Source of the DNA: a virus
Direction: 5' to 3' (one strand)
DNA: 64,000 bases
IMG/VR virus record: IMGVR_UViG_3300036939_000021
Coordinates: 1-64,000 of that record
Shown: piece by piece, positions 1 to 64,000 of the stretch
Layout of the letters: each line of letters starts with the position of its first letter
How positions within the stretch are numbered: position 1 is the first letter of the stretch
Program-made: the position numbers and the translations under genes
The notes under the pieces: generated by a model
What the model was told of the DNA's origin: nothing
What the model saw: only the letters and a program-made list of their open reading frames with translations
Databases searched by the model: none

Positions 1-2
1 AT

Positions 3-335
3 AATAAAAATCGTTTTACTGCTGCTCAACTTGAAGGTCAAATTTTGTTTGACTTGATTGATACTTTATTTACTGATGAAAAATTAGAGTGTTCTAAATA
101 TGGATTTAAAAAAGCTGAAGGATTACAAAAACGTATTCCATACAAGCTTTTTCGAGTTTTGCAATTATCTCATAATGGACAGCATCAAAAATTATCGTCA
201 AAATTTGAATATTTAGAACAATCTATTATTCTTAAAAAAGAATATAACTATTTTATGTGGTTGGAGTATGCACCCGATAAAGAACAACAACTCAAATCAT
301 ATCTTTTTGAATCAGAAGAATTAGTAAAAAACTAA
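3..335 (+). CDS. KilA-N-type regulator, C-terminal part (cut by window start)
   Basis: The reading frame is open from the first bases of the window, so only the C-terminal 110 residues are seen. They match the C-terminal part of the KilA-N protein at 39316-40317 (minus): both contain a LIDTLFT segment, a following YGF, a PxKLxRVL segment and end with WLEYxP, KEQLxSYLF and a short tail. Such proteins are usually phage antirepressor-like DNA-binding regulators; this C-terminal domain has no function I know. The first ATG-like start inside the window is only an internal TTG, so the true start lies upstream of the window. Confidence 0.75.
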   Translation, partial: NKNRFTAAQLEGQILFDLIDTLFTDEKLECSKYGFKKAEGLQKRIPYKLFRVLQLSHNGQHQKLSSKFEYLEQSIILKKEYNYFMWLEYAPDKEQQLKSYLFESEELVKN

Positions 336-354
336 TACCACTGGAATAATCGTT

Positions 355-393
355 AAGACTCTGTGAATCGGGCACAGAGTCTTTTTTTTTTTT
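355..393 (+). terminator. intrinsic terminator
   Basis: An 11-bp stem (355-365 with 373-383) encloses an 8-base loop and is followed by a run of T. It closes the KilA-N fragment; a GGAATAAT octamer lies just upstream at 343-350. Confidence 0.9.
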
Positions 394-402
394 GAATATG
401 TC

Positions 403-431
403 TTGACATCTTAGATTTTTATAGTTAAAAT
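403..431 (+). promoter_or_regulatory. early promoter 1
   Basis: TTGACA at 403-408, 17-bp spacer, TAAAAT at 426-431, 31 bases before the ATG at 463. First member of a family of near-identical promoters in this window. Confidence 0.85.
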
Positions 432-462
432 ATAGAAAGAGGTTTATACAAGAGAAGAAATA

Positions 463-780
463 ATGGATTATTTAAAATGTATTGGTAAAGTGATAGTTTT
501 TGAAATATGGGGTCTTTATGATGAGATTGATAGACAAGTAATAGCATCAACAATTAAATCAATAACAAAAACTAAAAATACTTATTATCTAAATATCGAA
601 TCTGCTCAAGTAAAAGGTTTACACGTTAAGGATGAAGGACAAATTAATTCTCTAGAAATTAAAGTAGATGTTAAATATATAATTGAAAATCCTTTAAGTA
701 CTTATGTTTCTCTATATGATTGGACTGATAACACAACTTATAATGCAACAATTCAAGGTAAAATTTTAGACATTTATTAA
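463..780 (+). CDS. hypothetical protein, 105 aa
   Basis: A single-gene unit behind early promoter 1. I do not recognise the family. The sequence is soluble-looking with alternating hydrophobic positions in the C-terminal half (segments IEIKVDVKYII-like and TYNATIQGKI-like), suggesting a small beta-rich fold. No membrane segment, cysteine pair or nucleotide-binding motif is visible. The next early promoter begins 9 bases after its stop codon, so it is probably an independently expressed early phage protein. Confidence 0.7.
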   Translation: MDYLKCIGKVIVFEIWGLYDEIDRQVIASTIKSITKTKNTYYLNIESAQVKGLHVKDEGQINSLEIKVDVKYIIENPLSTYVSLYDWTDNTTYNATIQGKILDIY

Positions 781-788
781 AAGATGCC

Positions 789-817
789 TTGACATCTAGC
801 AAAATAAGCGTTAGTAT
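789..817 (+). promoter_or_regulatory. early promoter 2 (drives an ORF-less unit)
   Basis: TTGACA at 789-794, 17-bp spacer, TAGTAT at 812-817. No ORF longer than about 12 codons follows before the terminator at 1093-1135. Confidence 0.8.
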
Positions 818-823
818 TAAGAA

Positions 824-1135
824 ATGGAAGAAAAAACGATTGTAAAAATTTCAGATCGCTGAGTAACCAGACTATCTAAATTAGTAACGACAGTTTTATT
901 ATTCCATGTGAAGGGTTTTCTGAAAATCTTGTTACAAGAAGTTTCTTTAAACCCTTCTCTTAAATTTTTTAGTAAAAGGAGATAGAAAACAAAACAGAAT
1001 GCTTTATTAAAGATGGACTTCTAGTCCTAGTTATGACAAATTATATGACCTAAATTATCAGAAGTTTTATCTCAGTTTTTTTAGCTACCCCTATCGACTT
1101 TTACGGTGTCTAACCTAAAGTCGATTTTTTTTTTT
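824..1135 (+). ncRNA. putative small non-coding RNA of about 310 nt
   Basis: The stretch has a family promoter directly upstream and an intrinsic terminator at its end but no credible ORF: ATGs at 823, 998 and beyond all meet stops within a few codons. It contains a long nested hairpin: 910-918 pairs with 949-957, 922-925 with 942-945 and 927-931 with 935-939. A GGAATAAT-family octamer (reverse strand, 898-905) precedes the hairpin. A decayed gene that kept its promoter is the main alternative. The start is placed about 7 bases after the -10 box and is an inference. Confidence 0.5.
1093..1135 (+). terminator. intrinsic terminator of the putative ncRNA
   Basis: Stem 1093-1101 with 1117-1125 (ATCGACTTT type), then eleven T. 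Confidence 0.9.
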
Positions 1136-1144
1136 ACAATAATA

Positions 1145-1173
1145 TTGACATCTAGTAAAAATAGGCATATAGT
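1145..1173 (+). promoter_or_regulatory. early promoter 3
   Basis: TTGACA at 1145-1150, 17-bp spacer, TATAGT at 1168-1173; serves the small membrane protein at 1204. Confidence 0.85.
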
Positions 1174-1203
1174 ATAGATGTAGGTAAAAAGGAAGATTAA
1201 AAA

Positions 1204-1425
1204 ATGAATGATTTAATGACCTGGGCGATGTTAAGTGCTATTGGTTTTATTCTGACAATTGTTCTTGTTGCTTTATTTGGATTACCAACAATGTTATTAT
1301 GGAATTATTTGATGCCTGGTCTTTTTGGATTACAAACAATTACTTTTAGTCAATCTGTCGCTTTAAATGCTTTATGTTCTATTTTATTTAAAAGTAATTT
1401 GAGTACTAATAGTAAAAAGGATTAA
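1204..1425 (+). CDS. small two-helix membrane protein, 73 aa
   Basis: Residues about 8-32 and 34-62 are hydrophobic and could form two membrane helices; the end is short and basic (SNLSTNSKKD). The segment LWNYLMPGLFGL followed by ITFSQSVAL resembles a family of small membrane proteins that occurs widely in bacteria (my recollection, no family name). Located alone between an early promoter and a terminator. A holin-like role cannot be excluded but no lysis gene is adjacent. Confidence 0.7.
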   Translation: MNDLMTWAMLSAIGFILTIVLVALFGLPTMLLWNYLMPGLFGLQTITFSQSVALNALCSILFKSNLSTNSKKD

Positions 1426-1464
1426 TAAGATATAATTCTCTAATGTTATTATCGTTTGTGATTT

Positions 1465-1494
1465 TCCGACTTCCGTAGAGTCGGATTTTTTTTT
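1465..1494 (+). terminator. intrinsic terminator
   Basis: TCCGACT (1465-1471) pairs with AGTCGGA (1479-1485), then nine T. The same stem type recurs at 3111 and 3842. Confidence 0.9.
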
Positions 1495-1503
1495 AATATT
1501 TTA

Positions 1504-1532
1504 TTGACATCTAGCATTTTAAGACTTATACT
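1504..1532 (+). promoter_or_regulatory. early promoter 4
   Basis: TTGACA at 1504-1509, 17-bp spacer, TATACT at 1527-1532; serves the acidic protein at 1563. Confidence 0.85.
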
Positions 1533-1562
1533 AAAAGAGTAGTCAAGCAAACAACATTATTA

Positions 1563-1979
1563 ATGCAAGTCAAAATCAACAAAAACGGTAAATTTAGCAT
1601 CACTCAAATTTCTGATGTTGAACTTCATGATATCGCTAGTAAGTTACCCGACACCTATCATATTTTTAAACTTAAAATTCAGGTAGCTTTGGCTGAAGCT
1701 CAAGTACAGAAAGAGCAAGCACTAGATAAAGAATCAGATATCGTAGAGAGTACTGAAACAAATCAAGAAGAGGTAGAAAATATTGAAAAAGAATTATCGG
1801 AAGAAATTGAAGAAGATTTAACAACGTCAGTCAATAGCCTTAAATTTTTTGATGAGACTGAAGATGATTGGGATGAACCTGGTATTAATGATGAAGATGA
1901 AGAAGAAATGACCATATCTAATAATTCCAGTGATGAGTCTGAAAGTGAAGCTTATGCAGTGCCTGATAAGTTGTTTTAA
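1563..1979 (+). CDS. highly acidic hypothetical protein, 138 aa
   Basis: The first ~45 residues are mildly basic (KINKNGKFS), the remaining two thirds are extremely rich in Glu and Asp, with runs such as EEIEEDL, ETEDDWDEP and DEDEEEM. Single-gene early unit with its own promoter and terminator. Strongly acidic early phage proteins are sometimes DNA mimics or inhibitors of host enzymes; that role is only a possibility here, based on charge alone. No recognised domain. Confidence 0.7.
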   Translation: MQVKINKNGKFSITQISDVELHDIASKLPDTYHIFKLKIQVALAEAQVQKEQALDKESDIVESTETNQEEVENIEKELSEEIEEDLTTSVNSLKFFDETEDDWDEPGINDEDEEEMTISNNSSDESESEAYAVPDKLF

Positions 1980-2008
1980 AAGTTTAAATTAACTTTTCAA
2001 TAAAATTT

Positions 2009-2043
2009 AACCTCGGTATTAATATCAATACCGAGGTTATTTT
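2009..2043 (+). terminator. intrinsic terminator
   Basis: Perfect 12-bp stem (2009-2020 with 2027-2038) with a 6-base loop followed by a T-rich stretch. Confidence 0.85.
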
Positions 2044-2056
2044 GTGTTTAGATTTA

Positions 2057-2085
2057 TTGTATATGCTAAAGAATATTGCTACAAT
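2057..2085 (+). promoter_or_regulatory. promoter with TGC-extended -10 box
   Basis: TTGTAT at 2057-2062, 17-bp spacer ending in TGC, TACAAT at 2080-2085. Unlike the TTGACATCT family; shares its TGC extension with the promoters before 25930, 27854, 35364 and 42138. Confidence 0.6.
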
Positions 2086-2092
2086 AGGAGAA

Positions 2093-2129
2093 ATCCCTAA
2101 GAGCGTTTTATCCAGGCACTCTTAGGGAT
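2093..2129 (+). promoter_or_regulatory. 5' leader hairpin
   Basis: Perfect 11-bp stem (2093-2103 with 2119-2129), 15-base loop, starting about 8 bases after the -10 box and ending 40 bases before the ATG at 2170. It has no T run, so it is more likely a leader structure than a terminator. Confidence 0.6.
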
Positions 2130-2169
2130 CTAGTAAATGTGATGTCCAACTACTTATAGGTTAACCCAA

Positions 2170-3081
2170 ATGTTTGATTTTGACCAGTATCAACAGGATT
2201 CAATTGATAGCAAGTCTAATCCTTTAGATCGTCGTTTATTAGTAGGTTTTGAACAAGTTGGTGTAGAAATAGAGGTATTTGCTTTACCTGGATTTGAGAC
2301 TAATCCTAAAAGGTATCTTTTAAGTTTAAGAAGTACTGCTTTAGCCGTTAAAAGGAATCCAAATTCACTGTTAGGTTTTTTGGGGTCTATGACCTTCAAA
2401 CGTAAGCTGAGTCAAGCTTTTGACTGTACATCTTGGAAATCTTTACAATTTAAATCTACAGCATTCAATGATACTTTCTCTGGTATACCTGGATGGTTAG
2501 CTTTATGGTTTTGGCGTCAACAAGATAAGCTTGGTAATGAAATAGCAGGACAGATAATAGACGTTCTAATAGAATCAAAACTAGATGATTTAGCTTCTGA
2601 TTCCTTTCAAATTATCCGAACACCAGAGCAACGAGTACAAAATTTTACGACAACCTGGCAGCAGTACAGAGATAATACTAAAGCAGGTTTTAAAAAACTT
2701 CGGACATTCTTTCAGCAAAAATACACTCATTACTACTTGCAATACCCTAATAATTCTTTTATTCGGCAAAATATAACAAGTTTGATAAAACGTGATGTAA
2801 ACGGCGTACTTAAAGAGATTTGTGCAACAATCGTCTACCGTCTAACTAATTTGTACCCAATACAAATTTATGAAGTTTTAAAACTTGACGATGATACGGT
2901 AGACGAATTAAAGCTTCGTGATTGGTACTCAACAGAGCTTCTAGAAGCCATTGACAATATTCAAGAAGCCTTGTTTAAAGCACTCCTAGATGATTCCGGT
3001 GTTGACCCTATAATCCAAGTTTCTTTAATCATTGATCAGATAGGTTATGCAAGTTCGATGGATTGGAGAAAGGAAAAATAA
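2170..3081 (+). CDS. conserved hypothetical protein, 303 aa
   Basis: I do not know a function. Visible features: an N-terminal segment DRRLLVGFEQVGVEIEVF, a segment with many small and basic residues around 50-90, and a long helical second half rich in Trp, Tyr and Gln. I recall similar proteins in cyanobacterial mobile elements, but no domain name. It is the only early-region gene of this size with a TGC-extended -10 promoter and a leader hairpin, so its expression may be controlled differently from its neighbours. The ATG at 2170 is the first start after the hairpin. Confidence 0.75.
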   Translation: MFDFDQYQQDSIDSKSNPLDRRLLVGFEQVGVEIEVFALPGFETNPKRYLLSLRSTALAVKRNPNSLLGFLGSMTFKRKLSQAFDCTSWKSLQFKSTAFNDTFSGIPGWLALWFWRQQDKLGNEIAGQIIDVLIESKLDDLASDSFQIIRTPEQRVQNFTTTWQQYRDNTKAGFKKLRTFFQQKYTHYYLQYPNNSFIRQNITSLIKRDVNGVLKEICATIVYRLTNLYPIQIYEVLKLDDDTVDELKLRDWYSTELLEAIDNIQEALFKALLDDSGVDPIIQVSLIIDQIGYASSMDWRKEK

Positions 3082-3110
3082 AGAACACCCAATGGAATAA
3101 TAATTATATT

Positions 3111-3140
3111 TCCGGCTCTTATACAGTCGGATTTTTTTTT
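3111..3140 (+). terminator. intrinsic terminator
   Basis: Stem 3111-3117 with 3125-3131 (one G-T pair), then nine T. Confidence 0.85.
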
Positions 3141-3149
3141 ACAAAATTC

Positions 3150-3178
3150 TTGACATCTTATAAAAATAAGCATATATT
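3150..3178 (+). promoter_or_regulatory. early promoter 5
   Basis: TTGACA at 3150-3155, 17-bp spacer, TATATT at 3173-3178; serves the gene at 3207. Confidence 0.85.
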
Positions 3179-3206
3179 AGAGAAGTAGTATTATAAAACA
3201 ACAAAA

Positions 3207-3809
3207 ATGCTTTTAAACGGTTATCTCGTAAGAATTCCAGAAGGTCAAGAAGATTCTCGTGGTTATGTCGGTTTAAAACATAATCAAAAGTACAAAATTG
3301 CCTTAAGAAATGGTAATGCTACTCGTTGCAATGTTTCTATAAAAATTGATGGAAAAAATCAAGGCACATGGAGAATGGAAGCTTATGATAATGCTGTATT
3401 AGAACGTCCTGCACATGATCAAGGTTGTTTTACTTTTTATAAATTGAATAGTTCGGAAGCACAAAAAGTACAACTACAAGATGATTCAAGTCTAGGTTTA
3501 GTTGAAGTAATTTTTATACCTGAAATGAGATATCCGGTAGCTAATGATCTCAGTGTTTTAGAAGCTTATGGGACTCGATCAGGATCTAAAAGCATTAGTT
3601 ATAGTTCTGAACGTAGTGCTAGAAACTTTAGTGCTGGTGGAACTGGTTTATCTGGATGGAGCCAACAAAATTTTGGTCAAGCATCGGAGATGCCTTTAGA
3701 TAAAAGTAAAACAACGACTATTTATTTAAGGCTAGTTTGTATCAAAGATAATACAGATGAACCAAGACCACTAACAAATCATACTTCACCGATTCCACCT
3801 AGAATTTAA
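3207..3809 (+). CDS. conserved beta-rich protein, 200 aa
   Basis: The N-terminal 110 residues follow a pattern I associate with a widespread uncharacterised family: GYxVRIPEG, EDSRGYVGL, YKIALRNGN, RCNVSIKIDGK, GTWRM, LERP and FTFYKL. This looks like a compact beta-sandwich. The rest is Ser/Gly-rich (RSGSKSISYSS, SAGGTGLSGWS) and low in charge, then ends TNHTSPIPPRI. Single-gene early unit with promoter and terminator. A role in binding a surface or small ligand is conceivable, but nothing in the sequence proves it. Confidence 0.75.
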   Translation: MLLNGYLVRIPEGQEDSRGYVGLKHNQKYKIALRNGNATRCNVSIKIDGKNQGTWRMEAYDNAVLERPAHDQGCFTFYKLNSSEAQKVQLQDDSSLGLVEVIFIPEMRYPVANDLSVLEAYGTRSGSKSISYSSERSARNFSAGGTGLSGWSQQNFGQASEMPLDKSKTTTIYLRLVCIKDNTDEPRPLTNHTSPIPPRI

Positions 3810-3841
3810 GGATAAACAACCAATAAAATAATAATCATATT

Positions 3842-3871
3842 TCCGACTTTAACTAAGCCGGATTTTTTTTT
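3842..3871 (+). terminator. intrinsic terminator
   Basis: Stem 3842-3849 with 3855-3862 (one mismatch) followed by nine T. Confidence 0.85.
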
Positions 3872-3873
3872 AC

Positions 3874-3928
3874 AAAATTTTTACTATATGTTCTTGACAT
3901 CTTATAATTTTATTGCCATAATATAGGA
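3874..3928 (+). repeat. 55-bp promoter-containing direct repeat, copy 1
   Basis: Matches 4157-4211 with only two differences. The repeat contains the whole early promoter and 17 bases upstream of it. Confidence 0.85.
3894..3922 (+). promoter_or_regulatory. early promoter 6
   Basis: TTGACA at 3894-3899, 17-bp spacer, CATAAT at 3917-3922; serves the gene at 3951. Confidence 0.8.
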
Positions 3929-3950
3929 ATAACTTGAAATCAAAATAAAG

Positions 3951-4157
3951 ATGAATACTCCTAAAACAGTAAAAGGTATTTGGATTTTCGATAATTCTTT
4001 ATGCCGTCATATTTTTTTAACAAAGGATGGTAAAAAATATTCTACAGATTACAGAAGAACAAATTTTACCGATACAGAGATTTTAGTAATTTGTTATAAG
4101 ATTCGAGTACTCTCTTTGATATTAGATGGTACAGAATATTTTGAAGAAGAAAATTAA
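3951..4157 (+). CDS. hypothetical protein, 68 aa
   Basis: Small soluble protein of unknown family. It begins MNTPKTVKGIWIFDNSL and contains two Cys-less hydrophobic stretches (HIFLTKDG, EILVICYKIRVLSLILDG). The stop codon is at the first base of the second copy of a 55-bp promoter repeat, so the gene is neatly framed by two copies of the same promoter, as expected if it entered as a cassette. Confidence 0.7.
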   Translation: MNTPKTVKGIWIFDNSLCRHIFLTKDGKKYSTDYRRTNFTDTEILVICYKIRVLSLILDGTEYFEEEN

Positions 4158-4211
4158 AAATTTTTACTATATGTTCTTGACATCTCATAATTTAATTGCC
4201 ATAATATAGGA
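4157..4211 (+). repeat. 55-bp promoter-containing direct repeat, copy 2
   Basis: Second copy of 3874-3928, 53 of 55 positions identical by eye. Confidence 0.85.
4177..4205 (+). promoter_or_regulatory. early promoter 7
   Basis: TTGACA at 4177-4182, 17-bp spacer, CATAAT at 4200-4205; serves the gene at 4234. Confidence 0.8.
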
Positions 4212-4233
4212 GTAGCTAAGGAATCGAACGAAA

Positions 4234-4614
4234 ATGACTTTACGTAATCTGGCTCTAAAACTTTTCGCTAAAGTCTACGGTCTAAAAAATGCTTCAACAT
4301 ATCTTGTTAAAAAGCAGTTTCCTAAGTTTCGGGCTTCTATTCGTGAGCATTGGGAATTTTTAGTTTTAAAGTTACTCGGTATCTATAAAGAAAAACAACA
4401 GCAACAGCAAACCAAAGTAGAGCCAAAACAAGATTTGAGTAAATTAACAGATTTTCAATTACAGAGTCTTGCTATAAAGAACGGTATTAATCCTCAACAA
4501 CCAAGATTTAAGCTTTTAAATGCTTTAGGCTATAATCCCGAACCGCCTAAAAATAATATTAGTCCTACAATACGGCGAGGTAAGAGCATACCTCAATGGA
4601 ACGGTAAACTTTAA
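4234..4614 (+). CDS. basic hypothetical protein, 126 aa
   Basis: Positively charged protein of unknown family. The N-terminal half has a helical, hydrophobic-basic pattern (MTLRNLALKLFAKVYGLK, KKQFPKFRASIREHWEFLVLKLLG-like), then a glutamine run (KEKQQQQQ), a SAP-like short helix pair around LSKLTDFQLQSLAIKNGI, and a basic tail (TIRRGKSIP). The helix pair could bind nucleic acid; this is inference. First gene of a unit that continues with two very small ORFs at 4686 and 4831. Confidence 0.65.
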   Translation: MTLRNLALKLFAKVYGLKNASTYLVKKQFPKFRASIREHWEFLVLKLLGIYKEKQQQQQTKVEPKQDLSKLTDFQLQSLAIKNGINPQQPRFKLLNALGYNPEPPKNNISPTIRRGKSIPQWNGKL

Positions 4615-4635
4615 AAATTTTAATTATTCCAGTGG

Positions 4636-4645
4636 TGCATCTACC
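4636..4645 (+). promoter_or_regulatory. intercistronic GCATCTAC element 1
   Basis: TGCATCTACC directly after a reverse GGAATAAT octamer (4623-4630), between co-directional genes. Related copies at 14522, 26861, 38158, 43241, 43551 and 43871. Confidence 0.5.
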
Positions 4646-4685
4646 ACAATCCCTACACATTTATTGAAGTTCAAAAGTAACTGAG

Positions 4686-4817
4686 ATGCAACCACACAGA
4701 ATAATTGTCAAAGACTCAGGAGTAACATTGGGTAATATTAACGTGCCTCATCAAGAAGCCGTGAAAGTCAACAAAGATCAGGATAAACCTTTTAGATTGT
4801 CAAAAAAAGTAGATTAA
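4686..4817 (+). CDS. small hypothetical protein, 43 aa
   Basis: Begins MQPHRIIVKDSGVTLG and ends with a basic stretch (FRLSKKVD); no known family. The ORF is too short to be certain, but it has good codon use, follows 4234 without a terminator and is followed 13 bases later by another small ORF, which fits a three-gene operon ending in the terminator at 4996. Confidence 0.45.
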   Translation: MQPHRIIVKDSGVTLGNINVPHQEAVKVNKDQDKPFRLSKKVD

Positions 4818-4830
4818 TGAGAATCAACAA

Positions 4831-4968
4831 ATGTCTAACTACGATCACTTACGAGATGCTATAGCACAAGCTATTGAAAACTGTGATTTTCAAGGTGCGG
4901 CAGAGTTGGCAGAAAACTTAGAAGAACTTGAACGATTAGAGAAAGAGGCAGAAAACGACAAAGAGTAA
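4831..4968 (+). CDS. small acidic helical protein, 45 aa
   Basis: MSNYDHLRDAIAQAIEN followed by an almost continuous amphipathic, Glu-rich helix ending in NDKE. The length and heptad-like spacing of Leu and Ala suggest a coiled coil or helical hairpin. Last gene before the terminator at 4996. Function unknown. Confidence 0.5.
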   Translation: MSNYDHLRDAIAQAIENCDFQGAAELAENLEELERLEKEAENDKE

Positions 4969-4995
4969 ACAAATAAAGGGAATAATACTCATATC

Positions 4996-5031
4996 TCCCG
5001 TAGTCTCTCTAACCGCTACGGGATTTTTATT
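4996..5031 (+). terminator. intrinsic terminator
   Basis: TCCCGTAG (4996-5003) pairs with CTACGGGA (5016-5023), followed by TTTTTATTA. Confidence 0.85.
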
Positions 5032-5039
5032 AACTGTTG

Positions 5040-5068
5040 TTGACATATAGTAATTTTATTAGTATAAT
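5040..5068 (+). promoter_or_regulatory. early promoter 8
   Basis: TTGACA at 5040-5045, 17-bp spacer, perfect TATAAT at 5063-5068; serves the HNH gene at 5096. Confidence 0.9.
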
Positions 5069-5095
5069 GGAGAGGCAGTTAAAGAGTAATTAAAT

Positions 5096-5816
5096 ATGAA
5101 TTCTGATGATAGTAAATTTTATGAAGGAAATCCATGTAAAAAATGTCAACAAACTTTAAAATATAAATCTTGCAGAGGTTGTGTTAATTGTCATAGAGTG
5201 CCTAAAGACTTATTAAAAAACCGAGTAAAAAAAACCACGTAATTATAAGGAAGAGTATCAAAAATATAAAGAAAGAAATGAAATCACAGGAAAAATTTAT
5301 CGAGAAGTAAATAAAGAAAAATTATCACAAAAGAAAAAAGAATACTATAAAAACAATAAAGAAAAGATTCAACAAAGAAATAAAAATAATTGGGAAAAAC
5401 ATAGAGAAAAATATTTAAAAACCTCTAAAAACTATCGTGAAAAAAATCATGAGCAAATTATAAAGAAGAGACGGTCGCATTATCAAAGAGATAAACAAAA
5501 TTATAGAGTACGTCAATATAAAAGACGGCATGGATTACTAGGTACGGCTAAAGAATTTTATACTAAAAACGATGTTAAAAATTATTTTAAAAATTTTGAC
5601 AGTAAATGTGTGTATTGTGGCACACATGAAAAGATAACTATTGATCATTTTATTCCTTTAGTTTCTGGTGGTGATGATATCTTAAAAAATTTAGTACCTG
5701 CTTGTTATACCTGTAATGCATCAAAAAGACATAGTAATCCTATACAGTGGATGTTACAGAAAAAGTTAGATGAACAATATATTTTAGATTTATTAGACAT
5801 AATATATTGTCACTAA
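5096..5816 (+). pseudogene. HNH endonuclease with zinc-ribbon N-terminus, frameshifted in an A8 run
   Basis: Reading from the ATG at 5096 gives a zinc-ribbon-like start (CKKC, then CRGC and NCH) but meets TAA at 5240. The next frame (+1) is open from 5229 and continues through a Lys/Asn/Glu-rich helical linker into a complete HNH nuclease module near the end: CVYCG, DHFIPLVSGG, NLVPACYTCNASK. The two halves join smoothly if one base of the eight-A run at 5227-5234 is skipped, giving about 240 residues in total. HNH proteins of this layout are free-standing phage endonucleases, often homing enzymes. Whether it is dead, rescued by slippage on the A run, or a sequencing error cannot be decided from the sequence. 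It has its own promoter and terminator. Confidence 0.75.
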
Positions 5817-5821
5817 TTTTT

Positions 5822-5847
5822 AAGCTATCTATAAGGTAGCTTTTTTA
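5822..5847 (+). terminator. intrinsic terminator
   Basis: 9-bp stem 5822-5830 with 5834-5842 (one G-T pair) and a T run. Confidence 0.8.
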
Positions 5848-5869
5848 TTAGAAAATTTTCAATAATAGC

Positions 5870-5898
5870 TTGACATCTAGTATTTTTATTATTAAAAT
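5870..5898 (+). promoter_or_regulatory. early promoter 9
   Basis: TTGACA at 5870-5875, 17-bp spacer, TAAAAT at 5893-5898. It decides the start of the ParB-like gene: the in-frame codon at 5870 lies inside this -35 box, so ATG 5933 is used. Confidence 0.85.
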
Positions 5899-5932
5899 TA
5901 AGAAAAGCTCGAAAATAAAGGAAATCAAGAAA

Positions 5933-6844
5933 ATGGCTAAAGATAGAAAAGATTCTGGAATGTCTTCAATAGCTAATCGCATATCTGCTTATGCTGTACC
6001 TGTTGATAACATTGTATTTCAAGAAGGATTTTTACAACGAGATGAGATAAACCCTGAAAAAGTTCAAGAAATTAAGCAACAGATTATTGAGCATATTATT
6101 ACAACAAAAAATCAACATCCAAAACCATATGGAATTCACACTCCTATTACTGGTTTTTACATGGATGGAAAATTTCAATTGAATCACGGACATCATCGAC
6201 TAAGCGCTGTCAGAGAATTAAAAAATGATGGCACTTTGGATCGCTTAGTAGCTGAAGGTAAAATCGATGTTGATGATGTTGAACGTATTATCAATATTCC
6301 GGCTACTCGTGTAGCACCTCCAATCGGTAAGACTGAAGAAGAAACAAAACGAGCTGAAGCCTTATTATATCTACGACAAATTGTAGATAATTCCGGTCAG
6401 AATTATAAGCCGTTAGAATGTGCAAGAATTTGTCAATTGGTCGAGACTAAATACGATATGTCTCAAGCTGAGATTGCAAATTTTCTTGGAAAATCTGTTA
6501 GTCAGATCAGTTCTTGGCTAAAGCTCATGGATATGCCTACAGAAATTCAAGAAACAATTTCAGACGGTTCTGTTGCGGCTAGTTACGCTAATGAACTTGT
6601 AAGAGAAGTTGGGCTTGAAAAGGCAACCCAATACTTATTATCAGCGGTAGAGAAAGCTAAAAAAGAAGGAAAGAAAAAAGTCACAAAAAAAGATGTAGAA
6701 GAAGAGATAGGAAAAGCAAAACCTACTAAAAAAGAAATTCGTAATTTGCTTCTAACAATGGAGCGTCAAGATATGGATGGAGGAGTGTCTCAAATACCCA
6801 CAGAAGCTTTAGAGAAGCTTCTAGCTTATGTGGATGTGGTATAA
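5933..6844 (+). CDS. ParB-like DNA-binding protein, 303 aa
   Basis: Residues about 20-95 form a ParB/sulfiredoxin-type domain with the GHHRLSAV signature at 86-93, and a helix-turn-helix follows at about 175-200 (MSQAEIANFLGKSVSQISSW). This is the order of domains in plasmid and phage ParB-type proteins, which bind DNA at parS-like sites and, in true ParBs, use CTP. The C-terminal 90 residues are Lys/Glu-rich. There is no ParA gene beside it, so it may be a regulator rather than a partition protein. Promoter and terminator isolate it as a single gene. Confidence 0.8.
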   Translation: MAKDRKDSGMSSIANRISAYAVPVDNIVFQEGFLQRDEINPEKVQEIKQQIIEHIITTKNQHPKPYGIHTPITGFYMDGKFQLNHGHHRLSAVRELKNDGTLDRLVAEGKIDVDDVERIINIPATRVAPPIGKTEEETKRAEALLYLRQIVDNSGQNYKPLECARICQLVETKYDMSQAEIANFLGKSVSQISSWLKLMDMPTEIQETISDGSVAASYANELVREVGLEKATQYLLSAVEKAKKEGKKKVTKKDVEEEIGKAKPTKKEIRNLLLTMERQDMDGGVSQIPTEALEKLLAYVDVV

Positions 6845-6874
6845 ATTCAGTAAGTAGGAAAGACAGTTTGTAAC

Positions 6875-6913
6875 ATCCCTGGAGTCTTGATTATTCCAGG
6901 GATTTTTATTTTT
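6875..6913 (+). terminator. intrinsic terminator carrying an octamer copy
   Basis: ATCCCTGGA (6875-6883) pairs with TCCAGGGAT (6895-6903), followed by T-rich DNA; a reverse GGAATAAT octamer sits at 6890-6897. Confidence 0.85.
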
Positions 6914-6922
6914 AATATTGTA

Positions 6923-6951
6923 TTGACATATAGTATTTTTGCAATTATACT
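6923..6951 (+). promoter_or_regulatory. early promoter 10
   Basis: TTGACA at 6923-6928, 17-bp spacer, TATACT at 6946-6951; serves the gene at 6983. Confidence 0.85.
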
Positions 6952-6982
6952 AGAGAAGTCGGTAACAAAAAAAATCTAAATC

Positions 6983-7327
6983 ATGAAATCAGAGAATTTT
7001 GCGTATTGGCTCCAAGGTTTATTTGAATTAGCTAATCCACAAACCTTGAGTAATCATCAGATTAAGCTTATCAAGAATCATTTAAATATGGTGAAAATAC
7101 ATGAAAAACAACTTAGTAAGTTTTGTGAATGGTTAAGTGATATTTTAGAGTTTTATTTTCTTGGAGAGTTGACAGAGCATCAGACTAGCTTAATAAAGAA
7201 AAAGCTAGCACAAGAATTTATTCATGTAATCGATCCAGCATTACCTGATGATCAGCAGCAAGCTTTAACACAAGCACATTATTCCGATATAGATGATATA
7301 TTCCCTGAACCGGGTATGAAGTGCTAA
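6983..7327 (+). CDS. conserved phage protein with internal duplication, 114 aa
   Basis: Two related segments of about 40 residues follow each other: NFAYWLQGLFELANPQTLSN...QIKLIKNHLNMV and KFCEWLSDILEFYFLGELTE...QTSLIKKKLAQEF, then HVIDPALPDD. I recall phage proteins with this double pattern (FCxWLxGFLE... and a following HEIDP) annotated only as hypothetical. All-helical, soluble. Single-gene early unit. Confidence 0.7.
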   Translation: MKSENFAYWLQGLFELANPQTLSNHQIKLIKNHLNMVKIHEKQLSKFCEWLSDILEFYFLGELTEHQTSLIKKKLAQEFIHVIDPALPDDQQQALTQAHYSDIDDIFPEPGMKC

Positions 7328-7333
7328 AAGCAT

Positions 7334-7375
7334 AAAGAACCTACGGAATAATTAATATTATTCCGTAGGTTCTTT
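7334..7375 (+). terminator. 19-bp perfect-stem terminator built from inverted octamers
   Basis: Perfect 19-bp stem (7334-7352 with 7357-7375), loop TAAT. Both arms contain the octamer: GGAATAAT at 7345-7352 and its reverse at 7357-7364. Confidence 0.85.
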
Positions 7376-7408
7376 ATTAAAAATACTTACAATATTATTC
7401 TAAAAATA

Positions 7409-7909
7409 ATGACAAACTTTAATCGATCTCTGCCAATTATTCAAGGAATATCAGAAAGAATTTACAAACAAACTCCAACACCCATTAATGCTGAAGATTG
7501 CCAGCGTCTAATTAGAGAATTCCGTAATGTTAGTACCGATATTGCTTATCAATTGCAACTTAGAGATAAAGAAGCTGAAGGATATTATCAATGGAAAAAG
7601 ACAGCGCTACATAAACAGCGTATTAAACTAGCGCAAATTACAATTTTACAAGCTTGGTATGCCGAATATTGTAATGAGAATAAAACAAAAAATCAGCAAT
7701 TACAAAAAGAATTAAATAGTTTTGGTATTCAACTTATTACAGATTTAGATGAGGATAATGTAAGCGCTGGTCAAATTAAACGAGAGCTTAAGTGGTTACG
7801 TAGTTGTGTAGGTGCTTTGTATGATGTTGTTTTGAATGATGAATTAGATGATGAAGATGTACGCGAAAAACTAGAAAAATTGGCTGATGCTTTGAATTGG
7901 AGAGAATAA
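7409..7909 (+). CDS. hypothetical protein, 166 aa
   Basis: Mostly helical and charged; begins MTNFNRSLPIIQGISERIYK and ends in an acidic segment LDDEDVREKLEKLADALNW. No recognised domain. Unlike its neighbours it has no TTGACA promoter: only 33 bases separate it from the terminator at 7334, so it probably depends on read-through or on a promoter I cannot see. The stop codon lies 27 bases before the TnpB start. Confidence 0.65.
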   Translation: MTNFNRSLPIIQGISERIYKQTPTPINAEDCQRLIREFRNVSTDIAYQLQLRDKEAEGYYQWKKTALHKQRIKLAQITILQAWYAEYCNENKTKNQQLQKELNSFGIQLITDLDEDNVSAGQIKRELKWLRSCVGALYDVVLNDELDDEDVREKLEKLADALNWRE

Positions 7910-7935
7910 GTGAAACGAAAAGGAGGCAAAAAACA

Positions 7936-9141
7936 ATGCTGGTTCTCGAATATAAAATCAAAGGCAAGCCACAGCAATACAAAGCTATTGATGAAGCTAT
8001 CCGAACAGTGCAGTTCATTCGAAATAAAGCCATTCGCTATTGGATGGATGCACCCAAAGACGCCAAAATCAATCGGTTTACCTTGAATAAATATTCGACC
8101 GATCTACGCAACGAGTTCTCCTTTGTCAAAGATCTTAACTCAATGGCGGTGCAAGCTGCTGCCGAACGTGGGTGGCTTGCAATTTCTCGGTTTTACGACA
8201 ATTGTAAGTCCAAAAAATCAGGTAAAAAAGGTTTTCCTCGCTTCCAGAAAGACAACCGCTCAGTAGAGTACAAAACAAGCGGATGGTCGCTTCATCCTAC
8301 AAAGCGACGGATTATCATCACCGATAAAAAGGGGATTGGTGAACTCAAGCTTTTGGGTAAGTGGGATATTCATCAATATCCTGTAAAGTCCATTAAGCGA
8401 GTTCGTTTAGTCCGTCGTGCCGATGGATATTACTGTCAGTTTGCTGTTGATGTTGACTGCATTAATATTCAGCCAAAAACAGGTCAAGAAATTGGATTAG
8501 ACGTAGGACTAGAATCGTTTTACACAGATTCAAACGGACATCAAGAGCCTAATCCAAAGTTCTTGAAAAAAGCTGAATCTAATATAAAACAGACTCAACG
8601 TCGCATCTACAAAAAAGTTAAAGGTTCAACAAGACGCCGTAAGGCAAGAGCTAGATATTCCAAGAAACACTTGAGAGTAAATAGGCAACGTACCGAACAC
8701 GCTAAGAGACTAGCGCGTCACGTTTGCAAGTCTAATGACTTAGTAGCCTATGAAGACTTAAGGGTAGCGAATTTGCTTAAAAACCACTGTTTAGCTAAGT
8801 CAATTTCTGATGCTAGCTGGTATCAGTTCAGGCAGTGGATAGAGTATTTTGCTACTAAGTTTGGAAGATTAGCTGTTGCCGTTCCACCCCAGTACACCTC
8901 TCAGGAGTGCAGTCAGTGTAAGGCGATAGTCAAAAAATCCCTTAGCACTAGAACTCACGTTTGCTCGTGTGGATTAATTCTGCAAAGAGACTGGAATGCG
9001 GCAATCAATATTTTGCGTAAGGCAAAATCTAGGGGAGGGCATCCCCAAAGTAACGCTAACGGAGTTGGAGCCTCTACGCTACTTGGGGAAACCCTGGTAG
9101 AGCAAGTTCTGACGATGAAGTTAGAATCCCACCCGCTTTAA
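7936..9141 (+). CDS. tnpB: TnpB, RNA-guided nuclease of the IS200/IS605-IS1341 group, 401 aa
   Basis: Full-length TnpB. Start ATG 7936 is preceded by a perfect AGGAGG at 7921-7926. RuvC-type catalytic residues are visible: Asp in GLDVGLESF, Glu in AYEDLRVANL, Asp in LQRDWNAAINI. The zinc ribbon is intact (CSQC ... CSCG). TnpB proteins are guided by an RNA from the 3' end of their gene and cut DNA next to a short motif. No TnpA is next to it. The gene is clearly richer in G and C than the flanking phage genes, which points to recent transfer, and its N-terminus (MLVLEYKIKGK) is of the cyanobacterial type as I recall it. Confidence 0.9.
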   Translation: MLVLEYKIKGKPQQYKAIDEAIRTVQFIRNKAIRYWMDAPKDAKINRFTLNKYSTDLRNEFSFVKDLNSMAVQAAAERGWLAISRFYDNCKSKKSGKKGFPRFQKDNRSVEYKTSGWSLHPTKRRIIITDKKGIGELKLLGKWDIHQYPVKSIKRVRLVRRADGYYCQFAVDVDCINIQPKTGQEIGLDVGLESFYTDSNGHQEPNPKFLKKAESNIKQTQRRIYKKVKGSTRRRKARARYSKKHLRVNRQRTEHAKRLARHVCKSNDLVAYEDLRVANLLKNHCLAKSISDASWYQFRQWIEYFATKFGRLAVAVPPQYTSQECSQCKAIVKKSLSTRTHVCSCGLILQRDWNAAINILRKAKSRGGHPQSNANGVGASTLLGETLVEQVLTMKLESHPL

Positions 9142-9177
9142 GCCGTGGGAGTGTCAATGAAATATCCTCTGGCATCG
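9121..9177 (+). ncRNA. TnpB right end: 3' end of the guide-RNA scaffold plus guide (approximate)
   Basis: A hairpin with stem TCCCAC (9127-9132) and GTGGGA (9145-9150) overlaps the TnpB stop and is followed by GTGTCAA ending at 9157. This is the usual right-end layout of cyanobacterial tnpB elements. In characterised TnpB systems the guide is the flanking DNA right after this end, here from 9158. The 5' end of the RNA, somewhere inside tnpB, cannot be placed. Confidence 0.55.
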
Positions 9178-9264
9178 TTAGGATTTCAGAGGTTACGAAA
9201 TCATAAACGAAATTCAAAAGCTCTTTTAGTTGGTCAAACTAAATTAGCTTTAAAGAAGGCTTAA
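9157..9264 (+). pseudogene. basic 35-aa ORF adjoining the TnpB right end
   Basis: MKYPLASLGFQRLRNHKRN and a further basic tail. Its ATG overlaps the last base of the element's right end. On the left side of tnpB an AGGAGG at 7921 lies at a suitable distance before an equivalent ATG, so the insertion may have separated this small gene from its ribosome binding site. It could also be the 3' remnant of an interrupted larger gene. Confidence 0.35.
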
Positions 9265-9280
9265 AAATCTTTAAAGAAAA

Positions 9281-9320
9281 AACACCTTATGGAATCATAA
9301 AGATTATTCCATAGGGTGTT
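9281..9320 (+). terminator. hairpin terminator built from inverted octamers
   Basis: 15-bp stem (9281-9295 with 9306-9320, one G-T pair). Arms contain GGAATCAT (9291-9298) and reverse GGAATAAT (9303-9310). The following T run is weak. Confidence 0.7.
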
Positions 9321-9371
9321 CTGCTATCACTCATGAATTATAATTATAAAATTCTTATACCCAATTTACAA

Positions 9372-9920
9372 ATGCCACAACTTAAATTAGACGTACCTTA
9401 TTACTCACAGCTCAATAATGACACAAATTATTTTGGTGCTGGATGGCGTCAATGTAATGTAACTTCTAATGCAATGGCTCTAGCTTTTCTAGTAAAAGAT
9501 TTTGAGGAGCGTTCGAGAAAGAATGAATTTAACGAACCGGAGTCTTATCTAGCTTCAAAGTGGAATATTTACGGGGATACTACTAATCATCAAGCTGGTA
9601 CTAAAGCACTAAATAATCACTTTAATCTTAGATCTGAATGGCGATACGACTTAAGTAAGAGACGAGTACAAGACTTATTGAGTAATGGTAAGCCTGTACC
9701 TATGGGTGTAGCTTATAAGCATTCTGGGCATATTATATGTGTTGTAGGGTATGACGATAAAGGGTTTTTTGTACATGACCCTTATGGAATAAGAGATGGT
9801 GCTAACGATGTTTATACTGTTGGAGCTAATGGAGCTTACGATCATTTCTCTTGGTCTTTGTGTGACCAAGTGATATTTGATGGTGGTATTAACTCAGCTT
9901 GGGGTAGAGTTTTTTATTAG
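9372..9920 (+). CDS. C39-like cysteine peptidase, 182 aa
   Basis: Matches the C39-like peptidase pattern: catalytic Cys28 in GWRQCNVTSNAMAL, His120 in HSGHIICVVGYD and Asp136 in VHDPYG. Such domains occur in bacteriocin-processing transporters and, as free-standing proteins, in phages, where they are proposed to act as lysins or as proteases; which applies here is not known. No signal peptide or cell-wall-binding domain is visible. Start ATG 9372 gives a protein beginning exactly at the conserved LKLDVPYYSQ; the ATG at 9333 in frame adds 13 non-conserved residues and is the alternative. Confidence 0.75.
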   Translation: MPQLKLDVPYYSQLNNDTNYFGAGWRQCNVTSNAMALAFLVKDFEERSRKNEFNEPESYLASKWNIYGDTTNHQAGTKALNNHFNLRSEWRYDLSKRRVQDLLSNGKPVPMGVAYKHSGHIICVVGYDDKGFFVHDPYGIRDGANDVYTVGANGAYDHFSWSLCDQVIFDGGINSAWGRVFY

Positions 9921-9943
9921 AAAATTTTTGAATAAAATTTGAG

Positions 9944-9976
9944 ACACTTCTAGGGAATCATAAGAGGTGTTTTTTA
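9944..9976 (+). terminator. intrinsic terminator
   Basis: ACACTTCT (9944-9951) pairs with AGAGGTGT (9963-9970), then six T; the loop holds GGAATCAT (9954-9961). Confidence 0.8.
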
Positions 9977-10005
9977 TTGACATCTATTAAAATCTGGCAT
10001 ATACT
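9977..10005 (+). promoter_or_regulatory. early promoter 11
   Basis: TTGACA at 9977-9982, 17-bp spacer, TATACT at 10000-10005. A TTG at 10013 would lie at the transcript start, so the ATG at 10028 is taken as the gene start. Confidence 0.85.
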
Positions 10006-10027
10006 AGAATAGTTGTTAGATAGTTTT

Positions 10028-10654
10028 ATGATGCTAAATTCTAATTTTGATAAAACACTTGAAAATTATATTGAATCTATTGTAGAAATTAATGAAAAAT
10101 TTAATATACATGAATCACATAGATTTACTATTTATTGTTATGGATTGATTGAAGAAGTAGGGGAATTGAGCGGTAAAATAAAACGAGAAATTAGAGATGA
10201 TAAAGATTTATCATCTGATATTCATAAAGAGATTGGCGATATTATTGCTTATTTAATGTTAATTGTACGATGGACACATTTAGAATATTTTTCAACAAAA
10301 AATATTGCAACTTTAATATTTGATGATTTACCGGGTAATATCCAACAATTTAAAAATGAACAAAATAAAAGTGATATACCTATTTTATATATTTTATCGA
10401 AATTAGATGTAGAAAAATCATTTTTAATTTATCTCCTTATGCAATATTCAGAAGCTGATCGAAAAGCACATAAGGGTACAGCAATTTTAGTTGCAACTAG
10501 AGTTCGACAGATGGCAGCAAAGATATTAGCTTATTTAGAAGTGATAGCTTTAAATTTTGATAGTAATCTTGAACAGTGTTTAGATTTAAATATTCAGAAA
10601 CTACAGAGCCGATTCTCTAAAGGTACTTTACATGGTTCGGGTGATAATCGTTAA
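10028..10654 (+). CDS. MazG-like nucleotide pyrophosphohydrolase, 208 aa
   Basis: The MazG-type metal-binding pattern is visible: EEVGELSGKIKRE followed by KEIGDIIAYL. These enzymes hydrolyse nucleoside triphosphates to monophosphates and pyrophosphate. The protein ends LHGSGDNR, the same kind of tail as the second MazG-like protein at 11212 (GNGDNR). The middle 70 residues have no counterpart in the shorter paralogue. It probably forms part of the phage nucleotide-pool module with ThyX and dCTP deaminase. Confidence 0.75.
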   Translation: MMLNSNFDKTLENYIESIVEINEKFNIHESHRFTIYCYGLIEEVGELSGKIKREIRDDKDLSSDIHKEIGDIIAYLMLIVRWTHLEYFSTKNIATLIFDDLPGNIQQFKNEQNKSDIPILYILSKLDVEKSFLIYLLMQYSEADRKAHKGTAILVATRVRQMAAKILAYLEVIALNFDSNLEQCLDLNIQKLQSRFSKGTLHGSGDNR

Positions 10655-10672
10655 GACTTATTAGGACAACAG

Positions 10673-10713
10673 AGAACACACGGAATAATAGATTATTCCA
10701 TGTGTTCTTTTTT
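10673..10713 (+). terminator. terminator built from inverted octamers
   Basis: 17-bp stem (10673-10689 with 10692-10708, one mismatch) followed by T; arms carry GGAATAAT at 10682-10689 and its reverse at 10692-10699. Confidence 0.85.
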
Positions 10714-10736
10714 ATTTGAGAAATTTATATAAACTA

Positions 10737-10765
10737 TTGGCATCTATTAGAAAATAGCATATACT
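10737..10765 (+). promoter_or_regulatory. early promoter 12
   Basis: TTGGCA at 10737-10742, 17-bp spacer, TATACT at 10760-10765; serves the operon 10791-11547. Confidence 0.75.
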
Positions 10766-10790
10766 AAAAGAGTACTTAACGACAAAGCAT

Positions 10791-11045
10791 ATGAACTTAT
10801 CCCAGAGTCTTGTAGATTTATTATCAGAATATTCGGAGAAAAATTTAGAACAACTTTTAGAAAAAGGACAAGATAACTTGCATCAATGTTTAAGACAATT
10901 ACCGATAGAGCCGGAAGTTGGAACTAAAGAATATAAAATACGTAGACAAGTTTTATTGAGTCTTTATCATCTTACTTGTGCTATCGGAGAACATGAAGGT
11001 GAGGAAGAAGACGATAATAGAGGCTCAGGACGATTTTTATATTAA
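10791..11045 (+). CDS. acidic helical hypothetical protein, 84 aa
   Basis: Begins MNLSQSLVDLLSEYSEKNLEQ and is helical throughout, ending in an acidic, disordered tail (HEGEEEDDNRGSGRF). No known family. First gene of a three-gene operon with a membrane protein and a MazG-like enzyme. Confidence 0.65.
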   Translation: MNLSQSLVDLLSEYSEKNLEQLLEKGQDNLHQCLRQLPIEPEVGTKEYKIRRQVLLSLYHLTCAIGEHEGEEEDDNRGSGRFLY

Positions 11046-11052
11046 AAATATT

Positions 11053-11199
11053 ATGTTTAGTAGAAAAGAAAAAATTTGTCTGTTTTTATCTGTTTTATTT
11101 GTTTCGTTAGGTTTGAGCTATGATTTTGAGTCTTTAGAGCAATCGGTTTTTATTTTGATTGGGTTAGCATTATTCGCTGTTTTTGAAAGTATTAATTAA
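11053..11199 (+). CDS. small two-helix membrane protein, 48 aa
   Basis: MFSRKEK, then two hydrophobic helices (about residues 8-22 and 29-45) joined by YDFESLEQ. The ATG at 11053 is the first after the stop of the previous gene; an upstream in-frame ATG would overlap that gene by 70 bases and add a hydrophilic extension. Function unknown; holin-like size but no lysis neighbour. Confidence 0.6.
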   Translation: MFSRKEKICLFLSVLFVSLGLSYDFESLEQSVFILIGLALFAVFESIN

Positions 11200-11211
11200 G
11201 GAGTAATAGAC

Positions 11212-11547
11212 ATGGAATTAAGTGATTATCAAGTACAATCTATATCTACGGCTATTTATCCAGGGAAGAAAACTATTAACGGTTTAGCTTATGCGACTTT
11301 AGGCTTAGTTGGGGAAGCAGGAGAAGTTGCAGAAAAAGTTAAAAAGATTCTTAGAGATAAGCAAGGTATTTTAGATGCTGAAACTAAGCAAGCTTTGCAA
11401 AAAGAATTAGGTGATGTTTTATGGTATCTAGCTGCTATAGCTACAGAACTTGATTTATCTTTAGATGATGTGGCTTTAATGAATCAGCAAAAATTACAAT
11501 CACGAAAATTAAGAAATGCTTTAAGCGGTAATGGAGATAACCGTTAA
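11212..11547 (+). CDS. MazG-like nucleotide pyrophosphohydrolase, 111 aa
   Basis: Single MazG-type domain of the usual phage length. Metal-binding acidic residues: GEAGEVAEKVKK and QKELGDVLWYLAAI. Ends NALSGNGDNR, like the larger paralogue at 10028. A good ribosome binding site (AAGGAG) lies 10 bases before the ATG. Expected to hydrolyse (d)NTPs or to lower alarmone levels, as proposed for cyanophage MazG; substrate is not evident here. Confidence 0.85.
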   Translation: MELSDYQVQSISTAIYPGKKTINGLAYATLGLVGEAGEVAEKVKKILRDKQGILDAETKQALQKELGDVLWYLAAIATELDLSLDDVALMNQQKLQSRKLRNALSGNGDNR

Positions 11548-11574
11548 AATATAAAAGCATATCGTAGTACTACT

Positions 11575-11606
11575 GACCTGATTTCTATTGGAATTGGGTC
11601 TTTTTT
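11575..11606 (+). terminator. intrinsic terminator
   Basis: Stem 11575-11583 with 11592-11600 (two G-T pairs), then six T. Confidence 0.75.
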
Positions 11607-11665
11607 ATTGACACGACTTAGCTTGGCTAGGTTAGACAATCACTAAGTTAAATTTATATATGTTA

Positions 11666-11694
11666 TTGACATCTAATAGAAATAAACATATAGT
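11666..11694 (+). promoter_or_regulatory. early promoter 13
   Basis: TTGACA at 11666-11671, 17-bp spacer, TATAGT at 11689-11694; serves the 46-aa ORF at 11726. Confidence 0.85.
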
Positions 11695-11725
11695 ATAACT
11701 ATCATTCTATAAACATATTAAAAAT

Positions 11726-11866
11726 ATGAAATCTGCGATTGATACGGCTATAGCTGTTTTTACTGCAACTACTCTAGCTGTTGTAACTGTAAAAGGTGAT
11801 GACTTAGGCAAAGCTCAATATCAAACTCTTAAAGATATTCAGACTAATTTAAATCAAAAACGTTAA
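11726..11866 (+). CDS. small protein with one hydrophobic helix, 46 aa
   Basis: MKSAIDTAIAVFTATTLAVV followed by a hydrophilic tail (KGDDLGKAQYQTLKDIQTN...). The N-terminus could be a membrane anchor. Supported by a full family promoter 32 bases upstream of the ATG. Function unknown. Confidence 0.55.
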   Translation: MKSAIDTAIAVFTATTLAVVTVKGDDLGKAQYQTLKDIQTNLNQKR

Positions 11867-12597
11867 AACTTATTTAGGAATTTTTAAGACTTAATTTGAA
11901 AATAGTTAAATCTTTTTTATTAGCTTGGCTAGGCAACACTCAACATATCTTATCTACTTTAGACATGATTCCAGTCGTACTTCCTCATACCCAATCTTGG
12001 ATTACATACCCAATTTATTAGGATTTTCTCGCCTACAAATCTCATATCTCTTTTAGGAGATACCCCATTTGCTATTAAAAACCTACGGAAAATAACACAT
12101 GGAATTATCCAATTGAGACAACACGCATCTTTGGCTTTGACCTCGACTTTGACCCTAGCACAGCCCAGAAAGCGACCGGAACCCCGAAACCTCTTTCAGA
12201 GATGCCGTTTTTGCGGTTTTTTCGATTTTTGCGAAAATTTCAAATACACCGATTTTTAAAATTGGAAAACAAAAGAAAAATATATGTTTTTTCATATAGC
12301 ATGGTACGCTGTTATATGCAATATTTCGTGTTTTTTATATTATTTTATTGTATTTTGATATAATTTACGAAATTTCCGGAACAAATAAAATATCTGCTTT
12401 TTATTAGTCTTAAAAATTTTTATTACATATTTTAACTAGTAAATTATAGTATAATTTTACTTTCCACACCATATAAATATTATAATTAAGATATACTTAC
12501 CTGTTATTAACCCGGTCTATTTTGTTAATATAGGTTGGCATACCCCTAGGCAGTATGTTATATTAGATTCAGTCATCCAGAATTAGAGATTAAAATA
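11867..12597. other. 731-bp region without genes; possible control region
   Basis: No ORF above about 25 codons. It begins with a weak hairpin (11886-11894 with 11906-11914) followed by T. About 12115-12215 is a patch richer in G and C than its surroundings; 12220-12530 is extremely AT-rich. An inverted pair ATATG/CATAT (12282-12297) overlaps a second one around 12293-12318. The end holds a promoter (12535). The AT-rich stretch could be an origin or a regulatory region; nothing proves it. Confidence 0.4.
12535..12563 (+). promoter_or_regulatory. promoter of the 12598 operon
   Basis: TTGGCA at 12535-12540, 17-bp spacer, TTATAT at 12558-12563. The spacer holds an imperfect palindrome around CCTAGG, which could be an operator. 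It lacks the ATCTAG extension of the early family. Confidence 0.6.
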
Positions 12598-13197
12598 ATG
12601 TTATTAAATAGACTGGTAAATAATGATTTTGTACACGTAGTAGAGGTACGAATTAAAAAAGACACAGCACTTTTATTAATAAATGATCAGATTGATCTAC
12701 CCATTGCTAAAACAACGATGGTAGCCAATGCGCCAAGAGTAAAAGCAATTTTAAATAAAAAGTTTGTACCAGAAGCTTTTAAAGATACTCCAGTAGAGGA
12801 AGGAAAAAGCCAATCTTACTCTTTTAAATTTTTTCTATTATTGCTGGCATATATTAAACGCACTTCTCAATTAAGAGCTGATGGTAAATCACCAGCATCT
12901 ATTACACAACTTCGCATTACAGACGATATGGTGAATGCAATTGATATTGATAAATTGTTAGTTGCTTTTAAAGACAAAATTAAAGTTATTGGTAAAAATT
13001 TACCGTCATATTTTGCATTAGAAAATATTAAAGTGTCTAAAAGTACTTTGTATACCATTACTAAAATTCACCCAGAGTTACCTCCGATGCAATGGAATCG
13101 AACTTACACATCAGAGGAGATTGAACAATGGAGAAATTTTTTAAAAAATCGCAAGTATCAGCATTACTTTACAAAAAATACTGAAGTTGCTTTTTAA
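12598..13197 (+). CDS. hypothetical protein, 199 aa
   Basis: Unknown family. Begins MLLNRLVNNDFVHVVEVRIKK; a short beta-like N-terminus is followed by a mainly helical, Lys-rich protein. The C-terminal 45 residues (WNRTYTSEEIEQWRNFLKN) look like a helix-turn-helix-type end but show no clear signature. First gene of an operon that continues to 14103 and leads from a 730-bp non-coding region, so a regulatory or replication role is possible. Confidence 0.65.
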   Translation: MLLNRLVNNDFVHVVEVRIKKDTALLLINDQIDLPIAKTTMVANAPRVKAILNKKFVPEAFKDTPVEEGKSQSYSFKFFLLLLAYIKRTSQLRADGKSPASITQLRITDDMVNAIDIDKLLVAFKDKIKVIGKNLPSYFALENIKVSKSTLYTITKIHPELPPMQWNRTYTSEEIEQWRNFLKNRKYQHYFTKNTEVAF

Positions 13198-13228
13198 TTT
13201 TTATTATAAAAATAAAGGATAATTCATC

Positions 13229-13735
13229 ATGCAATTCACAGCCAAAGAAATTCAAGATTTTCTTAAAACCAAAGGAATCAAAAAAACTATTCAAGAAATT
13301 TCTAATTTTATTGTAAAAATGAGATTTACAGATGAAACAACTTTTAATGAAATTATAGAAGAATTTAAAAAACAAGATGAAAGTAGTTATTTTATTATCC
13401 GAGAAATTCAGACAAAGTTAAAAGCACGAAAAATTAAAAAGAATTTAATGGAGATATCTGATTACATTTATAACAAAAACTTTAAAGAAACAATAAATGC
13501 TGATGAAATTGTAGAGCAGCTTATTAAAGAATCTCAACAAAAACAAGAGCAAGAAAACATAGAGCAAAGATTAAAATATGAGTTTGAAGCTTTCAAGCAG
13601 AAAAAGTTAAAAATAGAAAAAGTTACTGAAATGCTACACATACTAGATTATGTATCTATTCAAATTGTAGAAAATTTTACTAATCAGCTAATTCAAGAAA
13701 AACTAAAAGAAATATGGAAAAATCATGAAAAATAA
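13229..13735 (+). CDS. protein with two TAKEIQ-type modules, 168 aa
   Basis: Residues 1-48 (MQFTAKEIQDFLKTKGIKKT then IQEISNFI) and about 50-100 (FIIREIQTKLKARKIKKN then LMEISDYIY) are two copies of the same ~45-residue helical module. The protein at 15632 starts with a third copy. The remainder is a charged coiled-coil-like segment (KQEQENIEQRLKYEFEAFKQ). The repeated module may be a small DNA- or protein-binding domain; no name known to me. Confidence 0.65.
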   Translation: MQFTAKEIQDFLKTKGIKKTIQEISNFIVKMRFTDETTFNEIIEEFKKQDESSYFIIREIQTKLKARKIKKNLMEISDYIYNKNFKETINADEIVEQLIKESQQKQEQENIEQRLKYEFEAFKQKKLKIEKVTEMLHILDYVSIQIVENFTNQLIQEKLKEIWKNHEK

Positions 13736-13955
13736 AGTTAACTGGATACCAGTTGAACAATCTTTACCTGAAGATAAACGACCTGTTTTAGTTTACGTTT
13801 CTCGTTTTCATTCAAGAAAAATAAGGATAGCTCAATACTTGTTAGGAGAAGATTATTTAGAAGAACAATGGTTTGAGTCTTTAGCAGTATCACCATTAAT
13901 AAAAGATTCTGTAACACATTGGGCAGAATTACCGGAAGCACCCGAAAATGACTAA
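13725..13955 (+). CDS. DUF551-like protein, 76 aa
   Basis: Follows the DUF551 pattern common in phages: W-P-V near the start (NWIPVEQSLPEDKRPVLVYV), an RIAQYLLG core and VTHWAELPEAPE at the end. Function of the family is unknown. Overlaps the previous gene by 11 bases and the next by 8, so it is translated within the operon. Confidence 0.8.
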   Translation: MKNKVNWIPVEQSLPEDKRPVLVYVSRFHSRKIRIAQYLLGEDYLEEQWFESLAVSPLIKDSVTHWAELPEAPEND

Positions 13956-14103
13956 AACTATTAATATTAATGATCTCAGCTTAGGCAAACTTCGAGATTT
14001 TATTAAAAAATCACAGCTACAACCCACTACACCGGAAGATTCTCAAGAACTTAAACGAATCAAGCGATTAGTAAAATTGAGTATGGATGAAGAAGCAGAA
14101 TAA
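13948..14103 (+). CDS. small hypothetical protein, 51 aa
   Basis: MTKTININDLSLGKLRDFIK, then a Pro/Glu-containing linker and a basic helix (LKRIKRLVKLSMDEEAE). The start overlaps the previous stop (ATGACTAA), typical of translational coupling. Last gene before the 23-bp-stem terminator. Confidence 0.6.
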   Translation: MTKTININDLSLGKLRDFIKKSQLQPTTPEDSQELKRIKRLVKLSMDEEAE

Positions 14104-14111
14104 ATGTGAGT

Positions 14112-14167
14112 AAAATTCAAAAACCTTATGGAATAATTTATATGATTCCATAAGGTTTTTGAATTTT
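14112..14167 (+). terminator. 23-bp perfect-stem terminator built from inverted octamers
   Basis: Perfect 23-bp stem (14112-14134 with 14145-14167), 10-base loop; arms contain GGAATAAT (14130-14137) and reverse GGAATCAT (14142-14149). Confidence 0.85.
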
Positions 14168-14195
14168 GTTCTAAAAAGTTATTTTAAATATATTC

Positions 14196-14224
14196 TTGAC
14201 ATCTTAGATTTTTATTGTCATAAT
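14196..14224 (+). promoter_or_regulatory. early promoter 14
   Basis: TTGACA at 14196-14201, 17-bp spacer, CATAAT at 14219-14224; followed by the AGGAGTAG-type leader and the operon 14261-15170. Confidence 0.8.
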
Positions 14225-14260
14225 ATAGGAGTAGCGAGGAAATCGAAAAGATTCTAAAAA

Positions 14261-14500
14261 ATGCAAGCGCCACAACAAAAGAAATTTGCGATATATTACG
14301 GCGATTTACTGAGCGATAATGATGAGTCATGCGCTTACGCTAAATTTTATAAGCATAGAGATAGATGGATGGTAAAACCTGTCCATACCTATCAGGAAGC
14401 TTCTAAATTTGCTACCGAAAGTCAAGCAAAAAGCACAGCAAAAAATTATCCAGGATTGATAGAAGTAGGTTTTATAACAACTGATAGACCTATGGAATAA
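14261..14500 (+). CDS. hypothetical protein, 79 aa
   Basis: Unknown family. Contains KFAIYYGDLLSD near the start and an aromatic-basic middle (KFYKHRDRWMVKPVHTY), which suggests a small alpha/beta domain. First gene of a four-gene early operon. Confidence 0.65.
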   Translation: MQAPQQKKFAIYYGDLLSDNDESCAYAKFYKHRDRWMVKPVHTYQEASKFATESQAKSTAKNYPGLIEVGFITTDRPME

Positions 14501-14521
14501 ACTTTTATTCTAAAAATTAGG

Positions 14522-14532
14522 GAGCATCTACT
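14522..14532 (+). promoter_or_regulatory. intercistronic GCATCTACT element 2
   Basis: GAGCATCTACT between 14500 and the ATG at 14561, preceded by TTAGG exactly as at 43866-43880. Confidence 0.5.
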
Positions 14533-14560
14533 GTCAAATAAAAATATACGGAGTAAAACA

Positions 14561-14743
14561 ATGGATAAACAAACGATAGTAAATGCAATAGCTTTTTGTT
14601 TTGAAAAAATAATAATAGATCATATTGATTTTTATTTTAATTGTGCTTATAGCAATCCAGAACAATTTTCTACAAAAGATCGTAAAGTTTTAGTAGTTGA
14701 AGCTTTAGAAATTATTGTTAAAAAATTAAAAAGTAAAGATTAA
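14561..14743 (+). CDS. hypothetical protein, 60 aa
   Basis: Helical, starting MDKQTIVNAIAFCFEKIIID and ending in a basic helix (VKKLKSKD). No known family. A ribosome binding site (CGGAG) precedes the ATG. Confidence 0.6.
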   Translation: MDKQTIVNAIAFCFEKIIIDHIDFYFNCAYSNPEQFSTKDRKVLVVEALEIIVKKLKSKD

Positions 14744-14747
14744 AACA

Positions 14748-14957
14748 ATGAACAACAGTAATAATCAGGCTTTTCCTGTAGCTGGTAGTGAGCATCATGA
14801 TTTTGAACCAGGTTTAACTAAAAGAGAATACTTGGCAGCTATGGCTATGCAAGCACTTCTATCTAATTCAAATAAAGATTACACGGATTTAGAAAACTTA
14901 TTAGCAAAACGTTCTATAACCTATGCTGATGCTTTATTAAAAAAGTTGGGAGAGTAA
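14748..14957 (+). CDS. conserved phage protein, 69 aa
   Basis: Contains the pattern AFPV...GLTKREYLAAMAMQALLSN...ITYADALLKKLGE that I recall from many unrelated phage genomes, where it is an uncharacterised protein. The pattern, length and position in a small-gene early operon all fit. Four bases separate it from each neighbour. Confidence 0.75.
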   Translation: MNNSNNQAFPVAGSEHHDFEPGLTKREYLAAMAMQALLSNSNKDYTDLENLLAKRSITYADALLKKLGE

Positions 14958-14960
14958 AAA

Positions 14961-15170
14961 ATGAATACAACTGACTCTACAACTAAAGACATTCTAAATG
15001 GCATAAATTTAATACTTAAATATGAATCTGATGCCACTTTTGCTACTGAACATGATGAGATATTTTTTGGAAGTGCTGATGTAAAAGAAGCTATGACACC
15101 GGAAGAATTAATACTTTTAGAGGAATGGGGATGGTTTGAAGATCAGGATAGTATGAAACATTACGTTTAG
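14961..15170 (+). CDS. conserved phage protein, 69 aa
   Basis: Pattern ILKYESDATFATEHDEIFFG, MTPEELILLEEWGWF recalls a small uncharacterised phage/prophage family with a conserved AEHDEI and GW motif. Last gene of the operon, ending 12 bases before a perfect palindromic terminator. Confidence 0.75.
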   Translation: MNTTDSTTKDILNGINLILKYESDATFATEHDEIFFGSADVKEAMTPEELILLEEWGWFEDQDSMKHYV

Positions 15171-15182
15171 TCAACAAAGGAT

Positions 15183-15230
15183 AAAAAACAAACCCCTGGA
15201 ATAATCGATTATTCCAGGGGTTTGTTTTTT
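15183..15230. terminator. 48-bp perfect palindrome, bidirectional terminator
   Basis: Perfect palindrome centred at 15206/15207, A-rich on one side and T-rich on the other, so it can stop transcription from both strands between convergent genes. Arms carry GGAATAAT (15198-15205) and its reverse (15208-15215). Confidence 0.9.
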
Positions 15231-15236
15231 ATCTTT

Positions 15237-15470
15237 TTACAAGTCGTTATTGAGTTTTTCTGATTCTTTCTTTATCATTTCTCTTTGATCAACACGTTTA
15301 CTTTCCATAGATAGATATACAGCCATAGCATTACGCTCTTGTACTTCAAGTCTCAATCCTTTTAGTAATAAAAGACTTGCCATACCAGATCGACTCTCAC
15401 CAGATTCTTCAGCCAGTTTTTTTAAAAAAACTAGAGTCTGATTTGTTACAGTAATTGAAATTTGTGGCAT
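15237..15470 (-). CDS. ribbon-helix-helix repressor-like protein, 77 aa
   Basis: N-terminal beta strand (MPQISITVTNQTLVFLKKLA) followed by SGESRSGMASLLLLKGL fits the ribbon-helix-helix DNA-binding fold of CopG/Arc proteins. The C-terminal 35 residues are charged. It is transcribed away from the 15632 operon and shares a 160-bp regulatory region with it, so it may repress that operon and itself. Confidence 0.7.
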   Translation of the reverse strand: MPQISITVTNQTLVFLKKLAEESGESRSGMASLLLLKGLRLEVQERNAMAVYLSMESKRVDQREMIKKESEKLNNDL

Positions 15471-15569
15471 TTTACGTTGTTTAATTGTTTTTTACGGGAG
15501 CAATAAGTATCATACATCACTTTTAACCGAAAATATAATCAAAATACTCTGAAAACAACTTAAAAACTA

Positions 15570-15598
15570 TTGCACACATAAATAATAGATGTTAGTAT
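15570..15598 (+). promoter_or_regulatory. promoter of the 15632 operon
   Basis: TTGCAC at 15570-15575, 17-bp spacer, TAGTAT at 15593-15598. Not of the TTGACATCT family. ATACAT/ATGTAT sequences occur on both sides of the divergent region (about 15510 and 15596) and are candidate RHH operators. Confidence 0.5.
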
Positions 15599-15631
15599 GT
15601 ATATAACAAATCAGTTAAGGAAATAAAAAAC

Positions 15632-16117
15632 ATGAATTTTACCGCAAAAGAAATCCAAGCAGCTTTAAAAGAAAATGGCATTAAAAGAACAATTCAAGAA
15701 ATCAGCGATTTTTTATCAAGTGCTGGTTTTACCGCTAGCACAACGATGGAGCAAATTGTAAAAGCTTTCCAAGCTAATGAATCATCACTCACCACTTCTC
15801 AGCAATCTCAGGGATTAGCTACACGATCAGGACGTTCTAAAAAAGCCTTACAGAAGTTTGAACAAAAATTAGAAGAAGTACCAGAAACAAATACACACAA
15901 TAAATTTTTGGATATCGGTGATCCAGCTTTTCAAGCTGCTGTAAATACGGTAGCTGCTGACAATTTTAAAAAGGCCGTGCTGTTTCCTCAGGCAGTAGCT
16001 AGTCGTACTAACGAACTTCTTAATGATCCAGAGAATCGTCAAGTTTGGGAAACTTCTTTAGAGGATGCTGCAACGACGATTGAGCAAATGCTCTATGGTT
16101 TTAATCCAGGTGTTTAA
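15632..16117 (+). CDS. protein with one TAKEIQ-type module, 161 aa
   Basis: Residues 1-48 (MNFTAKEIQAALKENGIKRT, IQEISDFL) repeat the module found twice at 13229. The remainder is different: a Ser/Gln-rich linker followed by an Ala-rich helical domain (FQAAVNTVAADNFKKAVLFP). First gene of the membrane-protein operon; its neighbours suggest a structural or regulatory partner of those membrane proteins. Confidence 0.65.
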   Translation: MNFTAKEIQAALKENGIKRTIQEISDFLSSAGFTASTTMEQIVKAFQANESSLTTSQQSQGLATRSGRSKKALQKFEQKLEEVPETNTHNKFLDIGDPAFQAAVNTVAADNFKKAVLFPQAVASRTNELLNDPENRQVWETSLEDAATTIEQMLYGFNPGV

Positions 16118-16132
16118 GATTTTATTATAAAA

Positions 16133-16675
16133 ATGGAAAACCAAGAGTTACTAAAGTATTTGCAGCAAGTTCTGAAAAAGCATGACATGGAATCATCTAT
16201 AGATGAACTTGCTGCAATTTGTGAAAGATATGGAATCGAATCAATAGAGCAAGTAGAAACCGATACTATCGTAGGAATTTACAATACTCTCAAAGCTAAT
16301 AGACAAAAAAATGATTCCATTGGTGGCAATCTTGCCACTATCATGAAACAAAAGTTTCAACAAAAAGCGGAAAAAGAAGCTCAGACAATTGTACAAGAAT
16401 ATCAGAATATCCCGATAGAAATTCAAGAAGCTGTTATTAAAAAAATGCTTCTTGAGTATACTAAGAAAAACCCAAAGATTGATGATTTTCTTAGAGAGGC
16501 GGATTACGCCAAAATTGCAGAAGAAAATATCCAGTCTTCTCAACAAATGTTGAAATATGTGCTTTTGGGTTTATTGAGTATTCTTTTAATTTTGAGTTTT
16601 AGCAGCTTAGTTGAAAGTTTTGGAAGTCTGATAAATTCTAAGCCTAATAAGGAGGTAGTTTATGTCAACAAATAA
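16133..16675 (+). CDS. tail-anchored membrane protein, 180 aa
   Basis: About 140 residues of charged helices (many Gln, Glu and Lys; KQKFQQKAEKEAQTIVQEYQ) are followed by one strongly hydrophobic helix (about 139-162, MLKYVLLGLLSILLILSF) and a short tail. This is a cytoplasmic domain anchored at its C-terminus. Overlaps the next gene by 14 bases. Unknown family. Confidence 0.7.
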   Translation: MENQELLKYLQQVLKKHDMESSIDELAAICERYGIESIEQVETDTIVGIYNTLKANRQKNDSIGGNLATIMKQKFQQKAEKEAQTIVQEYQNIPIEIQEAVIKKMLLEYTKKNPKIDDFLREADYAKIAEENIQSSQQMLKYVLLGLLSILLILSFSSLVESFGSLINSKPNKEVVYVNK

Positions 16676-16955
16676 GTATAAGCTGATCGACTACCGAATT
16701 AAGGGTGAAAGTAATTTATTCACCCTTTTAGATGAAAATTATTCTGAAGAGAAATGGTTACTTGTGCAAATGCAAATTGATGCAAATGCTAAGGAGCGAG
16801 AAAGACAACAGCTTAAAGCAGACAGAGATTTTAAAATTGTCTTAATGTTTTTAAGTTGTTTGGGATTAGTTTCAATTAGTCTTTTTATTGGAATAATGGC
16901 TAGTTCTTATGTAGCAGTTAGTCGAGTACAACAAAGTATGGAGCAGGTTAAATAA
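16662..16955 (+). CDS. single-pass membrane protein, 97 aa
   Basis: A 55-residue charged N-terminal part is followed by a hydrophobic helix (about 60-84, IVLMFLSCLGLVSISLFIGI) and a short polar end. A GGAGG site lies before its ATG inside the preceding gene. Same layout as its neighbour at 16133, so the two may pair. Confidence 0.7.
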   Translation: MSTNKYKLIDYRIKGESNLFTLLDENYSEEKWLLVQMQIDANAKERERQQLKADRDFKIVLMFLSCLGLVSISLFIGIMASSYVAVSRVQQSMEQVK

Positions 16956-17438
16956 ATGTCTATTTTAAATCAATTTGGAGTTAAAATTGATGCTTTAGCT
17001 AGTGGTGGAAAACTAGCCGTAGGTTTTCAAACTCCTGTAATTAATGGACTAGGTGATAAAGTACGATCAGTAAAAAATTATGATTCTATTACTAAACGTC
17101 TGGAGACATTAGCCGATGTGCCAGAGAAATATACTAAAAAAGAAGTAGTATTAGCTACAAATTTAGCTAACCGAGCATTAGCTCGAAACGTACATAAAGC
17201 AGGATTTTTAAAAGCTAGAACTACAGAGTTTACTGCTTTAGCTAATAGTCTCAAAATGGAGATGCAAGCAAAACAACAAATGACTAGTGTAATGGATGGA
17301 GCGCAACAAAGTATCGAAGCCTACGGTAGAGCTATAGAGAATTCTAAGTATGGTGAAGATGTATTAGAAGCGGGATATCAAGCTTATACCGACGAACTCA
17401 ACAATGGAGGATCAGCTTTAAATTTGAGTGGATGGTAA
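16956..17438 (+). CDS. hypothetical helical protein, 160 aa
   Basis: Starts directly after the previous stop. Basic, Ala-rich and helical (KEVVLATNLANRALARNVHK), with Gly-rich ends. No recognised domain and no membrane segment. Operon position suggests it works with the two membrane proteins before it. Confidence 0.65.
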   Translation: MSILNQFGVKIDALASGGKLAVGFQTPVINGLGDKVRSVKNYDSITKRLETLADVPEKYTKKEVVLATNLANRALARNVHKAGFLKARTTEFTALANSLKMEMQAKQQMTSVMDGAQQSIEAYGRAIENSKYGEDVLEAGYQAYTDELNNGGSALNLSGW

Positions 17439-17475
17439 AAAAATAAATAACAAAAATAAATTTTGCTAGATAATA

Positions 17476-17504
17476 TTGACATCTAGCAATTTTTTTATTA
17501 TAGT
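17476..17504 (+). promoter_or_regulatory. early promoter 15
   Basis: TTGACA at 17476-17481, 17-bp spacer, TATAGT at 17499-17504; serves the operon 17528-20628. Confidence 0.85.
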
Positions 17505-17527
17505 AAAAGAGTAGAGAACAAAAAACA

Positions 17528-17758
17528 ATGTGTAAACAACTTCAGACTACAATCGAAATTTCAAAACTAACTTTAGGTGATTGGCTATTGATAGCACAAG
17601 CAAAAGACAATTCTAATTTTTGGGGATTTTATGCTTGGTTACAAAATACTAATGAGGATTTAAATCAATTAACTAAGCAAGATATTGATGCAATTGCTAA
17701 TAAATTAGATAGAAATGCTTGGTATGTACATTGTGAAATAGATAATTACAAGAAATAA
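17528..17758 (+). CDS. hypothetical protein, 76 aa
   Basis: Unknown family; Trp- and Tyr-rich (NFWGFYAWLQNTN, NAWYVHCEIDNY). First gene of the ATPase operon, 4 bases before the next ATG. Confidence 0.65.
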   Translation: MCKQLQTTIEISKLTLGDWLLIAQAKDNSNFWGFYAWLQNTNEDLNQLTKQDIDAIANKLDRNAWYVHCEIDNYKK

Positions 17759-17762
17759 AACC

Positions 17763-18053
17763 ATGAATCTTAAAAGTCAGAGAAATCTAGGATACGGTCT
17801 TGTAGCTTTTGGAGTCACGATTCTTACAGGATATTCCTTAAGTGCTTATGGTCAATTAATTCTTTTTCTGGGGATTGTATTATTGATGTTAATTTCTCTT
17901 ATGTTTTTGGCGATGAAAGATGCTGTGAATATAAAAGCGGGCAATGCTGATATTGAATTTTTAGATGCTTTTAAAGTTACTGGAGGATTATACGGTTTAG
18001 TGTTTTTAGGGTTTATTGTAGTAATTTTGTTAGGAATTTTAAAAGGAGTTTAA
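17763..18053 (+). CDS. three-helix membrane protein, 96 aa
   Basis: Hydrophobic helices at about 10-28, 31-49 and 73-93, with a short polar stretch (KDAVNIKAGNADIEFLD) between the second and third. No family recognised. It lies two genes upstream of the membrane-anchored ATPase and could be its membrane partner. Confidence 0.7.
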   Translation: MNLKSQRNLGYGLVAFGVTILTGYSLSAYGQLILFLGIVLLMLISLMFLAMKDAVNIKAGNADIEFLDAFKVTGGLYGLVFLGFIVVILLGILKGV

Positions 18054-18055
18054 TA

Positions 18056-18268
18056 ATGAAAGTATTACCGACAGTAATTAATAATGGTTTAGAGTGTCCC
18101 TATCTTAAAGAAGATGTATCATCTATATTATTTTTAAGATGTGGAAAGAAGTATAACAAACAATCTGAAAATTATGAATATATAGGAACAAGAAACGATA
18201 TAGAAAAAGAAAATATTATTCCGGTGTGGTGTCCTTTAGATGACGTTGACTCTTTATTAGATAAGTGA
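18056..18268 (+). CDS. hypothetical protein with paired cysteines, 70 aa
   Basis: Cysteines in GLECPYLKED, FLRCGKKYN and VWCPLDD; the three could bind a metal or be structural. Spaced 2 bases from the preceding gene and 4 from the ATPase gene. Unknown family. Confidence 0.6.
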   Translation: MKVLPTVINNGLECPYLKEDVSSILFLRCGKKYNKQSENYEYIGTRNDIEKENIIPVWCPLDDVDSLLDK

Positions 18269-18272
18269 AAGT

Positions 18273-19883
18273 ATGAAAACCGCACATACGATAAAAGAAC
18301 AACACCGAAACGCTTTATTAACAAATTGGATTCTACTGATAGCTAGTACCATATTTTTTCTGGCAGGACTAATCGATCATAGTAAAAATAAAAATATAAG
18401 TTTTAGATTATTTCTTGCAGGAACCTTAACTGCTGGAGGTTCAGTAATAACAGCAGAATTATCTAAGAGTATTAGCGCTCGTGCAAGGGTACAGCAAGAA
18501 TCTGACAAAAAAGGACTTGAACGTCAAATTAATCGTGAGCTGAAACTTGATGAAATGATTGCAAGTATTAAAACTCAGCAAAAGCTTGCGGAAATCGTAG
18601 AATTTACCGTACCAGATTATCAACAGCCACGTATTATAAAACAGTTTCGTTTAGAAGGAATGCTACCTCCTAATAATTCTAGGGGTGTAAGTCAAGAGTC
18701 CACACCGGAATCATCGAGAGGTTTTCAAGTAGCTTTACAGCCTGTAAAAGAATTAGTGGATGCTAAGACTAGAGATTTGATTGATATATCTTGGTTTAAT
18801 GAGAACGTTTATTTTGGTGGAGGAGTAATAGTAGGAGCAAAAGGAAGTGGTAAAACAGATTTACTTAAATTTATTGTTCTTAATATTTTACGATTGTGTC
18901 CTGATGTTAATCTTAAATTTTATAATATCCACTATGTAAAAGGAAAAACTAAATATTTTGAAGGAATGGATCGAGAATATGAAGAAAATTTATTTATTAC
19001 AGAACCACAAGAAATATTACGTGATGCAGAAAAATGTTATGCTGAGTTGCAAAAAAGAGAAAAAATTGGGGATATGTCTAGCCCCCCGATTGTTAGAATC
19101 CTGGACGAGCAAAAAGCTACTTTGGCTGAACTTGGTAATGAATTTGATCGATTAATTTTTGTTTTAAAAGAATTAGTTGATAGAGGTCGTAAGTATGGCA
19201 AGCAAGTTGTAAACGAATCAGGTACTAAATTTGATACAGGTTTTGTAGTTTGGCTTGCTTTGCATAATCCTAAAAAGGAAGTGAGCAAGATTGACAGCAG
19301 TTGGTTTGAGGAAAATGTATTTTTATTAGGAAAAACAATTAGTAATCCTAGTTCGCCTTTTCCTGCGGATTTTGATAGAAAAACTTTGCTTACACAACTT
19401 AATGCTACTAATTCTTTACTTGAGGCTAACAAACTTAAATTTGTGGGAGAGCCTAAAAACGATTTAGCACGAGCTTGTGTTTTTAGACTAAAAGATGATG
19501 AACCGTGTATCAAAATTATTCCAAGGTTTAATCTTGATAATATTGCTTACAGCGGTTCTGGAGTCGTACAGAAAGGAGAAGAAAAAGAAACACCGGAATC
19601 ATCAACAGTTACAGAAACTCCTGAATATAAAGGAGAGTACAATGCTCTTGATGCTAGTGGAGATACTTGGATTGAAAAAATAGTAAATTGGTTTAAAACT
19701 AATTCGGATGTTGATAATGAGATATTGAGAGAACAAGTAAATATAGTAAGAAAAAATTTAGTGGATTCTAGCCAGTATGCTCCTTTAACCGATGCTCAAT
19801 TATTTGAGCTTCGAGAACTTTTAGAACAAGAAATTAATGGTACAGAAGATAATGAGGAAAATATATCAGAAGATGAACAATGA
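18273..19883 (+). CDS. membrane-anchored P-loop ATPase, FtsK/HerA/TraD-like, 536 aa
   Basis: Two hydrophobic helices (about 17-34 and 44-61) anchor the protein, followed by a basic linker and a P-loop domain: Walker A GAKGSGKT at 188-195 and Walker B-like PPIVRILDEQ at about 271-280. The C-terminal 100 residues are acidic and probably flexible. This order (two N-terminal helices, then a cytoplasmic motor) is the layout of DNA-pumping ATPases such as TraD/VirD4 and FtsK. Substrate is not shown by the sequence; DNA transport through or at a membrane is the obvious hypothesis. No relaxase or pilus genes are in the window. Confidence 0.7.
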   Translation: MKTAHTIKEQHRNALLTNWILLIASTIFFLAGLIDHSKNKNISFRLFLAGTLTAGGSVITAELSKSISARARVQQESDKKGLERQINRELKLDEMIASIKTQQKLAEIVEFTVPDYQQPRIIKQFRLEGMLPPNNSRGVSQESTPESSRGFQVALQPVKELVDAKTRDLIDISWFNENVYFGGGVIVGAKGSGKTDLLKFIVLNILRLCPDVNLKFYNIHYVKGKTKYFEGMDREYEENLFITEPQEILRDAEKCYAELQKREKIGDMSSPPIVRILDEQKATLAELGNEFDRLIFVLKELVDRGRKYGKQVVNESGTKFDTGFVVWLALHNPKKEVSKIDSSWFEENVFLLGKTISNPSSPFPADFDRKTLLTQLNATNSLLEANKLKFVGEPKNDLARACVFRLKDDEPCIKIIPRFNLDNIAYSGSGVVQKGEEKETPESSTVTETPEYKGEYNALDASGDTWIEKIVNWFKTNSDVDNEILREQVNIVRKNLVDSSQYAPLTDAQLFELRELLEQEINGTEDNEENISEDEQ

Positions 19884-20005
19884 AAAGAGTGATTTGTTTA
19901 TTTGTTTTAGAATTATTGCTTGAGTTGGTTGGAGTGAATACACCAGTAAGTTTAGATATTTTTGTAAATTTATTATTTACGGATACTATGGAGATTTTAT
20001 ATTAG
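19880..20005 (+). CDS. small hydrophobic protein, 41 aa
   Basis: MKRVICLFVLELLLELVGVN followed by a second hydrophobic stretch. The start overlaps the ATPase stop by four bases (ATGA) and the stop touches the next ATG, so it is a convincing translationally coupled gene despite its length. Probably membrane-embedded; function unknown. Confidence 0.6.
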   Translation: MKRVICLFVLELLLELVGVNTPVSLDIFVNLLFTDTMEILY

Positions 20006-20380
20006 ATGACGAATAAGAAACCAAAGTATGAATATGACTATCGTTATCCGCCGAATTGGCAACAAATTACTAGGAATATTCTTGACACGTATAAAGTATG
20101 TGCGTTGTGTCATAAAAATCCTAGTAAAGAAACTCATCATATGTTTTATAGAAAAAGTAGAGGTAGTGGTGATTTATTGCTAGCAGATGCTAAAGTACTA
20201 AATCACCTAATTCCTTTATGTCTTATTTGTCACAAAAAAGCCCATCAAATTAAAGGAAGAAATGGTAAAAATAAAATAACTTATATTTTACATCCTGATG
20301 ATAATTCAAAAAATCGTAATACTTCTGCTTTTGTAAAACAATTACAGGTGAGTTTTAAAATTTTGTATGGAGATAAATAA
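20006..20380 (+). CDS. HNH endonuclease, 124 aa
   Basis: HNH pattern: CALCHKNPSKETHHMFYRK followed by NHLIPLCLICHKKAH, giving two CxxC pairs and the catalytic His pair. Small free-standing HNH proteins in phages are homing nucleases or packaging-associated nickases; here it sits inside an operon right behind the membrane ATPase, so a nuclease partner of that ATPase is also possible. It starts immediately after the preceding stop and overlaps the next gene by one base. Confidence 0.75.
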   Translation: MTNKKPKYEYDYRYPPNWQQITRNILDTYKVCALCHKNPSKETHHMFYRKSRGSGDLLLADAKVLNHLIPLCLICHKKAHQIKGRNGKNKITYILHPDDNSKNRNTSAFVKQLQVSFKILYGDK

Positions 20381-20628
20381 TGAATAAATATGTATGGGCA
20401 GAATATATGCAACAGTTAGATCAACAAGCTGCTGATTTTAGGAGACAACTGAGAGCCGATTTTCAGAGTCTAAGGACGGTTCATACAGTCTTTGATGATG
20501 TAGCTGAAGAATCAGCACAACTACTGGCAGAGCTTAAAGGAGAGGCATCACAGTCTAAAGGAAAACAACCGAGGATATTAGAAGCGACTTTAATAGATGA
20601 TGATGATTCCGGTGAGGATGATTGGTAG
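20380..20628 (+). CDS. hypothetical acidic-tailed protein, 82 aa
   Basis: Helical Gln/Arg-rich N-terminal half (MQQLDQQAADFRRQLRADFQ) and an acidic end (LIDDDDSGEDDW). No known family. Last gene of the operon; no obvious hairpin terminator before the next promoter. Confidence 0.6.
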   Translation: MNKYVWAEYMQQLDQQAADFRRQLRADFQSLRTVHTVFDDVAEESAQLLAELKGEASQSKGKQPRILEATLIDDDDSGEDDW

Positions 20629-20645
20629 AATTTTTTTAGATTTTA

Positions 20646-20674
20646 TTGACATCTCGCTTTTTTATTAATAAAAT
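20646..20674 (+). promoter_or_regulatory. early promoter 16
   Basis: TTGACA at 20646-20651, 17-bp spacer, TAAAAT at 20669-20674; serves 20703 and 21035. Confidence 0.85.
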
Positions 20675-20702
20675 ATAGGAGTAGCTAGAAAAAATCTAAA
20701 AA

Positions 20703-21035
20703 ATGATTCATAGAATAGAACAACAAATTTTAAGAAAATTCTTTAATAATGCTGATGAAAATTTAAAACAGGCTATATATCGAGGTATCTATAATAGAAT
20801 CTCTCATAAAAATAGAAAAAAACTTCAAAAGCTTAGACAAACATATTTTAAAGTTTTTAAAACACAGTGGAAGTTTTTTGATTTTTTAGTTGATGCTTAT
20901 TCAGAATATCCAGAAACGATAAAAGCTAAAAAAATAGTAATAATAAAAAGTGTAAACTTTGAGTACAAGCTAGCTTCTTGGTTTGTACCTATTTTTATTA
21001 GAAAAACGAAACTAAAAGATTTTAAAGTAATATAA
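20703..21035 (+). CDS. basic hypothetical protein, 110 aa
   Basis: Strongly basic and helical (RISHKNRKKLQKLRQTYFK, FIRKTKLKDFK). May bind nucleic acid by charge; no signature motif. Its last base is the first base of the next gene's start (ATGA overlap). Confidence 0.65.
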   Translation: MIHRIEQQILRKFFNNADENLKQAIYRGIYNRISHKNRKKLQKLRQTYFKVFKTQWKFFDFLVDAYSEYPETIKAKKIVIIKSVNFEYKLASWFVPIFIRKTKLKDFKVI

Positions 21036-21292
21036 TGAGCGAAATTATTGTAGGTAAAGAGAGACAAAAGCAACTCGATCAAATTTGCTTTAAATTAAAA
21101 TGTGAATCTGATTTGACTTTAGAAGAAGTGACAATATTGTTTTATGAAATAGAATGTGATAACTCAGCTCTTTACGGTATTCTATGTATTCTTCATGAAT
21201 TAATAGAGAAAAATAATCAGGAAGAATTAGAAAAAATATATGAGCAACTGAAACATTATGAAATAGCGTTTCTCAATATTATTGACATCTAG
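21035..21292 (+). CDS. acidic hypothetical protein, 85 aa
   Basis: Acidic, helical (EEVTILFYEIECDNS, EELEKIYEQLK), complementary in charge to the basic protein encoded just upstream. Its 3' end contains the -35 box of the next early promoter, so coding and promoter sequence overlap. Confidence 0.65.
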   Translation: MSEIIVGKERQKQLDQICFKLKCESDLTLEEVTILFYEIECDNSALYGILCILHELIEKNNQEELEKIYEQLKHYEIAFLNIIDI

Positions 21293-21310
21293 TAAAAATT
21301 GGCATATACT
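21282..21310 (+). promoter_or_regulatory. early promoter 17 (overlaps the end of the 21035 gene)
   Basis: TTGACA at 21282-21287, 17-bp spacer, TATACT at 21305-21310; serves 21345 and the following genes. Confidence 0.85.
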
Positions 21311-21344
21311 AAAATAGTAGACAAAAAGCAAAGAGCTTGTAGAA

Positions 21345-21569
21345 ATGTCAATATTACATCCTGATACTAATCAACCGATTAAAATTGCCTACTCTCTTTT
21401 TGGCGTTAATTTAATAGGAAAATTAGCTGAAATTGAGGGTGATGATTCTGATGGGTATAAAGCAATTGTAATCAATGATAAAGACAAGATTATTGGTTTA
21501 GCTATTGATTATGTAGATAGTGATGGATGGCATATACAAAAAGCTGAAGTTAAACCTCCAGGATGGTAA
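21345..21569 (+). CDS. hypothetical beta-rich protein, 74 aa
   Basis: Short alternating strands (GKLAEIEGDDSDGYKAIVIN, KIIGLAIDYV, WHIQKAEV) suggest a small beta barrel. Unknown family. First gene of an operon with the DNA methylase. Confidence 0.65.
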   Translation: MSILHPDTNQPIKIAYSLFGVNLIGKLAEIEGDDSDGYKAIVINDKDKIIGLAIDYVDSDGWHIQKAEVKPPGW

Positions 21570-21614
21570 AAACAGCACAAATTTAATAATAAAACTAAAA
21601 GAGAAAAAAAAAAC

Positions 21615-22445
21615 ATGGAATCATCAACAATACTTACAGCTGATCCTATTGTGAAATGGGCAGGAGGAAAAAGAGCTATTAAAGAAAAAATTAAACAATA
21701 TTTCCCTAAAGATTTTCAGACTTATATAGAGCCGTTTTGTGGAGGTGCTGCTATTGCTTTAAGTATGGGTTTAGATAATGTTGTAATAAATGATATAAAT
21801 GCAGATTTGATTAATGTGTATCTATATTTAAAAGATAGTATGAAATATAAATATCTAATGTATTATCTTGAATATTGGCAAAGTAATAATAATTATTTAT
21901 CTGAAAAGTTTTATTATAGATTGCGTACTGCTTATAATAAACATAATGATAAATTAGTAAATGCTGCCCAATTCATAGCACTCAATAAACTAGGATATAA
22001 CGGATTATTCCGTGTGAATTCTAAGGGTGAGTTTAATGTACCTTGGGGTAAGCGTTCTGCTAGTACTAAAATATATGAGCCAGAAAAAATAGAAGCTATT
22101 CACAAAAAATTGCAAACTATCCAAATTTATAATAAAAATTATTGGGAGCTTGATTATAAAGCCAGAGATTTTGTATATCTTGATCCTCCATACGATACGG
22201 ATAAACAAAACTTTACTTCTTATAATTCTGGGGTGTTTAGTAAGATTGAACAAGCAAATTTAAGTGTTTTTTGTTCTTTTCTTACTAATGATGGTGTTAG
22301 ATTTTGTCAGTCTAATGCCGATACGGAATTTATCCGAGAACTCTACAAAGATTTTAATATTTATGAGATTGAAGCACCTAGACGAATTGCTTGTAATGGT
22401 GATAGAACGAAAGCTAAGGAAGTACTAATTACAAATTATGTCTGA
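21615..22445 (+). CDS. Dam-type DNA adenine methyltransferase, 276 aa
   Basis: D12-class N6-adenine methyltransferase. AdoMet-binding motif PIVKWAGGKR at 11-20 with YIEPFCGGAAI at 37-47, and catalytic DPPYD at 190-194. Length is typical for phage Dam enzymes, which methylate adenine and commonly protect phage DNA from host restriction; the target sequence cannot be read from the protein. No restriction enzyme gene is adjacent. The start ATG is part of the GGAATCAT octamer at 21617-21624. The stop overlaps the next ORF's ATG. Confidence 0.9.
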   Translation: MESSTILTADPIVKWAGGKRAIKEKIKQYFPKDFQTYIEPFCGGAAIALSMGLDNVVINDINADLINVYLYLKDSMKYKYLMYYLEYWQSNNNYLSEKFYYRLRTAYNKHNDKLVNAAQFIALNKLGYNGLFRVNSKGEFNVPWGKRSASTKIYEPEKIEAIHKKLQTIQIYNKNYWELDYKARDFVYLDPPYDTDKQNFTSYNSGVFSKIEQANLSVFCSFLTNDGVRFCQSNADTEFIRELYKDFNIYEIEAPRRIACNGDRTKAKEVLITNYV

Positions 22446-22625
22446 TTTAACTGAAGAAAAAAAAAACAAATCTTATTAATACTTAGCACAGAAGTAGAAG
22501 TAAATTACTGGAATAATAATCAAGATGTTCAGATACTTATTGATAAAAAATTAATAAAAGTCGTTGAGCAGTATTCAGATTATCGAGTTGTGAAATTAGT
22601 AAATAGGGAAAATAGTGATGCCTAA
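22439..22625 (+). pseudogene. small gene frameshifted in an A10 run
   Basis: ATG 22439 overlaps the methylase stop (ATGTCTGA) and reads MSDLTEEKK before stopping at 22478-22480. One base further on (+1), the frame is open from the A run (22457-22466) to TAA at 22623-22625 and encodes ILLILSTEVEVNYWNNNQDV and about 35 more residues. That end overlaps the next gene's ATG at 22618, as expected for a coupled operon gene. The joint protein would have about 61 residues; family unknown. Confidence 0.55.
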
Positions 22626-23034
22626 AAAAAGAAAAAACAATGAAGCAAGATCTAATTTAAAATTTTTGAAAGAATTTATATATCATTTAGAAGTACTTAC
22701 TTGTTCTTTAGATATATTTTCTGATTCAGCATTGCCAGAATTTTTACAAGTAATAAATAAAAGATTATATAATCATTTAGGTTTAGAGGAGGAGAAAAAA
22801 ATATTGCATAGTATGCTAGAGAAGATCTATAAACCTTACATATTTACCGATAGATATCAAGATAGACGAGATATATTAAAAGGTTTTATTTATCATATTG
22901 AAAGGAGTTTAGAAAAATATTCTCATAGATGGAATCACGAGAATACTTATGAATTTTTAAAAGATCAAAAATATAATTTATTTTTATTAGAATGTAAAGC
23001 TGAGTTAGAATTCTGGAAAGAATTTGATAGATAG
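22618..23034 (+). CDS. hypothetical protein, 138 aa
   Basis: Basic start (MPKKRKNNEARSNLKFLKEF) then helical and Tyr/Leu-rich. No recognised domain. ATG 22618 overlaps the end of the previous (frameshifted) gene; a GTG three bases upstream is less likely. It ends 3 bases before the next early promoter. Confidence 0.65.
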   Translation: MPKKRKNNEARSNLKFLKEFIYHLEVLTCSLDIFSDSALPEFLQVINKRLYNHLGLEEEKKILHSMLEKIYKPYIFTDRYQDRRDILKGFIYHIERSLEKYSHRWNHENTYEFLKDQKYNLFLLECKAELEFWKEFDR

Positions 23035-23037
23035 TAT

Positions 23038-23066
23038 TTGACATCTATTAAAAAATGACATATACT
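23038..23066 (+). promoter_or_regulatory. early promoter 18
   Basis: TTGACA at 23038-23043, 17-bp spacer, TATACT at 23061-23066; serves 23097. Confidence 0.85.
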
Positions 23067-23096
23067 AAAATAGTAACTTAAGAATCATAGAGACTC

Positions 23097-23346
23097 ATGG
23101 AATCATCAGTTAACGAAAAACCTTCTTATACTCCAACTCATCAGCTTAAAACAATAGATCCTTACTTTAGTAAAATTTGGGATGGAGATAAAACATTAGA
23201 GCTATGTTTTAAAGTTTTTACCTCGTACTATAGCTGTAAAAGTTACTGATATCATTACTTCTGATGAGTTTGAAGGATTAAAAGAAGGTTGGGTAGCAAT
23301 GAGTATTATTGTTTTAGAGAAAACTAAACATGATGTTTTATGTTAA
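23097..23346 (+). pseudogene. DUF3850/ASCH-type gene, frameshifted
   Basis: The first 40 codons read like a DUF3850 (ASCH-superfamily, PUA-like) protein: HQLKTIDPYFSKIWDGDKTLEL. The frame then runs to TGA in about 12 codons. In the +1 frame the expected remainder is open to TAA 23344-23346 (VKVTDIITSDEFEGLKEGWV, then AMSIIVLEKTK). The shift lies near the T- and A-runs at 23205-23220, and a short stretch of the core may also be missing. It overlaps the convergent terminase gene by 4 bases. Confidence 0.6.
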
Positions 23347-24839
23347 CTCGCAAGATTCTTAGGCTTTTTAGAACCTAATAAAGTTCTATCACCTTCTCTC
23401 TTAAACGGATATATTGAATGTATAAGATAACCTGCTGCATCTGATAAATGAGATAACAAAGGATTGTCCTTAGCAATATCTTTATTTCCGTCATAGGTGA
23501 CTTGCTCAAAATCTTTTATAAGATTAGGGCATTCCACAAAATCAACAAAACATCGATTTTGTTTAAAAAGCAAATTTACGCTATGGATACGGTTGATAAC
23601 GTAGGGATTGCTTTTAGCGAATTTTTTAGTTAAATATCCTGGAGGTCTGAATTTAGTGATAGGTTTTAGTTGTTCTGTAACAATATCCCAACTAGACAAT
23701 CTGGAATTAGCTGATCTTGCTCTACCTGTGGCATCTCCAAAGATTTGAATAGCTGGGGGAGAGCCGTTATCGATTATCCAATCTGTGACTGATTCCGTTA
23801 ATTCCCAAATATCAGAATCTAAAATAAACCATTCTTTACAAAAATGTATTTCACCTTGACGTTGTTGGGCAGCGAGACAGATAGCAGGAGAATAATTGAA
23901 ATCGAATGTGAGGAGTAAGGGGAGATTGGGATCGTATTCTAAAATTTCTGCATCTTCATCACGTAGGCAATGAATACGACGATCGAAAGATTTGTAGACT
24001 AATCCGACAGCACTTTGTACAAATTGACCCTCAAGCTCTTGTTTAAAAAGTTCATCGCTATAATTTATTTCAAGAGATTGTATATAATCCTCTCCTAAAT
24101 GTTCAAGATTTTCTCTTGTAGAACATTGCACCATTTTATAAAGATTTTGCATTTCTGGACTTCTGTTAGGATCGGCAAAACGTTCCCATATCCAGTTATA
24201 CGAATTCGGAGAAGTTGAAATAATTCCTTGACCTTTTAACTCCGGGCATTCGCCTCTTCCAAGCCTACCTATCAAAACATTGAAAGCTGATTCACTTGAA
24301 TATGCTAATTCATCTCCCCAGAAAAATCTAATTTCGAGTCCTCTCGCACTTTCAGTCTTCCCCATAAAAGAACTCATACTTAAAACATAAATAAAAGTTC
24401 TTTCTTTTCCTATATAACATCTTTGACAATTTGCAATTTTTAAAGCTTGATCTTCAACAGATGCAGCATAAGGTTCTAATGGAATATTAAATTCACGGCA
24501 AACTCTAACAAGCGTTTGAAGCGTTGCTCTGGATAATTGCCCGAAAGTATTGCTACAGACGAGTCCTTTTGCTTTTGGGTAAAGAAGCGCTTTTGCACAC
24601 AACCATACAGCTCCTGCATGACTCTTTCCCGCTCCAATACCAGCAATCATAGCCGTGAACTTATGATCGGGGTTTTCTTTTTTATCCCATTTTGTTAATT
24701 CTAAAAATCTACGCTGACCTGGATTAGGAATAAATTGATTAAAAAGTGTGGGAGTATCCTCCACAATATTTTTCTCTAGCTCTAATTCCTGTTTTGTAGA
24801 ATTTTCATAAGATAGTAAAGTAGACCAACTAACTCCCAT
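23343..24839 (-). CDS. terL: phage terminase, large subunit, 498 aa
   Basis: Packaging motor plus nuclease. Walker A GIGAGKS at 67-73, Walker B RFFWGDE at 171-177 with the catalytic Glu, and a C-terminal RuvC/RNase H-like nuclease with acidic residues in LTFDFNYSPAI, IFGDATGRA and LSDAAGYLI. Full length for the family. It cuts concatemeric DNA and pumps it into procapsids, docking on a portal that is not in this window. The ATG is only a few bases after a hairpin terminator-like structure and has no Shine-Dalgarno sequence, which is unusual. Confidence 0.93.
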   Translation of the reverse strand: MGVSWSTLLSYENSTKQELELEKNIVEDTPTLFNQFIPNPGQRRFLELTKWDKKENPDHKFTAMIAGIGAGKSHAGAVWLCAKALLYPKAKGLVCSNTFGQLSRATLQTLVRVCREFNIPLEPYAASVEDQALKIANCQRCYIGKERTFIYVLSMSSFMGKTESARGLEIRFFWGDELAYSSESAFNVLIGRLGRGECPELKGQGIISTSPNSYNWIWERFADPNRSPEMQNLYKMVQCSTRENLEHLGEDYIQSLEINYSDELFKQELEGQFVQSAVGLVYKSFDRRIHCLRDEDAEILEYDPNLPLLLTFDFNYSPAICLAAQQRQGEIHFCKEWFILDSDIWELTESVTDWIIDNGSPPAIQIFGDATGRARSANSRLSSWDIVTEQLKPITKFRPPGYLTKKFAKSNPYVINRIHSVNLLFKQNRCFVDFVECPNLIKDFEQVTYDGNKDIAKDNPLLSHLSDAAGYLIHSIYPFKREGDRTLLGSKKPKNLAS

Positions 24840-24843
24840 AAAA

Positions 24844-24878
24844 ATACAGTAAGATTTTTTAATATAATCTTACTGTAT
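24844..24878 (-). terminator. hairpin with T run directly before the terminase start
   Basis: Perfect 13-bp stem (24844-24856 with 24866-24878). On the minus strand it is followed by TTTTT and then the terminase ATG. It follows the homing-endonuclease gene and looks like its terminator or an attenuator. Confidence 0.75.
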
Positions 24879-24898
24879 CTCATTACATTTTAAATTGT

Positions 24899-25930
24899 CT
24901 ATTTTTTAGGTCTTAAAGAAGGTGTATAGAAGGACTCTTGAACACTCCAACCTTTCTTTAATCTATAAATAATGCCACTAGGTGTTACTAGAGGTGGTTT
25001 ACCTTCTTGAGTAAGAATATAAATCCATTCACTTAAACATTTAGTTTCACCTCGATATGTAATTAAAAAACTATTTCGTTTGTTCCATGTATTTTCTCTC
25101 ATTGTCGTGTAAATACAATTCTCTTTATAATATCCGTCCATATTATTGACTCTTTCAATTGTTAAACCTTTAGGTCTTTCTCCCATATCTTCTAAAAAAT
25201 TTTCAAATTTGAGCCACCTATCACAAACAGTAATACCTCTACCTCCATAGTTATGATAAGCTTGACTTTTTGGATCAAAGCAACGATCAATCATAGATCG
25301 CCATGTTTTATAAGTACGACTATATTTAGATCCTTGTCTAACAATTGAAGTATGACCATGAATTATTGATCTATTAATACATTCTTTACTAAGAAAATTA
25401 CCACAACTTTTTGTATTACCTTTAATTAAATTTTGGTAAGAAGGTGTCGTTATAGCTCCACAGTCACATATGCATTTCCAGTGTATAGCATTATCTTTAT
25501 TTAATTTTGCTGGTATTATTTCTAAAGCTATTAATCGACCAAAACTTTGACCTTTAATATCAGGCTCTTTTCTTGTTTTTTCACATCCACATGATTTGAT
25601 ATATTTTAAATAGTTTGTCGTGATTAACCGAGTTGTTCCGCATTTACATTGACATTCCCAAATATATTCTTTCCCTTTTTTATGATCTAGTTTTAAAACT
25701 GTCCACATACCAAAAACTTTACCAACAATATTAGGAGTATCTTTACGTATACATCCACAACATTTACTAGAGCCTGTTTTAAGACTTGATAATAAAACAG
25801 TTCTGATAGTGCCACATTCGCATTGACATCTCCAATATTTTCTAATAGAATCACTTTTTTCTTCATCAAAATTTAAAACTGTCCACATTCCGAAAGTCTG
25901 ACCTGTTAAATCAATCAATTTTCGTGGCAT
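24899..25930 (-). CDS. AP2/HNH-type homing endonuclease-like protein with three zinc-ribbon repeats, 343 aa
   Basis: Three tandem ~55-residue repeats at the N-terminus share GQxFGxWTVL, WxCxCxCGT and SCGC (for example YWRCQCECGT, YIWECQCKCGT, HWKCICDCGA). They are followed by a domain with YKTWRSMIDRCFDP, YGGRGITVCDRW, FLEDMGERP and a NCIYTT-like element, found in phage AP2/HNH homing proteins. A similar, shorter protein is at 27177. These genes spread by DNA cleavage and often sit beside packaging genes, as here. The promoter (26009-26017) and a leader hairpin lie upstream. Confidence 0.75.
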   Translation of the reverse strand: MPRKLIDLTGQTFGMWTVLNFDEEKSDSIRKYWRCQCECGTIRTVLLSSLKTGSSKCCGCIRKDTPNIVGKVFGMWTVLKLDHKKGKEYIWECQCKCGTTRLITTNYLKYIKSCGCEKTRKEPDIKGQSFGRLIALEIIPAKLNKDNAIHWKCICDCGAITTPSYQNLIKGNTKSCGNFLSKECINRSIIHGHTSIVRQGSKYSRTYKTWRSMIDRCFDPKSQAYHNYGGRGITVCDRWLKFENFLEDMGERPKGLTIERVNNMDGYYKENCIYTTMRENTWNKRNSFLITYRGETKCLSEWIYILTQEGKPPLVTPSGIIYRLKKGWSVQESFYTPSLRPKK

Positions 25931-25958
25931 AATAGACCTATAACAACTTATTGGTTCT

Positions 25959-25995
25959 AAAACACTTCTTTCTTTTGCATGGGGAGAAGTGTTTT
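25959..25995 (-). promoter_or_regulatory. 5' leader hairpin of the 24899-25930 gene
   Basis: Perfect 11-bp stem (25959-25969 with 25985-25995) between the -10 box and the ATG, 28 bases before the start codon. Same arrangement as at 2093 and 27882. Confidence 0.6.
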
Positions 25996-26008
25996 TGTGT
26001 ATCTATAT

Positions 26009-26017
26009 AGTATAGCA
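26009..26017 (-). promoter_or_regulatory. TGC-extended -10 promoter of the 24899-25930 gene
   Basis: On the minus strand TGCTATACT, with GATGC before it as at 27931. No TTGACA is present upstream. Confidence 0.55.
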
Positions 26018-26084
26018 TCTATTATTTTTCTACATCTGTGCCATAATTAGCGAAAAATTATTTTAATAGAATTGCAATATGCTC

Positions 26085-26113
26085 TTGCCATCTTCTGAAA
26101 ATTCGCATATGAT
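26085..26113 (+). promoter_or_regulatory. early promoter 19
   Basis: TTGCCA at 26085-26090, 17-bp spacer, TATGAT at 26108-26113. It places the start of the next gene at ATG 26151 rather than at the in-frame ATG 26079. Confidence 0.75.
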
Positions 26114-26150
26114 AGAGAAGTCGGAAGAAAAGCTGAGAGCTAAGAAAAAA

Positions 26151-26438
26151 ATGGATTACGGCACAATCAATCTAGAGCAAGAAGAATTGGAAATTGAACA
26201 AAGCTTAGAAAAAATACGCAAATTGATTTTAGAAATTCAACGCACCGAATATTGCAATCTGACTAAGCTGGCTAAAAAATGCATGAGAGAGAATCTAACA
26301 ACCCGACCGGATAAAGCAACTCTCAAAGATTGGCTCAATAATACAAAAGATGTCATTCTATTTGAAATGAGCAAATACAAAAATTTTAGCTACGAAATCA
26401 GCACAGACCGGATTATCTACCATCGCTTTATGAGATAG
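26151..26438 (+). CDS. hypothetical helical protein, 95 aa
   Basis: Begins MDYGTINLEQEELEIEQSLE; mostly charged helix, basic in the second half. Unknown family. Preceded by the conserved early leader (GAAGTCGG, AAAAGCT, AAGAAAA). Ends before a palindromic terminator. Confidence 0.65.
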   Translation: MDYGTINLEQEELEIEQSLEKIRKLILEIQRTEYCNLTKLAKKCMRENLTTRPDKATLKDWLNNTKDVILFEMSKYKNFSYEISTDRIIYHRFMR

Positions 26439-26464
26439 TCTTTCAAAAGCTACAGAAAACAATC

Positions 26465-26498
26465 AAATCGGAATCATTAATGATTCCGATTTTTTTTT
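26465..26498 (+). terminator. 28-bp perfect palindrome terminator built from inverted octamers
   Basis: Perfect palindrome 26465-26492 followed by T; GGAATCAT at 26470-26477 and its reverse at 26480-26487. Confidence 0.9.
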
Positions 26499-26538
26499 AT
26501 CGTTCTGAATTTTTATAAAAATATTTTTAGAATATGCA

Positions 26539-26567
26539 TTGACATCTTAGATTTTTATTGCCATAAT
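26539..26567 (+). promoter_or_regulatory. early promoter 20
   Basis: TTGACA at 26539-26544, 17-bp spacer, CATAAT at 26562-26567; serves 26602 and 26911. Confidence 0.8.
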
Positions 26568-26601
26568 TAAGGAGTCGGAAGAAAAGCTGAGAGCTAAGAA
26601 A

Positions 26602-26844
26602 ATGGAAAACCAAAACATCGAAGTAATTCTAAAAGCCATCATCCAAAATTCTTTCAAGCCTGAATTTATCGAAAATACACAACCGAAAGAACTTCGCAAA
26701 AGAGCAATAGGAATTCTACTTTCAGAACTTGCAGAATATGAAGTAGACACAATCTTAGAAATTGCCGCAGTCGCTTGCGATGAATCGAATTGGTCAGAAC
26801 TCGGAAGAAGCTTAAGAATTCAAGCGAGAAATATTGATCATTAA
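26602..26844 (+). CDS. hypothetical helical protein, 80 aa
   Basis: All-helical (MENQNIEVILKAIIQNSFKP, ELAEYEVDTILEIAAVACDE). No known family. Leader sequence upstream is almost the same as that of 26151, although the proteins differ. Confidence 0.65.
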   Translation: MENQNIEVILKAIIQNSFKPEFIENTQPKELRKRAIGILLSELAEYEVDTILEIAAVACDESNWSELGRSLRIQARNIDH

Positions 26845-26860
26845 TCGGAATCATCAGGAT

Positions 26861-26870
26861 TGCATCTACT
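26861..26870 (+). promoter_or_regulatory. intercistronic GCATCTACT element 3
   Basis: TGCATCTACT in the gap between 26844 and 26911, after GGAATCAT (26847-26854). Confidence 0.5.
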
Positions 26871-26910
26871 ACTTACCGCAAACTATCACAAACTTTAAGG
26901 ATTTTTCATC

Positions 26911-27102
26911 ATGACTACTCAAACCAAACTAACCAAAAAACAAGCACTTGCACAATATAAAGCGCTTAATGCTGATTTCATTAAATCAGAACACAAATAT
27001 CCAACAACACTTAACTCTGATTGGCAATGCTATTGCGATATGCTAGCAAGGGATGGAAAAATTACTGAAAAGCAGAGAATGACTTGGGATAATCCTTTTT
27101 AA
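26911..27102 (+). CDS. hypothetical protein, 63 aa
   Basis: MTTQTKLTKKQALAQYKALN start, Trp and Cys in the middle (DWQCYCDML), no family known to me. An AAGGA site lies 12 bases before the ATG. Second gene of the unit. Confidence 0.6.
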   Translation: MTTQTKLTKKQALAQYKALNADFIKSEHKYPTTLNSDWQCYCDMLARDGKITEKQRMTWDNPF

Positions 27103-27123
27103 AAATTAAATAATCACAAAAAA

Positions 27124-27168
27124 AACCTACTGGAATCATAAAGATTATTCCGATGTGGGTTTTTTTTT
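27124..27168 (+). terminator. imperfect hairpin terminator with two octamers
   Basis: Imperfect inverted repeat carrying GGAATCAT (27132-27139) and reverse GGAATAAT (27144-27151), followed by nine T. Confidence 0.7.
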
Positions 27169-27176
27169 CTGCTGTT

Positions 27177-27854
27177 CTAAAAATTCTTATTTTTGCCCTG
27201 TAAAAGAGGTGTTAAGAAAGCTTTTTCTACTGTCCAACCTTTATTAAGTCTTTGTAGAATACAACCGTAACTAGCAGTATTTTTGCCTTCAATTTTTAAT
27301 ATTTCAACCCATTCAGCTAAACTTTTTATTTTATTTCTAAAATTGATTCGTTTTGAATTAGTTCTATTTAAACATTGCCTATCCATTTTAATATAACAAC
27401 AATTAGATTTTTCATAGTTACCATTAACATCTATTCTTTCTATAGAGTATCCTTCTGGACGTTCTCCCATATCTGCAAGAAAATTTTCAAAGCTATTTAG
27501 CCATCTGTCACAAACAATAATACCTCTTCCTCCATAATCAGGATAATCTAAACTATTTGGATTTAAACATCTATTTTTCATCGCGCTCCAAGTCCTATAA
27601 GTAAGACTTGGTTTATTTCCACAATAATGACCGTGAGTTGTTTGTGCTTCTTTTATATTAATAAATTTAGTGCAACCGCAATTTGTACTAGTACCTCTTC
27701 TTAAATTGTTGCCAAAAACTTGTTTTTCTGTTTTATTATCACAATTGCATTGACACCACCATAAATGCATTTTATTTTTATCTACATGACTATATCTTAA
27801 AACTTTCCAAGATCCAAAAGTCATACCTGTTAAATCAATCAATTTTGCTGACAT
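27177..27854 (-). CDS. AP2/HNH-type homing endonuclease-like protein with one zinc ribbon, 225 aa
   Basis: Short version of the protein at 24899: one zinc-ribbon unit (GMTFGSWKVL, WWCQCNCD, NCGC) and then the same C-terminal domain (YRTWSAMKNRCLNP, YGGRGIIVCDRW, FLADMGERP, NRTNSKRINFRNK). Transposable by homing, sits between unrelated early genes. Regulation looks the same as for 24899: TGC-extended -10 promoter and a leader hairpin. Confidence 0.75.
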   Translation of the reverse strand: MSAKLIDLTGMTFGSWKVLRYSHVDKNKMHLWWCQCNCDNKTEKQVFGNNLRRGTSTNCGCTKFINIKEAQTTHGHYCGNKPSLTYRTWSAMKNRCLNPNSLDYPDYGGRGIIVCDRWLNSFENFLADMGERPEGYSIERIDVNGNYEKSNCCYIKMDRQCLNRTNSKRINFRNKIKSLAEWVEILKIEGKNTASYGCILQRLNKGWTVEKAFLTPLLQGKNKNF

Positions 27855-27881
27855 AATAGAATAAATGCCTTATTAGGTTTT

Positions 27882-27920
27882 AAGACGTTCTTTAGCTTTT
27901 GAGTGGATAAAGAACGTCTT
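27882..27920 (-). promoter_or_regulatory. 5' leader hairpin of the 27177-27854 gene
   Basis: Perfect 12-bp stem (27882-27893 with 27909-27920), 27 bases before the start codon. Confidence 0.6.
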
Positions 27921-27930
27921 ATTTTATATG

Positions 27931-27939
27931 ATTATAGCA
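27931..27939 (-). promoter_or_regulatory. TGC-extended -10 promoter of the 27177-27854 gene
   Basis: On the minus strand TGCTATAAT, preceded by AAGA; no TTGACA upstream. Compare 26009-26017. Confidence 0.55.
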
Positions 27940-27961
27940 TCTTAGAAAATTTTTTATTCTT

Positions 27962-27991
27962 TTGGAGAAGCTTCTAAAAATGCAATATGAT
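27962..27991 (+). promoter_or_regulatory. promoter of the 28019 gene
   Basis: TTGGAG at 27962-27967, 18-bp spacer, TATGAT at 27986-27991; downstream TAGAGA as in early promoter 19. If right, in-frame codons at 27962 and 27980 are not the start. Confidence 0.5.
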
Positions 27992-28018
27992 AGAGACATC
28001 TCTCAAAAATATTGCAAA

Positions 28019-28663
28019 ATGAAGCCTAAACTATCTACAGTCACAGCAAATTTAAATAATAAGAGATTAATAATTCAAGGCAAAAAAATAACTTTTGAAA
28101 TAGATCAAAAAAATTATAATCAGATAAATAATTTTTTATGGCAAGCTATAGCACTACAAGCGACTAAGAAAAAAGGAAATTTTGAATTTGAATTAGATAA
28201 GGAAGAATTACAGCATCTTTATGGATTAGGAAAAGTCTTGAAGAAAAAAGAACCGGAGAAAACTTTTAATATTAAAAAAGCTCCAAGCAATCTTAAGGCA
28301 ATGTCTTGTCACGCTCCTTTTGCTTATGCAATTTGCATGGGTCTTAAGGATGAAGAATACAGAACTATTCCTACTAATATCCGAGGATGGATTTTAATTC
28401 ATGCTAGTCTAGCTAAAACATCAGATACATATTTTCAAGATTATGATATTGATCCTAAAAAAGTAGAACGAGGGGCAATTATAGGGGCAGCTTTAATCGA
28501 GGATTGCTTAGGAGAGCCTGGAGACTGGGCATATATGATTTCAGACTATCGACTTTTTGATAAGCCTCTAAAAGGCATACAGGGCAAACAGATTATATTT
28601 TGGGGAGCTAAGACAGATTTTGAAAAGCAAGCTTTTGATAAAGCTTGGAGCATGATAGACTAA
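28019..28663 (+). CDS. ASCH-domain protein, 214 aa
   Basis: The C-terminal ~110 residues fit the ASCH (PUA-like) domain: NLKAMSCHAPFAYAICMGLK, GWILIHASLAK, ERGAIIGAALIEDCLGEP, LKGIQGKQIIFWG. ASCH domains bind RNA or modified nucleotides and some have nuclease activity. The N-terminal 80 residues form a separate charged domain. A second ASCH-like protein follows at 28737 and a broken DUF3850 gene of the same superfamily is at 23097. Start ATG 28019 is chosen because the promoter lies at 27962-27991. Confidence 0.7.
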   Translation: MKPKLSTVTANLNNKRLIIQGKKITFEIDQKNYNQINNFLWQAIALQATKKKGNFEFELDKEELQHLYGLGKVLKKKEPEKTFNIKKAPSNLKAMSCHAPFAYAICMGLKDEEYRTIPTNIRGWILIHASLAKTSDTYFQDYDIDPKKVERGAIIGAALIEDCLGEPGDWAYMISDYRLFDKPLKGIQGKQIIFWGAKTDFEKQAFDKAWSMID

Positions 28664-28688
28664 AAGAACATAGAAAAAAACCTTTTCA

Positions 28689-28718
28689 GGGGTCTATAAT
28701 TTTATAGACCTCTTTTTT
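28689..28718 (+). terminator. intrinsic terminator
   Basis: GGTCTATA (28691-28698) pairs with TATAGACC (28703-28710), then T-rich; only 27 bases before the next ATG, so it may attenuate rather than fully stop transcription. Confidence 0.75.
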
Positions 28719-28736
28719 GTTTTTAGGTTAAAAATT

Positions 28737-29252
28737 ATGGCTGGATTAATGGATATTTTTGCAATATCGGTTAAACCGGATATTGCTTTATTATTAGCTT
28801 TAGGTGAAATAAAAGTACATTTATCTCCAGTAAATTTAGAATATATAGGAAATTTAGTAATACATACGTGTGATTATACTTCTCTAGAACAAGAAATAGA
28901 ATCTTTGAAACTTATAAAAAATCTAGGATTTCAACCGGAAGAAATACCAACTAATGCCATTATAGGTTATGTAAATATTCAAGAAATTGTAAAATATAAT
29001 AGCAATACTTTTAAACAAAATTCATATTTACATTTATATGAGCAAGATTATAATCTTTTTAAAATACTAAATAATTGGCAAGAATATGATATTTTTGGTT
29101 ATAAGTTAAATGATTTTAATTATCTAGAAACTCCAATTAAAGAAGTTTCTAAATATAGATTACATGGTGATTGGTGGACACCAGAAAACCCCTTCGAGAT
29201 ACTTTGTTTTAAAAAAGCTTTTGAAGGGGTTTTATTAAAAAAGCCTGATTAG
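28737..29252 (+). CDS. ASCH-like protein, 171 aa
   Basis: Starts with an ASCH-type strand-helix (MDIFAISVKPDIALLLALGE, then NLVIHTCDYT) and contains NAIIGYVNIQEIV and a C-terminal HGDWWTPENPFEI. The fold assignment is by pattern only. Its last 70 bases carry a hairpin terminator, so the end of the coding sequence doubles as terminator. Convergent with the minus-strand operon starting at 33324. Confidence 0.55.
   Translation: MAGLMDIFAISVKPDIALLLALGEIKVHLSPVNLEYIGNLVIHTCDYTSLEQEIESLKLIKNLGFQPEEIPTNAIIGYVNIQEIVKYNSNTFKQNSYLHLYEQDYNLFKILNNWQEYDIFGYKLNDFNYLETPIKEVSKYRLHGDWWTPENPFEILCFKKAFEGVLLKKPD
29185..29233. terminator. hairpin inside the end of the 28737 gene, possibly bidirectional
   Basis: Perfect 11-bp stem AAAACCCCTTC (29185-29195) with its complement (29223-29233), then TTATT. 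It lies between convergent transcription units. Confidence 0.65.
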
Positions 29253-29258
29253 TTAAAT

Positions 29259-29702
29259 TTAGACTCTACCACGACCACGATTAGCGGCTCTACCAGTTCT
29301 AGGTCTAGATCCTACGGGTGCTGTTCTTACTGTAGCGGCTCTAGGTCTGGTAGTACGAGGTTGCGCTCTTACTAAACCTCGTCGGAGATCTCGCCTTAAA
29401 GCATTAGATGTGGGATTAGTTGTAGCAGCTCCTCCTGTGGCACCTCTAGAGCGACGAGTTGATGATCCACTAGAGGCATCACCACCACCACCACCACCAC
29501 CAGTTCTTGCACGACCTGTAATAATAGCTGAGGTATTAGCTTGAGCTAAAGCCGCTCTACCTGCCCTTCGTGCTAAAGCATCAGCTCTATTAGTCCTTAA
29601 ACCAGCTCCTAATTGACTATTTAAAGCTAAAGCGCCTCCACGAGTTCTTGTTCCTCCTGCGGGTGTTCTGATTCTTCCACTTGGTAAAAATTGTCCTGCC
29701 AT
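29259..29702 (-). CDS. arginine/glycine/alanine-rich low-complexity protein, 147 aa
   Basis: Extremely rich in Arg, Ala, Gly and Thr and almost free of Lys, Asp and aromatic residues, with a GGGGGGG run; very basic. It begins MAGQFLPSGRIRTP, and the phrase GQFxPxG also occurs near the N-terminus of the head protein at 51704 (GGQFMPKGG). Charge suggests DNA or RNA binding, as in protamine-like or internal virion proteins. A late-type promoter motif lies 21 bases before the start. No family known. Confidence 0.6.
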   Translation of the reverse strand: MAGQFLPSGRIRTPAGGTRTRGGALALNSQLGAGLRTNRADALARRAGRAALAQANTSAIITGRARTGGGGGGGDASSGSSTRRSRGATGGAATTNPTSNALRRDLRRGLVRAQPRTTRPRAATVRTAPVGSRPRTGRAANRGRGRV

Positions 29703-29723
29703 ATATTTTTATTTCCTTACTCT

Positions 29724-29738
29724 TCTATTTACAATATT
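29724..29738 (-). promoter_or_regulatory. putative late promoter motif
   Basis: Minus-strand GGAATATTGTAAATA, 21 bases before the 29702 start and overlapping the end of the upstream gene. Same 15-mer at 49453 (minus) and 53211 (plus). Confidence 0.6.
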
Positions 29739-30634
29739 CCTTTGAATTTTGCCGGAATTTCAGGAAACAATTTGTTAAGCTCTTTTAATTGCACAGGCGC
29801 GTATTTAGCTAACCATTTATAAAAAGTAGAACATAATAATTCTGGAAAACAATATCCGATAGTTCTAGGAAAAGCCTTATTATGAGCTTTTTGTGGAATT
29901 TGATGAAAACTATATATAGGTGAAATTGGACTATATTCAGAAATTAGTAATGCCCATACATCAATATCTTTCCAATCTCCAATAGGTAAACTTCTAAAAA
30001 AAGGTAAAAGATTTTCATCATTATTATCACAATGTTGTAATAAACCTTTTTTAGCTATTTCAAATGCTCTTTCTTGTCCTTCACCCTGACGATTAGCCCA
30101 TAACCATAAAACATTTTTCTCTTCTTCTTCATATAGAAAATGAAATTGAAAAACAGCTTCATGATTTATGGAATCTCTCATCTCTCCCCAATCCCAAAAA
30201 CTTAAAGGTTTACCTTCTTTTGTTCTTATTCCATAAGAATTACCCCAATCTAAATAAGCTCTAACAATTTGGGGATGAGGTCTATCTGTTGTATAAAGTT
30301 GATAAATATCGGGTTCATTCCATTTAAAATTATCTGTAATATATTTGTCCCATTCGGGAATAACTGACCAATGTATAGGTAAATCGTATCCATTATCAAT
30401 AGTAAGTCTTACATAATCGAGTTCTGCTAATCTTAAAATTATGGCAAGTGCCATAGAATCTTTGCCAAAACCAAACCATAACGCTGGAATAATATTTTGA
30501 TTTACTCGTGGGTCTTTATAAAAATCTTGAACACGTTTTATAGTTTTTTGTTTTAAATTTTTGAAATTATCTGTTTCAGAATGTACTAAGGCTTTTGCAT
30601 ATTTTTCTGGAGGTAGAGCTTTATCTATTCTCAT
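29729..30634 (-). CDS. PAPS reductase-like PP-loop protein, 301 aa
   Basis: PP-loop FGFGKDSMALAI at about 54-65 and a C-terminal DWKDIDVWALLISEYSPISP segment are typical of phosphoadenosine-phosphosulfate reductase-like ATP pyrophosphatases. Phage and plasmid members of this family are not sulfate-assimilation enzymes; they often pair with a ParB-like protein (IbrA/IbrB type), and a ParB-like gene is indeed two genes upstream. The reaction is unknown. The loop reads GFGKDS instead of the usual SGGKDS. Start and stop overlap the neighbouring genes. Confidence 0.75.
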   Translation of the reverse strand: MRIDKALPPEKYAKALVHSETDNFKNLKQKTIKRVQDFYKDPRVNQNIIPALWFGFGKDSMALAIILRLAELDYVRLTIDNGYDLPIHWSVIPEWDKYITDNFKWNEPDIYQLYTTDRPHPQIVRAYLDWGNSYGIRTKEGKPLSFWDWGEMRDSINHEAVFQFHFLYEEEEKNVLWLWANRQGEGQERAFEIAKKGLLQHCDNNDENLLPFFRSLPIGDWKDIDVWALLISEYSPISPIYSFHQIPQKAHNKAFPRTIGYCFPELLCSTFYKWLAKYAPVQLKELNKLFPEIPAKFKGIL

Positions 30635-31326
30635 TCGTTTTCATTATTCCATAGGTCGTTTTCTGTATCATCGTCTTTTAACAGCTCTTGGGTTTCTTGG
30701 GAGGTTTGGTTTTCTTCTTGTGTGTTGTCTTCGGTTTTTTCTTTTTCACCTTTTACTTCCTTAATCAGAGATTGTAATTCTTCTAGAGGTAATCCCGCTT
30801 CTAATTTTAATTGTGTAATTGCAGAAAGTACAAGTTCTTTTGTTGGTGTATCTTCGGAGTATTTTAAAATATTGATGAGCAATACTTTACAGATATCAAG
30901 CTGTCTAACAATACTCCCCGAATCATTCAGAGCTAAACGCTGCGCTCCATCGGCTAGTGCGATAGTCGAATTTAAATGTCTTACTAAAGTGTCAGGAGAC
31001 AAATTTAATAATAAAAGTTTTAACTCATGTATAAATTCGGGTGAAACTCTTTGATTATCTGGGATATCTTCATTTGTTGGATCGGCTAGAGCTTCAGCTA
31101 CATCTATAATATTTTGTGCTTCTTTATTAAATTTTCCGTAATTTTCTAAAAGATATTGGATACGTCCGTGTGCTAAATAGAACGCATCCTCGATAATACT
31201 ATCAAAAGTATATTTTTTAGCTTCTAAATATGAAGCTTGCCATTTAGATGGTAACGAATTTTTATAAAAAGAATTCTCAGGTATTTTTTTAGGTCTACCT
31301 CTACCTCGTTTAATCGGTTCGTTCAT
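30631..31326 (-). CDS. AT-hook-containing hypothetical protein, 231 aa
   Basis: N-terminal AT-hook-like RGRGRPKKIP at residues about 7-16, then a helical core and a strongly acidic tail (EKEKTEDNTQEENQ). AT-hooks bind the minor groove of AT-rich DNA. Size and layout would suit a small terminase subunit or a regulator, but there is no specific evidence. Overlaps both neighbours in the operon. Confidence 0.6.
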   Translation of the reverse strand: MNEPIKRGRGRPKKIPENSFYKNSLPSKWQASYLEAKKYTFDSIIEDAFYLAHGRIQYLLENYGKFNKEAQNIIDVAEALADPTNEDIPDNQRVSPEFIHELKLLLLNLSPDTLVRHLNSTIALADGAQRLALNDSGSIVRQLDICKVLLINILKYSEDTPTKELVLSAITQLKLEAGLPLEELQSLIKEVKGEKEKTEDNTQEENQTSQETQELLKDDDTENDLWNNENE

Positions 31327-31660
31327 TTTCTTTTATTAATTTTTGTTCTTTTACTTTATGAGTAAATTCATGTACTAGTCGATTAACTTGTCGCATTGCT
31401 TTAGAATATCGACCATGTTTATAAGCGTTCTGAGAAGATCGCCTTTTTCCTTCAGGTGTTTTTGCTCCTGTCGATTTTAACCAAGGTTTATTCTCGTTTA
31501 TTATTCGTCGCATTTTTTCTGCTACTTCTAATTTACGTTTAAGTTTTTCGTCAGAAATAGGAGGAGATTCACTATTAGGTTTATTTAAAGTAATCTCCGA
31601 TTCTTTACGAAAAATAGTAACAATTTTTGCTAACTCTTTAGGATCTTTTTTCTCATTCAT
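31310..31660 (-). CDS. hypothetical protein with a GAKTPEGKxxSxxNAxKHG motif, 116 aa
   Basis: The motif GAKTPEGKRRSSQNAYKHG resembles a short signature (TPEGK..SS.NA.KHG) that occurs in many small bacterial and phage proteins of unknown function. Both ends are Lys/Glu-rich helices. Overlaps the downstream gene by 17 bases. Confidence 0.6.
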   Translation of the reverse strand: MNEKKDPKELAKIVTIFRKESEITLNKPNSESPPISDEKLKRKLEVAEKMRRIINENKPWLKSTGAKTPEGKRRSSQNAYKHGRYSKAMRQVNRLVHEFTHKVKEQKLIKENERTD

Positions 31661-32636
31661 TGTTTTCTACTTTGGTTGTTGTATAGAATTGCTTGACTGT
31701 TTCAAAAAGTGTTTGACTTCTCCATTGATGTATATCTCCTTTCTTTTCTATACCTAGAACATCGGCTAACTCTTCAATTAAACTTTTGAATTCAGATAGT
31801 AAACTTTTATCTAAATATACTAAAAATCTCGATTGTGTAGAAGCATCATAATTATAAGATTCTGATTTATTTTCTGCTAGTACTGTATTAAAACTCTCTG
31901 ATTCTTCTAAAAGTTGAGTATTCTCTTGATATTGTTCTTCTTCAGATAATTCTTCTTCTGTGTCACTTTCATCATTAGAATCTATGCTTACTCGATCAGA
32001 AGGTAATCTAGTATTATCGTACTCTTTAAATTCATATTCGTCTTCCTCATATTCTGATGATTCCGGTGTTTTCTCTTCCTTCTGCTTTACGTAGGCTTGA
32101 ACAAATACTTTTTTAGTAGACTCATCCCATCCGGCTAAGTCTGTTTGCTTCTTAGGGAGTTTTGCTAGAATCTTAGCGAGTTTAGCTGGATTATCTTGAC
32201 CGTCCTTAGCTGTATTATTGAGACGTATAAGAGCGGCTTGACTGGAATCATCATCAAGACTTGTGAGAACTACTGGACACTTTTCCCAGAATTTTTTATT
32301 AAAACGTTGTCTATGAAGAGTCTGTAATTCTTCCCTCTCTCCGGCTTTTAACCATTTCTGCCATTCATTCTCCCACCATTCGGAATCATCGATAGTTCTT
32401 AAATTATCGGCAACTAACACTCTACCGTGACCTGATAACAGATAATCATAATCTCCGGTAGATTTTGTATTGAGAGTAGGATATGTGAGCCAACCAAATG
32501 CGATTAACGATTTTTTTATTTCTTCTAAATCTTCTCCATTTTCCCAAGAATGTTCTCTAGGATTATCTGGATGAAACCTATCTATTAGTAAATTTGTTGG
32601 TAGCCATATTAATGATGTATCTTGTTTACTAGGCAT
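31653..32636 (-). CDS. ParB-like protein (IbrB-type context), 327 aa
   Basis: ParB/Srx-type N-terminal domain: DNPREHS at about 24-30, ALIRLNNTAKDGQDNPA later and LLSGHGRVLVADNL with the GHGR signature at 69-72. The C-terminal half is acidic and disordered-looking. With the PAPS reductase-like gene two genes downstream it recalls the IbrA/IbrB pair of enterobacterial prophages. It overlaps the sigma-factor gene by 8 bases, so the two are co-translated. Confidence 0.7.
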   Translation of the reverse strand: MPSKQDTSLIWLPTNLLIDRFHPDNPREHSWENGEDLEEIKKSLIAFGWLTYPTLNTKSTGDYDYLLSGHGRVLVADNLRTIDDSEWWENEWQKWLKAGEREELQTLHRQRFNKKFWEKCPVVLTSLDDDSSQAALIRLNNTAKDGQDNPAKLAKILAKLPKKQTDLAGWDESTKKVFVQAYVKQKEEKTPESSEYEEDEYEFKEYDNTRLPSDRVSIDSNDESDTEEELSEEEQYQENTQLLEESESFNTVLAENKSESYNYDASTQSRFLVYLDKSLLSEFKSLIEELADVLGIEKKGDIHQWRSQTLFETVKQFYTTTKVENNE

Positions 32637-33324
32637 TTTTATTACAATATTCGTGTTGTAAATGTATTATGGCTTGCTTTTCTAATTTCTTTACAGTCGC
32701 AGGTTTTAATTGTAAAACTATTGCTGTGTCTTTTATAGTCATTTCCTGAAGTATTCGACATGAGATTACATGACGTTCTTCCTCTGTAAGTATCGATAAC
32801 ACCTCATAAATGCAGATTTTAGAAGGTTCTTCATATAACTTTTCTTCTATATCTTCTACTATAGGTTTAAATTTTTGTATATAAATATTATTAAGCTCTA
32901 CAGCTTGTTCTTTAGATATACCTAATTCCAGTGCTGCTTTCCTATATGATATTTTATTTTGTAAAGAATATTTTTTTATTTTTTGGTGGAGTTCTTGAGT
33001 TTTTGGGGGAATACGGATTAAATGTCCTTTATCCCGTAACCAGTGTAAAATCTCTCCTCTAATTTTAGGGAGTGCAAAAGGTGTAAATTTTATCTTTAGA
33101 TCGGGATTATAATTTTCTACCGCTTTTATTAAGCCTATTGTACCGATTTGAAATAAATCCTCAAAACTCTCTTTACAGCGTGTACGATAATAATTAGCTA
33201 CTTGGGTAACAAATCTTAAATTAGTTTTTACAATTTTATTACGAGTTTCAATATCCCTTGTAAGTTGATATTGTTGAAAAAGTTCTACATTATATAAATT
33301 TTTTGTTAATCTAAGTTTTCTCAC
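32629..33324 (-). CDS. phage-encoded sigma-70 family factor, 231 aa
   Basis: Region 2 is recognisable (FEDLFQIGTIGLIKAVENYN, FTPFALPKIRGEILHWLRDK), followed by region 3 (IRIPPKTQELHQKI) and a C-terminal region 4 helix-turn-helix (LTEEERHVI, MTIKDTAIVLQLKPATVKKL). It is a short group 3-type factor without region 1. It should redirect host RNA polymerase to phage promoters, most likely late ones. It starts with GTG and only 6 bases separate it from a divergent gene, so its own promoter must lie inside that gene. Confidence 0.8.
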   Translation of the reverse strand: MRKLRLTKNLYNVELFQQYQLTRDIETRNKIVKTNLRFVTQVANYYRTRCKESFEDLFQIGTIGLIKAVENYNPDLKIKFTPFALPKIRGEILHWLRDKGHLIRIPPKTQELHQKIKKYSLQNKISYRKAALELGISKEQAVELNNIYIQKFKPIVEDIEEKLYEEPSKICIYEVLSILTEEERHVISCRILQEMTIKDTAIVLQLKPATVKKLEKQAIIHLQHEYCNKNA

Positions 33325-33330
33325 AGAATC

Positions 33331-33768
33331 ATGACTAAAATATTTATTGCTAATCTAATAATTAACTTTAACGTAGAAATTACTAAGGATGAAATAGAGA
33401 TCGATGAGATTACAGGAAATCCGGTAATTATCGATTCAGAGTCTATTTATAAAGTAAAAGCACATATTCGAGGATTGCCTAGTATTCTTCAGGAAATGGG
33501 GAGCAATCCAAATCAAGTTAATGTAGAAGGAAAAATAGTAGAAACATGGAATCAGAAATTAAAACGCTGGGAAAATAACAAAATATTGCCAACACATATT
33601 ATAAGGTATCAGACTGAAGCAACAGCTGTCTACCTTAATCCTGATGAAGGCTTTGAACAAAACTGTTATTTTACTCTTCAACCTGATGTTGACTCGAAAC
33701 GCCCTAGAGTCGCAAGACGATTAGCAAAACGTTTAGGTAGCGATATTAAAGGAATTTTAAGATTCTGA
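33331..33768 (+). CDS. hypothetical protein, possibly a head-tail protein, 145 aa
   Basis: Beta-rich sequence (IFIANLIINFNVEITKDEIE, IYKVKAHIRGLPS, HIIRYQTEATAVYLN) with a basic C-terminus (RVARRLAKRLGSD). Two head-tail genes lie 2 kb downstream on the plus strand, which makes a virion role plausible, but I recognise no family. Divergent from the sigma-factor gene with a 6-base gap. Confidence 0.5.
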   Translation: MTKIFIANLIINFNVEITKDEIEIDEITGNPVIIDSESIYKVKAHIRGLPSILQEMGSNPNQVNVEGKIVETWNQKLKRWENNKILPTHIIRYQTEATAVYLNPDEGFEQNCYFTLQPDVDSKRPRVARRLAKRLGSDIKGILRF

Positions 33769-33956
33769 AGAAAAATAAATCACTAGGTAATTATTGCAAA
33801 TTTTGTTATAAAAAAGTTTTCTATAAAAGAACTATAGCTAAACTATGCGAACTTAATCGAAAAAATTATAAATTTATGAAAGTTGAAGGTGTTATCTGTG
33901 ATTCTTGTATTAATGGTTTTGATGATGGTGATAATAGAGATTATATAGAAATTTAA
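33762..33956 (+). CDS. small CxxC protein with no standard start codon, about 64 aa
   Basis: An open frame with convincing protein features: YCKFCYKK and ICDSCINGFDD form two CxxC pairs, i.e. a zinc-finger-like unit, followed by an acidic tail. It overlaps the stop of the previous gene, but no ATG, GTG or TTG lies in the right place; only ATT 33762 or CTG 33765 do, with AAAGGA a few bases upstream. Rare-start use, a frameshifted fusion to the upstream gene or a lost start are the options. Confidence 0.4.
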   Translation: MLKKNKSLGNYCKFCYKKVFYKRTIAKLCELNRKNYKFMKVEGVICDSCINGFDDGDNRDYIEI

Positions 33957-33973
33957 ATTTGAGACACCTTTGA

Positions 33974-34016
33974 ATAAGAAAAAAGCTAGATTTAAAAAAT
34001 CTAGCTTTTTTCTTAT
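33974..34016. terminator. 20-bp-stem terminator, usable in both directions
   Basis: Perfect 20-bp stem (33974-33993 with 33997-34016), AAA loop, with A-rich left and T-rich right arms. Confidence 0.85.
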
Positions 34017-34026
34017 GATTTTTTAT

Positions 34027-34137
34027 TTAACGAATTTTAGGGAACCGTTTATTTTTACCATGTTCTTGAGATTTGAAATATGTCATGGCTTCTATTACAA
34101 GAGATTCTGGGAGTTCCTCTACAGATAGTTCCTTAAT
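34027..34137 (-). pseudogene. 3' fragment of a gene beside the second TnpB
   Basis: A 36-codon minus-strand frame without a start encodes ELSVEELPESLVIEAMTYF and ends KRFPKIR with TAA. It begins within a few bases of the TnpB 3' end, as if the insertion had cut off the rest of the gene. Confidence 0.4.
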
Positions 34138-34155
34138 TCATGGACAAATATCCAA

Positions 34156-35364
34156 TCAATTAAGTTTATAAGGAGTAATCCTTACTGGCTGAACTACAAC
34201 AGCCTGTATTCCTTCTACAAACGCATTAGGAAATACTTTTCTGATTATATTTAAACTACCGTTGATATCAGCATTTATAAATTTGTTGTCAGCAGTTCTA
34301 AACAGCCCTCTTTTGACTCGCTTTCCCAAATACAACTCATGTTTACAAATAGGTTCATTATCCAAAGCACTACATTTTGAAGTGTAGCTTTCCTCTGTAA
34401 TGAAAACTTCAATGCCAACTAACTCACATTTGTACTGAAGCATTTCAATAAACTTGGCATGAGGAATTTGTACAAAGTTTTGGTTATTCCGCTTACCTAA
34501 ATTTATTTCTTGCTTCCAACCATCGTTTTTACCTATCACAAGGTTGCCAACTCGATGCTTAAGTAAGTAATTAACAATGAATCGACTTGCATTGTGTAGG
34601 TAATTATCTACTTTGCAGTTACGCTTATGAGTCAGTTTTTGAATCTGATTTGATGTGTAAATTTTACCCTTTAGTTTAGATTGCAGGCTAGCACGTTTCT
34701 TATTGAAATATACGTTGATTGACTTAAGAGGTCTTCCGTTAACCAGTACAGGTTTAAAGCCTTTAAGATTTGATGTTAAAGCCCCTAATGTATTCAGCCC
34801 GATATCTAAACCAGCAACAGTATTAGAGTCTAACTCGTGTTGTTCAGTTTCTTTCTCATAGACTACCTCAATAACATAATATTTGATTTTTGGAACTATT
34901 CTAACTTGACAAACATTATCAACTTTTGTAGGAATAAATATGTCTGTTTTAGATGGGTTAATTAAACCTTTTTTCAAGGCTTTCTTGCTAATTGCTTGAT
35001 TGGTGTAAGTGACTAAGTTTCTACCTTCCGTTTTATGTTTATAGCCAGGTAACTTAGGTCTGCCCTTAAACTTAGCAGGATTCTTGTAATATTCTTTATT
35101 TATCACAGCGAATGACTTCCAAGCTTCATCAAGCTTCATTAACACTTGCTGAGATACCTTGGCAGGCAAAGCAAGATAGTCAGGTGTATTCTGACACTGC
35201 TTTTGAACAGTGTTGTAACTTAGCCTAGTTCTGTCATTTATAAACGGTTGCCTAATTAGATAATTTGCATAGTTAAACAAATTTTTAGACAAAAAGCAGA
35301 ATTTGTCACATTCTTTATAAAATTTATGACTTTGTTTGATGATATGTCGTTCGACTAGCTGCAT
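34156..35364 (-). CDS. tnpB: TnpB of a variant type with altered nuclease motifs, 402 aa
   Basis: Second TnpB, only distantly related to that at 7936. First catalytic Asp in VAGLDIGLNTLG and final Asp in FINADINGSLNI are present. The usual second motif with Glu is replaced by LVIGKNDGWKQEINLG, and the zinc-ribbon cysteines are missing (ESYTSKCSALDNEPICKH). I recall a TnpB branch with exactly these changes. ATG 35364 is chosen because the family N-terminus (MQLVERHIIKQS) begins there and the -10 box lies upstream of it. An RHH gene is divergent. Confidence 0.85.
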   Translation of the reverse strand: MQLVERHIIKQSHKFYKECDKFCFLSKNLFNYANYLIRQPFINDRTRLSYNTVQKQCQNTPDYLALPAKVSQQVLMKLDEAWKSFAVINKEYYKNPAKFKGRPKLPGYKHKTEGRNLVTYTNQAISKKALKKGLINPSKTDIFIPTKVDNVCQVRIVPKIKYYVIEVVYEKETEQHELDSNTVAGLDIGLNTLGALTSNLKGFKPVLVNGRPLKSINVYFNKKRASLQSKLKGKIYTSNQIQKLTHKRNCKVDNYLHNASRFIVNYLLKHRVGNLVIGKNDGWKQEINLGKRNNQNFVQIPHAKFIEMLQYKCELVGIEVFITEESYTSKCSALDNEPICKHELYLGKRVKRGLFRTADNKFINADINGSLNIIRKVFPNAFVEGIQAVVVQPVRITPYKLN

Positions 35365-35388
35365 ATCTGTTATAGTTGTACTAACACT

Positions 35389-35397
35389 AGTATAGCA
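35389..35397 (-). promoter_or_regulatory. TGC-extended -10 promoter of the second tnpB
   Basis: Minus-strand TGCTATACT 24 bases before the ATG. A CTAAC/GTTAG inverted pair (35381-35385 and 35401-35405) frames it and could bind the adjacent RHH protein. Confidence 0.5.
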
Positions 35398-35410
35398 AGA
35401 GTTAGTAGAA

Positions 35411-35557
35411 ATGACACGTTTATCAGAGAAAATTTTGACGATTCGCATACCAGATATAGAGATGCAACTGTTAACTGAGTATTGCAAGCAAACAAAAAGG
35501 ACAAAGACCGATGTGGTAAGGGAACTTATTCGATCCTTGTCACAAAAAGGTACTTGA
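35411..35557 (+). CDS. RHH-type regulator next to tnpB, 48 aa
   Basis: MTRLSEKILTIRIPDIEMQL, then TKRTKTDVVRELIRSL: a strand followed by two helices, the ribbon-helix-helix layout. Small RHH genes placed divergently from tnpB are common in cyanobacterial elements as I recall. It probably belongs to the element and controls tnpB expression from the 46-bp gap between the two genes. Confidence 0.6.
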   Translation: MTRLSEKILTIRIPDIEMQLLTEYCKQTKRTKTDVVRELIRSLSQKGT

Positions 35558-35660
35558 CTAAATATGTCTATATTTGACTACATTTTCAGCAAAGTTTTGC
35601 AATACTCAAAATTATCTAATACTATTTTTATTAAATAATTAACGAATAATCTTTAATACT

Positions 35661-35951
35661 ATGGCACGTTTAGATTGGACTCCACCACAGATAACAGAAT
35701 ATGCAGAGTTTCAATATAATGTGGATTATGCTGCTGAAGTACACGAACTTACAGGTAATCGCTGGACTGATAGAGGATTAAATGGATCTAATCTACCTGA
35801 TGTTATGGCTAGCGAATATGCTAGTACTCAGGATTTAATTCAAGCTTTTAAAAATACTGCTGAATACTTGGGAGAACGTTTTCAAAATGAAGCACCAGTA
35901 AATTCAGGAAAACTTAAAGCTAGTTTTAATATTGAATGGAAAAATTTATGA
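35661..35951 (+). CDS. minor tail/head-tail protein, HK97 gp10-like, 96 aa
   Basis: C-terminal AEYLGERFQNEAPVNSGKLK fits the P-x-xTG-x-L signature of HK97 gp10-type tail completion proteins, here shorter than usual. They act at the head-tail junction. It lies next to a tail-terminator candidate on the other strand and overlaps its end by 6 bases. Confidence 0.6.
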   Translation: MARLDWTPPQITEYAEFQYNVDYAAEVHELTGNRWTDRGLNGSNLPDVMASEYASTQDLIQAFKNTAEYLGERFQNEAPVNSGKLKASFNIEWKNL

Positions 35952-36383
35952 TTCCAGGGGGTAAACTCTAGTATTAAATACTATATTATCAGGAATTCTA
36001 AAAGTTGCTAAAAGTGTTTCGTATTCAGTAAAATTATTGATTGTTTCCCGACGATACGGAAAATTTAAACGCATTATTTCTATGGCGGTATCAAATTTAG
36101 TATATATTTCGGGTGTTCTCTCATTAGTTTTGAGTGTAATCATCCACTCAACAATATCCATTGATTGCGAATTTAATAATAAATCTGTGGATAAAGTATT
36201 TTTATACCTTCCGATAACACACTCAAGACCCCCTGTAACAGGTTCTTTTGGTGTAGATGGTGGCTCTACCCATATCGCCTTAATCTTAGTTCCATAAGTG
36301 CCTAGATACGGTGTGAGAATAGCTTCTAGCTTCTTACGTAATGGTAAAACTTGGGGGTAATAGGGATTAGGAAAAATTTCCAT
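35946..36383 (-). CDS. putative tail terminator/head-tail joining protein, 145 aa
   Basis: Beta-alpha-beta pattern with a GLECVIGRYKNTLSTDLLLN and MDIVEWMITLKTN core and a C-terminal strand, like small tail-terminator proteins; assignment is mainly from context with the gp10-like gene. ATG 36383 is preferred over a TTG at 36446 because the conserved-looking part starts there. Confidence 0.45.
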   Translation of the reverse strand: MEIFPNPYYPQVLPLRKKLEAILTPYLGTYGTKIKAIWVEPPSTPKEPVTGGLECVIGRYKNTLSTDLLLNSQSMDIVEWMITLKTNERTPEIYTKFDTAIEIMRLNFPYRRETINNFTEYETLLATFRIPDNIVFNTRVYPLES

Positions 36384-36620
36384 ACCGGAATAATATTTTA
36401 TTAAAAAATCTGCTTCAGTTTCGAGACACCAAAGCAGATAGTACAAACAAATTGTAACTGAGAGTGCTTTTAAATTTTAACAAAAAATCTTAAAAAATTT
36501 GTGTTTTTGTTATCACATCGAAGTATTTTTGAAAAATAATAAACTAACGTGTGGAAAACTATGTTGAATATGTGAATTATTCCAGTGATGAAATTATTAT
36601 ATAGAAATTTAAATATAGTC

Positions 36621-36649
36621 TTGACATATTAGATTTTTATAATTATAAT
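36621..36649 (+). promoter_or_regulatory. early promoter 21
   Basis: TTGACA at 36621-36626, 17-bp spacer, perfect TATAAT at 36644-36649, then the AGGAGTCGGGAAAG leader. Confidence 0.9.
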
Positions 36650-36687
36650 AGAGGAGTCGGGAAAGAAAAGCTAAGGAAATCGAAAAA

Positions 36688-36927
36688 ATGCTAAATAAAC
36701 CAGAATTGCTTGAGCATCTTAAGTCTTCTTTAGAAAAAGCTTCAAAAGCTACATCTAAAAAAGAATTAAGACAATATTTAAGCTTGGCTCGATCATATGC
36801 AGGAGCGCTCGATCATCCTTGTTCAGAAGAACTTCAAACTCAAATAAATTTTCTGGATAATTTCAAAGGACACTTACCAAAGATCCATCTAAAAAATATT
36901 CAGAATCTCTGCAAAACAATTCTCTAA
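36688..36927 (+). CDS. hypothetical helical protein, 79 aa
   Basis: Lys/Leu-rich helices (LLEHLKSSLEKASKATSKKE), no known family. Single-gene early cassette with the conserved leader. Confidence 0.65.
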   Translation: MLNKPELLEHLKSSLEKASKATSKKELRQYLSLARSYAGALDHPCSEELQTQINFLDNFKGHLPKIHLKNIQNLCKTIL

Positions 36928-36960
36928 TAAAACACTTTCGATTATTCCATGTCTTCTTTC

Positions 36961-36989
36961 TCTCCTCACCTTCGAGGAGATTTTTTTTT
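36961..36989 (+). terminator. intrinsic terminator
   Basis: TCTCCTC (36961-36967) pairs with GAGGAGA (36974-36980), then nine T. The same stem recurs at 38648. Confidence 0.85.
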
Positions 36990-37233
36990 ATCTAAGCGTT
37001 CCATCAAATATTCTTACAAAACCGCCATACTGTACAACTCGTACTACTACCTTTTTTGGTACAGAATTTAAACTCTGAAGACTTGCCACAGGTTTAAAAT
37101 CCCAATCGGAATTATGAGTACACAAATTTGTAAGAAATTCTAGAGATATAGAATTTTTTGTTGTGCGTTCTATCCAATAATAATTTTGTAAATAATTTAA
37201 ACCGTTAGGATCTGATTCTGATGATTGTGACAT
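36988..37233 (-). CDS. hypothetical protein, 81 aa
   Basis: MSQSSESDPNGLNYLQNYYW start; beta-like end (KKVVVRVVQYGGFVRIFDG). Unknown family. ATG 37233 is the most likely start; an upstream in-frame ATG would add a hydrophobic stretch. It may be a virion protein, since minus-strand genes here are mostly of that kind, but that is weak. Confidence 0.5.
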   Translation of the reverse strand: MSQSSESDPNGLNYLQNYYWIERTTKNSISLEFLTNLCTHNSDWDFKPVASLQSLNSVPKKVVVRVVQYGGFVRIFDGTLR

Positions 37234-37302
37234 TTTCAACAAAATAAAATAATATGCTAACACATCTATTATAATTATTGTTGAAAAAATATTAGGGCAT
37301 CT

Positions 37303-37596
37303 ATGATCTATTTCGCGTATAAACCTGGTTTTGTAAAAATAGGATATTCAAAAGACCCAAGTAAACGTTTGAAACAATTGCAAACTGGATGCCCAGAACG
37401 ATTAAAGATTATTTGTAAAATACCGGGAGATAAGAAACTTGAACGAAAATTACAGAAATTATTTTGGCGTAATCTTTTAGATGATGAATGGTTTTATTTT
37501 ACAACGGGTTTAAAACTATATATAAAACGTCTCACGGAATCATCGAAATTTGTTGAGCCGAATTATATAGAACTTTTTTGTGTTCCAGATATTTAA
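37303..37596 (+). CDS. GIY-YIG-type (T5orf172/MUG113) nuclease-like protein, 97 aa
   Basis: YFAYKPGFVKIGYSKDPSKR with LKQLQTGCPERLKIICKI, ERKLQKLFW and DEWFYFT match the T5orf172/MUG113 branch of GIY-YIG domains, with the usual GYS-x-D-x-x-R core. These are likely DNA-cleaving mobile-gene proteins. Stands alone between early cassettes; no family promoter is visible upstream. Confidence 0.8.
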   Translation: MIYFAYKPGFVKIGYSKDPSKRLKQLQTGCPERLKIICKIPGDKKLERKLQKLFWRNLLDDEWFYFTTGLKLYIKRLTESSKFVEPNYIELFCVPDI

Positions 37597-37685
37597 AAAA
37601 TATTTTTAAAATATATCTTGACATCTTAGATTTTTATTATTAAAATAAAGGAGTAGGAAAGAAAAGCTAAGGAAAGCGAAAAATG
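37595..37685 (+). repeat. promoter-plus-leader cassette, copy 1
   Basis: About 90 bp including promoter and leader up to the ATG; nearly identical to 38953-39045. Only a few positions differ (for example AAGGAGTAGG against GAGGAGTCGG). Confidence 0.85.
37618..37646 (+). promoter_or_regulatory. early promoter 22
   Basis: TTGACA at 37618-37623, 17-bp spacer, TAAAAT at 37641-37646; serves 37683 and 38195. Confidence 0.85.
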
Positions 37686-38135
37686 CCTAAACAAAATATT
37701 CTTTTTCTCTGCCATGTAGAAGAAAGCTTTAGATCATTTTTTCCTGATAAACTCTACGTCACACGATTAATAAAAGCTTGTCAATCTGTCAAATACGATC
37801 AAGTAATTGCACTAGTCAGCAATATTATGGATTATGATCCAATTCCTGAAATAGCTGATTTAGTAACAGATAGAATAGATTTTAGTTGGGGATATGAGCC
37901 AGAACAATTTGAAGATGAACCGGAAGAAGAAAAATTTATTATAGACGCTAGCTATAAATCCGCTCATGATTGGACTTGGATACCTCCAGAACTTAGAGAT
38001 AAATCATGGGCAACTAATAAAAATATCTATATCGGTGGTGGATGTAACGGAGAATGTCTAGCAGATTTTGAAGTAGTACTAGAAACACTAGATATAGATT
38101 ACAAACGAATAGAAGGATATATCTACGGAGTCTAA
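37683..38135 (+). CDS. conserved phage hypothetical protein, 150 aa
   Basis: Starts with a hydrophobic strand (MPKQNILFLCHVEESF), has an acidic middle (EPEQFEDEPEEEKF) and ends with GGGCNGECLADFEVVLETLD and a YIYG strand. This ending (GG...ECL) resembles phage proteins that I know only as hypothetical. Alpha/beta fold likely. Confidence 0.6.
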   Translation: MPKQNILFLCHVEESFRSFFPDKLYVTRLIKACQSVKYDQVIALVSNIMDYDPIPEIADLVTDRIDFSWGYEPEQFEDEPEEEKFIIDASYKSAHDWTWIPPELRDKSWATNKNIYIGGGCNGECLADFEVVLETLDIDYKRIEGYIYGV

Positions 38136-38157
38136 ACACTCTCGATTATTCCAGGGA

Positions 38158-38167
38158 TGCATCTACT
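38158..38167 (+). promoter_or_regulatory. intercistronic GCATCTACT element 4
   Basis: TGCATCTACT after CCAGGGA and a reverse GGAATAAT (38145-38152), 28 bases before the next ATG. Confidence 0.5.
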
Positions 38168-38194
38168 CTCTTACCCCATTCATCTTCTAAAATC

Positions 38195-38623
38195 ATGCAA
38201 ACATTTCTTCCTTATCCTGACTTTGTTAAATCTGCTGAATGTCTTGATAGACAAAGATTAGGTAAACAACGAGTCGAGTGTTTACAACTTCTTAATGCTA
38301 TTGCGGGAACTTCTAAAGGTTGGATTAATCATCCTTGTACCAAAATGTGGAAAGATTACCCAGAAGCATTAGTGCATTATTCCGTTGTAATTTGTTTTGA
38401 GTGGCGATCTAGAGGTTATAAAGATTCTTGTTTAGAAAAAATAGAAAATTTAGGACAGCAACAAAACTGGAAAATAGAACAAGATATTTTAAAATATCCT
38501 TCTTGGATAGGTAGAGAAGACGTACACGCTTCACATCGATCGAATTTACTTAGAAAACTTCCTGATCATTATCAGCAGTTTGGATGGAGTGAACCGGATA
38601 ATCTACCTTATATCTGGGTTTAA
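38195..38623 (+). CDS. pyrimidine-dimer glycosylase-like (MSMEG_6728-type) protein, 142 aa
   Basis: MQTFLPYPDFVKSAECLDRQ, RLGKQRVECLQLLNAI, GWINHPCTKMWKDYPEALVH and EWRSRGYKDSC match the MSMEG_6728/Pyr_excise-type family, related to phage DNA glycosylases that excise UV dimers. The catalytic assignment is by family only. It could protect phage DNA from light damage, which would suit a cyanophage. Confidence 0.75.
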   Translation: MQTFLPYPDFVKSAECLDRQRLGKQRVECLQLLNAIAGTSKGWINHPCTKMWKDYPEALVHYSVVICFEWRSRGYKDSCLEKIENLGQQQNWKIEQDILKYPSWIGREDVHASHRSNLLRKLPDHYQQFGWSEPDNLPYIWV

Positions 38624-38647
38624 TATCTAAAACATTCTCGATGATAC

Positions 38648-38676
38648 TCTCCTCTCCTTAGAGGAGATTTTTTTTA
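38648..38676 (+). terminator. intrinsic terminator
   Basis: TCTCCTC (38648-38654) pairs with GAGGAGA (38661-38667), then T. Confidence 0.85.
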
Positions 38677-38706
38677 TAATAATATTGTTGAATTCTCAAA
38701 AAATTT

Positions 38707-38850
38707 ATGATGATTCTGAGTAAACAAGATTCAAAAGTTTTTGTAGAAGTTTTGCTTAATCCTCCGGACGTATCAGAAAAACTACAAAAATCTTCTGAAA
38801 ACTATAAACAGAAAATTCTAAATAAAAGTAGTCCATCTAAAATCGCCTAG
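38707..38850 (+). CDS. DUF1778-antitoxin-tail-like small protein, 47 aa
   Basis: LSKQDSKVFVEVLLNPPDVS and EKLQKSSENYKQK match the C-terminal part of DUF1778 (TacA-type) antitoxins, which is the segment that binds the acetyltransferase toxin. The N-terminal RHH DNA-binding domain of those antitoxins (about 50 residues) is absent and no toxin gene is adjacent. Either a gene remnant or a free toxin-binding peptide. Confidence 0.5.
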   Translation: MMILSKQDSKVFVEVLLNPPDVSEKLQKSSENYKQKILNKSSPSKIA

Positions 38851-38913
38851 AAGACCTCTCTAATTTTTAGGCTATCTAGCCCTAGCCGCAAGCTTTTCGA
38901 GTCTTATAGACTC

Positions 38914-38938
38914 ACCTAGACCATAATAAAAAGCCCTC
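38914..38938 (+). repeat. 25-bp direct repeat (partner 39250-39274)
   Basis: ACCTAGACCATAATAAAAAG and five further bases are identical in both copies, flanking the 39043 cassette. At 39250 the repeat forms the left arm of a terminator. Confidence 0.85.
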
Positions 38939-38952
38939 CAGGATTCTCGAAG

Positions 38953-39045
38953 GCTAAAATATTTTTAAAATATATCTTGACATCTTAGATTTTTATTATT
39001 AAAATAGAGGAGTCGGGAAAGAAAAGCTAAGGAAATCGAAAAATG
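38953..39045 (+). repeat. promoter-plus-leader cassette, copy 2
   Basis: Near-identical to 37595-37685, up to and including the ATG of the downstream gene. Confidence 0.85.
38977..39005 (+). promoter_or_regulatory. early promoter 23
   Basis: TTGACA at 38977-38982, 17-bp spacer, TAAAAT at 39000-39005; serves 39043. Confidence 0.85.
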
Positions 39046-39243
39046 CTAAAACCTAACCAAGTCATTCAATACAAAGGTCTACAAATCGCTATCTTTGCTA
39101 CAAAATCAATGAAATATGTAGCAACAGTAGGACAATACGACCACTACATGACAAATGATGTAGCGGCTCTAGGCTTAGAGAACGCTGAAACTGCTACAAA
39201 GAGCGCTAAAGCTTATATTGATGATTTGAAAAAGACAGCATAG
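39043..39243 (+). CDS. hypothetical protein, 66 aa
   Basis: MLKPNQVIQYKGLQIAIFAT start, Ala/Lys-rich end (ATKSAKAYIDDLKKTA). Small alpha/beta protein of unknown family in a cassette bounded by 25-bp direct repeats. Confidence 0.65.
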   Translation: MLKPNQVIQYKGLQIAIFATKSMKYVATVGQYDHYMTNDVAALGLENAETATKSAKAYIDDLKKTA

Positions 39244-39263
39244 AAGCTAACCTAGACCATAAT

Positions 39264-39300
39264 AAAAAGCCCTCTAGAATCCTAGAGGGCTTTTTATTTT
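39264..39300. terminator. bidirectional intrinsic terminator
   Basis: 14-bp stem (39264-39277 with 39282-39295), A-rich left and T-rich right, between convergent genes. Confidence 0.85.
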
Positions 39301-39315
39301 ACTTAAATTTTGATT

Positions 39316-40317
39316 TTAAGCGGCTAATGTTTCCTTAGCGAATAGATATGATTCCAGTTGTTCTTTCTTTTCTGGTACATACTCAAGCCATACCTTACCA
39401 CATTCTTGTTTCATCTCTATAGAAAACTGAAAGTCTATAAAATTCTCGCTAGGTGCTGGATGTTGTTTTTTAGAATAATCCTGATAAGGATTGGTTAGTA
39501 CACGATAGAGTTTTTCTGGAAGTGTCTTTTGAAATTGTTGATAAGACTTTTCCCAATTTGCAATTGCTGTTTGAATGTCTTCCTCATAGTCTTCATCTTC
39601 TAATTGCTCTTGTGTGACTTGAGTGAAGCCATAGGAAAAGAGATCAATTTGTTCGCCAGTAAATAAAGTATCGATGAGTTTTAGAAATAATCCTTGTCGC
39701 TTTTGCTCTAATTGGTGTTCCTCGTATTCTTCTTGAGTCATATTTTCAACGGATTTAAATCCATTTTGACTGAGAAAGGGTGAGTACTCATCGCCTCTGT
39801 AATTGATGATTTCTAAGAAACGCATTTTATGGAGAGGCATAGGATACGCCCAAGGTTCAATAGTTTTGATTTGATTGTCTTTAGCTGCAAGAGCTTTTTG
39901 TAGTTCTACTACCGTTTGTCGTAATTCCTCAAGTTCACCTCCAACGTTCTGATACTCAGTAACAACAGCTTGCGATGATACACCCTCAAGCATAACTACT
40001 TTATCTTTACCGAGTTTCTTAATGACATCGATAACCCATAAACGTAATTCAATATTTGACCAGTAACCAAAATCAATCACCATTTCTTCCGTTCCCCAAG
40101 TCCCTCCATATTTGCCTTTTTGGACATCTAAAACTTTACCTTTAGTTTTTTCTAAAGCTCTTGTTAACGCTAAAGTATTCTCATTTCGTAAATAATTTCC
40201 TATTAAAGTATTGGTACTTTTTGCCATATCTGTTAAACATCCCCAAATAGAACCATCATCTCTTGTTTCAAAACGGATATTTTTACCTTGAAATTCTTGT
40301 GTAATAATATTTGACAC
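39316..40317 (-). CDS. KilA-N-type regulator, 333 aa
   Basis: N-terminal KilA-N-type domain (IRFETRDDGSIWGCLTDMAK, NYLRNENTLAL, GGTWGTEEMVIDFGYWSNIE) shared with the protein at 42138. Residues about 115-155 may be a short coiled coil (LEELRQTVVELQKALAAKDN). The C-terminal 130 residues are shared with the fragment at the window start. KilA-N proteins act as phage antirepressors or DNA-binding regulators. An RHH gene lies 4 bases upstream in the same operon. Confidence 0.75.
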   Translation of the reverse strand: MSNIITQEFQGKNIRFETRDDGSIWGCLTDMAKSTNTLIGNYLRNENTLALTRALEKTKGKVLDVQKGKYGGTWGTEEMVIDFGYWSNIELRLWVIDVIKKLGKDKVVMLEGVSSQAVVTEYQNVGGELEELRQTVVELQKALAAKDNQIKTIEPWAYPMPLHKMRFLEIINYRGDEYSPFLSQNGFKSVENMTQEEYEEHQLEQKRQGLFLKLIDTLFTGEQIDLFSYGFTQVTQEQLEDEDYEEDIQTAIANWEKSYQQFQKTLPEKLYRVLTNPYQDYSKKQHPAPSENFIDFQFSIEMKQECGKVWLEYVPEKKEQLESYLFAKETLAA

Positions 40318-40321
40318 TATT

Positions 40322-40510
40322 TTAGTTTCCTTGTTGTTTTTGTGAAGTTTGAGTGAGATTGTTACGAAATTGCTCTAAAGCAACCTTAATAACAGCATTA
40401 GCGGAAATCTGATGATCAATTGAGTAAGACTTTAACCATTCTTTAAGTTCAGCCGTAAGTCTTACCGACATAGTTGGAACCAAATGTCCGGATGAATCTT
40501 TTTTGTTCAT
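40322..40510 (-). CDS. RHH-type regulator, 62 aa
   Basis: MSVRLTAELKEWLKSYSIDH then ISANAVIKVALEQFRNNL: ribbon-helix-helix layout. The upstream DNA holds GGTG/CACC inverted half-sites around 40530-40550, a candidate operator. Forms an operon with the KilA-N gene and mirrors the RHH/KilA-N pair at 41918/42138. Confidence 0.7.
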   Translation of the reverse strand: MNKKDSSGHLVPTMSVRLTAELKEWLKSYSIDHQISANAVIKVALEQFRNNLTQTSQKQQGN

Positions 40511-41865
40511 ATCTAAATACTAACAAATGGTGTTTCCGGTGTCACCAATTTCTAGATATTCGTTACATAAGTTAAATGTGTTAGTTCACATAAATTGAAC
40601 TACTATACCCTGTAAGGCTTTCAGCCATTTAACCTTTTCTGATATGACCAGTTTTTCTATCCCCTAATCTCTAAATTACCTCAAAACCTTAACTTTTAGC
40701 CCTCCCAAGAAGCCTGAACCCTATACAGAGCATGAAATAGCGGTTTTTAGCCGTTCTTCAGAATCTCAAATAAGTATAAATACTTATGAATAGTTGAATC
40801 CTTGATTATATAAGGCTTTGAACCCTACACTACCCCAAAAAATCGAGGGTAAAACCTTCATTTCAGCCTTTGAAAAGCCTTAGTGACAAGTTGAAATTCG
40901 TAATATGACGTATTTTAAGATAATTTTTGGAAAGCCTGAATCGTTGATGGTTCTTAAGGTCTAGCGATTTGACCCCTTAAGAATCCCCATAGTTATTATT
41001 CCATTAGTGGCTTTCTCTCTAAAGACCCCCAAGTTAGTGCTAATCTTGATTTTTTTCTAGATTTTTGCAACTGGGCTGAAAGTATTGATTTTCCGTTGTT
41101 TTTAGTAGGTTCTGTAATAGAGTGTATAGTCTCTAATCAAATATCATATGAATTTAGTAGTGATATATCTGACCTAATTGCGGTTCAGTTAACCCACATA
41201 GGTCATATGCCAAAACGTTCATAGGAGTAATGTCCGAATAGAGTATGCACGTCTTAAAGCTCAGGGCATAAAGCCCTACTGGAATAATTCATAGATTTTT
41301 GGGGGTGTGGGGGAGAATCTAGATTGCTATTGAGGCGTAGGGGATTGGATAGGAGTCTTGAGGATTCTCTAGGTGCCATCTAGGAGGGCTGTAGAGCCTT
41401 AAAAGCTATCTTGGATGATGAATGACTCCTCTTAGAGACTCTCAGGGGCTTGTAGGAGCATGGACAGATTTAGTGACTAGTTTGGGTGAGAGGGTTAGGA
41501 TTTGTTACTAAGTAACTATAGTTATGTAGTTTGATGTTTTTGGATGGATTTTGAGTATACTACCTATCTTACTAGTTCCAAAAGTCTAGGATGACGTTAG
41601 AGTCAAGCATTCAGCTATTAGAGAAAAAAGAACACTAGAATGATACTTTCAGCGACTAGCTAAGTTAAGTAACAAGTTACTTTGTATTTTGGAGTAGTAG
41701 ATCGGTATTATATGCTTTCCAAAAATTCAAAGAAATTCTAAAAACATACTACATAGGCAGATTTCTATATAGAATCAATCCTCCAGCGTTTTTTATTGAG
41801 AATCGACCTAGCTTATCGCTAGAACCTTGATTCTATATAGAGGTTTTTGGAAAATAGGTACTAAA
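40511..41865. other. 1.35-kb non-coding region with inverted repeats and a structured element
   Basis: No credible ORF on either strand. It contains the structured element at 41351-41430, palindromes at 41504-41516 (GTTACT-A-AGTAAC) and 41668-41681 (AGTAAC-AA-GTTACT), and a 15-bp inverted repeat 41764-41778 with 41827-41841. Words such as AGCCTGAAYC and TGAACCCTA recur between 40700 and 40940. Composition is less AT-rich than coding DNA nearby. Candidate regulatory region or origin. Confidence 0.5.
41351..41430 (+). ncRNA. structured element A (homologue of 44165-44272)
   Basis: Closing stem 41351-41357 with 41424-41430; hairpin 1 TCTAG-GTGCCAT-CTAGG (41368-41384); hairpin 2 GGCT-GTAG-AGCC (41387-41398), then TTAAAA. 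A 40-base core (41365-41404) matches the minus strand of 44221-44260 at 34 of 40 positions. The compensating change in hairpin 1 supports an RNA structure. Confidence 0.5.
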
Positions 41866-41894
41866 AAAACCTCTCAGAAGTCCTGAGAGGTTTT
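41866..41894. terminator. bidirectional intrinsic terminator
   Basis: 12-bp stem (41866-41877 with 41883-41894) with A-rich and T-rich ends; downstream of the minus-strand RHH gene. Confidence 0.8.
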
Positions 41895-41917
41895 GAATGA
41901 TTTTATTTGGCGATAGG

Positions 41918-42067
41918 CTAGGTGATGCCTCTTGCTAGCCGTTCTAGAGTGTCGGATAGACTAGTAGCGTTTATTTCTGTTTGTTTTTCTTCAAGCCACT
42001 TGAGTACTGTTGGAGTAACGGTAAGGGTGAGTTTTTGCTTAGATTCTTTATATACATTTTTTCTCAT
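41918..42067 (-). CDS. RHH-type regulator, 49 aa
   Basis: KQKLTLTVTPTVLKWLEEKQ then NATSLSDTLERLARGI: ribbon-helix-helix pattern. It is divergent from the KilA-N gene at 42138 with a 70-bp intergenic region that contains the promoter and repeated AATACCCGTTT/AAAATACG-like sequence, a likely operator. Terminates at 41866-41894. Confidence 0.65.
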   Translation of the reverse strand: MRKNVYKESKQKLTLTVTPTVLKWLEEKQTEINATSLSDTLERLARGIT

Positions 42068-42095
42068 AAGTAGTGTAATACCCGTTTAAAATACG

Positions 42096-42104
42096 TGCTA
42101 TAAT
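42096..42104 (+). promoter_or_regulatory. TGC-extended -10 promoter of the 42138 gene
   Basis: TGC (42096-42098) plus TATAAT (42099-42104); no good -35 box. Overlaps the likely RHH operator region. Confidence 0.6.
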
Positions 42105-42137
42105 TAAAGAGTAACGCAAATAGAAGGATTTTGCAAG

Positions 42138-42857
42138 ATGTCAGTTATTCAACAATGGCAGGGATCGGATATAAGATTTGAGACGCGTAAGGATGGACGT
42201 GTTTGGGGATGCCTTACAGATATGGCACAAGCAACAGGCAAACTAGTAGCCGATTATCTACGTCTTGTATCTACCCAAGATTATTTACAAGCTTTATCAG
42301 ATGATATGGGAATCCCCATAGCTAACATACTTTATGCTATTCCAGGTCAAAAAACAGGAACTTGGGCTATTGATGAAGTAGTAATAGATTTTGCACAGTG
42401 GTGCAATGTAAAGTTTCGGATTTGGGTGAATCGTGTTATTCGGAGTTTGATTATAGAGAAATCAGCATCATTTTTAGATGATTCTGTAGAAGAAAAAGCT
42501 TTATCGATGATTAGCAATTTAATTAATCAGATGGAAGCAAGTGTGAGTGATCCGTTAGCTGTTAGTCGTTATGGTAAGGCTATTGATGTTTTGAATGTAA
42601 CATTACATCGTAATCAAACGGCAATGTTAAAGGATATCAAAACTAACTCTGTTTCTGATTTCTTAGAACAACACGTAGAAGAGTTTAAAGGAGAGAAGAT
42701 GATAGCGAAAGACTTGTATCACAGTTATTGCCGTTTTTGCTTAAAAAATAAATATACAAAAGAGACATTAACATCTTTTGGTAAATATGTTAGTACAGTG
42801 TATGAAAAACATCGTACAAATAAAGGAGTAATTTATTTAGATATGCGGTTAAAATAA
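42138..42857 (+). CDS. KilA-N-type regulator, 239 aa
   Basis: N-terminal domain like that of 39316 (IRFETRKDGRVWGCLTDMAQ, TGKLVADYLRL, KTGTWAIDEVVIDFAQWCNV). The C-terminal half is different and ends in a small helical domain (FLEQHVEEFKGEKMIAKDLY). Probable phage switch protein; divergent RHH gene and shared operator suggest mutual regulation. Confidence 0.75.
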   Translation: MSVIQQWQGSDIRFETRKDGRVWGCLTDMAQATGKLVADYLRLVSTQDYLQALSDDMGIPIANILYAIPGQKTGTWAIDEVVIDFAQWCNVKFRIWVNRVIRSLIIEKSASFLDDSVEEKALSMISNLINQMEASVSDPLAVSRYGKAIDVLNVTLHRNQTAMLKDIKTNSVSDFLEQHVEEFKGEKMIAKDLYHSYCRFCLKNKYTKETLTSFGKYVSTVYEKHRTNKGVIYLDMRLK

Positions 42858-42888
42858 AAATTGAAATGCGGTTTTTTGTCAAGTATAC

Positions 42889-42922
42889 AAATCTGACTTT
42901 CCCAGAGGTCAGATTTTTTTTT
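42889..42922 (+). terminator. intrinsic terminator
   Basis: AAATCTGAC (42889-42897) pairs with GTCAGATTT (42908-42916), then T. Confidence 0.85.
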
Positions 42923-42931
42923 AATATTTTA

Positions 42932-42960
42932 TTGACATCTTAGATTTTTATTACCATAAT
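42932..42960 (+). promoter_or_regulatory. early promoter 24
   Basis: TTGACA at 42932-42937, 17-bp spacer, CATAAT at 42955-42960; AGGAGTCGAAAG leader follows. Confidence 0.8.
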
Positions 42961-42995
42961 AGAGGAGTCGAAAGAGAAAGCTAAGGAAAACCAAA

Positions 42996-43217
42996 ATGAG
43001 CTTATACATTAAGAATGCTGACCCTCTTTTATTTGTCTATGAGACTAGCGATCCAGAATCGGGAGAACCTGATTATCTTTTGACTACAACTTGCCCTTGT
43101 CTGGTAGGAAAGACTTCAATAGAACAAGCGATTATTCGAGATTCGTATGTAAATGAAACGGATGAAGATGAAGAAAAAGGAATAGCTTTAGTTTCTGAAT
43201 GGCTTAGAACACACTAA
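42996..43217 (+). CDS. hypothetical acidic protein, 73 aa
   Basis: MSLYIKNADPLLFVYETSDP start, with TTTCPCLVGKTS and an acidic loop (NETDEDEEKG). Unknown family. First of three small genes, 42996-43850. Confidence 0.65.
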   Translation: MSLYIKNADPLLFVYETSDPESGEPDYLLTTTCPCLVGKTSIEQAIIRDSYVNETDEDEEKGIALVSEWLRTH

Positions 43218-43240
43218 GAAATTTTCAATAATTCCAGGGA

Positions 43241-43250
43241 TGCATCTACT
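43241..43250 (+). promoter_or_regulatory. intercistronic GCATCTACT element 5
   Basis: TGCATCTACT after ATTCCAGGGA; followed by AGGACAAAACACA, which parallels the sequence after the copy at 43551. Confidence 0.5.
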
Positions 43251-43279
43251 AGGACAAAACACATAACTAAGGAAAAAAG

Positions 43280-43540
43280 ATGACATATATACCACAAAAA
43301 ATAATAGTCATAGATTTATATGGATCAGGATATGCTGTCTTAATAGATGCTAAGAGAGAACATGAAAAAGTTTGGTTTTCACATTCAGGTTTAACAGCTT
43401 GTGTAAGGAATAGACATCGAGTCAATGGGATTATAGAAAAAACAAGAATGAAAAATCCCAATATAGAGATTATTGAACACTATCATGATGGACATAATGA
43501 ATATATGCCATTAACTGAAGAAAGCAGACGTATTTTATAA
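43280..43540 (+). CDS. hypothetical protein, 86 aa
   Basis: Short beta strands at the start (KIIVIDLYGSGYAVLIDAK) and a His-rich end (IIEHYHDGHNEYMPL). Unknown family. Good AAGGAAAAAAG spacing before the ATG. Confidence 0.6.
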   Translation: MTYIPQKIIVIDLYGSGYAVLIDAKREHEKVWFSHSGLTACVRNRHRVNGIIEKTRMKNPNIEIIEHYHDGHNEYMPLTEESRRIL

Positions 43541-43550
43541 ATTATTAGAA

Positions 43551-43560
43551 TGCATATACT
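43551..43560 (+). promoter_or_regulatory. intercistronic GCATATACT element 6
   Basis: TGCATATACT, intermediate between the GCATCTACT elements and the GCATATACT -10 region of the early promoters, followed by AAGACAAAAAACC. No -35 box upstream. Confidence 0.45.
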
Positions 43561-43592
43561 AAGACAAAAAACCTCACATGGAATAATTCAAA

Positions 43593-43850
43593 ATGACAAC
43601 GACACAACAGACAGAACAAGATCAAGCAGAACATTACAAACGGTTATTTAACAAGTTTGCTGAAGGTGTCATAATGCTTTACAAACAAGCACTTGTTCTA
43701 AAAACACCTGAAGCATATCGATTCTGGAACTTACGAGAAGAAAACCTCTACAAGCAAATTACAGAGAATTTGAATGAGACAGACAAAAAGGAATTGCTCC
43801 GAATTCTGGTAATTGCTAATGAACGAGCGGTCAAAGTAATTCGTAAGTAA
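43593..43850 (+). CDS. hypothetical helical protein, 85 aa
   Basis: All-helical, charged (QAEHYKRLFNKFAEGVIMLY, LNETDKKELLRILVIANERA). No known family. Last of the three-gene unit. Confidence 0.6.
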   Translation: MTTTQQTEQDQAEHYKRLFNKFAEGVIMLYKQALVLKTPEAYRFWNLREENLYKQITENLNETDKKELLRILVIANERAVKVIRK

Positions 43851-43870
43851 TTTAATAATAAAAATTAGGG

Positions 43871-43880
43871 AGCATCTACT
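43871..43880 (+). promoter_or_regulatory. intercistronic GCATCTACT element 7
   Basis: AGCATCTACT preceded by TTAGGG, as at 14522; the following 30 bases contain GGAATAAT (43901-43908). Confidence 0.5.
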
Positions 43881-43909
43881 ATTAAAAGTGAACACCCAAT
43901 GGAATAATC

Positions 43910-44017
43910 ATAAAATTTGCAAAATTAGCTCTAGGTTTAACTCTTACGTTTTCTATCATTGTTGGTAATATTTATATTGTTGTAAAACCTTTGATAGCTT
44001 CTGAGACTCAAAGTTAG
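43910..44017 (+). other. possible small membrane-peptide ORF with ATA start
   Basis: The frame reads KFAKLALGLTLTFSIIVGNI then YIVVKPLIASETQS before TAG, a plausible membrane peptide, but the only start in place is ATA 43910. After the TAG the same frame stays open for 26 more codons (CKKEKSSPCPG...). Could be a decayed gene. Confidence 0.25.
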
Positions 44018-44102
44018 TGTAAAAAAGAAAAATCTAGTCCTTGTCCTGGTATGGGTAGGAGAGAGTACAATAGAATGATGTTTTCTTTTTCTTAGCTACC
44101 AC

Positions 44103-44134
44103 AGTCTGACTTTTTATCAGGTCAGACTTTTTTT
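44103..44134 (+). terminator. intrinsic terminator
   Basis: AGTCTGAC (44103-44110) pairs with GTCAGACT (44121-44128), then T. Confidence 0.85.
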
Positions 44135-44164
44135 GTTTTAAATATTTTAATATTTTACTAATTT

Positions 44165-44272
44165 AGACTTTTCTAGAAGCCTCAATAATATTGGATAAGG
44201 GAATAGGTCATTTTCTTTATTTTTAAGGCTCTAGAGCCATTCTAGAGGGCACCTAGAAGATTAGAAAAGTCT
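44165..44272 (-). ncRNA. structured element B (homologue of 41351-41430)
   Basis: Outer stem of 10 bp (44165-44174 with 44263-44272). On the minus strand it holds TCTAG-GTGCCCT-CTAGA, then the 12-bp palindrome GGCTCTAGAGCC (44227-44238) and TTAAAA, in the same order as element A. No ORF. Confidence 0.5.
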
Positions 44273-44321
44273 GCTAGCTTTCGAGATTTTTCGAAATTTA
44301 TATATTTTCTAATAAAACAAA

Positions 44322-44349
44322 ACAAAAAAAAATGGGGGATAGCTCCCCC
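44322..44349 (-). terminator. intrinsic terminator of the 44356-44709 gene
   Basis: GGGGG (44334-44338) with CCCCC (44345-44349); on the minus strand it is followed by a long T run. Confidence 0.85.
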
Positions 44350-44355
44350 AAGTCT

Positions 44356-44709
44356 TTATTCTTTTGTTTCCATCCAGTCTGCTAGTTTGGCTTTTCCTCC
44401 TTTTTTAATTATTCTCGTGTATTCTTTGTATTTTTCTTTGTCAGCTTTGCAAATTTCGGTCAAGTCTTTCAGAGTCATTTTAGAGAAGTTTGTCGGTTTT
44501 TCTGGAGGACTTTCTATAGGAATAATTTCTTGTTTTGGTTCTGGTTTTTTGATGATTTCTTTTGGCTTTTCTTCTGGTGTGTAGGGCTTGACTGGTGGAC
44601 AGTAAGTAGCCATCCAGGTTATGTGAGAGTGGTAGAAAGCATGAGCGATGATTCCAGAGAATCCTATGATTGCAATAGACTCGATTGCTGAGGTGAGAAG
44701 TGCTTGCAT
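44356..44709 (-). CDS. membrane-anchored, Pro-rich protein with SAP-like end, 117 aa
   Basis: One N-terminal hydrophobic helix (about 5-27), a Pro/Lys/Glu linker (EEKPKEIIKKPEPKQEIIP) and a C-terminal SAP-like helix pair (FSKMTLKDLTEICKADKEKY, KAKLADWM). SAP-like units bind DNA or proteins. It is the only early-promoter gene on the minus strand in this window. A spanin-like or DNA-anchoring role is speculative. Confidence 0.55.
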   Translation of the reverse strand: MQALLTSAIESIAIIGFSGIIAHAFYHSHITWMATYCPPVKPYTPEEKPKEIIKKPEPKQEIIPIESPPEKPTNFSKMTLKDLTEICKADKEKYKEYTRIIKKGGKAKLADWMETKE

Positions 44710-44798
44710 TGTCTATTTCCTTAGATTTTCTTAGCTAGGCGATTTAGAGAGGTTTTAGAGCTTTTTGAGGCGTCGCTCTTTTTCTTCCCTACTCTTCT

Positions 44799-44827
44799 AT
44801 TTTATTAATAAAAATCTAAGATGTCAA
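44799..44827 (-). promoter_or_regulatory. early promoter 25 (minus strand)
   Basis: Minus-strand TTGACA (44822-44827), 17-bp spacer, TAAAAT (44799-44804), then AGAAGAGTAGGGAAG as in the plus-strand leaders. The leader of about 90 bases is longer than usual. Confidence 0.85.
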
Positions 44828-44912
44828 TAAATATAATATAAAGTTTTTATGAATAATTTTTTTTAAACTAATAGATTCACGATAAGATATTAAAAATAGA
44901 TTTGATGAATAA

Positions 44913-45659
44913 ATGGTTGAATTATTAAAAGATCCATATTTTCGAGTACAACTAGATAAAGATGCAAGTTCACCTAATCCGGAAGCTGCGATATGGAATG
45001 CACAACATATTTGTGTAGCTGAGAAAGATTCTTATCATGATCAGCTACCTTTAGAACCTGGAAAAGCAATAATAAAACATCAATTAGAAGGTGGAAAGGG
45101 TCACTATTCAGTAGCTGCTTTTGCTTTTGCAAAAATAGATTTTTATGGTTTCTCGCATGATGCTATTATGCAGATGAGAACTCATCACACTAGTGGTAGT
45201 GATGTAAGATTTCTAGTACAAAGTTCTCGTTATACTTCTCAGAGATTTATAGATGTAGCTGAAGGAAAACTAAAACCAGAGGAAGTATTTTATTGGCGTC
45301 CTTTAGGAAAATATACAAGTCGTAATGGTTGGTATGAAAATAGTGATTTAGTACAGAATATTTTTTATGAGCAATGTAGAGAAAATTGTAAAGTCTATGC
45401 TGATTTAGTTTTAGAGTACAATCAACCTTATGAACAGGCAAGAAACGTACTTTCACAAGGAATACGACAAGATTTCACAATAGCAGCAACGTTAAAAGGA
45501 TTTTGGCATTTACTCGATCAAAGAACAAAAAAAGATTCTCAACTAGAAATTCAAACTTTAGCAGAAATGTTACAGCAAGAATTAGAAAAATGGTGTCCTA
45601 CACTTTCTTATTGGTACAGAGAGAATCATATTAAAAAATCTAAGAAATTATTACCTTAA
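44913..45659 (+). CDS. thyX: FAD-dependent thymidylate synthase ThyX, 248 aa
   Basis: ThyX makes dTMP from dUMP using methylene-tetrahydrofolate, NAD(P)H and FAD. The signature region is at about 88-107 (MQMRTHHTSGSDV, then VQSSRY), with EGGKGHYSVAAFAFAKIDFY before it and an RNVLSQGIRQDFTIAATLKG substrate-binding stretch later. Length is typical. It is followed 6 bases later by dcd, so the two form a pyrimidine module that supplies dTTP for DNA synthesis. Confidence 0.9.
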   Translation: MVELLKDPYFRVQLDKDASSPNPEAAIWNAQHICVAEKDSYHDQLPLEPGKAIIKHQLEGGKGHYSVAAFAFAKIDFYGFSHDAIMQMRTHHTSGSDVRFLVQSSRYTSQRFIDVAEGKLKPEEVFYWRPLGKYTSRNGWYENSDLVQNIFYEQCRENCKVYADLVLEYNQPYEQARNVLSQGIRQDFTIAATLKGFWHLLDQRTKKDSQLEIQTLAEMLQQELEKWCPTLSYWYRENHIKKSKKLLP

Positions 45660-45665
45660 AACAAG

Positions 45666-46196
45666 ATGACTATATTAGTTGACTGGCAGATAAGACAAGA
45701 AGCCTTACGAAATAATTTAGTAGTGCCTTTTGATGAGGAGATGCTCAATCCTTGTTCTATTGATGTGAGAGTAGGACATACAGCAAAACTTCGGATAGTT
45801 GGAGGATGGCAAGATATAGAATTAGCACATTATGGGGAAACATTTCCTTATATGCTTTATCCAGGAGATAGAGTTTTAATAGCTAGTTTAGAGACTTATA
45901 ATTTTTCTGAAAATTTAGCTGGACAGTTTAAATTAAAATCTAGTCGAGGTAGAGAATGGTATGAACATTTAGAAGCGGGATGGATAGATCCAGGATGGCA
46001 CGGAAGTAAATTAACAATGGAAATTATTGCAATGGATGTATCACCATTGCCTTTATATCCAGGTTTAAGAATGGGTCAAATAATATTTTTTAAATTAGAT
46101 GAAATACCAGAGAAATCTTATAGTGTGACTGGAAAGTATAATAATGATGTAACGGTACAAGAGAGTAAAGATAATATTTTTAGTATAAAATATTGA
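45666..46196 (+). CDS. dcd: dCTP deaminase, 176 aa
   Basis: Trimeric dUTPase/dCTP deaminase fold: LNPCSIDVRVG near residue 30, SSRGREWYEHLEAGWIDPGW and HGSKLTMEI with the catalytic Glu in the family position. It deaminates dCTP to dUTP (some members also hydrolyse it to dUMP), feeding ThyX encoded just upstream. Length matches the family. Confidence 0.85.
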   Translation: MTILVDWQIRQEALRNNLVVPFDEEMLNPCSIDVRVGHTAKLRIVGGWQDIELAHYGETFPYMLYPGDRVLIASLETYNFSENLAGQFKLKSSRGREWYEHLEAGWIDPGWHGSKLTMEIIAMDVSPLPLYPGLRMGQIIFFKLDEIPEKSYSVTGKYNNDVTVQESKDNIFSIKY

Positions 46197-46466
46197 TTAT
46201 ATTTTCTCTAACTCTTCTTCTAAATCTAATAAAGTTCCCCAAGTTCTAGCATTTAACACACCGGAATCGTAAAGCATTTTTATAATCCTGGCTGTTTGTT
46301 TGCTGAGTTCTTGGGGATTATTTTCTTTAAGTGCTTCGGGAAAAGGTAAGAAATCCTCAAAAGTTGCATTCTCACCTGCCAACATTAGAGCAACTTTTGC
46401 TATCGACTTTGCATTAATATTTGCGTTAAGTCTCTCTAATTTTCCTATTTCTTTAAGCGTTTCCCT
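46197..46466 (-). CDS. -1 frame extension of the tail-chaperone candidate (GT-like)
   Basis: The -1 frame relative to the 46445-47254 gene is open from inside that gene to TAA at 46197, reading RETLKEIGKLERLNANINAK, then ALMLAGENATF and LLDLEEELEKI. An internal ATG at 46385 could start a 62-residue protein, but the coding quality extends upstream of it to the preceding gene. This is the layout of tail assembly chaperone genes G and T, where a programmed -1 shift makes a fusion. The overlap contains GGGAAAC and TTAAAGAAA but not in an ideal slippery phase. Confidence 0.45.
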   Translation of the reverse strand, partial: RETLKEIGKLERLNANINAKSIAKVALMLAGENATFEDFLPFPEALKENNPQELSKQTARIIKMLYDSGVLNARTWGTLLDLEEELEKI

Positions 46467-47254
46467 GATGATGTGACAGGGACATCTATGATAGATTCTT
46501 CTGTGGAAGATTGGATCGCTAATATTTCTGGCTGTAAGTTTGTAGTATCCGGTTCTGTAAAATTCTTGTTGCTCTCTGACGGAATCGCGATAACTTCGTA
46601 ACCGTTCAAGTATTGTTTTTTTTCCTGTGGAACTGTATCATCTACCGATTCCCATTCTCTCTCCTCAGCTAGAGCAAAACCAGCTAGTTCTCGAATATCA
46701 GACATAGGAAGTTTAGAAATTATTCTATTAAAAATCGCAATACGTTTTTCAGAACTTAACCACTGTTCCTCAGGAATTGCTAATAATTCTGATGTTTCTT
46801 TAGGTTCTAGGGATAATCTGTAAGTTTTATTTATTTTAGTAAGATTTTCTACAAGCCATTGTGAATCTAGACGGCTAGAAAGAATCATTAAAGCTACTGC
46901 TTTAGTTTGTATAGTATTTATTTTTTCAGGATTATTTTGTTGAGAAAGTACAGTCATATGCTCTTTAAATTTTATCGAGAATGACATGAGCTTCAGTTGT
47001 TCATTCTCATCAGCTATTACTTTATTTTCTAAAATTTTTGAAATAAAACTTAAAGCTTCTTCTAGCGGTATATTTTCTTTTTCTGATACTGCTATTGCAA
47101 ACTTTTCAATAGCATCGAGTTTTTGGAGTTCATGACCTCTAACTTTATCAGCCATGTATTCTGTTTCTTCTACTGTGAGACTTCCCATTTTTGCTAGAGG
47201 AAAGGGGAAAGAACCAACAGGGTAAAGAGAAGAGAAAACACTGGAATCATTCAT
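46445..47254 (-). CDS. putative tail assembly chaperone (G-like), 269 aa
   Basis: MNDSSVFSSLYPVGSFPFPL start, then a helical, acidic protein (SLTVEETEYMADKVRGHELQ, ELAGFALAEEREWES) and a basic end (SSGKRLKK). No family signature; the call rests on its position downstream of two tail-tube genes on the same strand and on the overlapping -1 ORF. ATG 47254 is chosen; an in-frame start at 47278 is possible. Confidence 0.45.
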   Translation of the reverse strand: MNDSSVFSSLYPVGSFPFPLAKMGSLTVEETEYMADKVRGHELQKLDAIEKFAIAVSEKENIPLEEALSFISKILENKVIADENEQLKLMSFSIKFKEHMTVLSQQNNPEKINTIQTKAVALMILSSRLDSQWLVENLTKINKTYRLSLEPKETSELLAIPEEQWLSSEKRIAIFNRIISKLPMSDIRELAGFALAEEREWESVDDTVPQEKKQYLNGYEVIAIPSESNKNFTEPDTTNLQPEILAIQSSTEESIIDVPVTSSGKRLKK

Positions 47255-47347
47255 ACAAAAGTAATATAAATTGTTCAATATATTAATTTAACACATATAG
47301 AAGTTAAAAATATTAAAATAAAGATTTTATAAATTTTTTAATAGATA

Positions 47348-47376
47348 TTGACAGCATATTAGATTTTAGCTATTAT
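47348..47376 (+). promoter_or_regulatory. early promoter 26
   Basis: TTGACA at 47348-47353, 17-bp spacer, TATTAT at 47371-47376, then AGAGAAGTCGAG; serves 47408. Confidence 0.8.
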
Positions 47377-47407
47377 AGAGAAGTCGAGCTAAGAGAAGCA
47401 AAGAAAA

Positions 47408-47629
47408 ATGAAATTAACTTACTGGGTAGCTGTCAATAAGCAGGATGCTTCTTGCTATAATCTTCGAGCTAAAACTAAGAAACGGGTTTTAGAATTAATA
47501 AAACTTTCAGGGCATGATGATGAACACTATGGAACACCGAAAAAAGTAGAAATAGAGTATGATGATGGATTTGATTTATTAACACAAGCTTTAGGAGAAG
47601 GAGGACTAAGCTATTTAGAAGAAGATTAA
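47408..47629 (+). CDS. hypothetical protein, 73 aa
   Basis: MKLTYWVAVNKQDASCYNLR, basic helix (KTKKRVLELIKLSG), then an acidic end (EIEYDDGFDLLTQALGEGGL). I do not recognise the family. An isolated early cassette inserted between minus-strand virion genes, which shows how the early units are scattered. Confidence 0.65.
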   Translation: MKLTYWVAVNKQDASCYNLRAKTKKRVLELIKLSGHDDEHYGTPKKVEIEYDDGFDLLTQALGEGGLSYLEED

Positions 47630-47643
47630 GATGATTAAAAAAC

Positions 47644-47677
47644 AAAAAATCTCTTAGATAGCTCTAAGAGATTTTTT
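47644..47677. terminator. bidirectional intrinsic terminator
   Basis: 15-bp stem (47644-47658 with 47663-47677), A-rich and T-rich ends, between convergent genes. Confidence 0.85.
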
Positions 47678-47698
47678 GTTTAATAGTTTCATATGGAA

Positions 47699-47959
47699 TC
47701 ATTCATTTAGTTTTTCAAAATAAACTTTAATATTATTGTTTATATCACATAATCGAGCATATGTTTCTACTTGTAGTTCTTTTGGTACAAGTAATCTACG
47801 ACCATCTTTAATTAATTCTGAGCCGTAAAATAAACGTTGTGGATTTTTAGTAAAAAAGAGAGCGCAACCACAAGTTACATGATTTTCAAAAAGTTTACAA
47901 TTTATTAATATTATTGTTTGTCCTTTAGAAGCTAAATAATTATAGAAATTATTATCCAT
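47699..47959 (-). CDS. hypothetical protein in the tail operon, 86 aa
   Basis: MDNNFYNYLASKGQTIILIN, two Cys near the middle (HVTCGCALFF) and a helical end. ATG 47959 overlaps the end of the upstream tail protein gene by a few bases. Unknown family; position suggests a small tail-assembly protein. Confidence 0.55.
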   Translation of the reverse strand: MDNNFYNYLASKGQTIILINCKLFENHVTCGCALFFTKNPQRLFYGSELIKDGRRLLVPKELQVETYARLCDINNNIKVYFEKLNE

Positions 47960-47960
47960 A

Positions 47961-48656
47961 TTAAACAATATTTAAGGAGTTGTAAGTATTAGGTTGAACT
48001 CTTGCATCAATACGGAAACTCCTCAAACTTTGCATATTTGCGGTAGGACTACAACTAGTAACTATAGCAGCACCACGTTTATAATTACCATCCGGATAAG
48101 TATGTAAAAACCAAAATTCGTGATTTCTAAAACTTAAATCTTCGCATAGTTTTATAAGTAAAGCCCCACCAACATCACCGTAAATTTCAATAAGGTCTAT
48201 ATTTATTTTTTTAGAATTAAAAGTTTGTTTTTCTTCTCGTTCTGCTCCATGAGATACATTACTGGTATCAGTTGTTTGTATTTCTGGACTAATTATAAAA
48301 TTTTTACATCCTGCCACTAACCATAAAGCCTGAGTAGTAGAGGTTGTATTTATTGGAATAATAACTCCACTAGATTGATCTAAAATGCTTACTGGTGTTG
48401 ATGTTGTAGTTAAATTAACATCTTCAGCAATTTCTATGATTATTCCATTGAATATTAATTGTGTTTCTGCTGTTAAATATGTTTCTAAATTTGATTTTAA
48501 AAATATTATTCCAGGATTAGTATTACTATTAAATTCTTGAGTTACGGTAATATTGTGATTTTTAGGTATTCTAACGCCAAGAGGCAAGAGAGCTATACGC
48601 AATCTTGCCCCTAATGTAGTTTTTCGAGTAGATGGGTAAGTATGGGATTTAGCCAT
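47961..48656 (-). CDS. tail tube-like protein, paralogue 2, 231 aa
   Basis: Clear paralogue of the upstream protein: both start MAK..., PSTRxTT and share TxSTPVSILD/TxATPVTIID, a central GCxNxxISPxIQ, then EIYGDVGGALL/AIYGDRGGDVL and a closing beta region. Second copies of tail-tube-type proteins may add decoration or form a minor tail protein. Its start overlaps the previous stop. Confidence 0.6.
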   Translation of the reverse strand: MAKSHTYPSTRKTTLGARLRIALLPLGVRIPKNHNITVTQEFNSNTNPGIIFLKSNLETYLTAETQLIFNGIIIEIAEDVNLTTTSTPVSILDQSSGVIIPINTTSTTQALWLVAGCKNFIISPEIQTTDTSNVSHGAEREEKQTFNSKKINIDLIEIYGDVGGALLIKLCEDLSFRNHEFWFLHTYPDGNYKRGAAIVTSCSPTANMQSLRSFRIDARVQPNTYNSLNIV

Positions 48657-49426
48657 TAAACAACAGCAACAGCGGTTACAGTAGCCTTAGTATGTACATA
48701 GGAGTCACCTTGTACCTGAGCAGAACCTGAAATATTTACAAGTTGTTGAACTCCACCTTGAGGCGATGCAGAATTAAGAATTGCCACACCTTCGTGAATT
48801 TCTCCTGAACTTTCTCGAACTTCAAAATAAAATTCACGTCCAATGTCGCTGTCTTCATACATGATGTCATAAAGAACGTCTCCACCTCTATCACCATATA
48901 TTGCACGAAATTCAAATGCAAGTTCTTTAGCATTTGAAACTGTTACCATTTCTTTTCCTGTTCCTGAAAGATAAGTTGTTCCGTCTTCATTCTGTATCTG
49001 AGGACTTACAGTAGCGTTAGAGCAACCATTTACAAAAATAAGAGCTTTTGTAATAGTTGTATCTGTTGTAGCGAGAGTAACTGGAGCATCAGGATCGATA
49101 ATAGTTACAGGTGTAGCAGTAGTGCCAACTTCTTTACCTTCAGCAACTTTTACCACTTTATTAGTTCCAAAATTTAAGATTAATCCACCATCAACATATA
49201 CTTTAGTACCAGCTGTAGGAGCTGTACCATTAACTTGGGTAAGAGTTAATGAAAGTTGATCAGAACTCGCACTAGTAAAAGCTGAAGCAACTGTTAAAGT
49301 ATATAATGGCGCTTTACGAATAGTAGAAATTTGTTCACCATATAAAATAATAGGTAGTCTACCAATTGCAAAAGTTTTGCCGATGGTAGTTCTACGTGTA
49401 GATGGTCTAACTACTGTCTTAGCCAT
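48656..49426 (-). CDS. major tail (tube) protein candidate, 256 aa
   Basis: Beta-rich, low in Cys and Trp, with repeated Thr/Val strands (LTVASAFTSASSDQLSLTLT), as in siphovirus tail-tube subunits. Preceded by a late-type motif 26 bases before the ATG. Same operon as its paralogue and the chaperone candidates downstream. The assignment is by pattern and context, not by a recognised family signature. Confidence 0.55.
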   Translation of the reverse strand: MAKTVVRPSTRRTTIGKTFAIGRLPIILYGEQISTIRKAPLYTLTVASAFTSASSDQLSLTLTQVNGTAPTAGTKVYVDGGLILNFGTNKVVKVAEGKEVGTTATPVTIIDPDAPVTLATTDTTITKALIFVNGCSNATVSPQIQNEDGTTYLSGTGKEMVTVSNAKELAFEFRAIYGDRGGDVLYDIMYEDSDIGREFYFEVRESSGEIHEGVAILNSASPQGGVQQLVNISGSAQVQGDSYVHTKATVTAVAVV

Positions 49427-49439
49427 TTTAATAAATAAA

Positions 49440-49477
49440 AATAGTACGGTACTATTTACAATATTCCACTAGTGGAA
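49440..49477. promoter_or_regulatory. late control region with two palindromes
   Basis: AATAGTAC-G-GTACTATT (49440-49456) and TTCCACTAGTGGAA (49464-49477) flank and overlap the minus-strand late motif GGAATATTGTAAATA (49453-49467). The region separates the divergent tail-tube and J genes and may serve both. Confidence 0.55.
49453..49467 (-). promoter_or_regulatory. putative late promoter motif
   Basis: Minus-strand GGAATATTGTAAATA, 26 bases before the ATG of the tail-tube gene. Confidence 0.6.
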
Positions 49478-49489
49478 GTCTCAGAAAGT

Positions 49490-51400
49490 ATGGAAGATTT
49501 TAAGAATAAAAACATCCCCGGAATAATCGAAGGTGCTGGTATTGGAGGTAAAGGAGGTGGCACTCCTGATCAAGATAGGATTTCTGGTACTTCTACAGCA
49601 TATGTATACGCTCTTTTTGGTATAGGTGAAGGCACTATTGAAGGTTTAAAAGCGGGTGCAAAGTCTATTCAACTTGATGGCACACCTATAGAGAATGCTG
49701 ATGGCACTAAAAATTTTAGTGATTTTAAATTTATATTTACTCCAGGTTTGCAAAGTCAAGCTAATATACCATCAGAAGCAAATGAAGTAAGTTCTGAATC
49801 TGCTGTAGGTGTAGAAGTTCTAAAATTATTTCCTGTAACTCGACAAATAACAAATCCAGATATTAATGGTATTCGTATAAGACTCGGTTTTCAATTACAA
49901 GAACAAGAAAAAGAAAGTGGTGATATTAATTCTTTAGCTTGTAATTTTGCAATATATATAAAAGAAGGTAATGGTGCTTTTGTAGAAAGATTAGCTTATA
50001 GAAATAATGAGTTTAAATACCGTTTTACAAGTCTTACAGAATTTACTTATTTTTTTCCTGTTAATTCACAAATAACAGATACCTTTCAAATAAAAGTTGA
50101 AAAAATTTCAGAAGATGCTGTAGATAATGAAGATGTTGTACAGCAACGTACTGTAAGGTGGCAAGCATATGCAGAAGTTATTCAAGATACATTAGAGTAT
50201 CCTTGGACTGCATTATGTTATATGCAATTTCCAGGAAATGCCTTTAAAAGTGTCCCAACACGTAAATATTTAGTTGGGGGTATAAAGTGGCTTATTCCGA
50301 CGGTATTTACTGTAGGTGCTGATAGAGGATTAGATTATAACGGTCAAGCTTGGGGTGGAGGTTTTTACGAACCTGATAAAGCACCAGCTGATGCTGCTTG
50401 GGTAGTATGGGGATTGCTTACAAATAATAGATATGGTTTAGGAAGAAAAATAGCAGGTCGTTTAGGATTAGGTAGAGGATTACAAGAATCTGACATAGAT
50501 AAATTTGCGCTGTATCAGTGTTCTTTGCATAACAACGGTATTATTCCAGACGGATTTGGAAATACTGAAAGACGTTATAGTGCTAACGGAATCTTACAAG
50601 GCTCTCAAGATGCTTGGGAGATGATACAGAGTGTTTGTAGTAATTTTGCTGCAAAAGCTTATTGGAATGGTTCACAGATAAGTTTTTGGCAAGATCGCCC
50701 TTGGATTGGATTACCAAGAGCTATTTTTACTAATGCAAAAGTTGTAGATGGAAGGTTTATATATACAAGTCAGGAATGGAAGGGAATTACAACAGTTGCA
50801 AAAGTAAGTTGGAATGATCCGGCTCAGGATTATGGCTTAGTCCCCGAACCTATAGAATATCAACAAGGTATTTTAGATTGGGGAGTACATGAAGATGAGT
50901 TTTCTGCTTTTCTCTGTACTTCTCGTGGTCAAGCTTATCGATTAGGTTTAAAAAATATTTTAACTTCTTTACTTGAGACTGAAATGGTAAGTTTTCGAGC
51001 ATTACCAGAATCTTTTTATTGCCGTCCTGGAGATGTAATTCAAGTTCAAGATAATCGTAGAACACAAACTAGAAAGGGTGGATTAATAACTTCTGCTACC
51101 ACAACTTCTATTACAGTAGATTTAAAAAATCCAGTAACTCTAGTCGGTACATCTCCATATAAAGTAAGAGTAACTTTACCCAATTTACAAGTAGAAGAAA
51201 GATTTATAAGTAATGGTGCTGGAACGCATTTAACTTTATTACCAACACAGCCTTTTAGTATGCCACCTCTTTCTCATGCAATTTGGTTAGTACAAGATGG
51301 AGCTGCTCTTGAGATGCTATATCGAATTATTTCTATAACTCCTGGTGAAGCAGAAAATAAAATGATTTATGAAATCAGCGCTAAAACTTATGCTGGTTAG
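49490..51400 (+). CDS. tail tip attachment protein, lambda J-like (no receptor-binding end), 636 aa
   Basis: Close in pattern to the N-terminal two thirds of lambda gpJ: GIGEGTIEGLKAGAKSIQLD, VTRQITNPDINGIRIRLGF, a GFYEPDKAPADAAWVVWGLL region, LYQCSLHNNGIIPDGFGNTE, RYSANGILQGSQDAWEMIQS, FLCTSRGQAYRLGL and SFYCRPGDVIQVQDN. gpJ forms the tail hub and fibre and binds the receptor with its C-terminus; that fibronectin-type and receptor-binding part (several hundred residues) is absent here, so adhesion must be carried by other proteins. ATG 49490 with GGAAG before it is preferred to a GTG at 49472. Confidence 0.85.
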   Translation: MEDFKNKNIPGIIEGAGIGGKGGGTPDQDRISGTSTAYVYALFGIGEGTIEGLKAGAKSIQLDGTPIENADGTKNFSDFKFIFTPGLQSQANIPSEANEVSSESAVGVEVLKLFPVTRQITNPDINGIRIRLGFQLQEQEKESGDINSLACNFAIYIKEGNGAFVERLAYRNNEFKYRFTSLTEFTYFFPVNSQITDTFQIKVEKISEDAVDNEDVVQQRTVRWQAYAEVIQDTLEYPWTALCYMQFPGNAFKSVPTRKYLVGGIKWLIPTVFTVGADRGLDYNGQAWGGGFYEPDKAPADAAWVVWGLLTNNRYGLGRKIAGRLGLGRGLQESDIDKFALYQCSLHNNGIIPDGFGNTERRYSANGILQGSQDAWEMIQSVCSNFAAKAYWNGSQISFWQDRPWIGLPRAIFTNAKVVDGRFIYTSQEWKGITTVAKVSWNDPAQDYGLVPEPIEYQQGILDWGVHEDEFSAFLCTSRGQAYRLGLKNILTSLLETEMVSFRALPESFYCRPGDVIQVQDNRRTQTRKGGLITSATTTSITVDLKNPVTLVGTSPYKVRVTLPNLQVEERFISNGAGTHLTLLPTQPFSMPPLSHAIWLVQDGAALEMLYRIISITPGEAENKMIYEISAKTYAG

Positions 51401-51699
51401 CTTAAAACATTATCTGGTAAACTTTTAGTTTTTATTTTAGGTATTGAAATTTTTTGATAGTCTTTTAATTGAGATAAAGCAAAAGATATATCTGAGTTAT
51501 TTGTAGTTTTAGGATTAATAAGATGTCCATACATATTATAACTTTCGGATAATTTTTCTAATAAATCTTCTTCTATTAAATTAGCAAGATAGTTATCAGG
51601 AGTTTCTACAAATATATCAATAGAAGTTTTTGTATCAGATTTGTCGTTATCTGTTAATAATCTAATTGAGATATTGTCTTGTTTTATTATGAATTCCAT
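51397..51699 (-). CDS. hypothetical protein, 100 aa
   Basis: Strand-rich start (MEFIIKQDNISIRLLTDNDK), acidic middle, basic end. No known family. It overlaps the J stop by a few bases and lies just downstream of the zincin-containing head protein on the same strand. Confidence 0.6.
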   Translation of the reverse strand: MEFIIKQDNISIRLLTDNDKSDTKTSIDIFVETPDNYLANLIEEDLLEKLSESYNMYGHLINPKTTNNSDISFALSQLKDYQKISIPKIKTKSLPDNVLS

Positions 51700-51703
51700 A
51701 AAA

Positions 51704-53185
51704 TTAGTTATTTAAGAGATGTCCTAAAACTAAATTAAAATGTTCAGGATCTTTATTATATAAAGATCTCATAGTTTGTGGTGAATGGAAATGTTCCATA
51801 CCAACTGCGTGTACTTCGGTAGCTTCAACGTCTGAAGTATAAACTCTTCCTACATAAGGAGTTATATAATTACCTCTATAAGCTATTTCATCATTTCTAT
51901 ATTTGCTACTATTAGTTATATCATTAAGTTTTTCTGCATTTTGAGTTAGACTTCTCTCTTCTCGCCATTTTTCATTTGCTCTTAATATATTTTTATTTTC
52001 AGTTTCAGCATGATGGGATACTTCATGCCATAAAGCATAAGATGGGGCATTTTTACCAACTTCAATTAATTTTTTATTTTTATCGGCATAGGCTCTGTCG
52101 CCCTCTGCTTTAATTGATTGAAGTAGAGATTGACCTTTACCGCCTGTGTGATAATAATAGTCAGTTAGATCATCTAAAACTCTTTGTTTAATTTGAGGAT
52201 CTTTAATATCTATATCTACTTTTTCTGCTAAAGCTCTGGCTTCTTGTTTTGATAAAGGAGTAGATTTGCCTAAATCTTCTCTTAAATTTATAAAAGCTTG
52301 CTCTTGTTCTTTTTTTAATTTTTCTTGTTCTTGCTGTAAATTTTCTATATTTTTTTGTATATTTTTACGATCTTTAACAGATGCTTTAGGTAGACGCTTT
52401 TTTTCGTTTCTTAATTTAATACTAATATCTACTAATTTTTTTCCATGATCTTTAATACTATCTAAATGTTTATTAGATAAAGTAGCACCAATACTAATAA
52501 TTTCTTTTGGTGATGATTTTATCGATTTAGAAGAAGACTCTAGAGAAACTTCAACAGCTTTTTTAATTTCTGTTTTTTGTCTTTTGGGTATTTCATCGTT
52601 ATTTAGTAATTTACTGACTTTTTCTTTTAATACTGTTTTTTTCGTTTTACTAGGAAGTTCATCAGCAAATAAGGTTTTTTTAACATCTTTAACGTCTTGA
52701 GCTATAGGTTTACCTATTTTAGATATTTCATCTAATTTACTTTTTAAAGTATCTAATTTTGTTTTTTGTTTTAATATAGACGACGTTTCAGGCTTAGGAT
52801 GTGTTTTAGTAGAAGTTGTAGGAAGTATAGATTTTTTGGATCTAGCTTCTTCTATAGCTTCACGCCAACTATCAGTTTTTCTACCATCTTTAGCTTTAAC
52901 ACCATATTCAGCAGCAACTTTTTTAAGAGTTGCTAATTTCATTCCTTTTAAATCATTATCAGCATTATTAGAAGAAACTGTAGAAGTTTTAGAAGTAGTA
53001 TTTTTTGTAGTAGATGCTTTAGTTTCAGTTTTTTTAGTAGATTTAGTTGTACTTTTTTTTGTTTTATCTCCTCCTTTAGGCATAAACTGACCACCTAAAG
53101 GATGTCCTGGAGGATAACGAGGATGCTCACTCTCTTTAAAAGAACTTGCTATTTTCTTTCTTGTTGATCCTAATTTTGTAGGCAT
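51704..53185 (-). CDS. head-associated protein with HEXXH zincin-like domain, 493 aa
   Basis: N-terminal phrase HPRYPPGHPLGGQFMPKG is typical of phage head proteins; then a Lys/Thr-rich low-complexity stretch, a SAP-like unit (LKGMKLATLKKVAAEYGVKA), long coiled coil, and a C-terminal zinc-peptidase-like domain: HEVSHH at 387-392 with a second acidic helix ATEVHAVGMEHF near 465. The HEXXH plus later Glu is the gluzincin pattern, so a protease or injected effector is possible. Same strand as other virion genes; no late motif was found upstream of it. Confidence 0.6.
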   Translation of the reverse strand: MPTKLGSTRKKIASSFKESEHPRYPPGHPLGGQFMPKGGDKTKKSTTKSTKKTETKASTTKNTTSKTSTVSSNNADNDLKGMKLATLKKVAAEYGVKAKDGRKTDSWREAIEEARSKKSILPTTSTKTHPKPETSSILKQKTKLDTLKSKLDEISKIGKPIAQDVKDVKKTLFADELPSKTKKTVLKEKVSKLLNNDEIPKRQKTEIKKAVEVSLESSSKSIKSSPKEIISIGATLSNKHLDSIKDHGKKLVDISIKLRNEKKRLPKASVKDRKNIQKNIENLQQEQEKLKKEQEQAFINLREDLGKSTPLSKQEARALAEKVDIDIKDPQIKQRVLDDLTDYYYHTGGKGQSLLQSIKAEGDRAYADKNKKLIEVGKNAPSYALWHEVSHHAETENKNILRANEKWREERSLTQNAEKLNDITNSSKYRNDEIAYRGNYITPYVGRVYTSDVEATEVHAVGMEHFHSPQTMRSLYNKDPEHFNLVLGHLLNN

Positions 53186-53210
53186 GGTTGATAAAAAATA
53201 GATTTAAAGT

Positions 53211-53225
53211 GGAATATTGTAAATA
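53211..53225 (+). promoter_or_regulatory. putative late promoter motif
   Basis: GGAATATTGTAAATA, 25 bases before the scaffold start. Divergent head-protein gene starts 26 bases to its left. Confidence 0.65.
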
Positions 53226-53250
53226 CGGCTTTTATTAGAAAATATCTATT

Positions 53251-54099
53251 ATGGCACTTGATCCAGAAGTATTAGCAGCTATTCAAGAAACTGTCAAGGA
53301 ATCTTTTACTGAGTTTAATTCTACTATAGAATCTAAATTTCGTGAATTAACAAGAAAACAAGACTCAATAAAAAAAGATTTTACAAATATTATTGATACA
53401 CAACTTAATGAACGCTTTGACAGTATTACTCCGAATCTAGCATTTATTGAAGATGTAAGAAAAGAGTATGAAGAGGAAATTAGACAAAATCAGTATAATC
53501 CTGAACCTGAAGTAGAAATTGAAGAAGGTAATAAAAATAACAAACGTTCTAAAGGTAAGCGAGATGTTGTGGAAGAAACCACACTTTTAGAACAAAAATT
53601 AAGAGCAGAGTTCGAGGCTAAATTGATCGAAGATCGTAAACGTGTTACAGAACTTGAAACACAACTTAAAGCCGATCAAGAAAAAACTAGAGAAGAACAA
53701 GAAAAAGCACGTCTTACCAGTTTACGTAATGATGCTCTAAACACTATTCGAGAAATGGGTTTAGTTTCTCCAGGTAAAGAGAATCGTTTGTTTACTCTTT
53801 TAGAGCAAGACGGCAGACTTGTAAAAACAGAAGAAGGTTTTAAGATTGCGGCTAAAGATAAATTTGGTGATGATGTTCAATTAGCTATTTCAGAGCAATT
53901 ACCTGAATTAATTAAAACATCATATGATGAATATTCAATACCTAGAGGTGGAACAGGTACGGGAGGAGTAAACACACCACGGAATAATAATGTACCCACT
54001 CAGGATTTCTCAGGATTGACCGCACAACAAATTTACGAACAAAAAAATTTGCTTGGTGCTGATTTGATTAAAACTCTTGAACAAAATTACTCTGTGTAA
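53251..54099 (+). CDS. capsid scaffold-like protein, 282 aa
   Basis: Very charged, coiled-coil sequence: residues 1-80 and about 95-160 are helical (TLLEQKLRAEFEAKL, ETQLKADQEKTREEQEKARL), followed by a smaller folded part and a Gly/Thr/Asn-rich linker. The position directly before the capsid gene, the coiled coil and the acidic middle are those of a scaffolding protein. No protease motif is visible. Confidence 0.7.
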   Translation: MALDPEVLAAIQETVKESFTEFNSTIESKFRELTRKQDSIKKDFTNIIDTQLNERFDSITPNLAFIEDVRKEYEEEIRQNQYNPEPEVEIEEGNKNNKRSKGKRDVVEETTLLEQKLRAEFEAKLIEDRKRVTELETQLKADQEKTREEQEKARLTSLRNDALNTIREMGLVSPGKENRLFTLLEQDGRLVKTEEGFKIAAKDKFGDDVQLAISEQLPELIKTSYDEYSIPRGGTGTGGVNTPRNNNVPTQDFSGLTAQQIYEQKNLLGADLIKTLEQNYSV

Positions 54100-54106
54100 T
54101 TTTTGT

Positions 54107-54121
54107 GGAACATTGTAATTA
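54107..54121 (+). promoter_or_regulatory. putative late promoter motif, variant
   Basis: GGAACATTGTAATTA, two changes from the 15-mer at 53211, 22 bases before the capsid ATG. Confidence 0.55.
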
Positions 54122-54142
54122 AAGGAATATTATTAAAAAATA

Positions 54143-55507
54143 ATGCCACCTACACAAACTCCTAATGCTGGTGCATTGCTTGAGACGGCTATTGCATCAG
54201 CAGCATTAACACAACTTAATCATGTTGCTATATATCCTCGTGTTGCGACTCGTGACTATGAACTGGGAGCATTTGCAAGAGGAAATGTAGTTAGGATTAG
54301 ACGCCCTAAGCGTAGACGTGCTGTAGATTTAGATCCTCGTACTGGTGGATTTAATTTTACAGAAGCAGAATTCTTTTCTGGGGAAGTAAAGCTAGAGCGT
54401 TTGTGGACTGACGGATTTTTGATGTATGGTCATGATTCACAGCAAACAATGGCTTTATATTTGGCTGAAACTGCTAGTCAAATTTCTGATGCTATCATTA
54501 CACCGAATGATGAGTATCTTTATACAAAATTTAGAGATTGGAGTCCCTTCGCTAGTGTTTTAAGCACGGGTGCTTATGCGCTTGGTGATACTCCACCATT
54601 TAATATTTCTTTTTGTATAAAAGATGATGGCACTCTTACAGAATTTAATAATGAAGGACTAAGAGGTGCTAGTGTTTTCTTAGATAAAGAAAATGCAGGT
54701 AATGATCGTTATGCTGTGATCTCTAGTTCTGCTAAAGGTGCTTTTCTTGGAGATAGTATAGCAATCGAAGGATCTAAAGTTGAAGCGGAAAAAGATCCAC
54801 TCTCTCAATTAATTATTGCTGGTATCAGACAAGGGCAATTTGTTGAGAGATATGGATTTAGACTTGCAGGATCTAATACCGTAGGTGGTCAAACAGGTAC
54901 ACCTGATTTAGATACAGTCGCAGGAATTCAGGGGACTTTACCTATTAGTGCTAGTGCTGCGAATACTCAGTTATCGTATGCTGATTTTAGTTCTACCTAT
55001 GGTGTAGGTTCTTTGATTGGTGCCGTAGATATTACTCTGACAGCCGGAACGGCTTTACCTCCAAGTATTGCAGTAGGTAAAATTGCTAGACTTGCACCAG
55101 GAACACCCAATAAGAGTAACGTATTTTATGGTGTTATTCTACGAGTAAATCTTACAACACCAACAGCACCTATTGTAACGATGGTTCCATATAAATGGAA
55201 TGGTCAAAAAATTCCTGCAACGGGAATTATTCCAGGTACTTACGTATTTAGCGTTCCTGACATTCCTAGCGTAAATACTGTAAACACTACTGAAGGTTTG
55301 TTGATGGCAAATCGTTTCTTACGTGAGCCACGTTTAGGAAGTGGAGCGGTTGCAGCAAGTATCCGTGACCCTCAGACTAATAATGTAATTCAAGTCTTTA
55401 CAGGGAATTATGACTTGGGTACTGTGAGCGAAAAGAATGCAGCTTATATGCTAACAGGTGCTAAAATTTCTGATTGTCGTAAGACTGGTTTGATTCTTTC
55501 ACTATAG
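54143..55507 (+). CDS. major capsid protein, 454 aa
   Basis: Start MPPTQTPNAGALLETAIASA, then AALTQLNHVAIYPRVA, FARGNVVRIRRPKRR and an E-loop-like segment (FFSGEVKLERLWTD). Length, position after the scaffold and the N-arm/beta layout fit a HK97-fold major capsid protein, possibly the P22-coat-like branch with an inserted domain (long Thr/Gly-rich region around 230-330). The sequence is conserved-looking throughout, with no truncation. Confidence 0.8.
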   Translation: MPPTQTPNAGALLETAIASAALTQLNHVAIYPRVATRDYELGAFARGNVVRIRRPKRRRAVDLDPRTGGFNFTEAEFFSGEVKLERLWTDGFLMYGHDSQQTMALYLAETASQISDAIITPNDEYLYTKFRDWSPFASVLSTGAYALGDTPPFNISFCIKDDGTLTEFNNEGLRGASVFLDKENAGNDRYAVISSSAKGAFLGDSIAIEGSKVEAEKDPLSQLIIAGIRQGQFVERYGFRLAGSNTVGGQTGTPDLDTVAGIQGTLPISASAANTQLSYADFSSTYGVGSLIGAVDITLTAGTALPPSIAVGKIARLAPGTPNKSNVFYGVILRVNLTTPTAPIVTMVPYKWNGQKIPATGIIPGTYVFSVPDIPSVNTVNTTEGLLMANRFLREPRLGSGAVAASIRDPQTNNVIQVFTGNYDLGTVSEKNAAYMLTGAKISDCRKTGLILSL

Positions 55508-55523
55508 GATTTTAATAATAAAA

Positions 55524-56099
55524 ATGCCTGAATACGAATATACTTTGATGTATGAACCCCGTAATGGGACACCTGTTTCGGTTCCATCTGCTGAGGTTCA
55601 AGCAAGGCTTAATGAAGGTTTTAGAACAGCTAAACCTGATGAAGATACGGTTTTAAAACCTGGTACAGGAATAGCAAGAGTAGATATTTCTCCTAGTGCA
55701 ACTATTGCAGCTAGAGAAATGGTGCCTATTGAAATTAATGCAGCAACTCTTAAAGATTTACAAGTGCGTTTAGGTCTTTCTACTGCTTATGCAAAATTAG
55801 TAAAAGAAAAAAGACCTTACACCGATTTAGAGGATTTAATTGCAAAAGTCCCAGAGATTAACAACTGGGCTAATCTTGAACATATTATTAGCTTTAAGGA
55901 ACAAGAGCAACCTAAAGAGCTTGAGCAAGAAAAGGCAGTAATCCCACAGATTACTCAAAATCAAGATTTAAGTCCTACAGGTACAGATAAAGCAACGCCT
56001 GTTGAAGGTGAACTGAAAGTACTTTCAACAAAAGAAAAACTTGAGACAGATACTCAACAAAAGCTAGAAGCTAAACCAGAAGAAAAATCGAAGAAATAA
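55524..56099 (+). CDS. helix-hairpin-helix virion protein, 191 aa
   Basis: Residues about 70-115 contain a helix-hairpin-helix unit (INAATLKDLQVRLGLSTAYA, KEKRPYTDLEDLIAKVPEIN) of the ComEA type, normally non-specific DNA binding. The N-terminal phrase VSVPSAEVQARLNEGFR also occurs in the Ig-like protein at 59151 (VDVPEGAVEQALNEGF). The rest is Glu/Lys/Gln-rich and disordered. Likely a minor capsid or DNA-contacting head protein. Confidence 0.6.
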   Translation: MPEYEYTLMYEPRNGTPVSVPSAEVQARLNEGFRTAKPDEDTVLKPGTGIARVDISPSATIAAREMVPIEINAATLKDLQVRLGLSTAYAKLVKEKRPYTDLEDLIAKVPEINNWANLEHIISFKEQEQPKELEQEKAVIPQITQNQDLSPTGTDKATPVEGELKVLSTKEKLETDTQQKLEAKPEEKSKK

Positions 56100-56104
56100 G
56101 TATT

Positions 56105-56476
56105 ATGGCATTGTCTGAGCGTTCAGTATCTCTATTACATGAAATATATGAGATTACGACAATGCCTAACACGGTTTTTGCCGGAGGTGAAGGTACATCT
56201 CGTTTAGTACCAGATTTATTTAATGCTGGTTTGAGTGTTAGAGAACAACTTGAAAAAGCAATAGAGCAAATAAATCAGAATCCTTCTGTTATTACTAGAA
56301 TTGAAGAAATTCTAGCAGAATGGGAAGAGTTATCTATTGACCCTAGTAAAATAGAACAAGAGGGTTATTTTTTAAAACCCGAAAAAAATATAAAAGCAAT
56401 AAGAAAAAGACTCTACACATACACTGGAATAATATTTTCTGGTGATATTTCTTTTAATAGAATACCGTTAGGTTAA
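56105..56476 (+). CDS. putative head completion protein, 123 aa
   Basis: MALSERSVSLLHEIYEITTM start; a helical middle with NQNPSVITRIEEILAEWEEL and a strand-rich end. Small size and position after the capsid suit a head-completion or connector protein, but no family signature is visible. Confidence 0.5.
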   Translation: MALSERSVSLLHEIYEITTMPNTVFAGGEGTSRLVPDLFNAGLSVREQLEKAIEQINQNPSVITRIEEILAEWEELSIDPSKIEQEGYFLKPEKNIKAIRKRLYTYTGIIFSGDISFNRIPLG

Positions 56477-56488
56477 AGGAAGATATTA

Positions 56489-59146
56489 ATGCCTTTACCT
56501 ACAACAGCTAAAAAAGGTACTACATTTAACTTTGAAATAGTGGCAGTGTTAGATAAAGATTATCCTAACGCTATTTTAGTTTATTATGGTGAAGCTACAG
56601 AATATAATCATAAAAAACGTGAAACATTTACTTTAGGTTCTGTACCTAATCAAGGTATTACATTAAAATCAAAAGTTCAATCTTTAGGGCAATATACTTA
56701 TATCTGGAAAGTTGAAATAGTTGATAGCATTACTTCTAATTTAACAAAAACAGAATTTCAAACTTACTGTAAAATATTTTTAGATCAATATCGTTCTATT
56801 GAGATTGAGCGACAAATTTTAACATTAGAAGATAGTAAACCTTATATCAATCCTTTTATTATTTTTGATGTCGTTGTTCCTGATGTTCCTATTAATCAAA
56901 ATCCTTTAATTTCTATTACATCGCCTATATCCGGTGTTTCAATTGTTGCAGGAACATTAATAACAATTACAGCACAAGCATCTGATTCAGATGGGACAGT
57001 AGCCAGTGTTAGTTTTTATGCTAATAATATTTTAATAGGAACCGATACAACATCACCCTATTTTATACCTTGGACACCTACACAAGGAAATTATAATTTA
57101 ACTGCTAGAGCAACAGACGATAAAGGTGCTATAACAACTTCTGCTATTATTCCGGTTGTTGTTTCTGCTTCTTCTACTCCGACACCTACAGAGCCTATTT
57201 TAAGAAGTGAAGCAAATTTATTAGGAATAAATATTCCTGCAATGGGGGATTATTTTGCACCATATTTTAGAGATGCTGCAAGACAGTCACGACCCTATGA
57301 GGCAATAGGGGGAGGAGTTATAGCAAAAAATGCTAATGGTTATCCGACTGTTGCAAACTTTCAAGTTTATATATGGGCAGGAGGATATAAAAGACATGGA
57401 ACATATTTTATAGAAATATTACATTCAGATTCTTATTCTGGTGAAGGTATTTTAGATAGATTAGGTGGAGAGTTATCTAATATTATTTACGATATAAATA
57501 TTAATAAAACTACAGCAACTTGGATACATACAAATCCTGATGAATCTGTAGGAATGTTAATATTTCAAGGATTTACTGGAGGGATAACACATTTAAAAGT
57601 TTTGCGTCCTTCAAGTTCGGGTAGTAATATACCTTACGATGAATCTAAGATTTTTATGGATTCTATCGTAGATATTATGGGTAAGTTTGATGGAGCAAGA
57701 TTTTTAGATACAACGGGCGTAAATAGTTCTAGTATTCGTACTTGGAATCAAAGAACTTTAATTACCGATTATTCGCAAGCTAGAGATCAAGGAGAACCTG
57801 AATCAGGTTTTGGATTTGCTGGACGTGGATTAGCTTGGGAATACGTTGCAGATTTAGCCAATGAAGTAAAAGCAAAATATCCAAGTTTTAAAGCAATATG
57901 GATAAATATTCCGGTACTTGCTGATAATGATTATGTACTACAGTTATTTACTTTATTAAAAACTAGATTAAACACCGGAATAATAGTACATTGCGAATTT
58001 GGTAATGAAAACTGGAATTATACAAGACCTTTTTTACACGCTGAATATAATAAAAATGAAGCAGTTTTAGATGCACAGAAACCAGGTAGTTTATTAGTTT
58101 TTGATGGAAATACTGGTGAGTACACATTATCTTGGAGAAGGCAAGCTTTAAGAACTATTGAATTTTATTCTATTGCTCAAACAGTATGGGGAGCTGATGT
58201 AGATAATAAAATTCAATTTCAACTTCAATGGCAACAAAGAAATGGGCAAAACACTGCTGGTGTGATGCTCTCTTTTGTTGATAAAGCTTTGAATGCTCTT
58301 GATATTATTGGAAAATTTGGTTTAGGTGGAAGTTGGTATTATAACCCTATTCATAACGATCCAAATTTAACTATAGATAATATTTGGAATTCAGGTACTA
58401 TGAATTCTGAAACATGGGCAAATGAATGGTTACAGACTGATGTAGATTGGGTTACCGCATATTCTAAACCTAATGGTTTTTTACAATGGAATGGGTATGA
58501 GGGTGGTACAAGTTTTGATAAAGTATTTGAAAGTTTAGAGACGACTAAAGAAGTTGCAGATAAAAATAATGCAATAATGAAACTTGCAAATTATGATTCC
58601 AGAATGACAACTAATCATGTAGAACATATAGATATGGGTTCAAAACATGGTCGTAACTGGAATTATTGTTATAAGTTAGGGGGTGCAAGAGAAAATCAAT
58701 ATGAATGGGCATATTTATATAATCACGATGACTTTAATACACCTAAAATCAATGCAATAGATATTCTTAGATCTAGAAACAGGGCTGCTTTAACATATGG
58801 TAGAATTGTACCTTTTATTATTAATGCTGGATTGTATTCTATCAACGACAAAGGATATGGTGATAGAATTGATGGTGATTATAAATTAGATGGTGAGGAA
58901 ACTGTTAGTTATACGTTTAGGGTAGTAACAGCAGGAAACTATACATTCAGTTTTGTTTCTAATGATACTAATAGTTATAAGATTTTATTTGGTACAACAG
59001 TTTTAAATAATAATATTAATGCATTAGCAAATCAGAGTATAGAACCTATTATTATTAATTGTCCAAATAGTGGATTATATGCAATTAGAATAAAAAATTT
59101 ATCAACAGGTCAAGCATATTTAAAAGAAATTTCTATACAGGTTTAA
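56489..59146 (+). CDS. tail fibre with Ig-like domain and a glycosidase-like barrel, 885 aa
   Basis: Domains in order: an unknown beta-rich N-terminus (1-150), one bacterial Ig-like domain (about 155-235, TITAQASDSDGTVASVSFYA), a large alpha/beta region (about 250-740) and a C-terminal beta domain like a carbohydrate-binding module. The middle region has HCEFGNENWN with Glu507 and LQWNGYEGG with Glu671, the acid/base plus nucleophile spacing expected of clan A glycoside hydrolases. It may degrade surface polysaccharide during adsorption. The assignment is from pattern only. Confidence 0.65.
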   Translation: MPLPTTAKKGTTFNFEIVAVLDKDYPNAILVYYGEATEYNHKKRETFTLGSVPNQGITLKSKVQSLGQYTYIWKVEIVDSITSNLTKTEFQTYCKIFLDQYRSIEIERQILTLEDSKPYINPFIIFDVVVPDVPINQNPLISITSPISGVSIVAGTLITITAQASDSDGTVASVSFYANNILIGTDTTSPYFIPWTPTQGNYNLTARATDDKGAITTSAIIPVVVSASSTPTPTEPILRSEANLLGINIPAMGDYFAPYFRDAARQSRPYEAIGGGVIAKNANGYPTVANFQVYIWAGGYKRHGTYFIEILHSDSYSGEGILDRLGGELSNIIYDININKTTATWIHTNPDESVGMLIFQGFTGGITHLKVLRPSSSGSNIPYDESKIFMDSIVDIMGKFDGARFLDTTGVNSSSIRTWNQRTLITDYSQARDQGEPESGFGFAGRGLAWEYVADLANEVKAKYPSFKAIWINIPVLADNDYVLQLFTLLKTRLNTGIIVHCEFGNENWNYTRPFLHAEYNKNEAVLDAQKPGSLLVFDGNTGEYTLSWRRQALRTIEFYSIAQTVWGADVDNKIQFQLQWQQRNGQNTAGVMLSFVDKALNALDIIGKFGLGGSWYYNPIHNDPNLTIDNIWNSGTMNSETWANEWLQTDVDWVTAYSKPNGFLQWNGYEGGTSFDKVFESLETTKEVADKNNAIMKLANYDSRMTTNHVEHIDMGSKHGRNWNYCYKLGGARENQYEWAYLYNHDDFNTPKINAIDILRSRNRAALTYGRIVPFIINAGLYSINDKGYGDRIDGDYKLDGEETVSYTFRVVTAGNYTFSFVSNDTNSYKILFGTTVLNNNINALANQSIEPIIINCPNSGLYAIRIKNLSTGQAYLKEISIQV

Positions 59147-59150
59147 ATTA

Positions 59151-60848
59151 ATGGTTATTCTATACAATAAACAAGGTATTTCGGTTGATGTTCCTGAAGG
59201 AGCGGTTGAACAGGCTTTAAATGAAGGTTTTACTAGAGATTTTCCTACTTTAGCTGTTTTAATAAAAAACTATAATCCTAATGTTAATCAGGATGAAATA
59301 CCTGTAGATATACAAGGAACGTTAAAACAAGTAGAATTTATTTTACAAAATCGTTCGGATACTGTTATTAATGTTCGTTATGGCGATACAGGTAGTGAAA
59401 CTAATATACCTGGAGGTGTACCTGCTAATGGTAAATTAAGATTTACTGCTTTTTCTGGTACAACACAAGTAAGTAGTTTACCTACGGTCTTAGTAACTTC
59501 TTCTGATTCTGATAATTTTGTAGAGTTAGAAAAATTTATTATATTTACAGCTACGCAACAAAAAAGTGGAACTATAACAAAAGTTGAGTTTTATTCTGGT
59601 GCAAGATTATTAGGTACTGTAGTATCAGCACCTTATACACTACAGCATACTTTTACAGCTACAGGAAAATATAAAATATACGCACGTTGTTATAGTGGTA
59701 CTGATTATACAACGAGTAATTTTTTAGATGTTTTTGCCATACCTAATAGAAGACAAGATCGAAATTTTACTCCTACCGTAACGCTAACAGCACCAAACAC
59801 CGGAATAATAAATCAAGCTGTTTTATTACAAGCGATTGCTACAGATTTAGATGGTACGGTTAATAAAGTTGAATTTTATTCTAATGATTTAAAAATAGGC
59901 GAAGATATAACAACACCATATTCTTTAAGTTATACTTTTGTTACTGGTGGAACTTATGTAGTAAAAGCAAGAGTTTATGATAATTTAGGTGCAACATCAG
60001 AATCTAATATTATACAGATTGTTATTTCAGCACCTTCTGTTCCTATTCCTACAATTTCTGTAACAGCACCAAGTACAGCTAATACAAATACCGCTCTTAC
60101 TTTAAATGCTACTGCAAGTATTACAGGAGATACGATAGCAGGTGTTCAATTTTTAGTAAATGGTATTAATCAAGGTAGTGCTGATACAACATCACCTTAT
60201 TCCATAAGTTGGACTCCTACCACACCGGGAAATTATACAATTACTGCTATTGCAACCGGAGTTTTAGGAGGTAGTGCTACAAGTGCAGGAGTAACGGTAA
60301 CGGTAACAACCCCAGCTGTACCAACTCCTACAATATCTATTGCTAATACAACACCAAAAGCAGGATTAATAAATGAAGTTTTTATAATAACCGCAACAGC
60401 AGCTTTAACAGGAGATACATTAACTTCTGTTCAATTTAGAGTTGATGGATCGAATATAGGAAGTCCGGATACAGTAGCACCTTATAGTTTAAGTCATACT
60501 TTTACAACAAAAGGTATTAAGCAATTATCAGCTATTGCTTTAGGTTCTCAAGGTGGAACAGCAACATCAGCTAACTACTCTATACAAATATTTGACTCAA
60601 AGGTCGTTGGTGGAGGTGCTGGTGCTGGTGGTGCTTCCTTAGGTGCTGATCCTGCCGATTTTATGTTATTTGACACTAATTTAGCTGGGGGCAATGCTTC
60701 AACTATGGCGATATTCGTAGGAGCAACACAAGTGGGGGCATTTAATTATGATGATACAAGTTATGCAGGTAAACCTTTTGCTTATTTTCATAATGCAACT
60801 AGCACTATGTACACAGGAACTATTCAACCTACTGTTAACTTTTCCTAA
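59151..60848 (+). CDS. tail fibre protein with four Ig-like repeats, 565 aa
   Basis: After a short N-terminus (VDVPEGAVEQALNEGF) come four Ig-like repeats, each about 85-90 residues, with the shared phrases KVEFYSxxxxxG, APYTL/TPYSL and GxYxxxARxY (for example TVNKVEFYSNDLKIGEDIT and DTIAGVQFLVNGINQGSADT). The end is Gly/Ala-rich and then an aromatic beta segment. Such repeats bind weakly to cell surfaces and are common in phage tail proteins. Touches the next gene (stop and start overlap). Confidence 0.75.
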   Translation: MVILYNKQGISVDVPEGAVEQALNEGFTRDFPTLAVLIKNYNPNVNQDEIPVDIQGTLKQVEFILQNRSDTVINVRYGDTGSETNIPGGVPANGKLRFTAFSGTTQVSSLPTVLVTSSDSDNFVELEKFIIFTATQQKSGTITKVEFYSGARLLGTVVSAPYTLQHTFTATGKYKIYARCYSGTDYTTSNFLDVFAIPNRRQDRNFTPTVTLTAPNTGIINQAVLLQAIATDLDGTVNKVEFYSNDLKIGEDITTPYSLSYTFVTGGTYVVKARVYDNLGATSESNIIQIVISAPSVPIPTISVTAPSTANTNTALTLNATASITGDTIAGVQFLVNGINQGSADTTSPYSISWTPTTPGNYTITAIATGVLGGSATSAGVTVTVTTPAVPTPTISIANTTPKAGLINEVFIITATAALTGDTLTSVQFRVDGSNIGSPDTVAPYSLSHTFTTKGIKQLSAIALGSQGGTATSANYSIQIFDSKVVGGGAGAGGASLGADPADFMLFDTNLAGGNASTMAIFVGATQVGAFNYDDTSYAGKPFAYFHNATSTMYTGTIQPTVNFS

Positions 60849-61171
60849 TGGCAACTCTTACGGCTAACGCTCAAAGACTAGGAACTAATTATAAAAACGC
60901 TGCTTTTGTTTCTACTGGTAGTGTTTTTGCTGTAGGAACTACTACAGTTTTTATCAGAGAAGCTAACGGTACTTTAAGAAGTTGGCAAAATGGCAGAGCA
61001 TCTTTTTTGAATACCTTGCCTGGAACTAATAAAGATGAAATTCCAGCCTACACAGCTTTTCAAGTACTGCCAAGTCAGGAAATAATAACAGATGATAGTT
61101 TATTATCATTTGGAACCACCATTGCTACGGGTGGCGGCACGACTGTAAATGCTAACGGATTTATTCTCTAA
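60848..61171 (+). CDS. small virion protein, 107 aa
   Basis: Thr/Gly/Asn-rich beta protein (TANAQRLGTNYKNAAFVSTG, TTVFIREANGTLRSWQNGRA) with no recognised domain. It overlaps the stop of the fibre gene by one base and is followed by another tail gene after 2 bases. Probably a fibre accessory or chaperone. Confidence 0.6.
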   Translation: MATLTANAQRLGTNYKNAAFVSTGSVFAVGTTTVFIREANGTLRSWQNGRASFLNTLPGTNKDEIPAYTAFQVLPSQEIITDDSLLSFGTTIATGGGTTVNANGFIL

Positions 61172-61173
61172 TC

Positions 61174-61902
61174 ATGACTCAAAATACTAGACCAGTTGAC
61201 GTTTCAGCAAATGGCAGCACTTCACAGGTTAATCTAATCGTAGATAGAAACGCATCAGGACACGAGGCAATGGGACGAGCGTTAGTTCACAACGAAAACC
61301 TGGTCAGTGCCGCAAATCCTTTGCCTATCACCAATGCAAGCTTGCCTAGTACATTAGGTGCTAAAATAGCTGCTCAAAGTTTTGCGGTAACTCTTTCTAC
61401 TGACGGTGCGTTTGCTACTGCTTTCGGTGCTGCGACTGACGCTGCGTCTGCAACAGATACGGGAAACACTGGATTTATATCGCTTTTTAAACGTTTGTTT
61501 TCCAAGCTCCCAGCTGCTTTGGTAAACAATAGATTTGCTGTAGATTCAGTTGTCCGTACTGCTGTAACAAATCCATTGCAATATGCCGCCATAGGTACTA
61601 GTGCAGGCGCAAATATTAAAAATACAACAGGCTCACTTTATTCGTTGTCTTGTTTGAATTCAAATGCAAGCACTCGCTATGTTCAGCTTTTTAATAAGAA
61701 TACTGCTCCAGTGGCTAGTGATATACCGTTAGAAAGTTTTGCTGTCTACGGAAATGATGGTCAATTAGTGCTAGGTCAAGACTATTTTACGTTGAATGGT
61801 ATTGATTTTTCTACTGGTATTAGTTGGGGAATATCAACTACGCGTAACTTATATACAGCAGCTACAGCAGCAGATACTATTTTTACAGCGAGGTATTTAT
61901 GA
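61174..61902 (+). CDS. tail protein, 242 aa
   Basis: Pattern ENLVSAANPLPITNASLPST followed by ALVNNRFAVDSVVRTAVTNP is recalled from many phage tail-region proteins of unknown function. Thr/Ala/Ser-rich, low charge. Base composition rises towards higher G+C from here. Its stop overlaps the next start (ATGA). Confidence 0.6.
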   Translation: MTQNTRPVDVSANGSTSQVNLIVDRNASGHEAMGRALVHNENLVSAANPLPITNASLPSTLGAKIAAQSFAVTLSTDGAFATAFGAATDAASATDTGNTGFISLFKRLFSKLPAALVNNRFAVDSVVRTAVTNPLQYAAIGTSAGANIKNTTGSLYSLSCLNSNASTRYVQLFNKNTAPVASDIPLESFAVYGNDGQLVLGQDYFTLNGIDFSTGISWGISTTRNLYTAATAADTIFTARYL

Positions 61903-62768
61903 GCGGTTCTTTCCCTCCTCCATCTCTTGATCCTGTTGCTTTAACTTACGCGGCTCCTGGAACTTTTACTCTGACGATTCCTGCAAATGCAAAGTTGTTG
62001 CGCTTGATTGCAATAGCTTCCGGTAGTGGCGGTGCTAGCGGTCGTAGAGGTGCAGCGGGTACAGCCAGATTCGGTGGTGGTTCCGGTGCTTCTGGAAACA
62101 CTTCTGACGTAACCTATTCAGTCTCCTCTTTGGAATCCAGGATTCTCACAATTACTGTTCCTGCTGGTGGTGTTGGAGGAGCTGCTGTAACAACAGATGA
62201 TACTAATGGTGCTAATAGCGTAGCTGGAAGTTCTGCTTTTGTGACTATACCTGAACGAACTCTAATAGCCGCCAGTGGTAACGGGTTAGCGTCTGGTGGT
62301 ACTAACGCCGCTGGTGCGGGTGCGAGTATGTTCGCAGCCACTCAGCCCGGTACATTTTCAGGAGTGGCAGGAGTTTCAGCAATTGTCAATGGTACATCTA
62401 CGACAGGGCTATCTAATGCAAACGGCGCTGCTTCTGGTGGTGCCGGGGGGGGGATCGATGCAAGTAATGTCGTCAGAGCTGGAGGAAACGGAGGACTAGG
62501 TGGAAGAACTAATGCTCGGTCGTTAGCCGATGCTGGCAGTGGTGGTGCGATAGATACACCTGGAACTTCAGCAGGTGTACGACAGCCCGGAAATCTCGGA
62601 GGTTCTGGTGGTGGTGGCGGTGGGGCAAGTATCACTGCTGCTGGCGGCAATGGCGGTGACGGAATACTAGGTGGTGGCGGTGGCGGTGGCGGTGCCTCTG
62701 CTAACGGATTCAATTCTGGTGCTGGCGGTAAGGGTGGAGACGGAGCTGTGTATATTTACTACTGGTAA
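61899..62768 (+). CDS. glycine-rich tail fibre protein, 289 aa
   Basis: A beta N-terminus (PVALTYAAPGTFTLTIPANA) precedes a Gly/Ala/Ser-rich body with many GGxGG units (GGGGGGGASITAAGGN-like, GGGGGGGASANGFNSG). Glycine-rich tails of this type (polyglycine-II or collagen-like fibres) occur at phage tail tips and contact receptors. Clearly more G+C-rich than the early region. Confidence 0.7.
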   Translation: MSGSFPPPSLDPVALTYAAPGTFTLTIPANAKLLRLIAIASGSGGASGRRGAAGTARFGGGSGASGNTSDVTYSVSSLESRILTITVPAGGVGGAAVTTDDTNGANSVAGSSAFVTIPERTLIAASGNGLASGGTNAAGAGASMFAATQPGTFSGVAGVSAIVNGTSTTGLSNANGAASGGAGGGIDASNVVRAGGNGGLGGRTNARSLADAGSGGAIDTPGTSAGVRQPGNLGGSGGGGGGASITAAGGNGGDGILGGGGGGGGASANGFNSGAGGKGGDGAVYIYYW

Positions 62769-62774
62769 CAAATT

Positions 62775-64000
62775 ATGAGTGGATCGTTTAGTTCGCCTTC
62801 AACAGCATCAGCAGGGTCTACTAACTTTAAACAACCGCAAACAGGAACTATTACTAGAACCCTGTCTGCGAAATTAGCTGAAAGCGTAAGTGTTAAAGAC
62901 TTCGGGGCTGTAGGCAATAATATTGCTGATGATACCGCAGCTATTCAAGCAGCTATTGATGCCGTTAAAAATACGGGAGTAAAACTTGTTATTCCCGCTG
63001 GAAACTACAAAATTACCGATACCATCAAGATTGGATACGGAAATAGCCAATATGTAGCTATCCATATTGAAGGTGCCGGACGGAATCAAGACTTTGGTAC
63101 GTGTCGATTTATTGCAACCTTCAATGATAGACCCGCAATTAATATCCAGGGAGCTAGAGGGGTAACACTTTCTGGAATATCTGTAAAAGGTGTAAATGTT
63201 GCCCCAGAGTCAAGAAGTGATTTTCTAACTAATCCTGACTATCTCGACTGGATAACGGCAGGTTGCACTTTTGGCACTTACAACCCTTATTGTGGGATTG
63301 CTATTGACGCTTACTCAGGTGCCGATCCTGGAGCAGGCATTGATTATCCTAACGATCCTTACGGACGTTTTCACACAAGTAGAGTAACTGTCAAAGAGGT
63401 TGAGGTTCGTAACTTTGTTGTAGGATATTGTGTCAAACCAGCGAATGACGACAACAACGCCGAGGATATTGCCTTTAGAGATTGTGTGGCAAAGGGATGT
63501 ACATTTGGTTTGACAACAGGAGGAAAACAAAACAAAGGAATTAGCTATACCGATGGAGCGATGATTAATTGCTTCTGTGCTTATTCTGGCTTGCGCTATG
63601 GCAAACAAAATGGTTCAATCCCCAGATTATTTAATTTAGATATTGTAGTATGCCATCGGATTCTAGAAGTTGCACATACTGTATACTCAGGTTCTATAAC
63701 AGGACTGTATTGTGAAAATATCTGTGAACTAGGGTATTTTGGAAGTGGTTATGCTAGCGCTAGCAATACTCTGTCTATAACAGGCTGTACATTCAACAGA
63801 ACAGAATACAATAGTGGGGTTTTCGCAGCTTTCTACATGAACGTAGCTTTTCATGGCTGTTCATTTCAAGCTGCCGATCCCGAAGGTGTAATCAACTTTT
63901 ATCTTGACCCTTTAAACGTATATATCGCTTTTAATAACTGTACTTTTGGTCACACTCAAGGAAACGCAAATACTAAGCGTGTTGTCTATTCCGGCACCAA
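62775..64000 (+). CDS. pectate-lyase-fold tailspike, 5' part (continues past the window)
   Basis: Open to the last base, at least 408 residues. The phrase SVKDFGAVGNNIADDTAAIQ is the hallmark of Pectate_lyase_3 beta-helix tailspikes, and the following sequence has the expected ladder of short strands with many Cys, Asn and Gly (CTFGTYNPYCGIAID, NCFCAYSGLRY). These are trimeric depolymerases that cut host surface polysaccharide. The catalytic end is not visible. Its start lies 7 bases after the previous stop. Confidence 0.85.
   Translation, partial: MSGSFSSPSTASAGSTNFKQPQTGTITRTLSAKLAESVSVKDFGAVGNNIADDTAAIQAAIDAVKNTGVKLVIPAGNYKITDTIKIGYGNSQYVAIHIEGAGRNQDFGTCRFIATFNDRPAINIQGARGVTLSGISVKGVNVAPESRSDFLTNPDYLDWITAGCTFGTYNPYCGIAIDAYSGADPGAGIDYPNDPYGRFHTSRVTVKEVEVRNFVVGYCVKPANDDNNAEDIAFRDCVAKGCTFGLTTGGKQNKGISYTDGAMINCFCAYSGLRYGKQNGSIPRLFNLDIVVCHRILEVAHTVYSGSITGLYCENICELGYFGSGYASASNTLSITGCTFNRTEYNSGVFAAFYMNVAFHGCSFQAADPEGVINFYLDPLNVYIAFNNCTFGHTQGNANTKRVVYSGT

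What the first reader, a model, noticed from the sequence alone, without database searches (positions are those of the whole stretch)
38707..38850. Toxin-binding tail of a DUF1778 antitoxin encoded without its DNA-binding domain
The 47-residue product resembles only the C-terminal segment of TacA-type antitoxins (LSKQDSKVFVEVLLNPPDVS). In TacA/TacT-like systems that segment neutralises the toxin. A phage gene carrying just this part could act as an anti-toxin peptide, comparable in idea to T4 Dmd, keeping a host toxin inactive during infection. It may also be a decayed remnant.
Basis: partly seen in the sequence, partly recalled or inferred. Interest (0 to 1): 0.65.

Follow-up and report, generated by a model that had tools for sequence, protein, structure and literature searches.

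The report
Phage gene: detached TacA antitoxin tail
A virus that probably infects cyanobacteria carries a 47-residue reading frame that is only the toxin-gripping tail of a bacterial antitoxin, and the same kind of detached tail recurs in several unrelated phages, so it may be a minimal antidote to host growth-arrest toxins, although this particular copy could also be a leftover.

Summary
ORF 38707-38850 (+, 47 aa) is homologous to the C-terminal, toxin-binding segment of TacA/DUF1778 antitoxins: Pfam TacA1 positions 47-79/80 (E=0.0012; 19.2 bits, just under the 21-bit cut-off), and about 50-60% identical to tails of full-length cyanobacterial TacA proteins, most beside a GNAT toxin. No ribbon-helix-helix (RHH) remnant lies upstream and no GNAT toxin was found in the 105.9-kb record. 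Tails without TacA's RHH and without a toxin recur: a 48-aa gene in two Burkholderia jumbo phages, a 41-aa ORF overlapping a phage recombination gene, a 69-148-aa cyanophage family (S-SRM01, S-CREM1, B23, 37 IMG/VR contigs), and a chimaera of RHH, TacA tail and VapB-type tail. Tail-only chains share PDB entries with GNAT toxins. Most likely it is a minimal anti-toxin peptide. Against this copy being active: it lies between a terminator and the next promoter, lacks the phage's recurrent promoter and a Shine-Dalgarno, has no close phage relatives, and decayed TacA fragments exist in cyanobacterial chromosomes. Functional about 0.53, relic about 0.40. An orphan cyanophage TacA antitoxin was already proposed for S-CREM1; I found no description of the recurrent tail-only form.

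The parts
38707..38850 (+). 47-aa ORF, TacA/DUF1778 toxin-binding tail only
   Evidence: Pfam TacA1 47-79/80, E=0.0012; 48-60% identity to tails of full-length cyanobacterial TacA
38692..38706 (+). In-frame codons (ILKKF) before the ATG; the profile match extends weakly into them, so the homologous DNA may begin slightly upstream of the ORF start
   Evidence: stop-to-stop frame and profile alignment 43-84/86
38648..38677 (+). Terminator-like hairpin with eight T, ending the preceding gene and separating it from the ORF
   Evidence: scan; -11.5 kcal/mol
38195..38623 (+). Upstream gene, pyrimidine dimer DNA glycosylase
   Evidence: Pfam Pyr_excise E=2e-26
38911..38955 (+). Degenerate copy of the terminator found intact at 39261-39298; lies downstream of the ORF
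   Evidence: 87% identical repeat; -7.3 against -24.9 kcal/mol
38977..39005 (+). Promoter TTGACA-17-TAAAAT of the next gene (39043-39243); the ORF has no such promoter

Best explanation
The ORF encodes a minimal antitoxin: the TacA toxin-binding tail alone. Inferred mechanism: when made during infection, the peptide folds on a host TacT/AtaT-type GNAT toxin, covers it and stops it acetylating aminoacyl-tRNA, so translation continues for the phage. Without the RHH domain it cannot dimerise on or repress a TA operon, so it can only sequester toxin. Shown here: homology to the tail, lack of RHH and toxin, recurrence of this arrangement in unrelated phages. Inferred: expression of this copy, binding to a host toxin, benefit to the phage.
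For: Homology specific to the tail. Same arrangement in other phages: BcepSaruman/BcepSauron 48 aa (Pfam E=1e-6; 6 synonymous against 7 non-synonymous differences, dN/dS about 0.3); L258 41-aa ORF overlapping a Sak4-like gene by 4 nt; cyanophage family with several N-terminal parts and median tail dN/dS 0.34, no GNAT toxin near the loci scanned; RHH + TacA tail + VapB-type tail in G553. Tail-only chains of 36 and 46 residues share PDB entries 7ak9, 6gtq and 6gtr with GNAT toxins. Bacterial antitoxins without RHH stand beside intact GNAT toxins in L221 and L223. Purely neutral divergence to the observed identity keeps an open frame and this family score in 0.3% of simulations. TacA matches occur in 150 of 245 genomes of the likely host order.
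Against: No promoter of the phage's recurrent type, no Shine-Dalgarno, terminator 30 nt upstream. No close phage relatives, so no direct test of selection. Changes at usually conserved positions (A to V, P to V, AA to SS). Score 19.2 bits is under Pfam's cut-off. Host and host toxin are inferred. GNAT antitoxins can be specific: only one non-cognate pairing worked among those tested in Klebsiella (PMC9431474).
Confidence: 0.53

Rival explanations
1. Relic: the phage once carried a full TacA (or TacAT); a deletion removed the 5' part and the toxin, and the remaining 3' end is open by chance and recent age. The ATG is an internal Met codon of the old gene and the peptide is not made.
For: Intact TacA relatives have Met codons at the same place (HEMMIL, HEIMIL), so an ATG needs no selection. 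No expression signals; position between two transcription units. Decayed TacA tails occur in cyanobacterial chromosomes (L216, L217, L226, L227, L228).
Against: Open frame with family-typical residues is unlikely under purely neutral divergence (0.3%), though recent truncation is not excluded. No RHH or toxin remnant next to it. Phage tails detached from TacA's RHH are recurrent and apparently conserved elsewhere.
Confidence: 0.4
2. TA interference rather than antidote: the tail binds host toxin but its main effect is to keep it from the TacA-operator complex, changing transcription of the host TA operon or other targets.
For: In AtaRT the antitoxin tail both neutralises the toxin and positions the RHH domains for repression (review PMC10135005), so a tail without RHH could derepress the operon.
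Against: Nothing specific points to it; it also requires toxin binding, which by itself should neutralise.
Confidence: 0.05

Closest known systems
TacA/AtaR/KacA (DUF1778, PF08681) antitoxins of GNAT-toxin TA systems
   Same: C-terminal toxin-binding segment, about 50-60% identical to cyanobacterial members
   Different: No RHH DNA-binding domain, no adjacent toxin, 47 aa instead of about 90-105
TacA-type orphan antitoxin of cyanophage S-CREM1 (ORF106) and relatives in S-SRM01 and B23
   Same: Phage-encoded TacA tail without RHH and without toxin
   Different: 92 aa with an unrelated N-terminal part and a different tail subgroup (ending APWD); the paper does not discuss the missing RHH in the passages read
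BcepSaruman_199 / BcepSauron_198 and the L258 ORF
   Same: Tail alone, 41-48 aa, in phage operons
   Different: Different hosts and sequence subgroup; tightly packed, unlike the window ORF
Functional phage antitoxin mimics (T4 Dmd, ICP1 AdfB, TifA)
   Same: Same proposed role: keeping a host TA toxin inactive (AdfB PMC11481870; TifA PMC10853763)
   Different: Other toxins; here the ORF is a recognisable piece of the bacterial antitoxin and its function is untested

Membership tests
TacA/DUF1778 antitoxin (PF08681) | C-terminal toxin-binding segment | tested here: met
   Positions 47-79/80, E=0.0012; cyanobacterial profile 31-37 bits
TacA/DUF1778 antitoxin (PF08681) | Score over Pfam's curated cut-off | tested here: not met
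   19.2 bits against 21; a fragment of the model
TacA/DUF1778 antitoxin (PF08681) | N-terminal RHH DNA-binding domain | tested here: not met
   Absent from the ORF and not detectable in any frame upstream
TacA/DUF1778 antitoxin (PF08681) | Operon with a GNAT toxin | tested here: not met
   No toxin in the window or the rest of the record
TacA/DUF1778 antitoxin (PF08681) | Neutralises a GNAT toxin | not testable with these tools
   Needs co-expression or binding assay
Phage-encoded anti-toxin (counter-defence) protein | Encoded by a phage without its toxin | tested here: met
   Virus record without GNAT toxin
Phage-encoded anti-toxin (counter-defence) protein | Expressed during infection and blocks a host toxin | not testable with these tools
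   Expression signals weak or absent

The most novel reading that the evidence does not exclude
Toxin-binding tails of type II antitoxins circulate in phages as stand-alone or recombined anti-toxin modules (tail alone, tail on unrelated N-terminal parts, or tails for two toxin families on one RHH protein as in G553), an unrecognised class of small counter-defence proteins against GNAT and possibly VapC toxins; the window ORF is a near-minimal member.
Probability: 0.45. Interest if true: 0.75.

Novelty: new variant of a known kind. Interest (0 to 1): 0.55.

Why it matters
GNAT-DUF1778 systems are widespread in bacteria, including cyanobacteria, but how phages meet them is little known. If antitoxin tails alone are used as antidotes, many short, unannotated phage ORFs gain a testable function, the tail sequence points to the toxin to be countered, and the role of TacAT systems in phage defence becomes testable with a 40-50-residue peptide.

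Tried and rejected
1) Chance similarity: rejected. 2) Frameshifted full-length TacA at the locus: six-frame profile searches of 38000-39400 show no RHH or GNAT remnant. 3) Close relatives of the ORF by pattern scans: none in viral contigs or genome contigs; scans with the glycosylase, terminase and a structural gene gave homologues of at most about 62% identity, and none of the five terminase/structural-gene records searched has the tail. 4) Direct tblastn of the ORF in INPHARED: no hit even at E=10; a consensus tail was needed to find phage examples, several of them at E above 0.1 there and accepted only after a separate Pfam match. 5) A split antitoxin (tail here plus RHH ORF 41918-42067), suggested by the G553 fusion: speculation only, since the two lie 3 kb apart on opposite strands. 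6) Shine-Dalgarno test: weak, as only 42% of longer ORFs pass it against 20% of all ATGs. 7) A diverse tail alignment was too variable to scan with. 9) The best PDB hit of the bare ORF (designed protein DHT03, E=0.035) is taken as chance.

Full report
Observation. The ORF exists as described. Its 47 residues match only positions 47-79 of 80 of Pfam TacA1 (PF08681; E=0.0012, 19.2 bits, cut-off 21), and it is the only such match in its 105,884-base virus record. Against cyanobacterial genomes the ORF finds the tails of full-length TacA genes (38 of 386 genomes at E<=0.01, best 6e-9). The best matches run MMILSKQDSKVFVEVLLNPPDVSEKLQKSSENYKQ against MMILTKQDQEVFVTALLNPPEPSAKLRDAAQRYKQ, 60% identity. 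Most of those genes have an RHH domain and are followed by a GNAT acetyltransferase. A profile of 31 such TacA proteins scores the window ORF at 31-37 bits over positions 43-84 of 86; the RHH part, and a profile of 32 neighbouring toxins, find nothing significant in the window. In plasmids all 18 annotated hits are DUF1778 proteins.

Host and toxins. The host is probably a cyanobacterium: the TnpB at 34156-35385 is 63-66% identical to genes of Microseira wollei and of an Oscillatoriales genome, and the ORF's closest relatives are cyanobacterial. This is inference. In the order of Microseira, 150 of 245 genomes carry TacA matches, so suitable toxins are common in likely hosts. The record itself has no GNAT toxin.

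Anatomy. The ORF lies in the gap between gene 38195-38623 (pyrimidine dimer DNA glycosylase), closed by a hairpin with eight T at 38648-38677 (-11.5 kcal/mol), and the promoter TTGACATCT...TAAAAT at 38977 serving gene 39043-39243. This promoter type recurs about 20 times in the window, mostly just ahead of reading frames; the ORF has none and no Shine-Dalgarno. A degenerate copy of the strong terminator at 39261-39298 lies downstream of it. These facts count against active expression, the Shine-Dalgarno only weakly.

Is the sequence under constraint? Starting from functional cyanobacterial tails and mutating neutrally with the phage's base composition to the observed identity (62.5% over 32 residues), the frame stays open in 42% of runs, and open with an equal or better family score in 0.3%. 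Divergence without constraint along the whole path is therefore unlikely, but a functional past followed by recent truncation is not excluded. Substitutions at usually conserved positions (A to V, P to V, AA to SS) fit some relaxation. The starting tails only stand in for the true ancestor.

Other detached tails in bacteria. In cyanobacterial chromosomes there are decayed copies (L216, L217, L226, L227, L228); a clean 47-aa tail ORF with GGAGG upstream and no toxin in the 16-kb stretch read (L185/L231, genome G501, which has a TacAT pair on another contig, L244); and antitoxins without RHH, two still beside an intact GNAT toxin (L221, L223) and one with a zinc-ribbon-like N-terminus (L225).

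Other detached tails in viruses. L258 has a 41-aa tail (Pfam E=3e-5) whose end overlaps by 4 nt the start of a Sak4-like ATPase gene behind two helicase genes. L259 has a tail in a 114-aa protein without RHH. BcepSaruman_199 is a 48-aa tail (E=1e-6) overlapping its neighbour, with an 85% identical orthologue in BcepSauron (6 synonymous and 7 non-synonymous differences; dN/dS about 0.3). Dulem virus 52 has a 49-aa ORF (E=7e-4). Shewanella phage SXP01 has a tail at the start of a 255-aa ORF (E=0.0045). In Kyanoviridae the tail ends proteins of S-SRM01, S-CREM1 (annotated 'Tac antitoxin peptide') and B23, and of 37 IMG/VR contigs, on several different N-terminal parts; tails average 60% identity against 37% for the N-terminal parts, the median tail dN/dS is 0.34 (331 related, non-independent pairs), and no GNAT toxin was detected in the 35 contig loci and 4 phage loci scanned. 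By contrast Escherichia phage Cyrano carries an annotated antitoxin-KacT pair, and L257 a full-length TacA with a faint match to a toxin's first 25 residues. These searches are pattern-based, so the counts are not a census.

A chimaera. Virus record G553 (IMGVR_UViG_3300018984_000003) encodes a 128-aa protein made of an RHH-like segment (56% identical to window ORF 41918-42067), a TacA tail (Pfam E=2e-5) and a C-terminal 32 residues up to 89% identical to the ends of cyanobacterial 66-89-aa proteins whose genes overlap PIN-domain (VapC-type) genes. No GNAT toxin was found in that record, and no PIN gene was noticed among the ORFs flanking it. It looks like one protein able to grip two toxin families; the role of its last 32 residues is inferred from their place in VapB-type antitoxins.

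Mechanism. PDB entries 7ak9 and 6gtq/6gtr contain tail-only antitoxin chains of 36 and 46 residues together with GNAT toxins. A review describes the antitoxin's disordered tail as folding onto and neutralising the toxin, with the DNA-binding domain serving repression (PMC10135005). GNAT toxins acetylate aminoacyl-tRNAs (PMC9177977). A tail alone should thus suffice to neutralise but not to regulate. Specificity can be narrow: in Klebsiella only one non-cognate pairing among those tested gave rescue (PMC9431474), so the host toxin must match.

Known and new. An orphan TacA-type antitoxin in a cyanophage, with the suggestion that it counters host toxins, was published for S-CREM1 (PMC9964418). 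Phage antitoxin mimics are known for other toxins (PMC11481870). I found no paper describing tail-only DUF1778 genes in phages, but most subscription literature is not covered. The window ORF is therefore a near-minimal variant of a known kind, with an open question about expression.

Verdict. Observation confirmed; the anti-toxin reading is favoured by comparative evidence (0.53), the relic reading is the serious rival (0.40).

Noticed in passing
window, e.g. 403, 1145, 1504, 5870, 21282, 37618, 38977 (+), 44827 (-): A highly uniform promoter (TTGACATCT...N17...TAnnnT, often followed by a similar leader with CTAAGGAAA) recurs about 20 times in the phage, mostly just ahead of reading frames, including short unannotated ones. 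It could mark the phage's early genes.
   Followed up: partly
L232:2812-3198 (G553, IMGVR_UViG_3300018984_000003): 128-aa phage protein joining an RHH-like segment, a TacA (GNAT) tail and a VapB-type (PIN toxin) tail, with no toxin noticed nearby: a possible two-toxin antidote.
   Followed up: partly
L258:2980-3105 (IMGVR_UViG_3300047678_000064): 41-aa tail-only TacA ORF overlapping by 4 nt a Sak4-like recombination gene in a phage replication region.
   Followed up: partly
L264:2989-3756 (Shewanella phage SXP01): Unannotated 255-aa ORF beginning with a TacA-type tail (Pfam E=0.0045).
   Followed up: no
L221, L223, L225: Cyanobacterial antitoxins with a TacA tail but no RHH: two beside an intact GNAT toxin, one with a zinc-ribbon-like N-terminus.
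   Followed up: partly
window 35411-35557 (+), 40322-40510 (-), 41918-42067 (-): Three short RHH-like ORFs, two near KilA-N genes and one overlapping a TnpB gene; the third resembles the RHH part of the G553 chimaera (56% identity).
   Followed up: partly
window 7897-9141 (+), 34156-35487 (-): Two TnpB-like transposon genes in the phage; the second is 63-66% identical to cyanobacterial and 52-59% to Ktedonobacter copies.
   Followed up: partly
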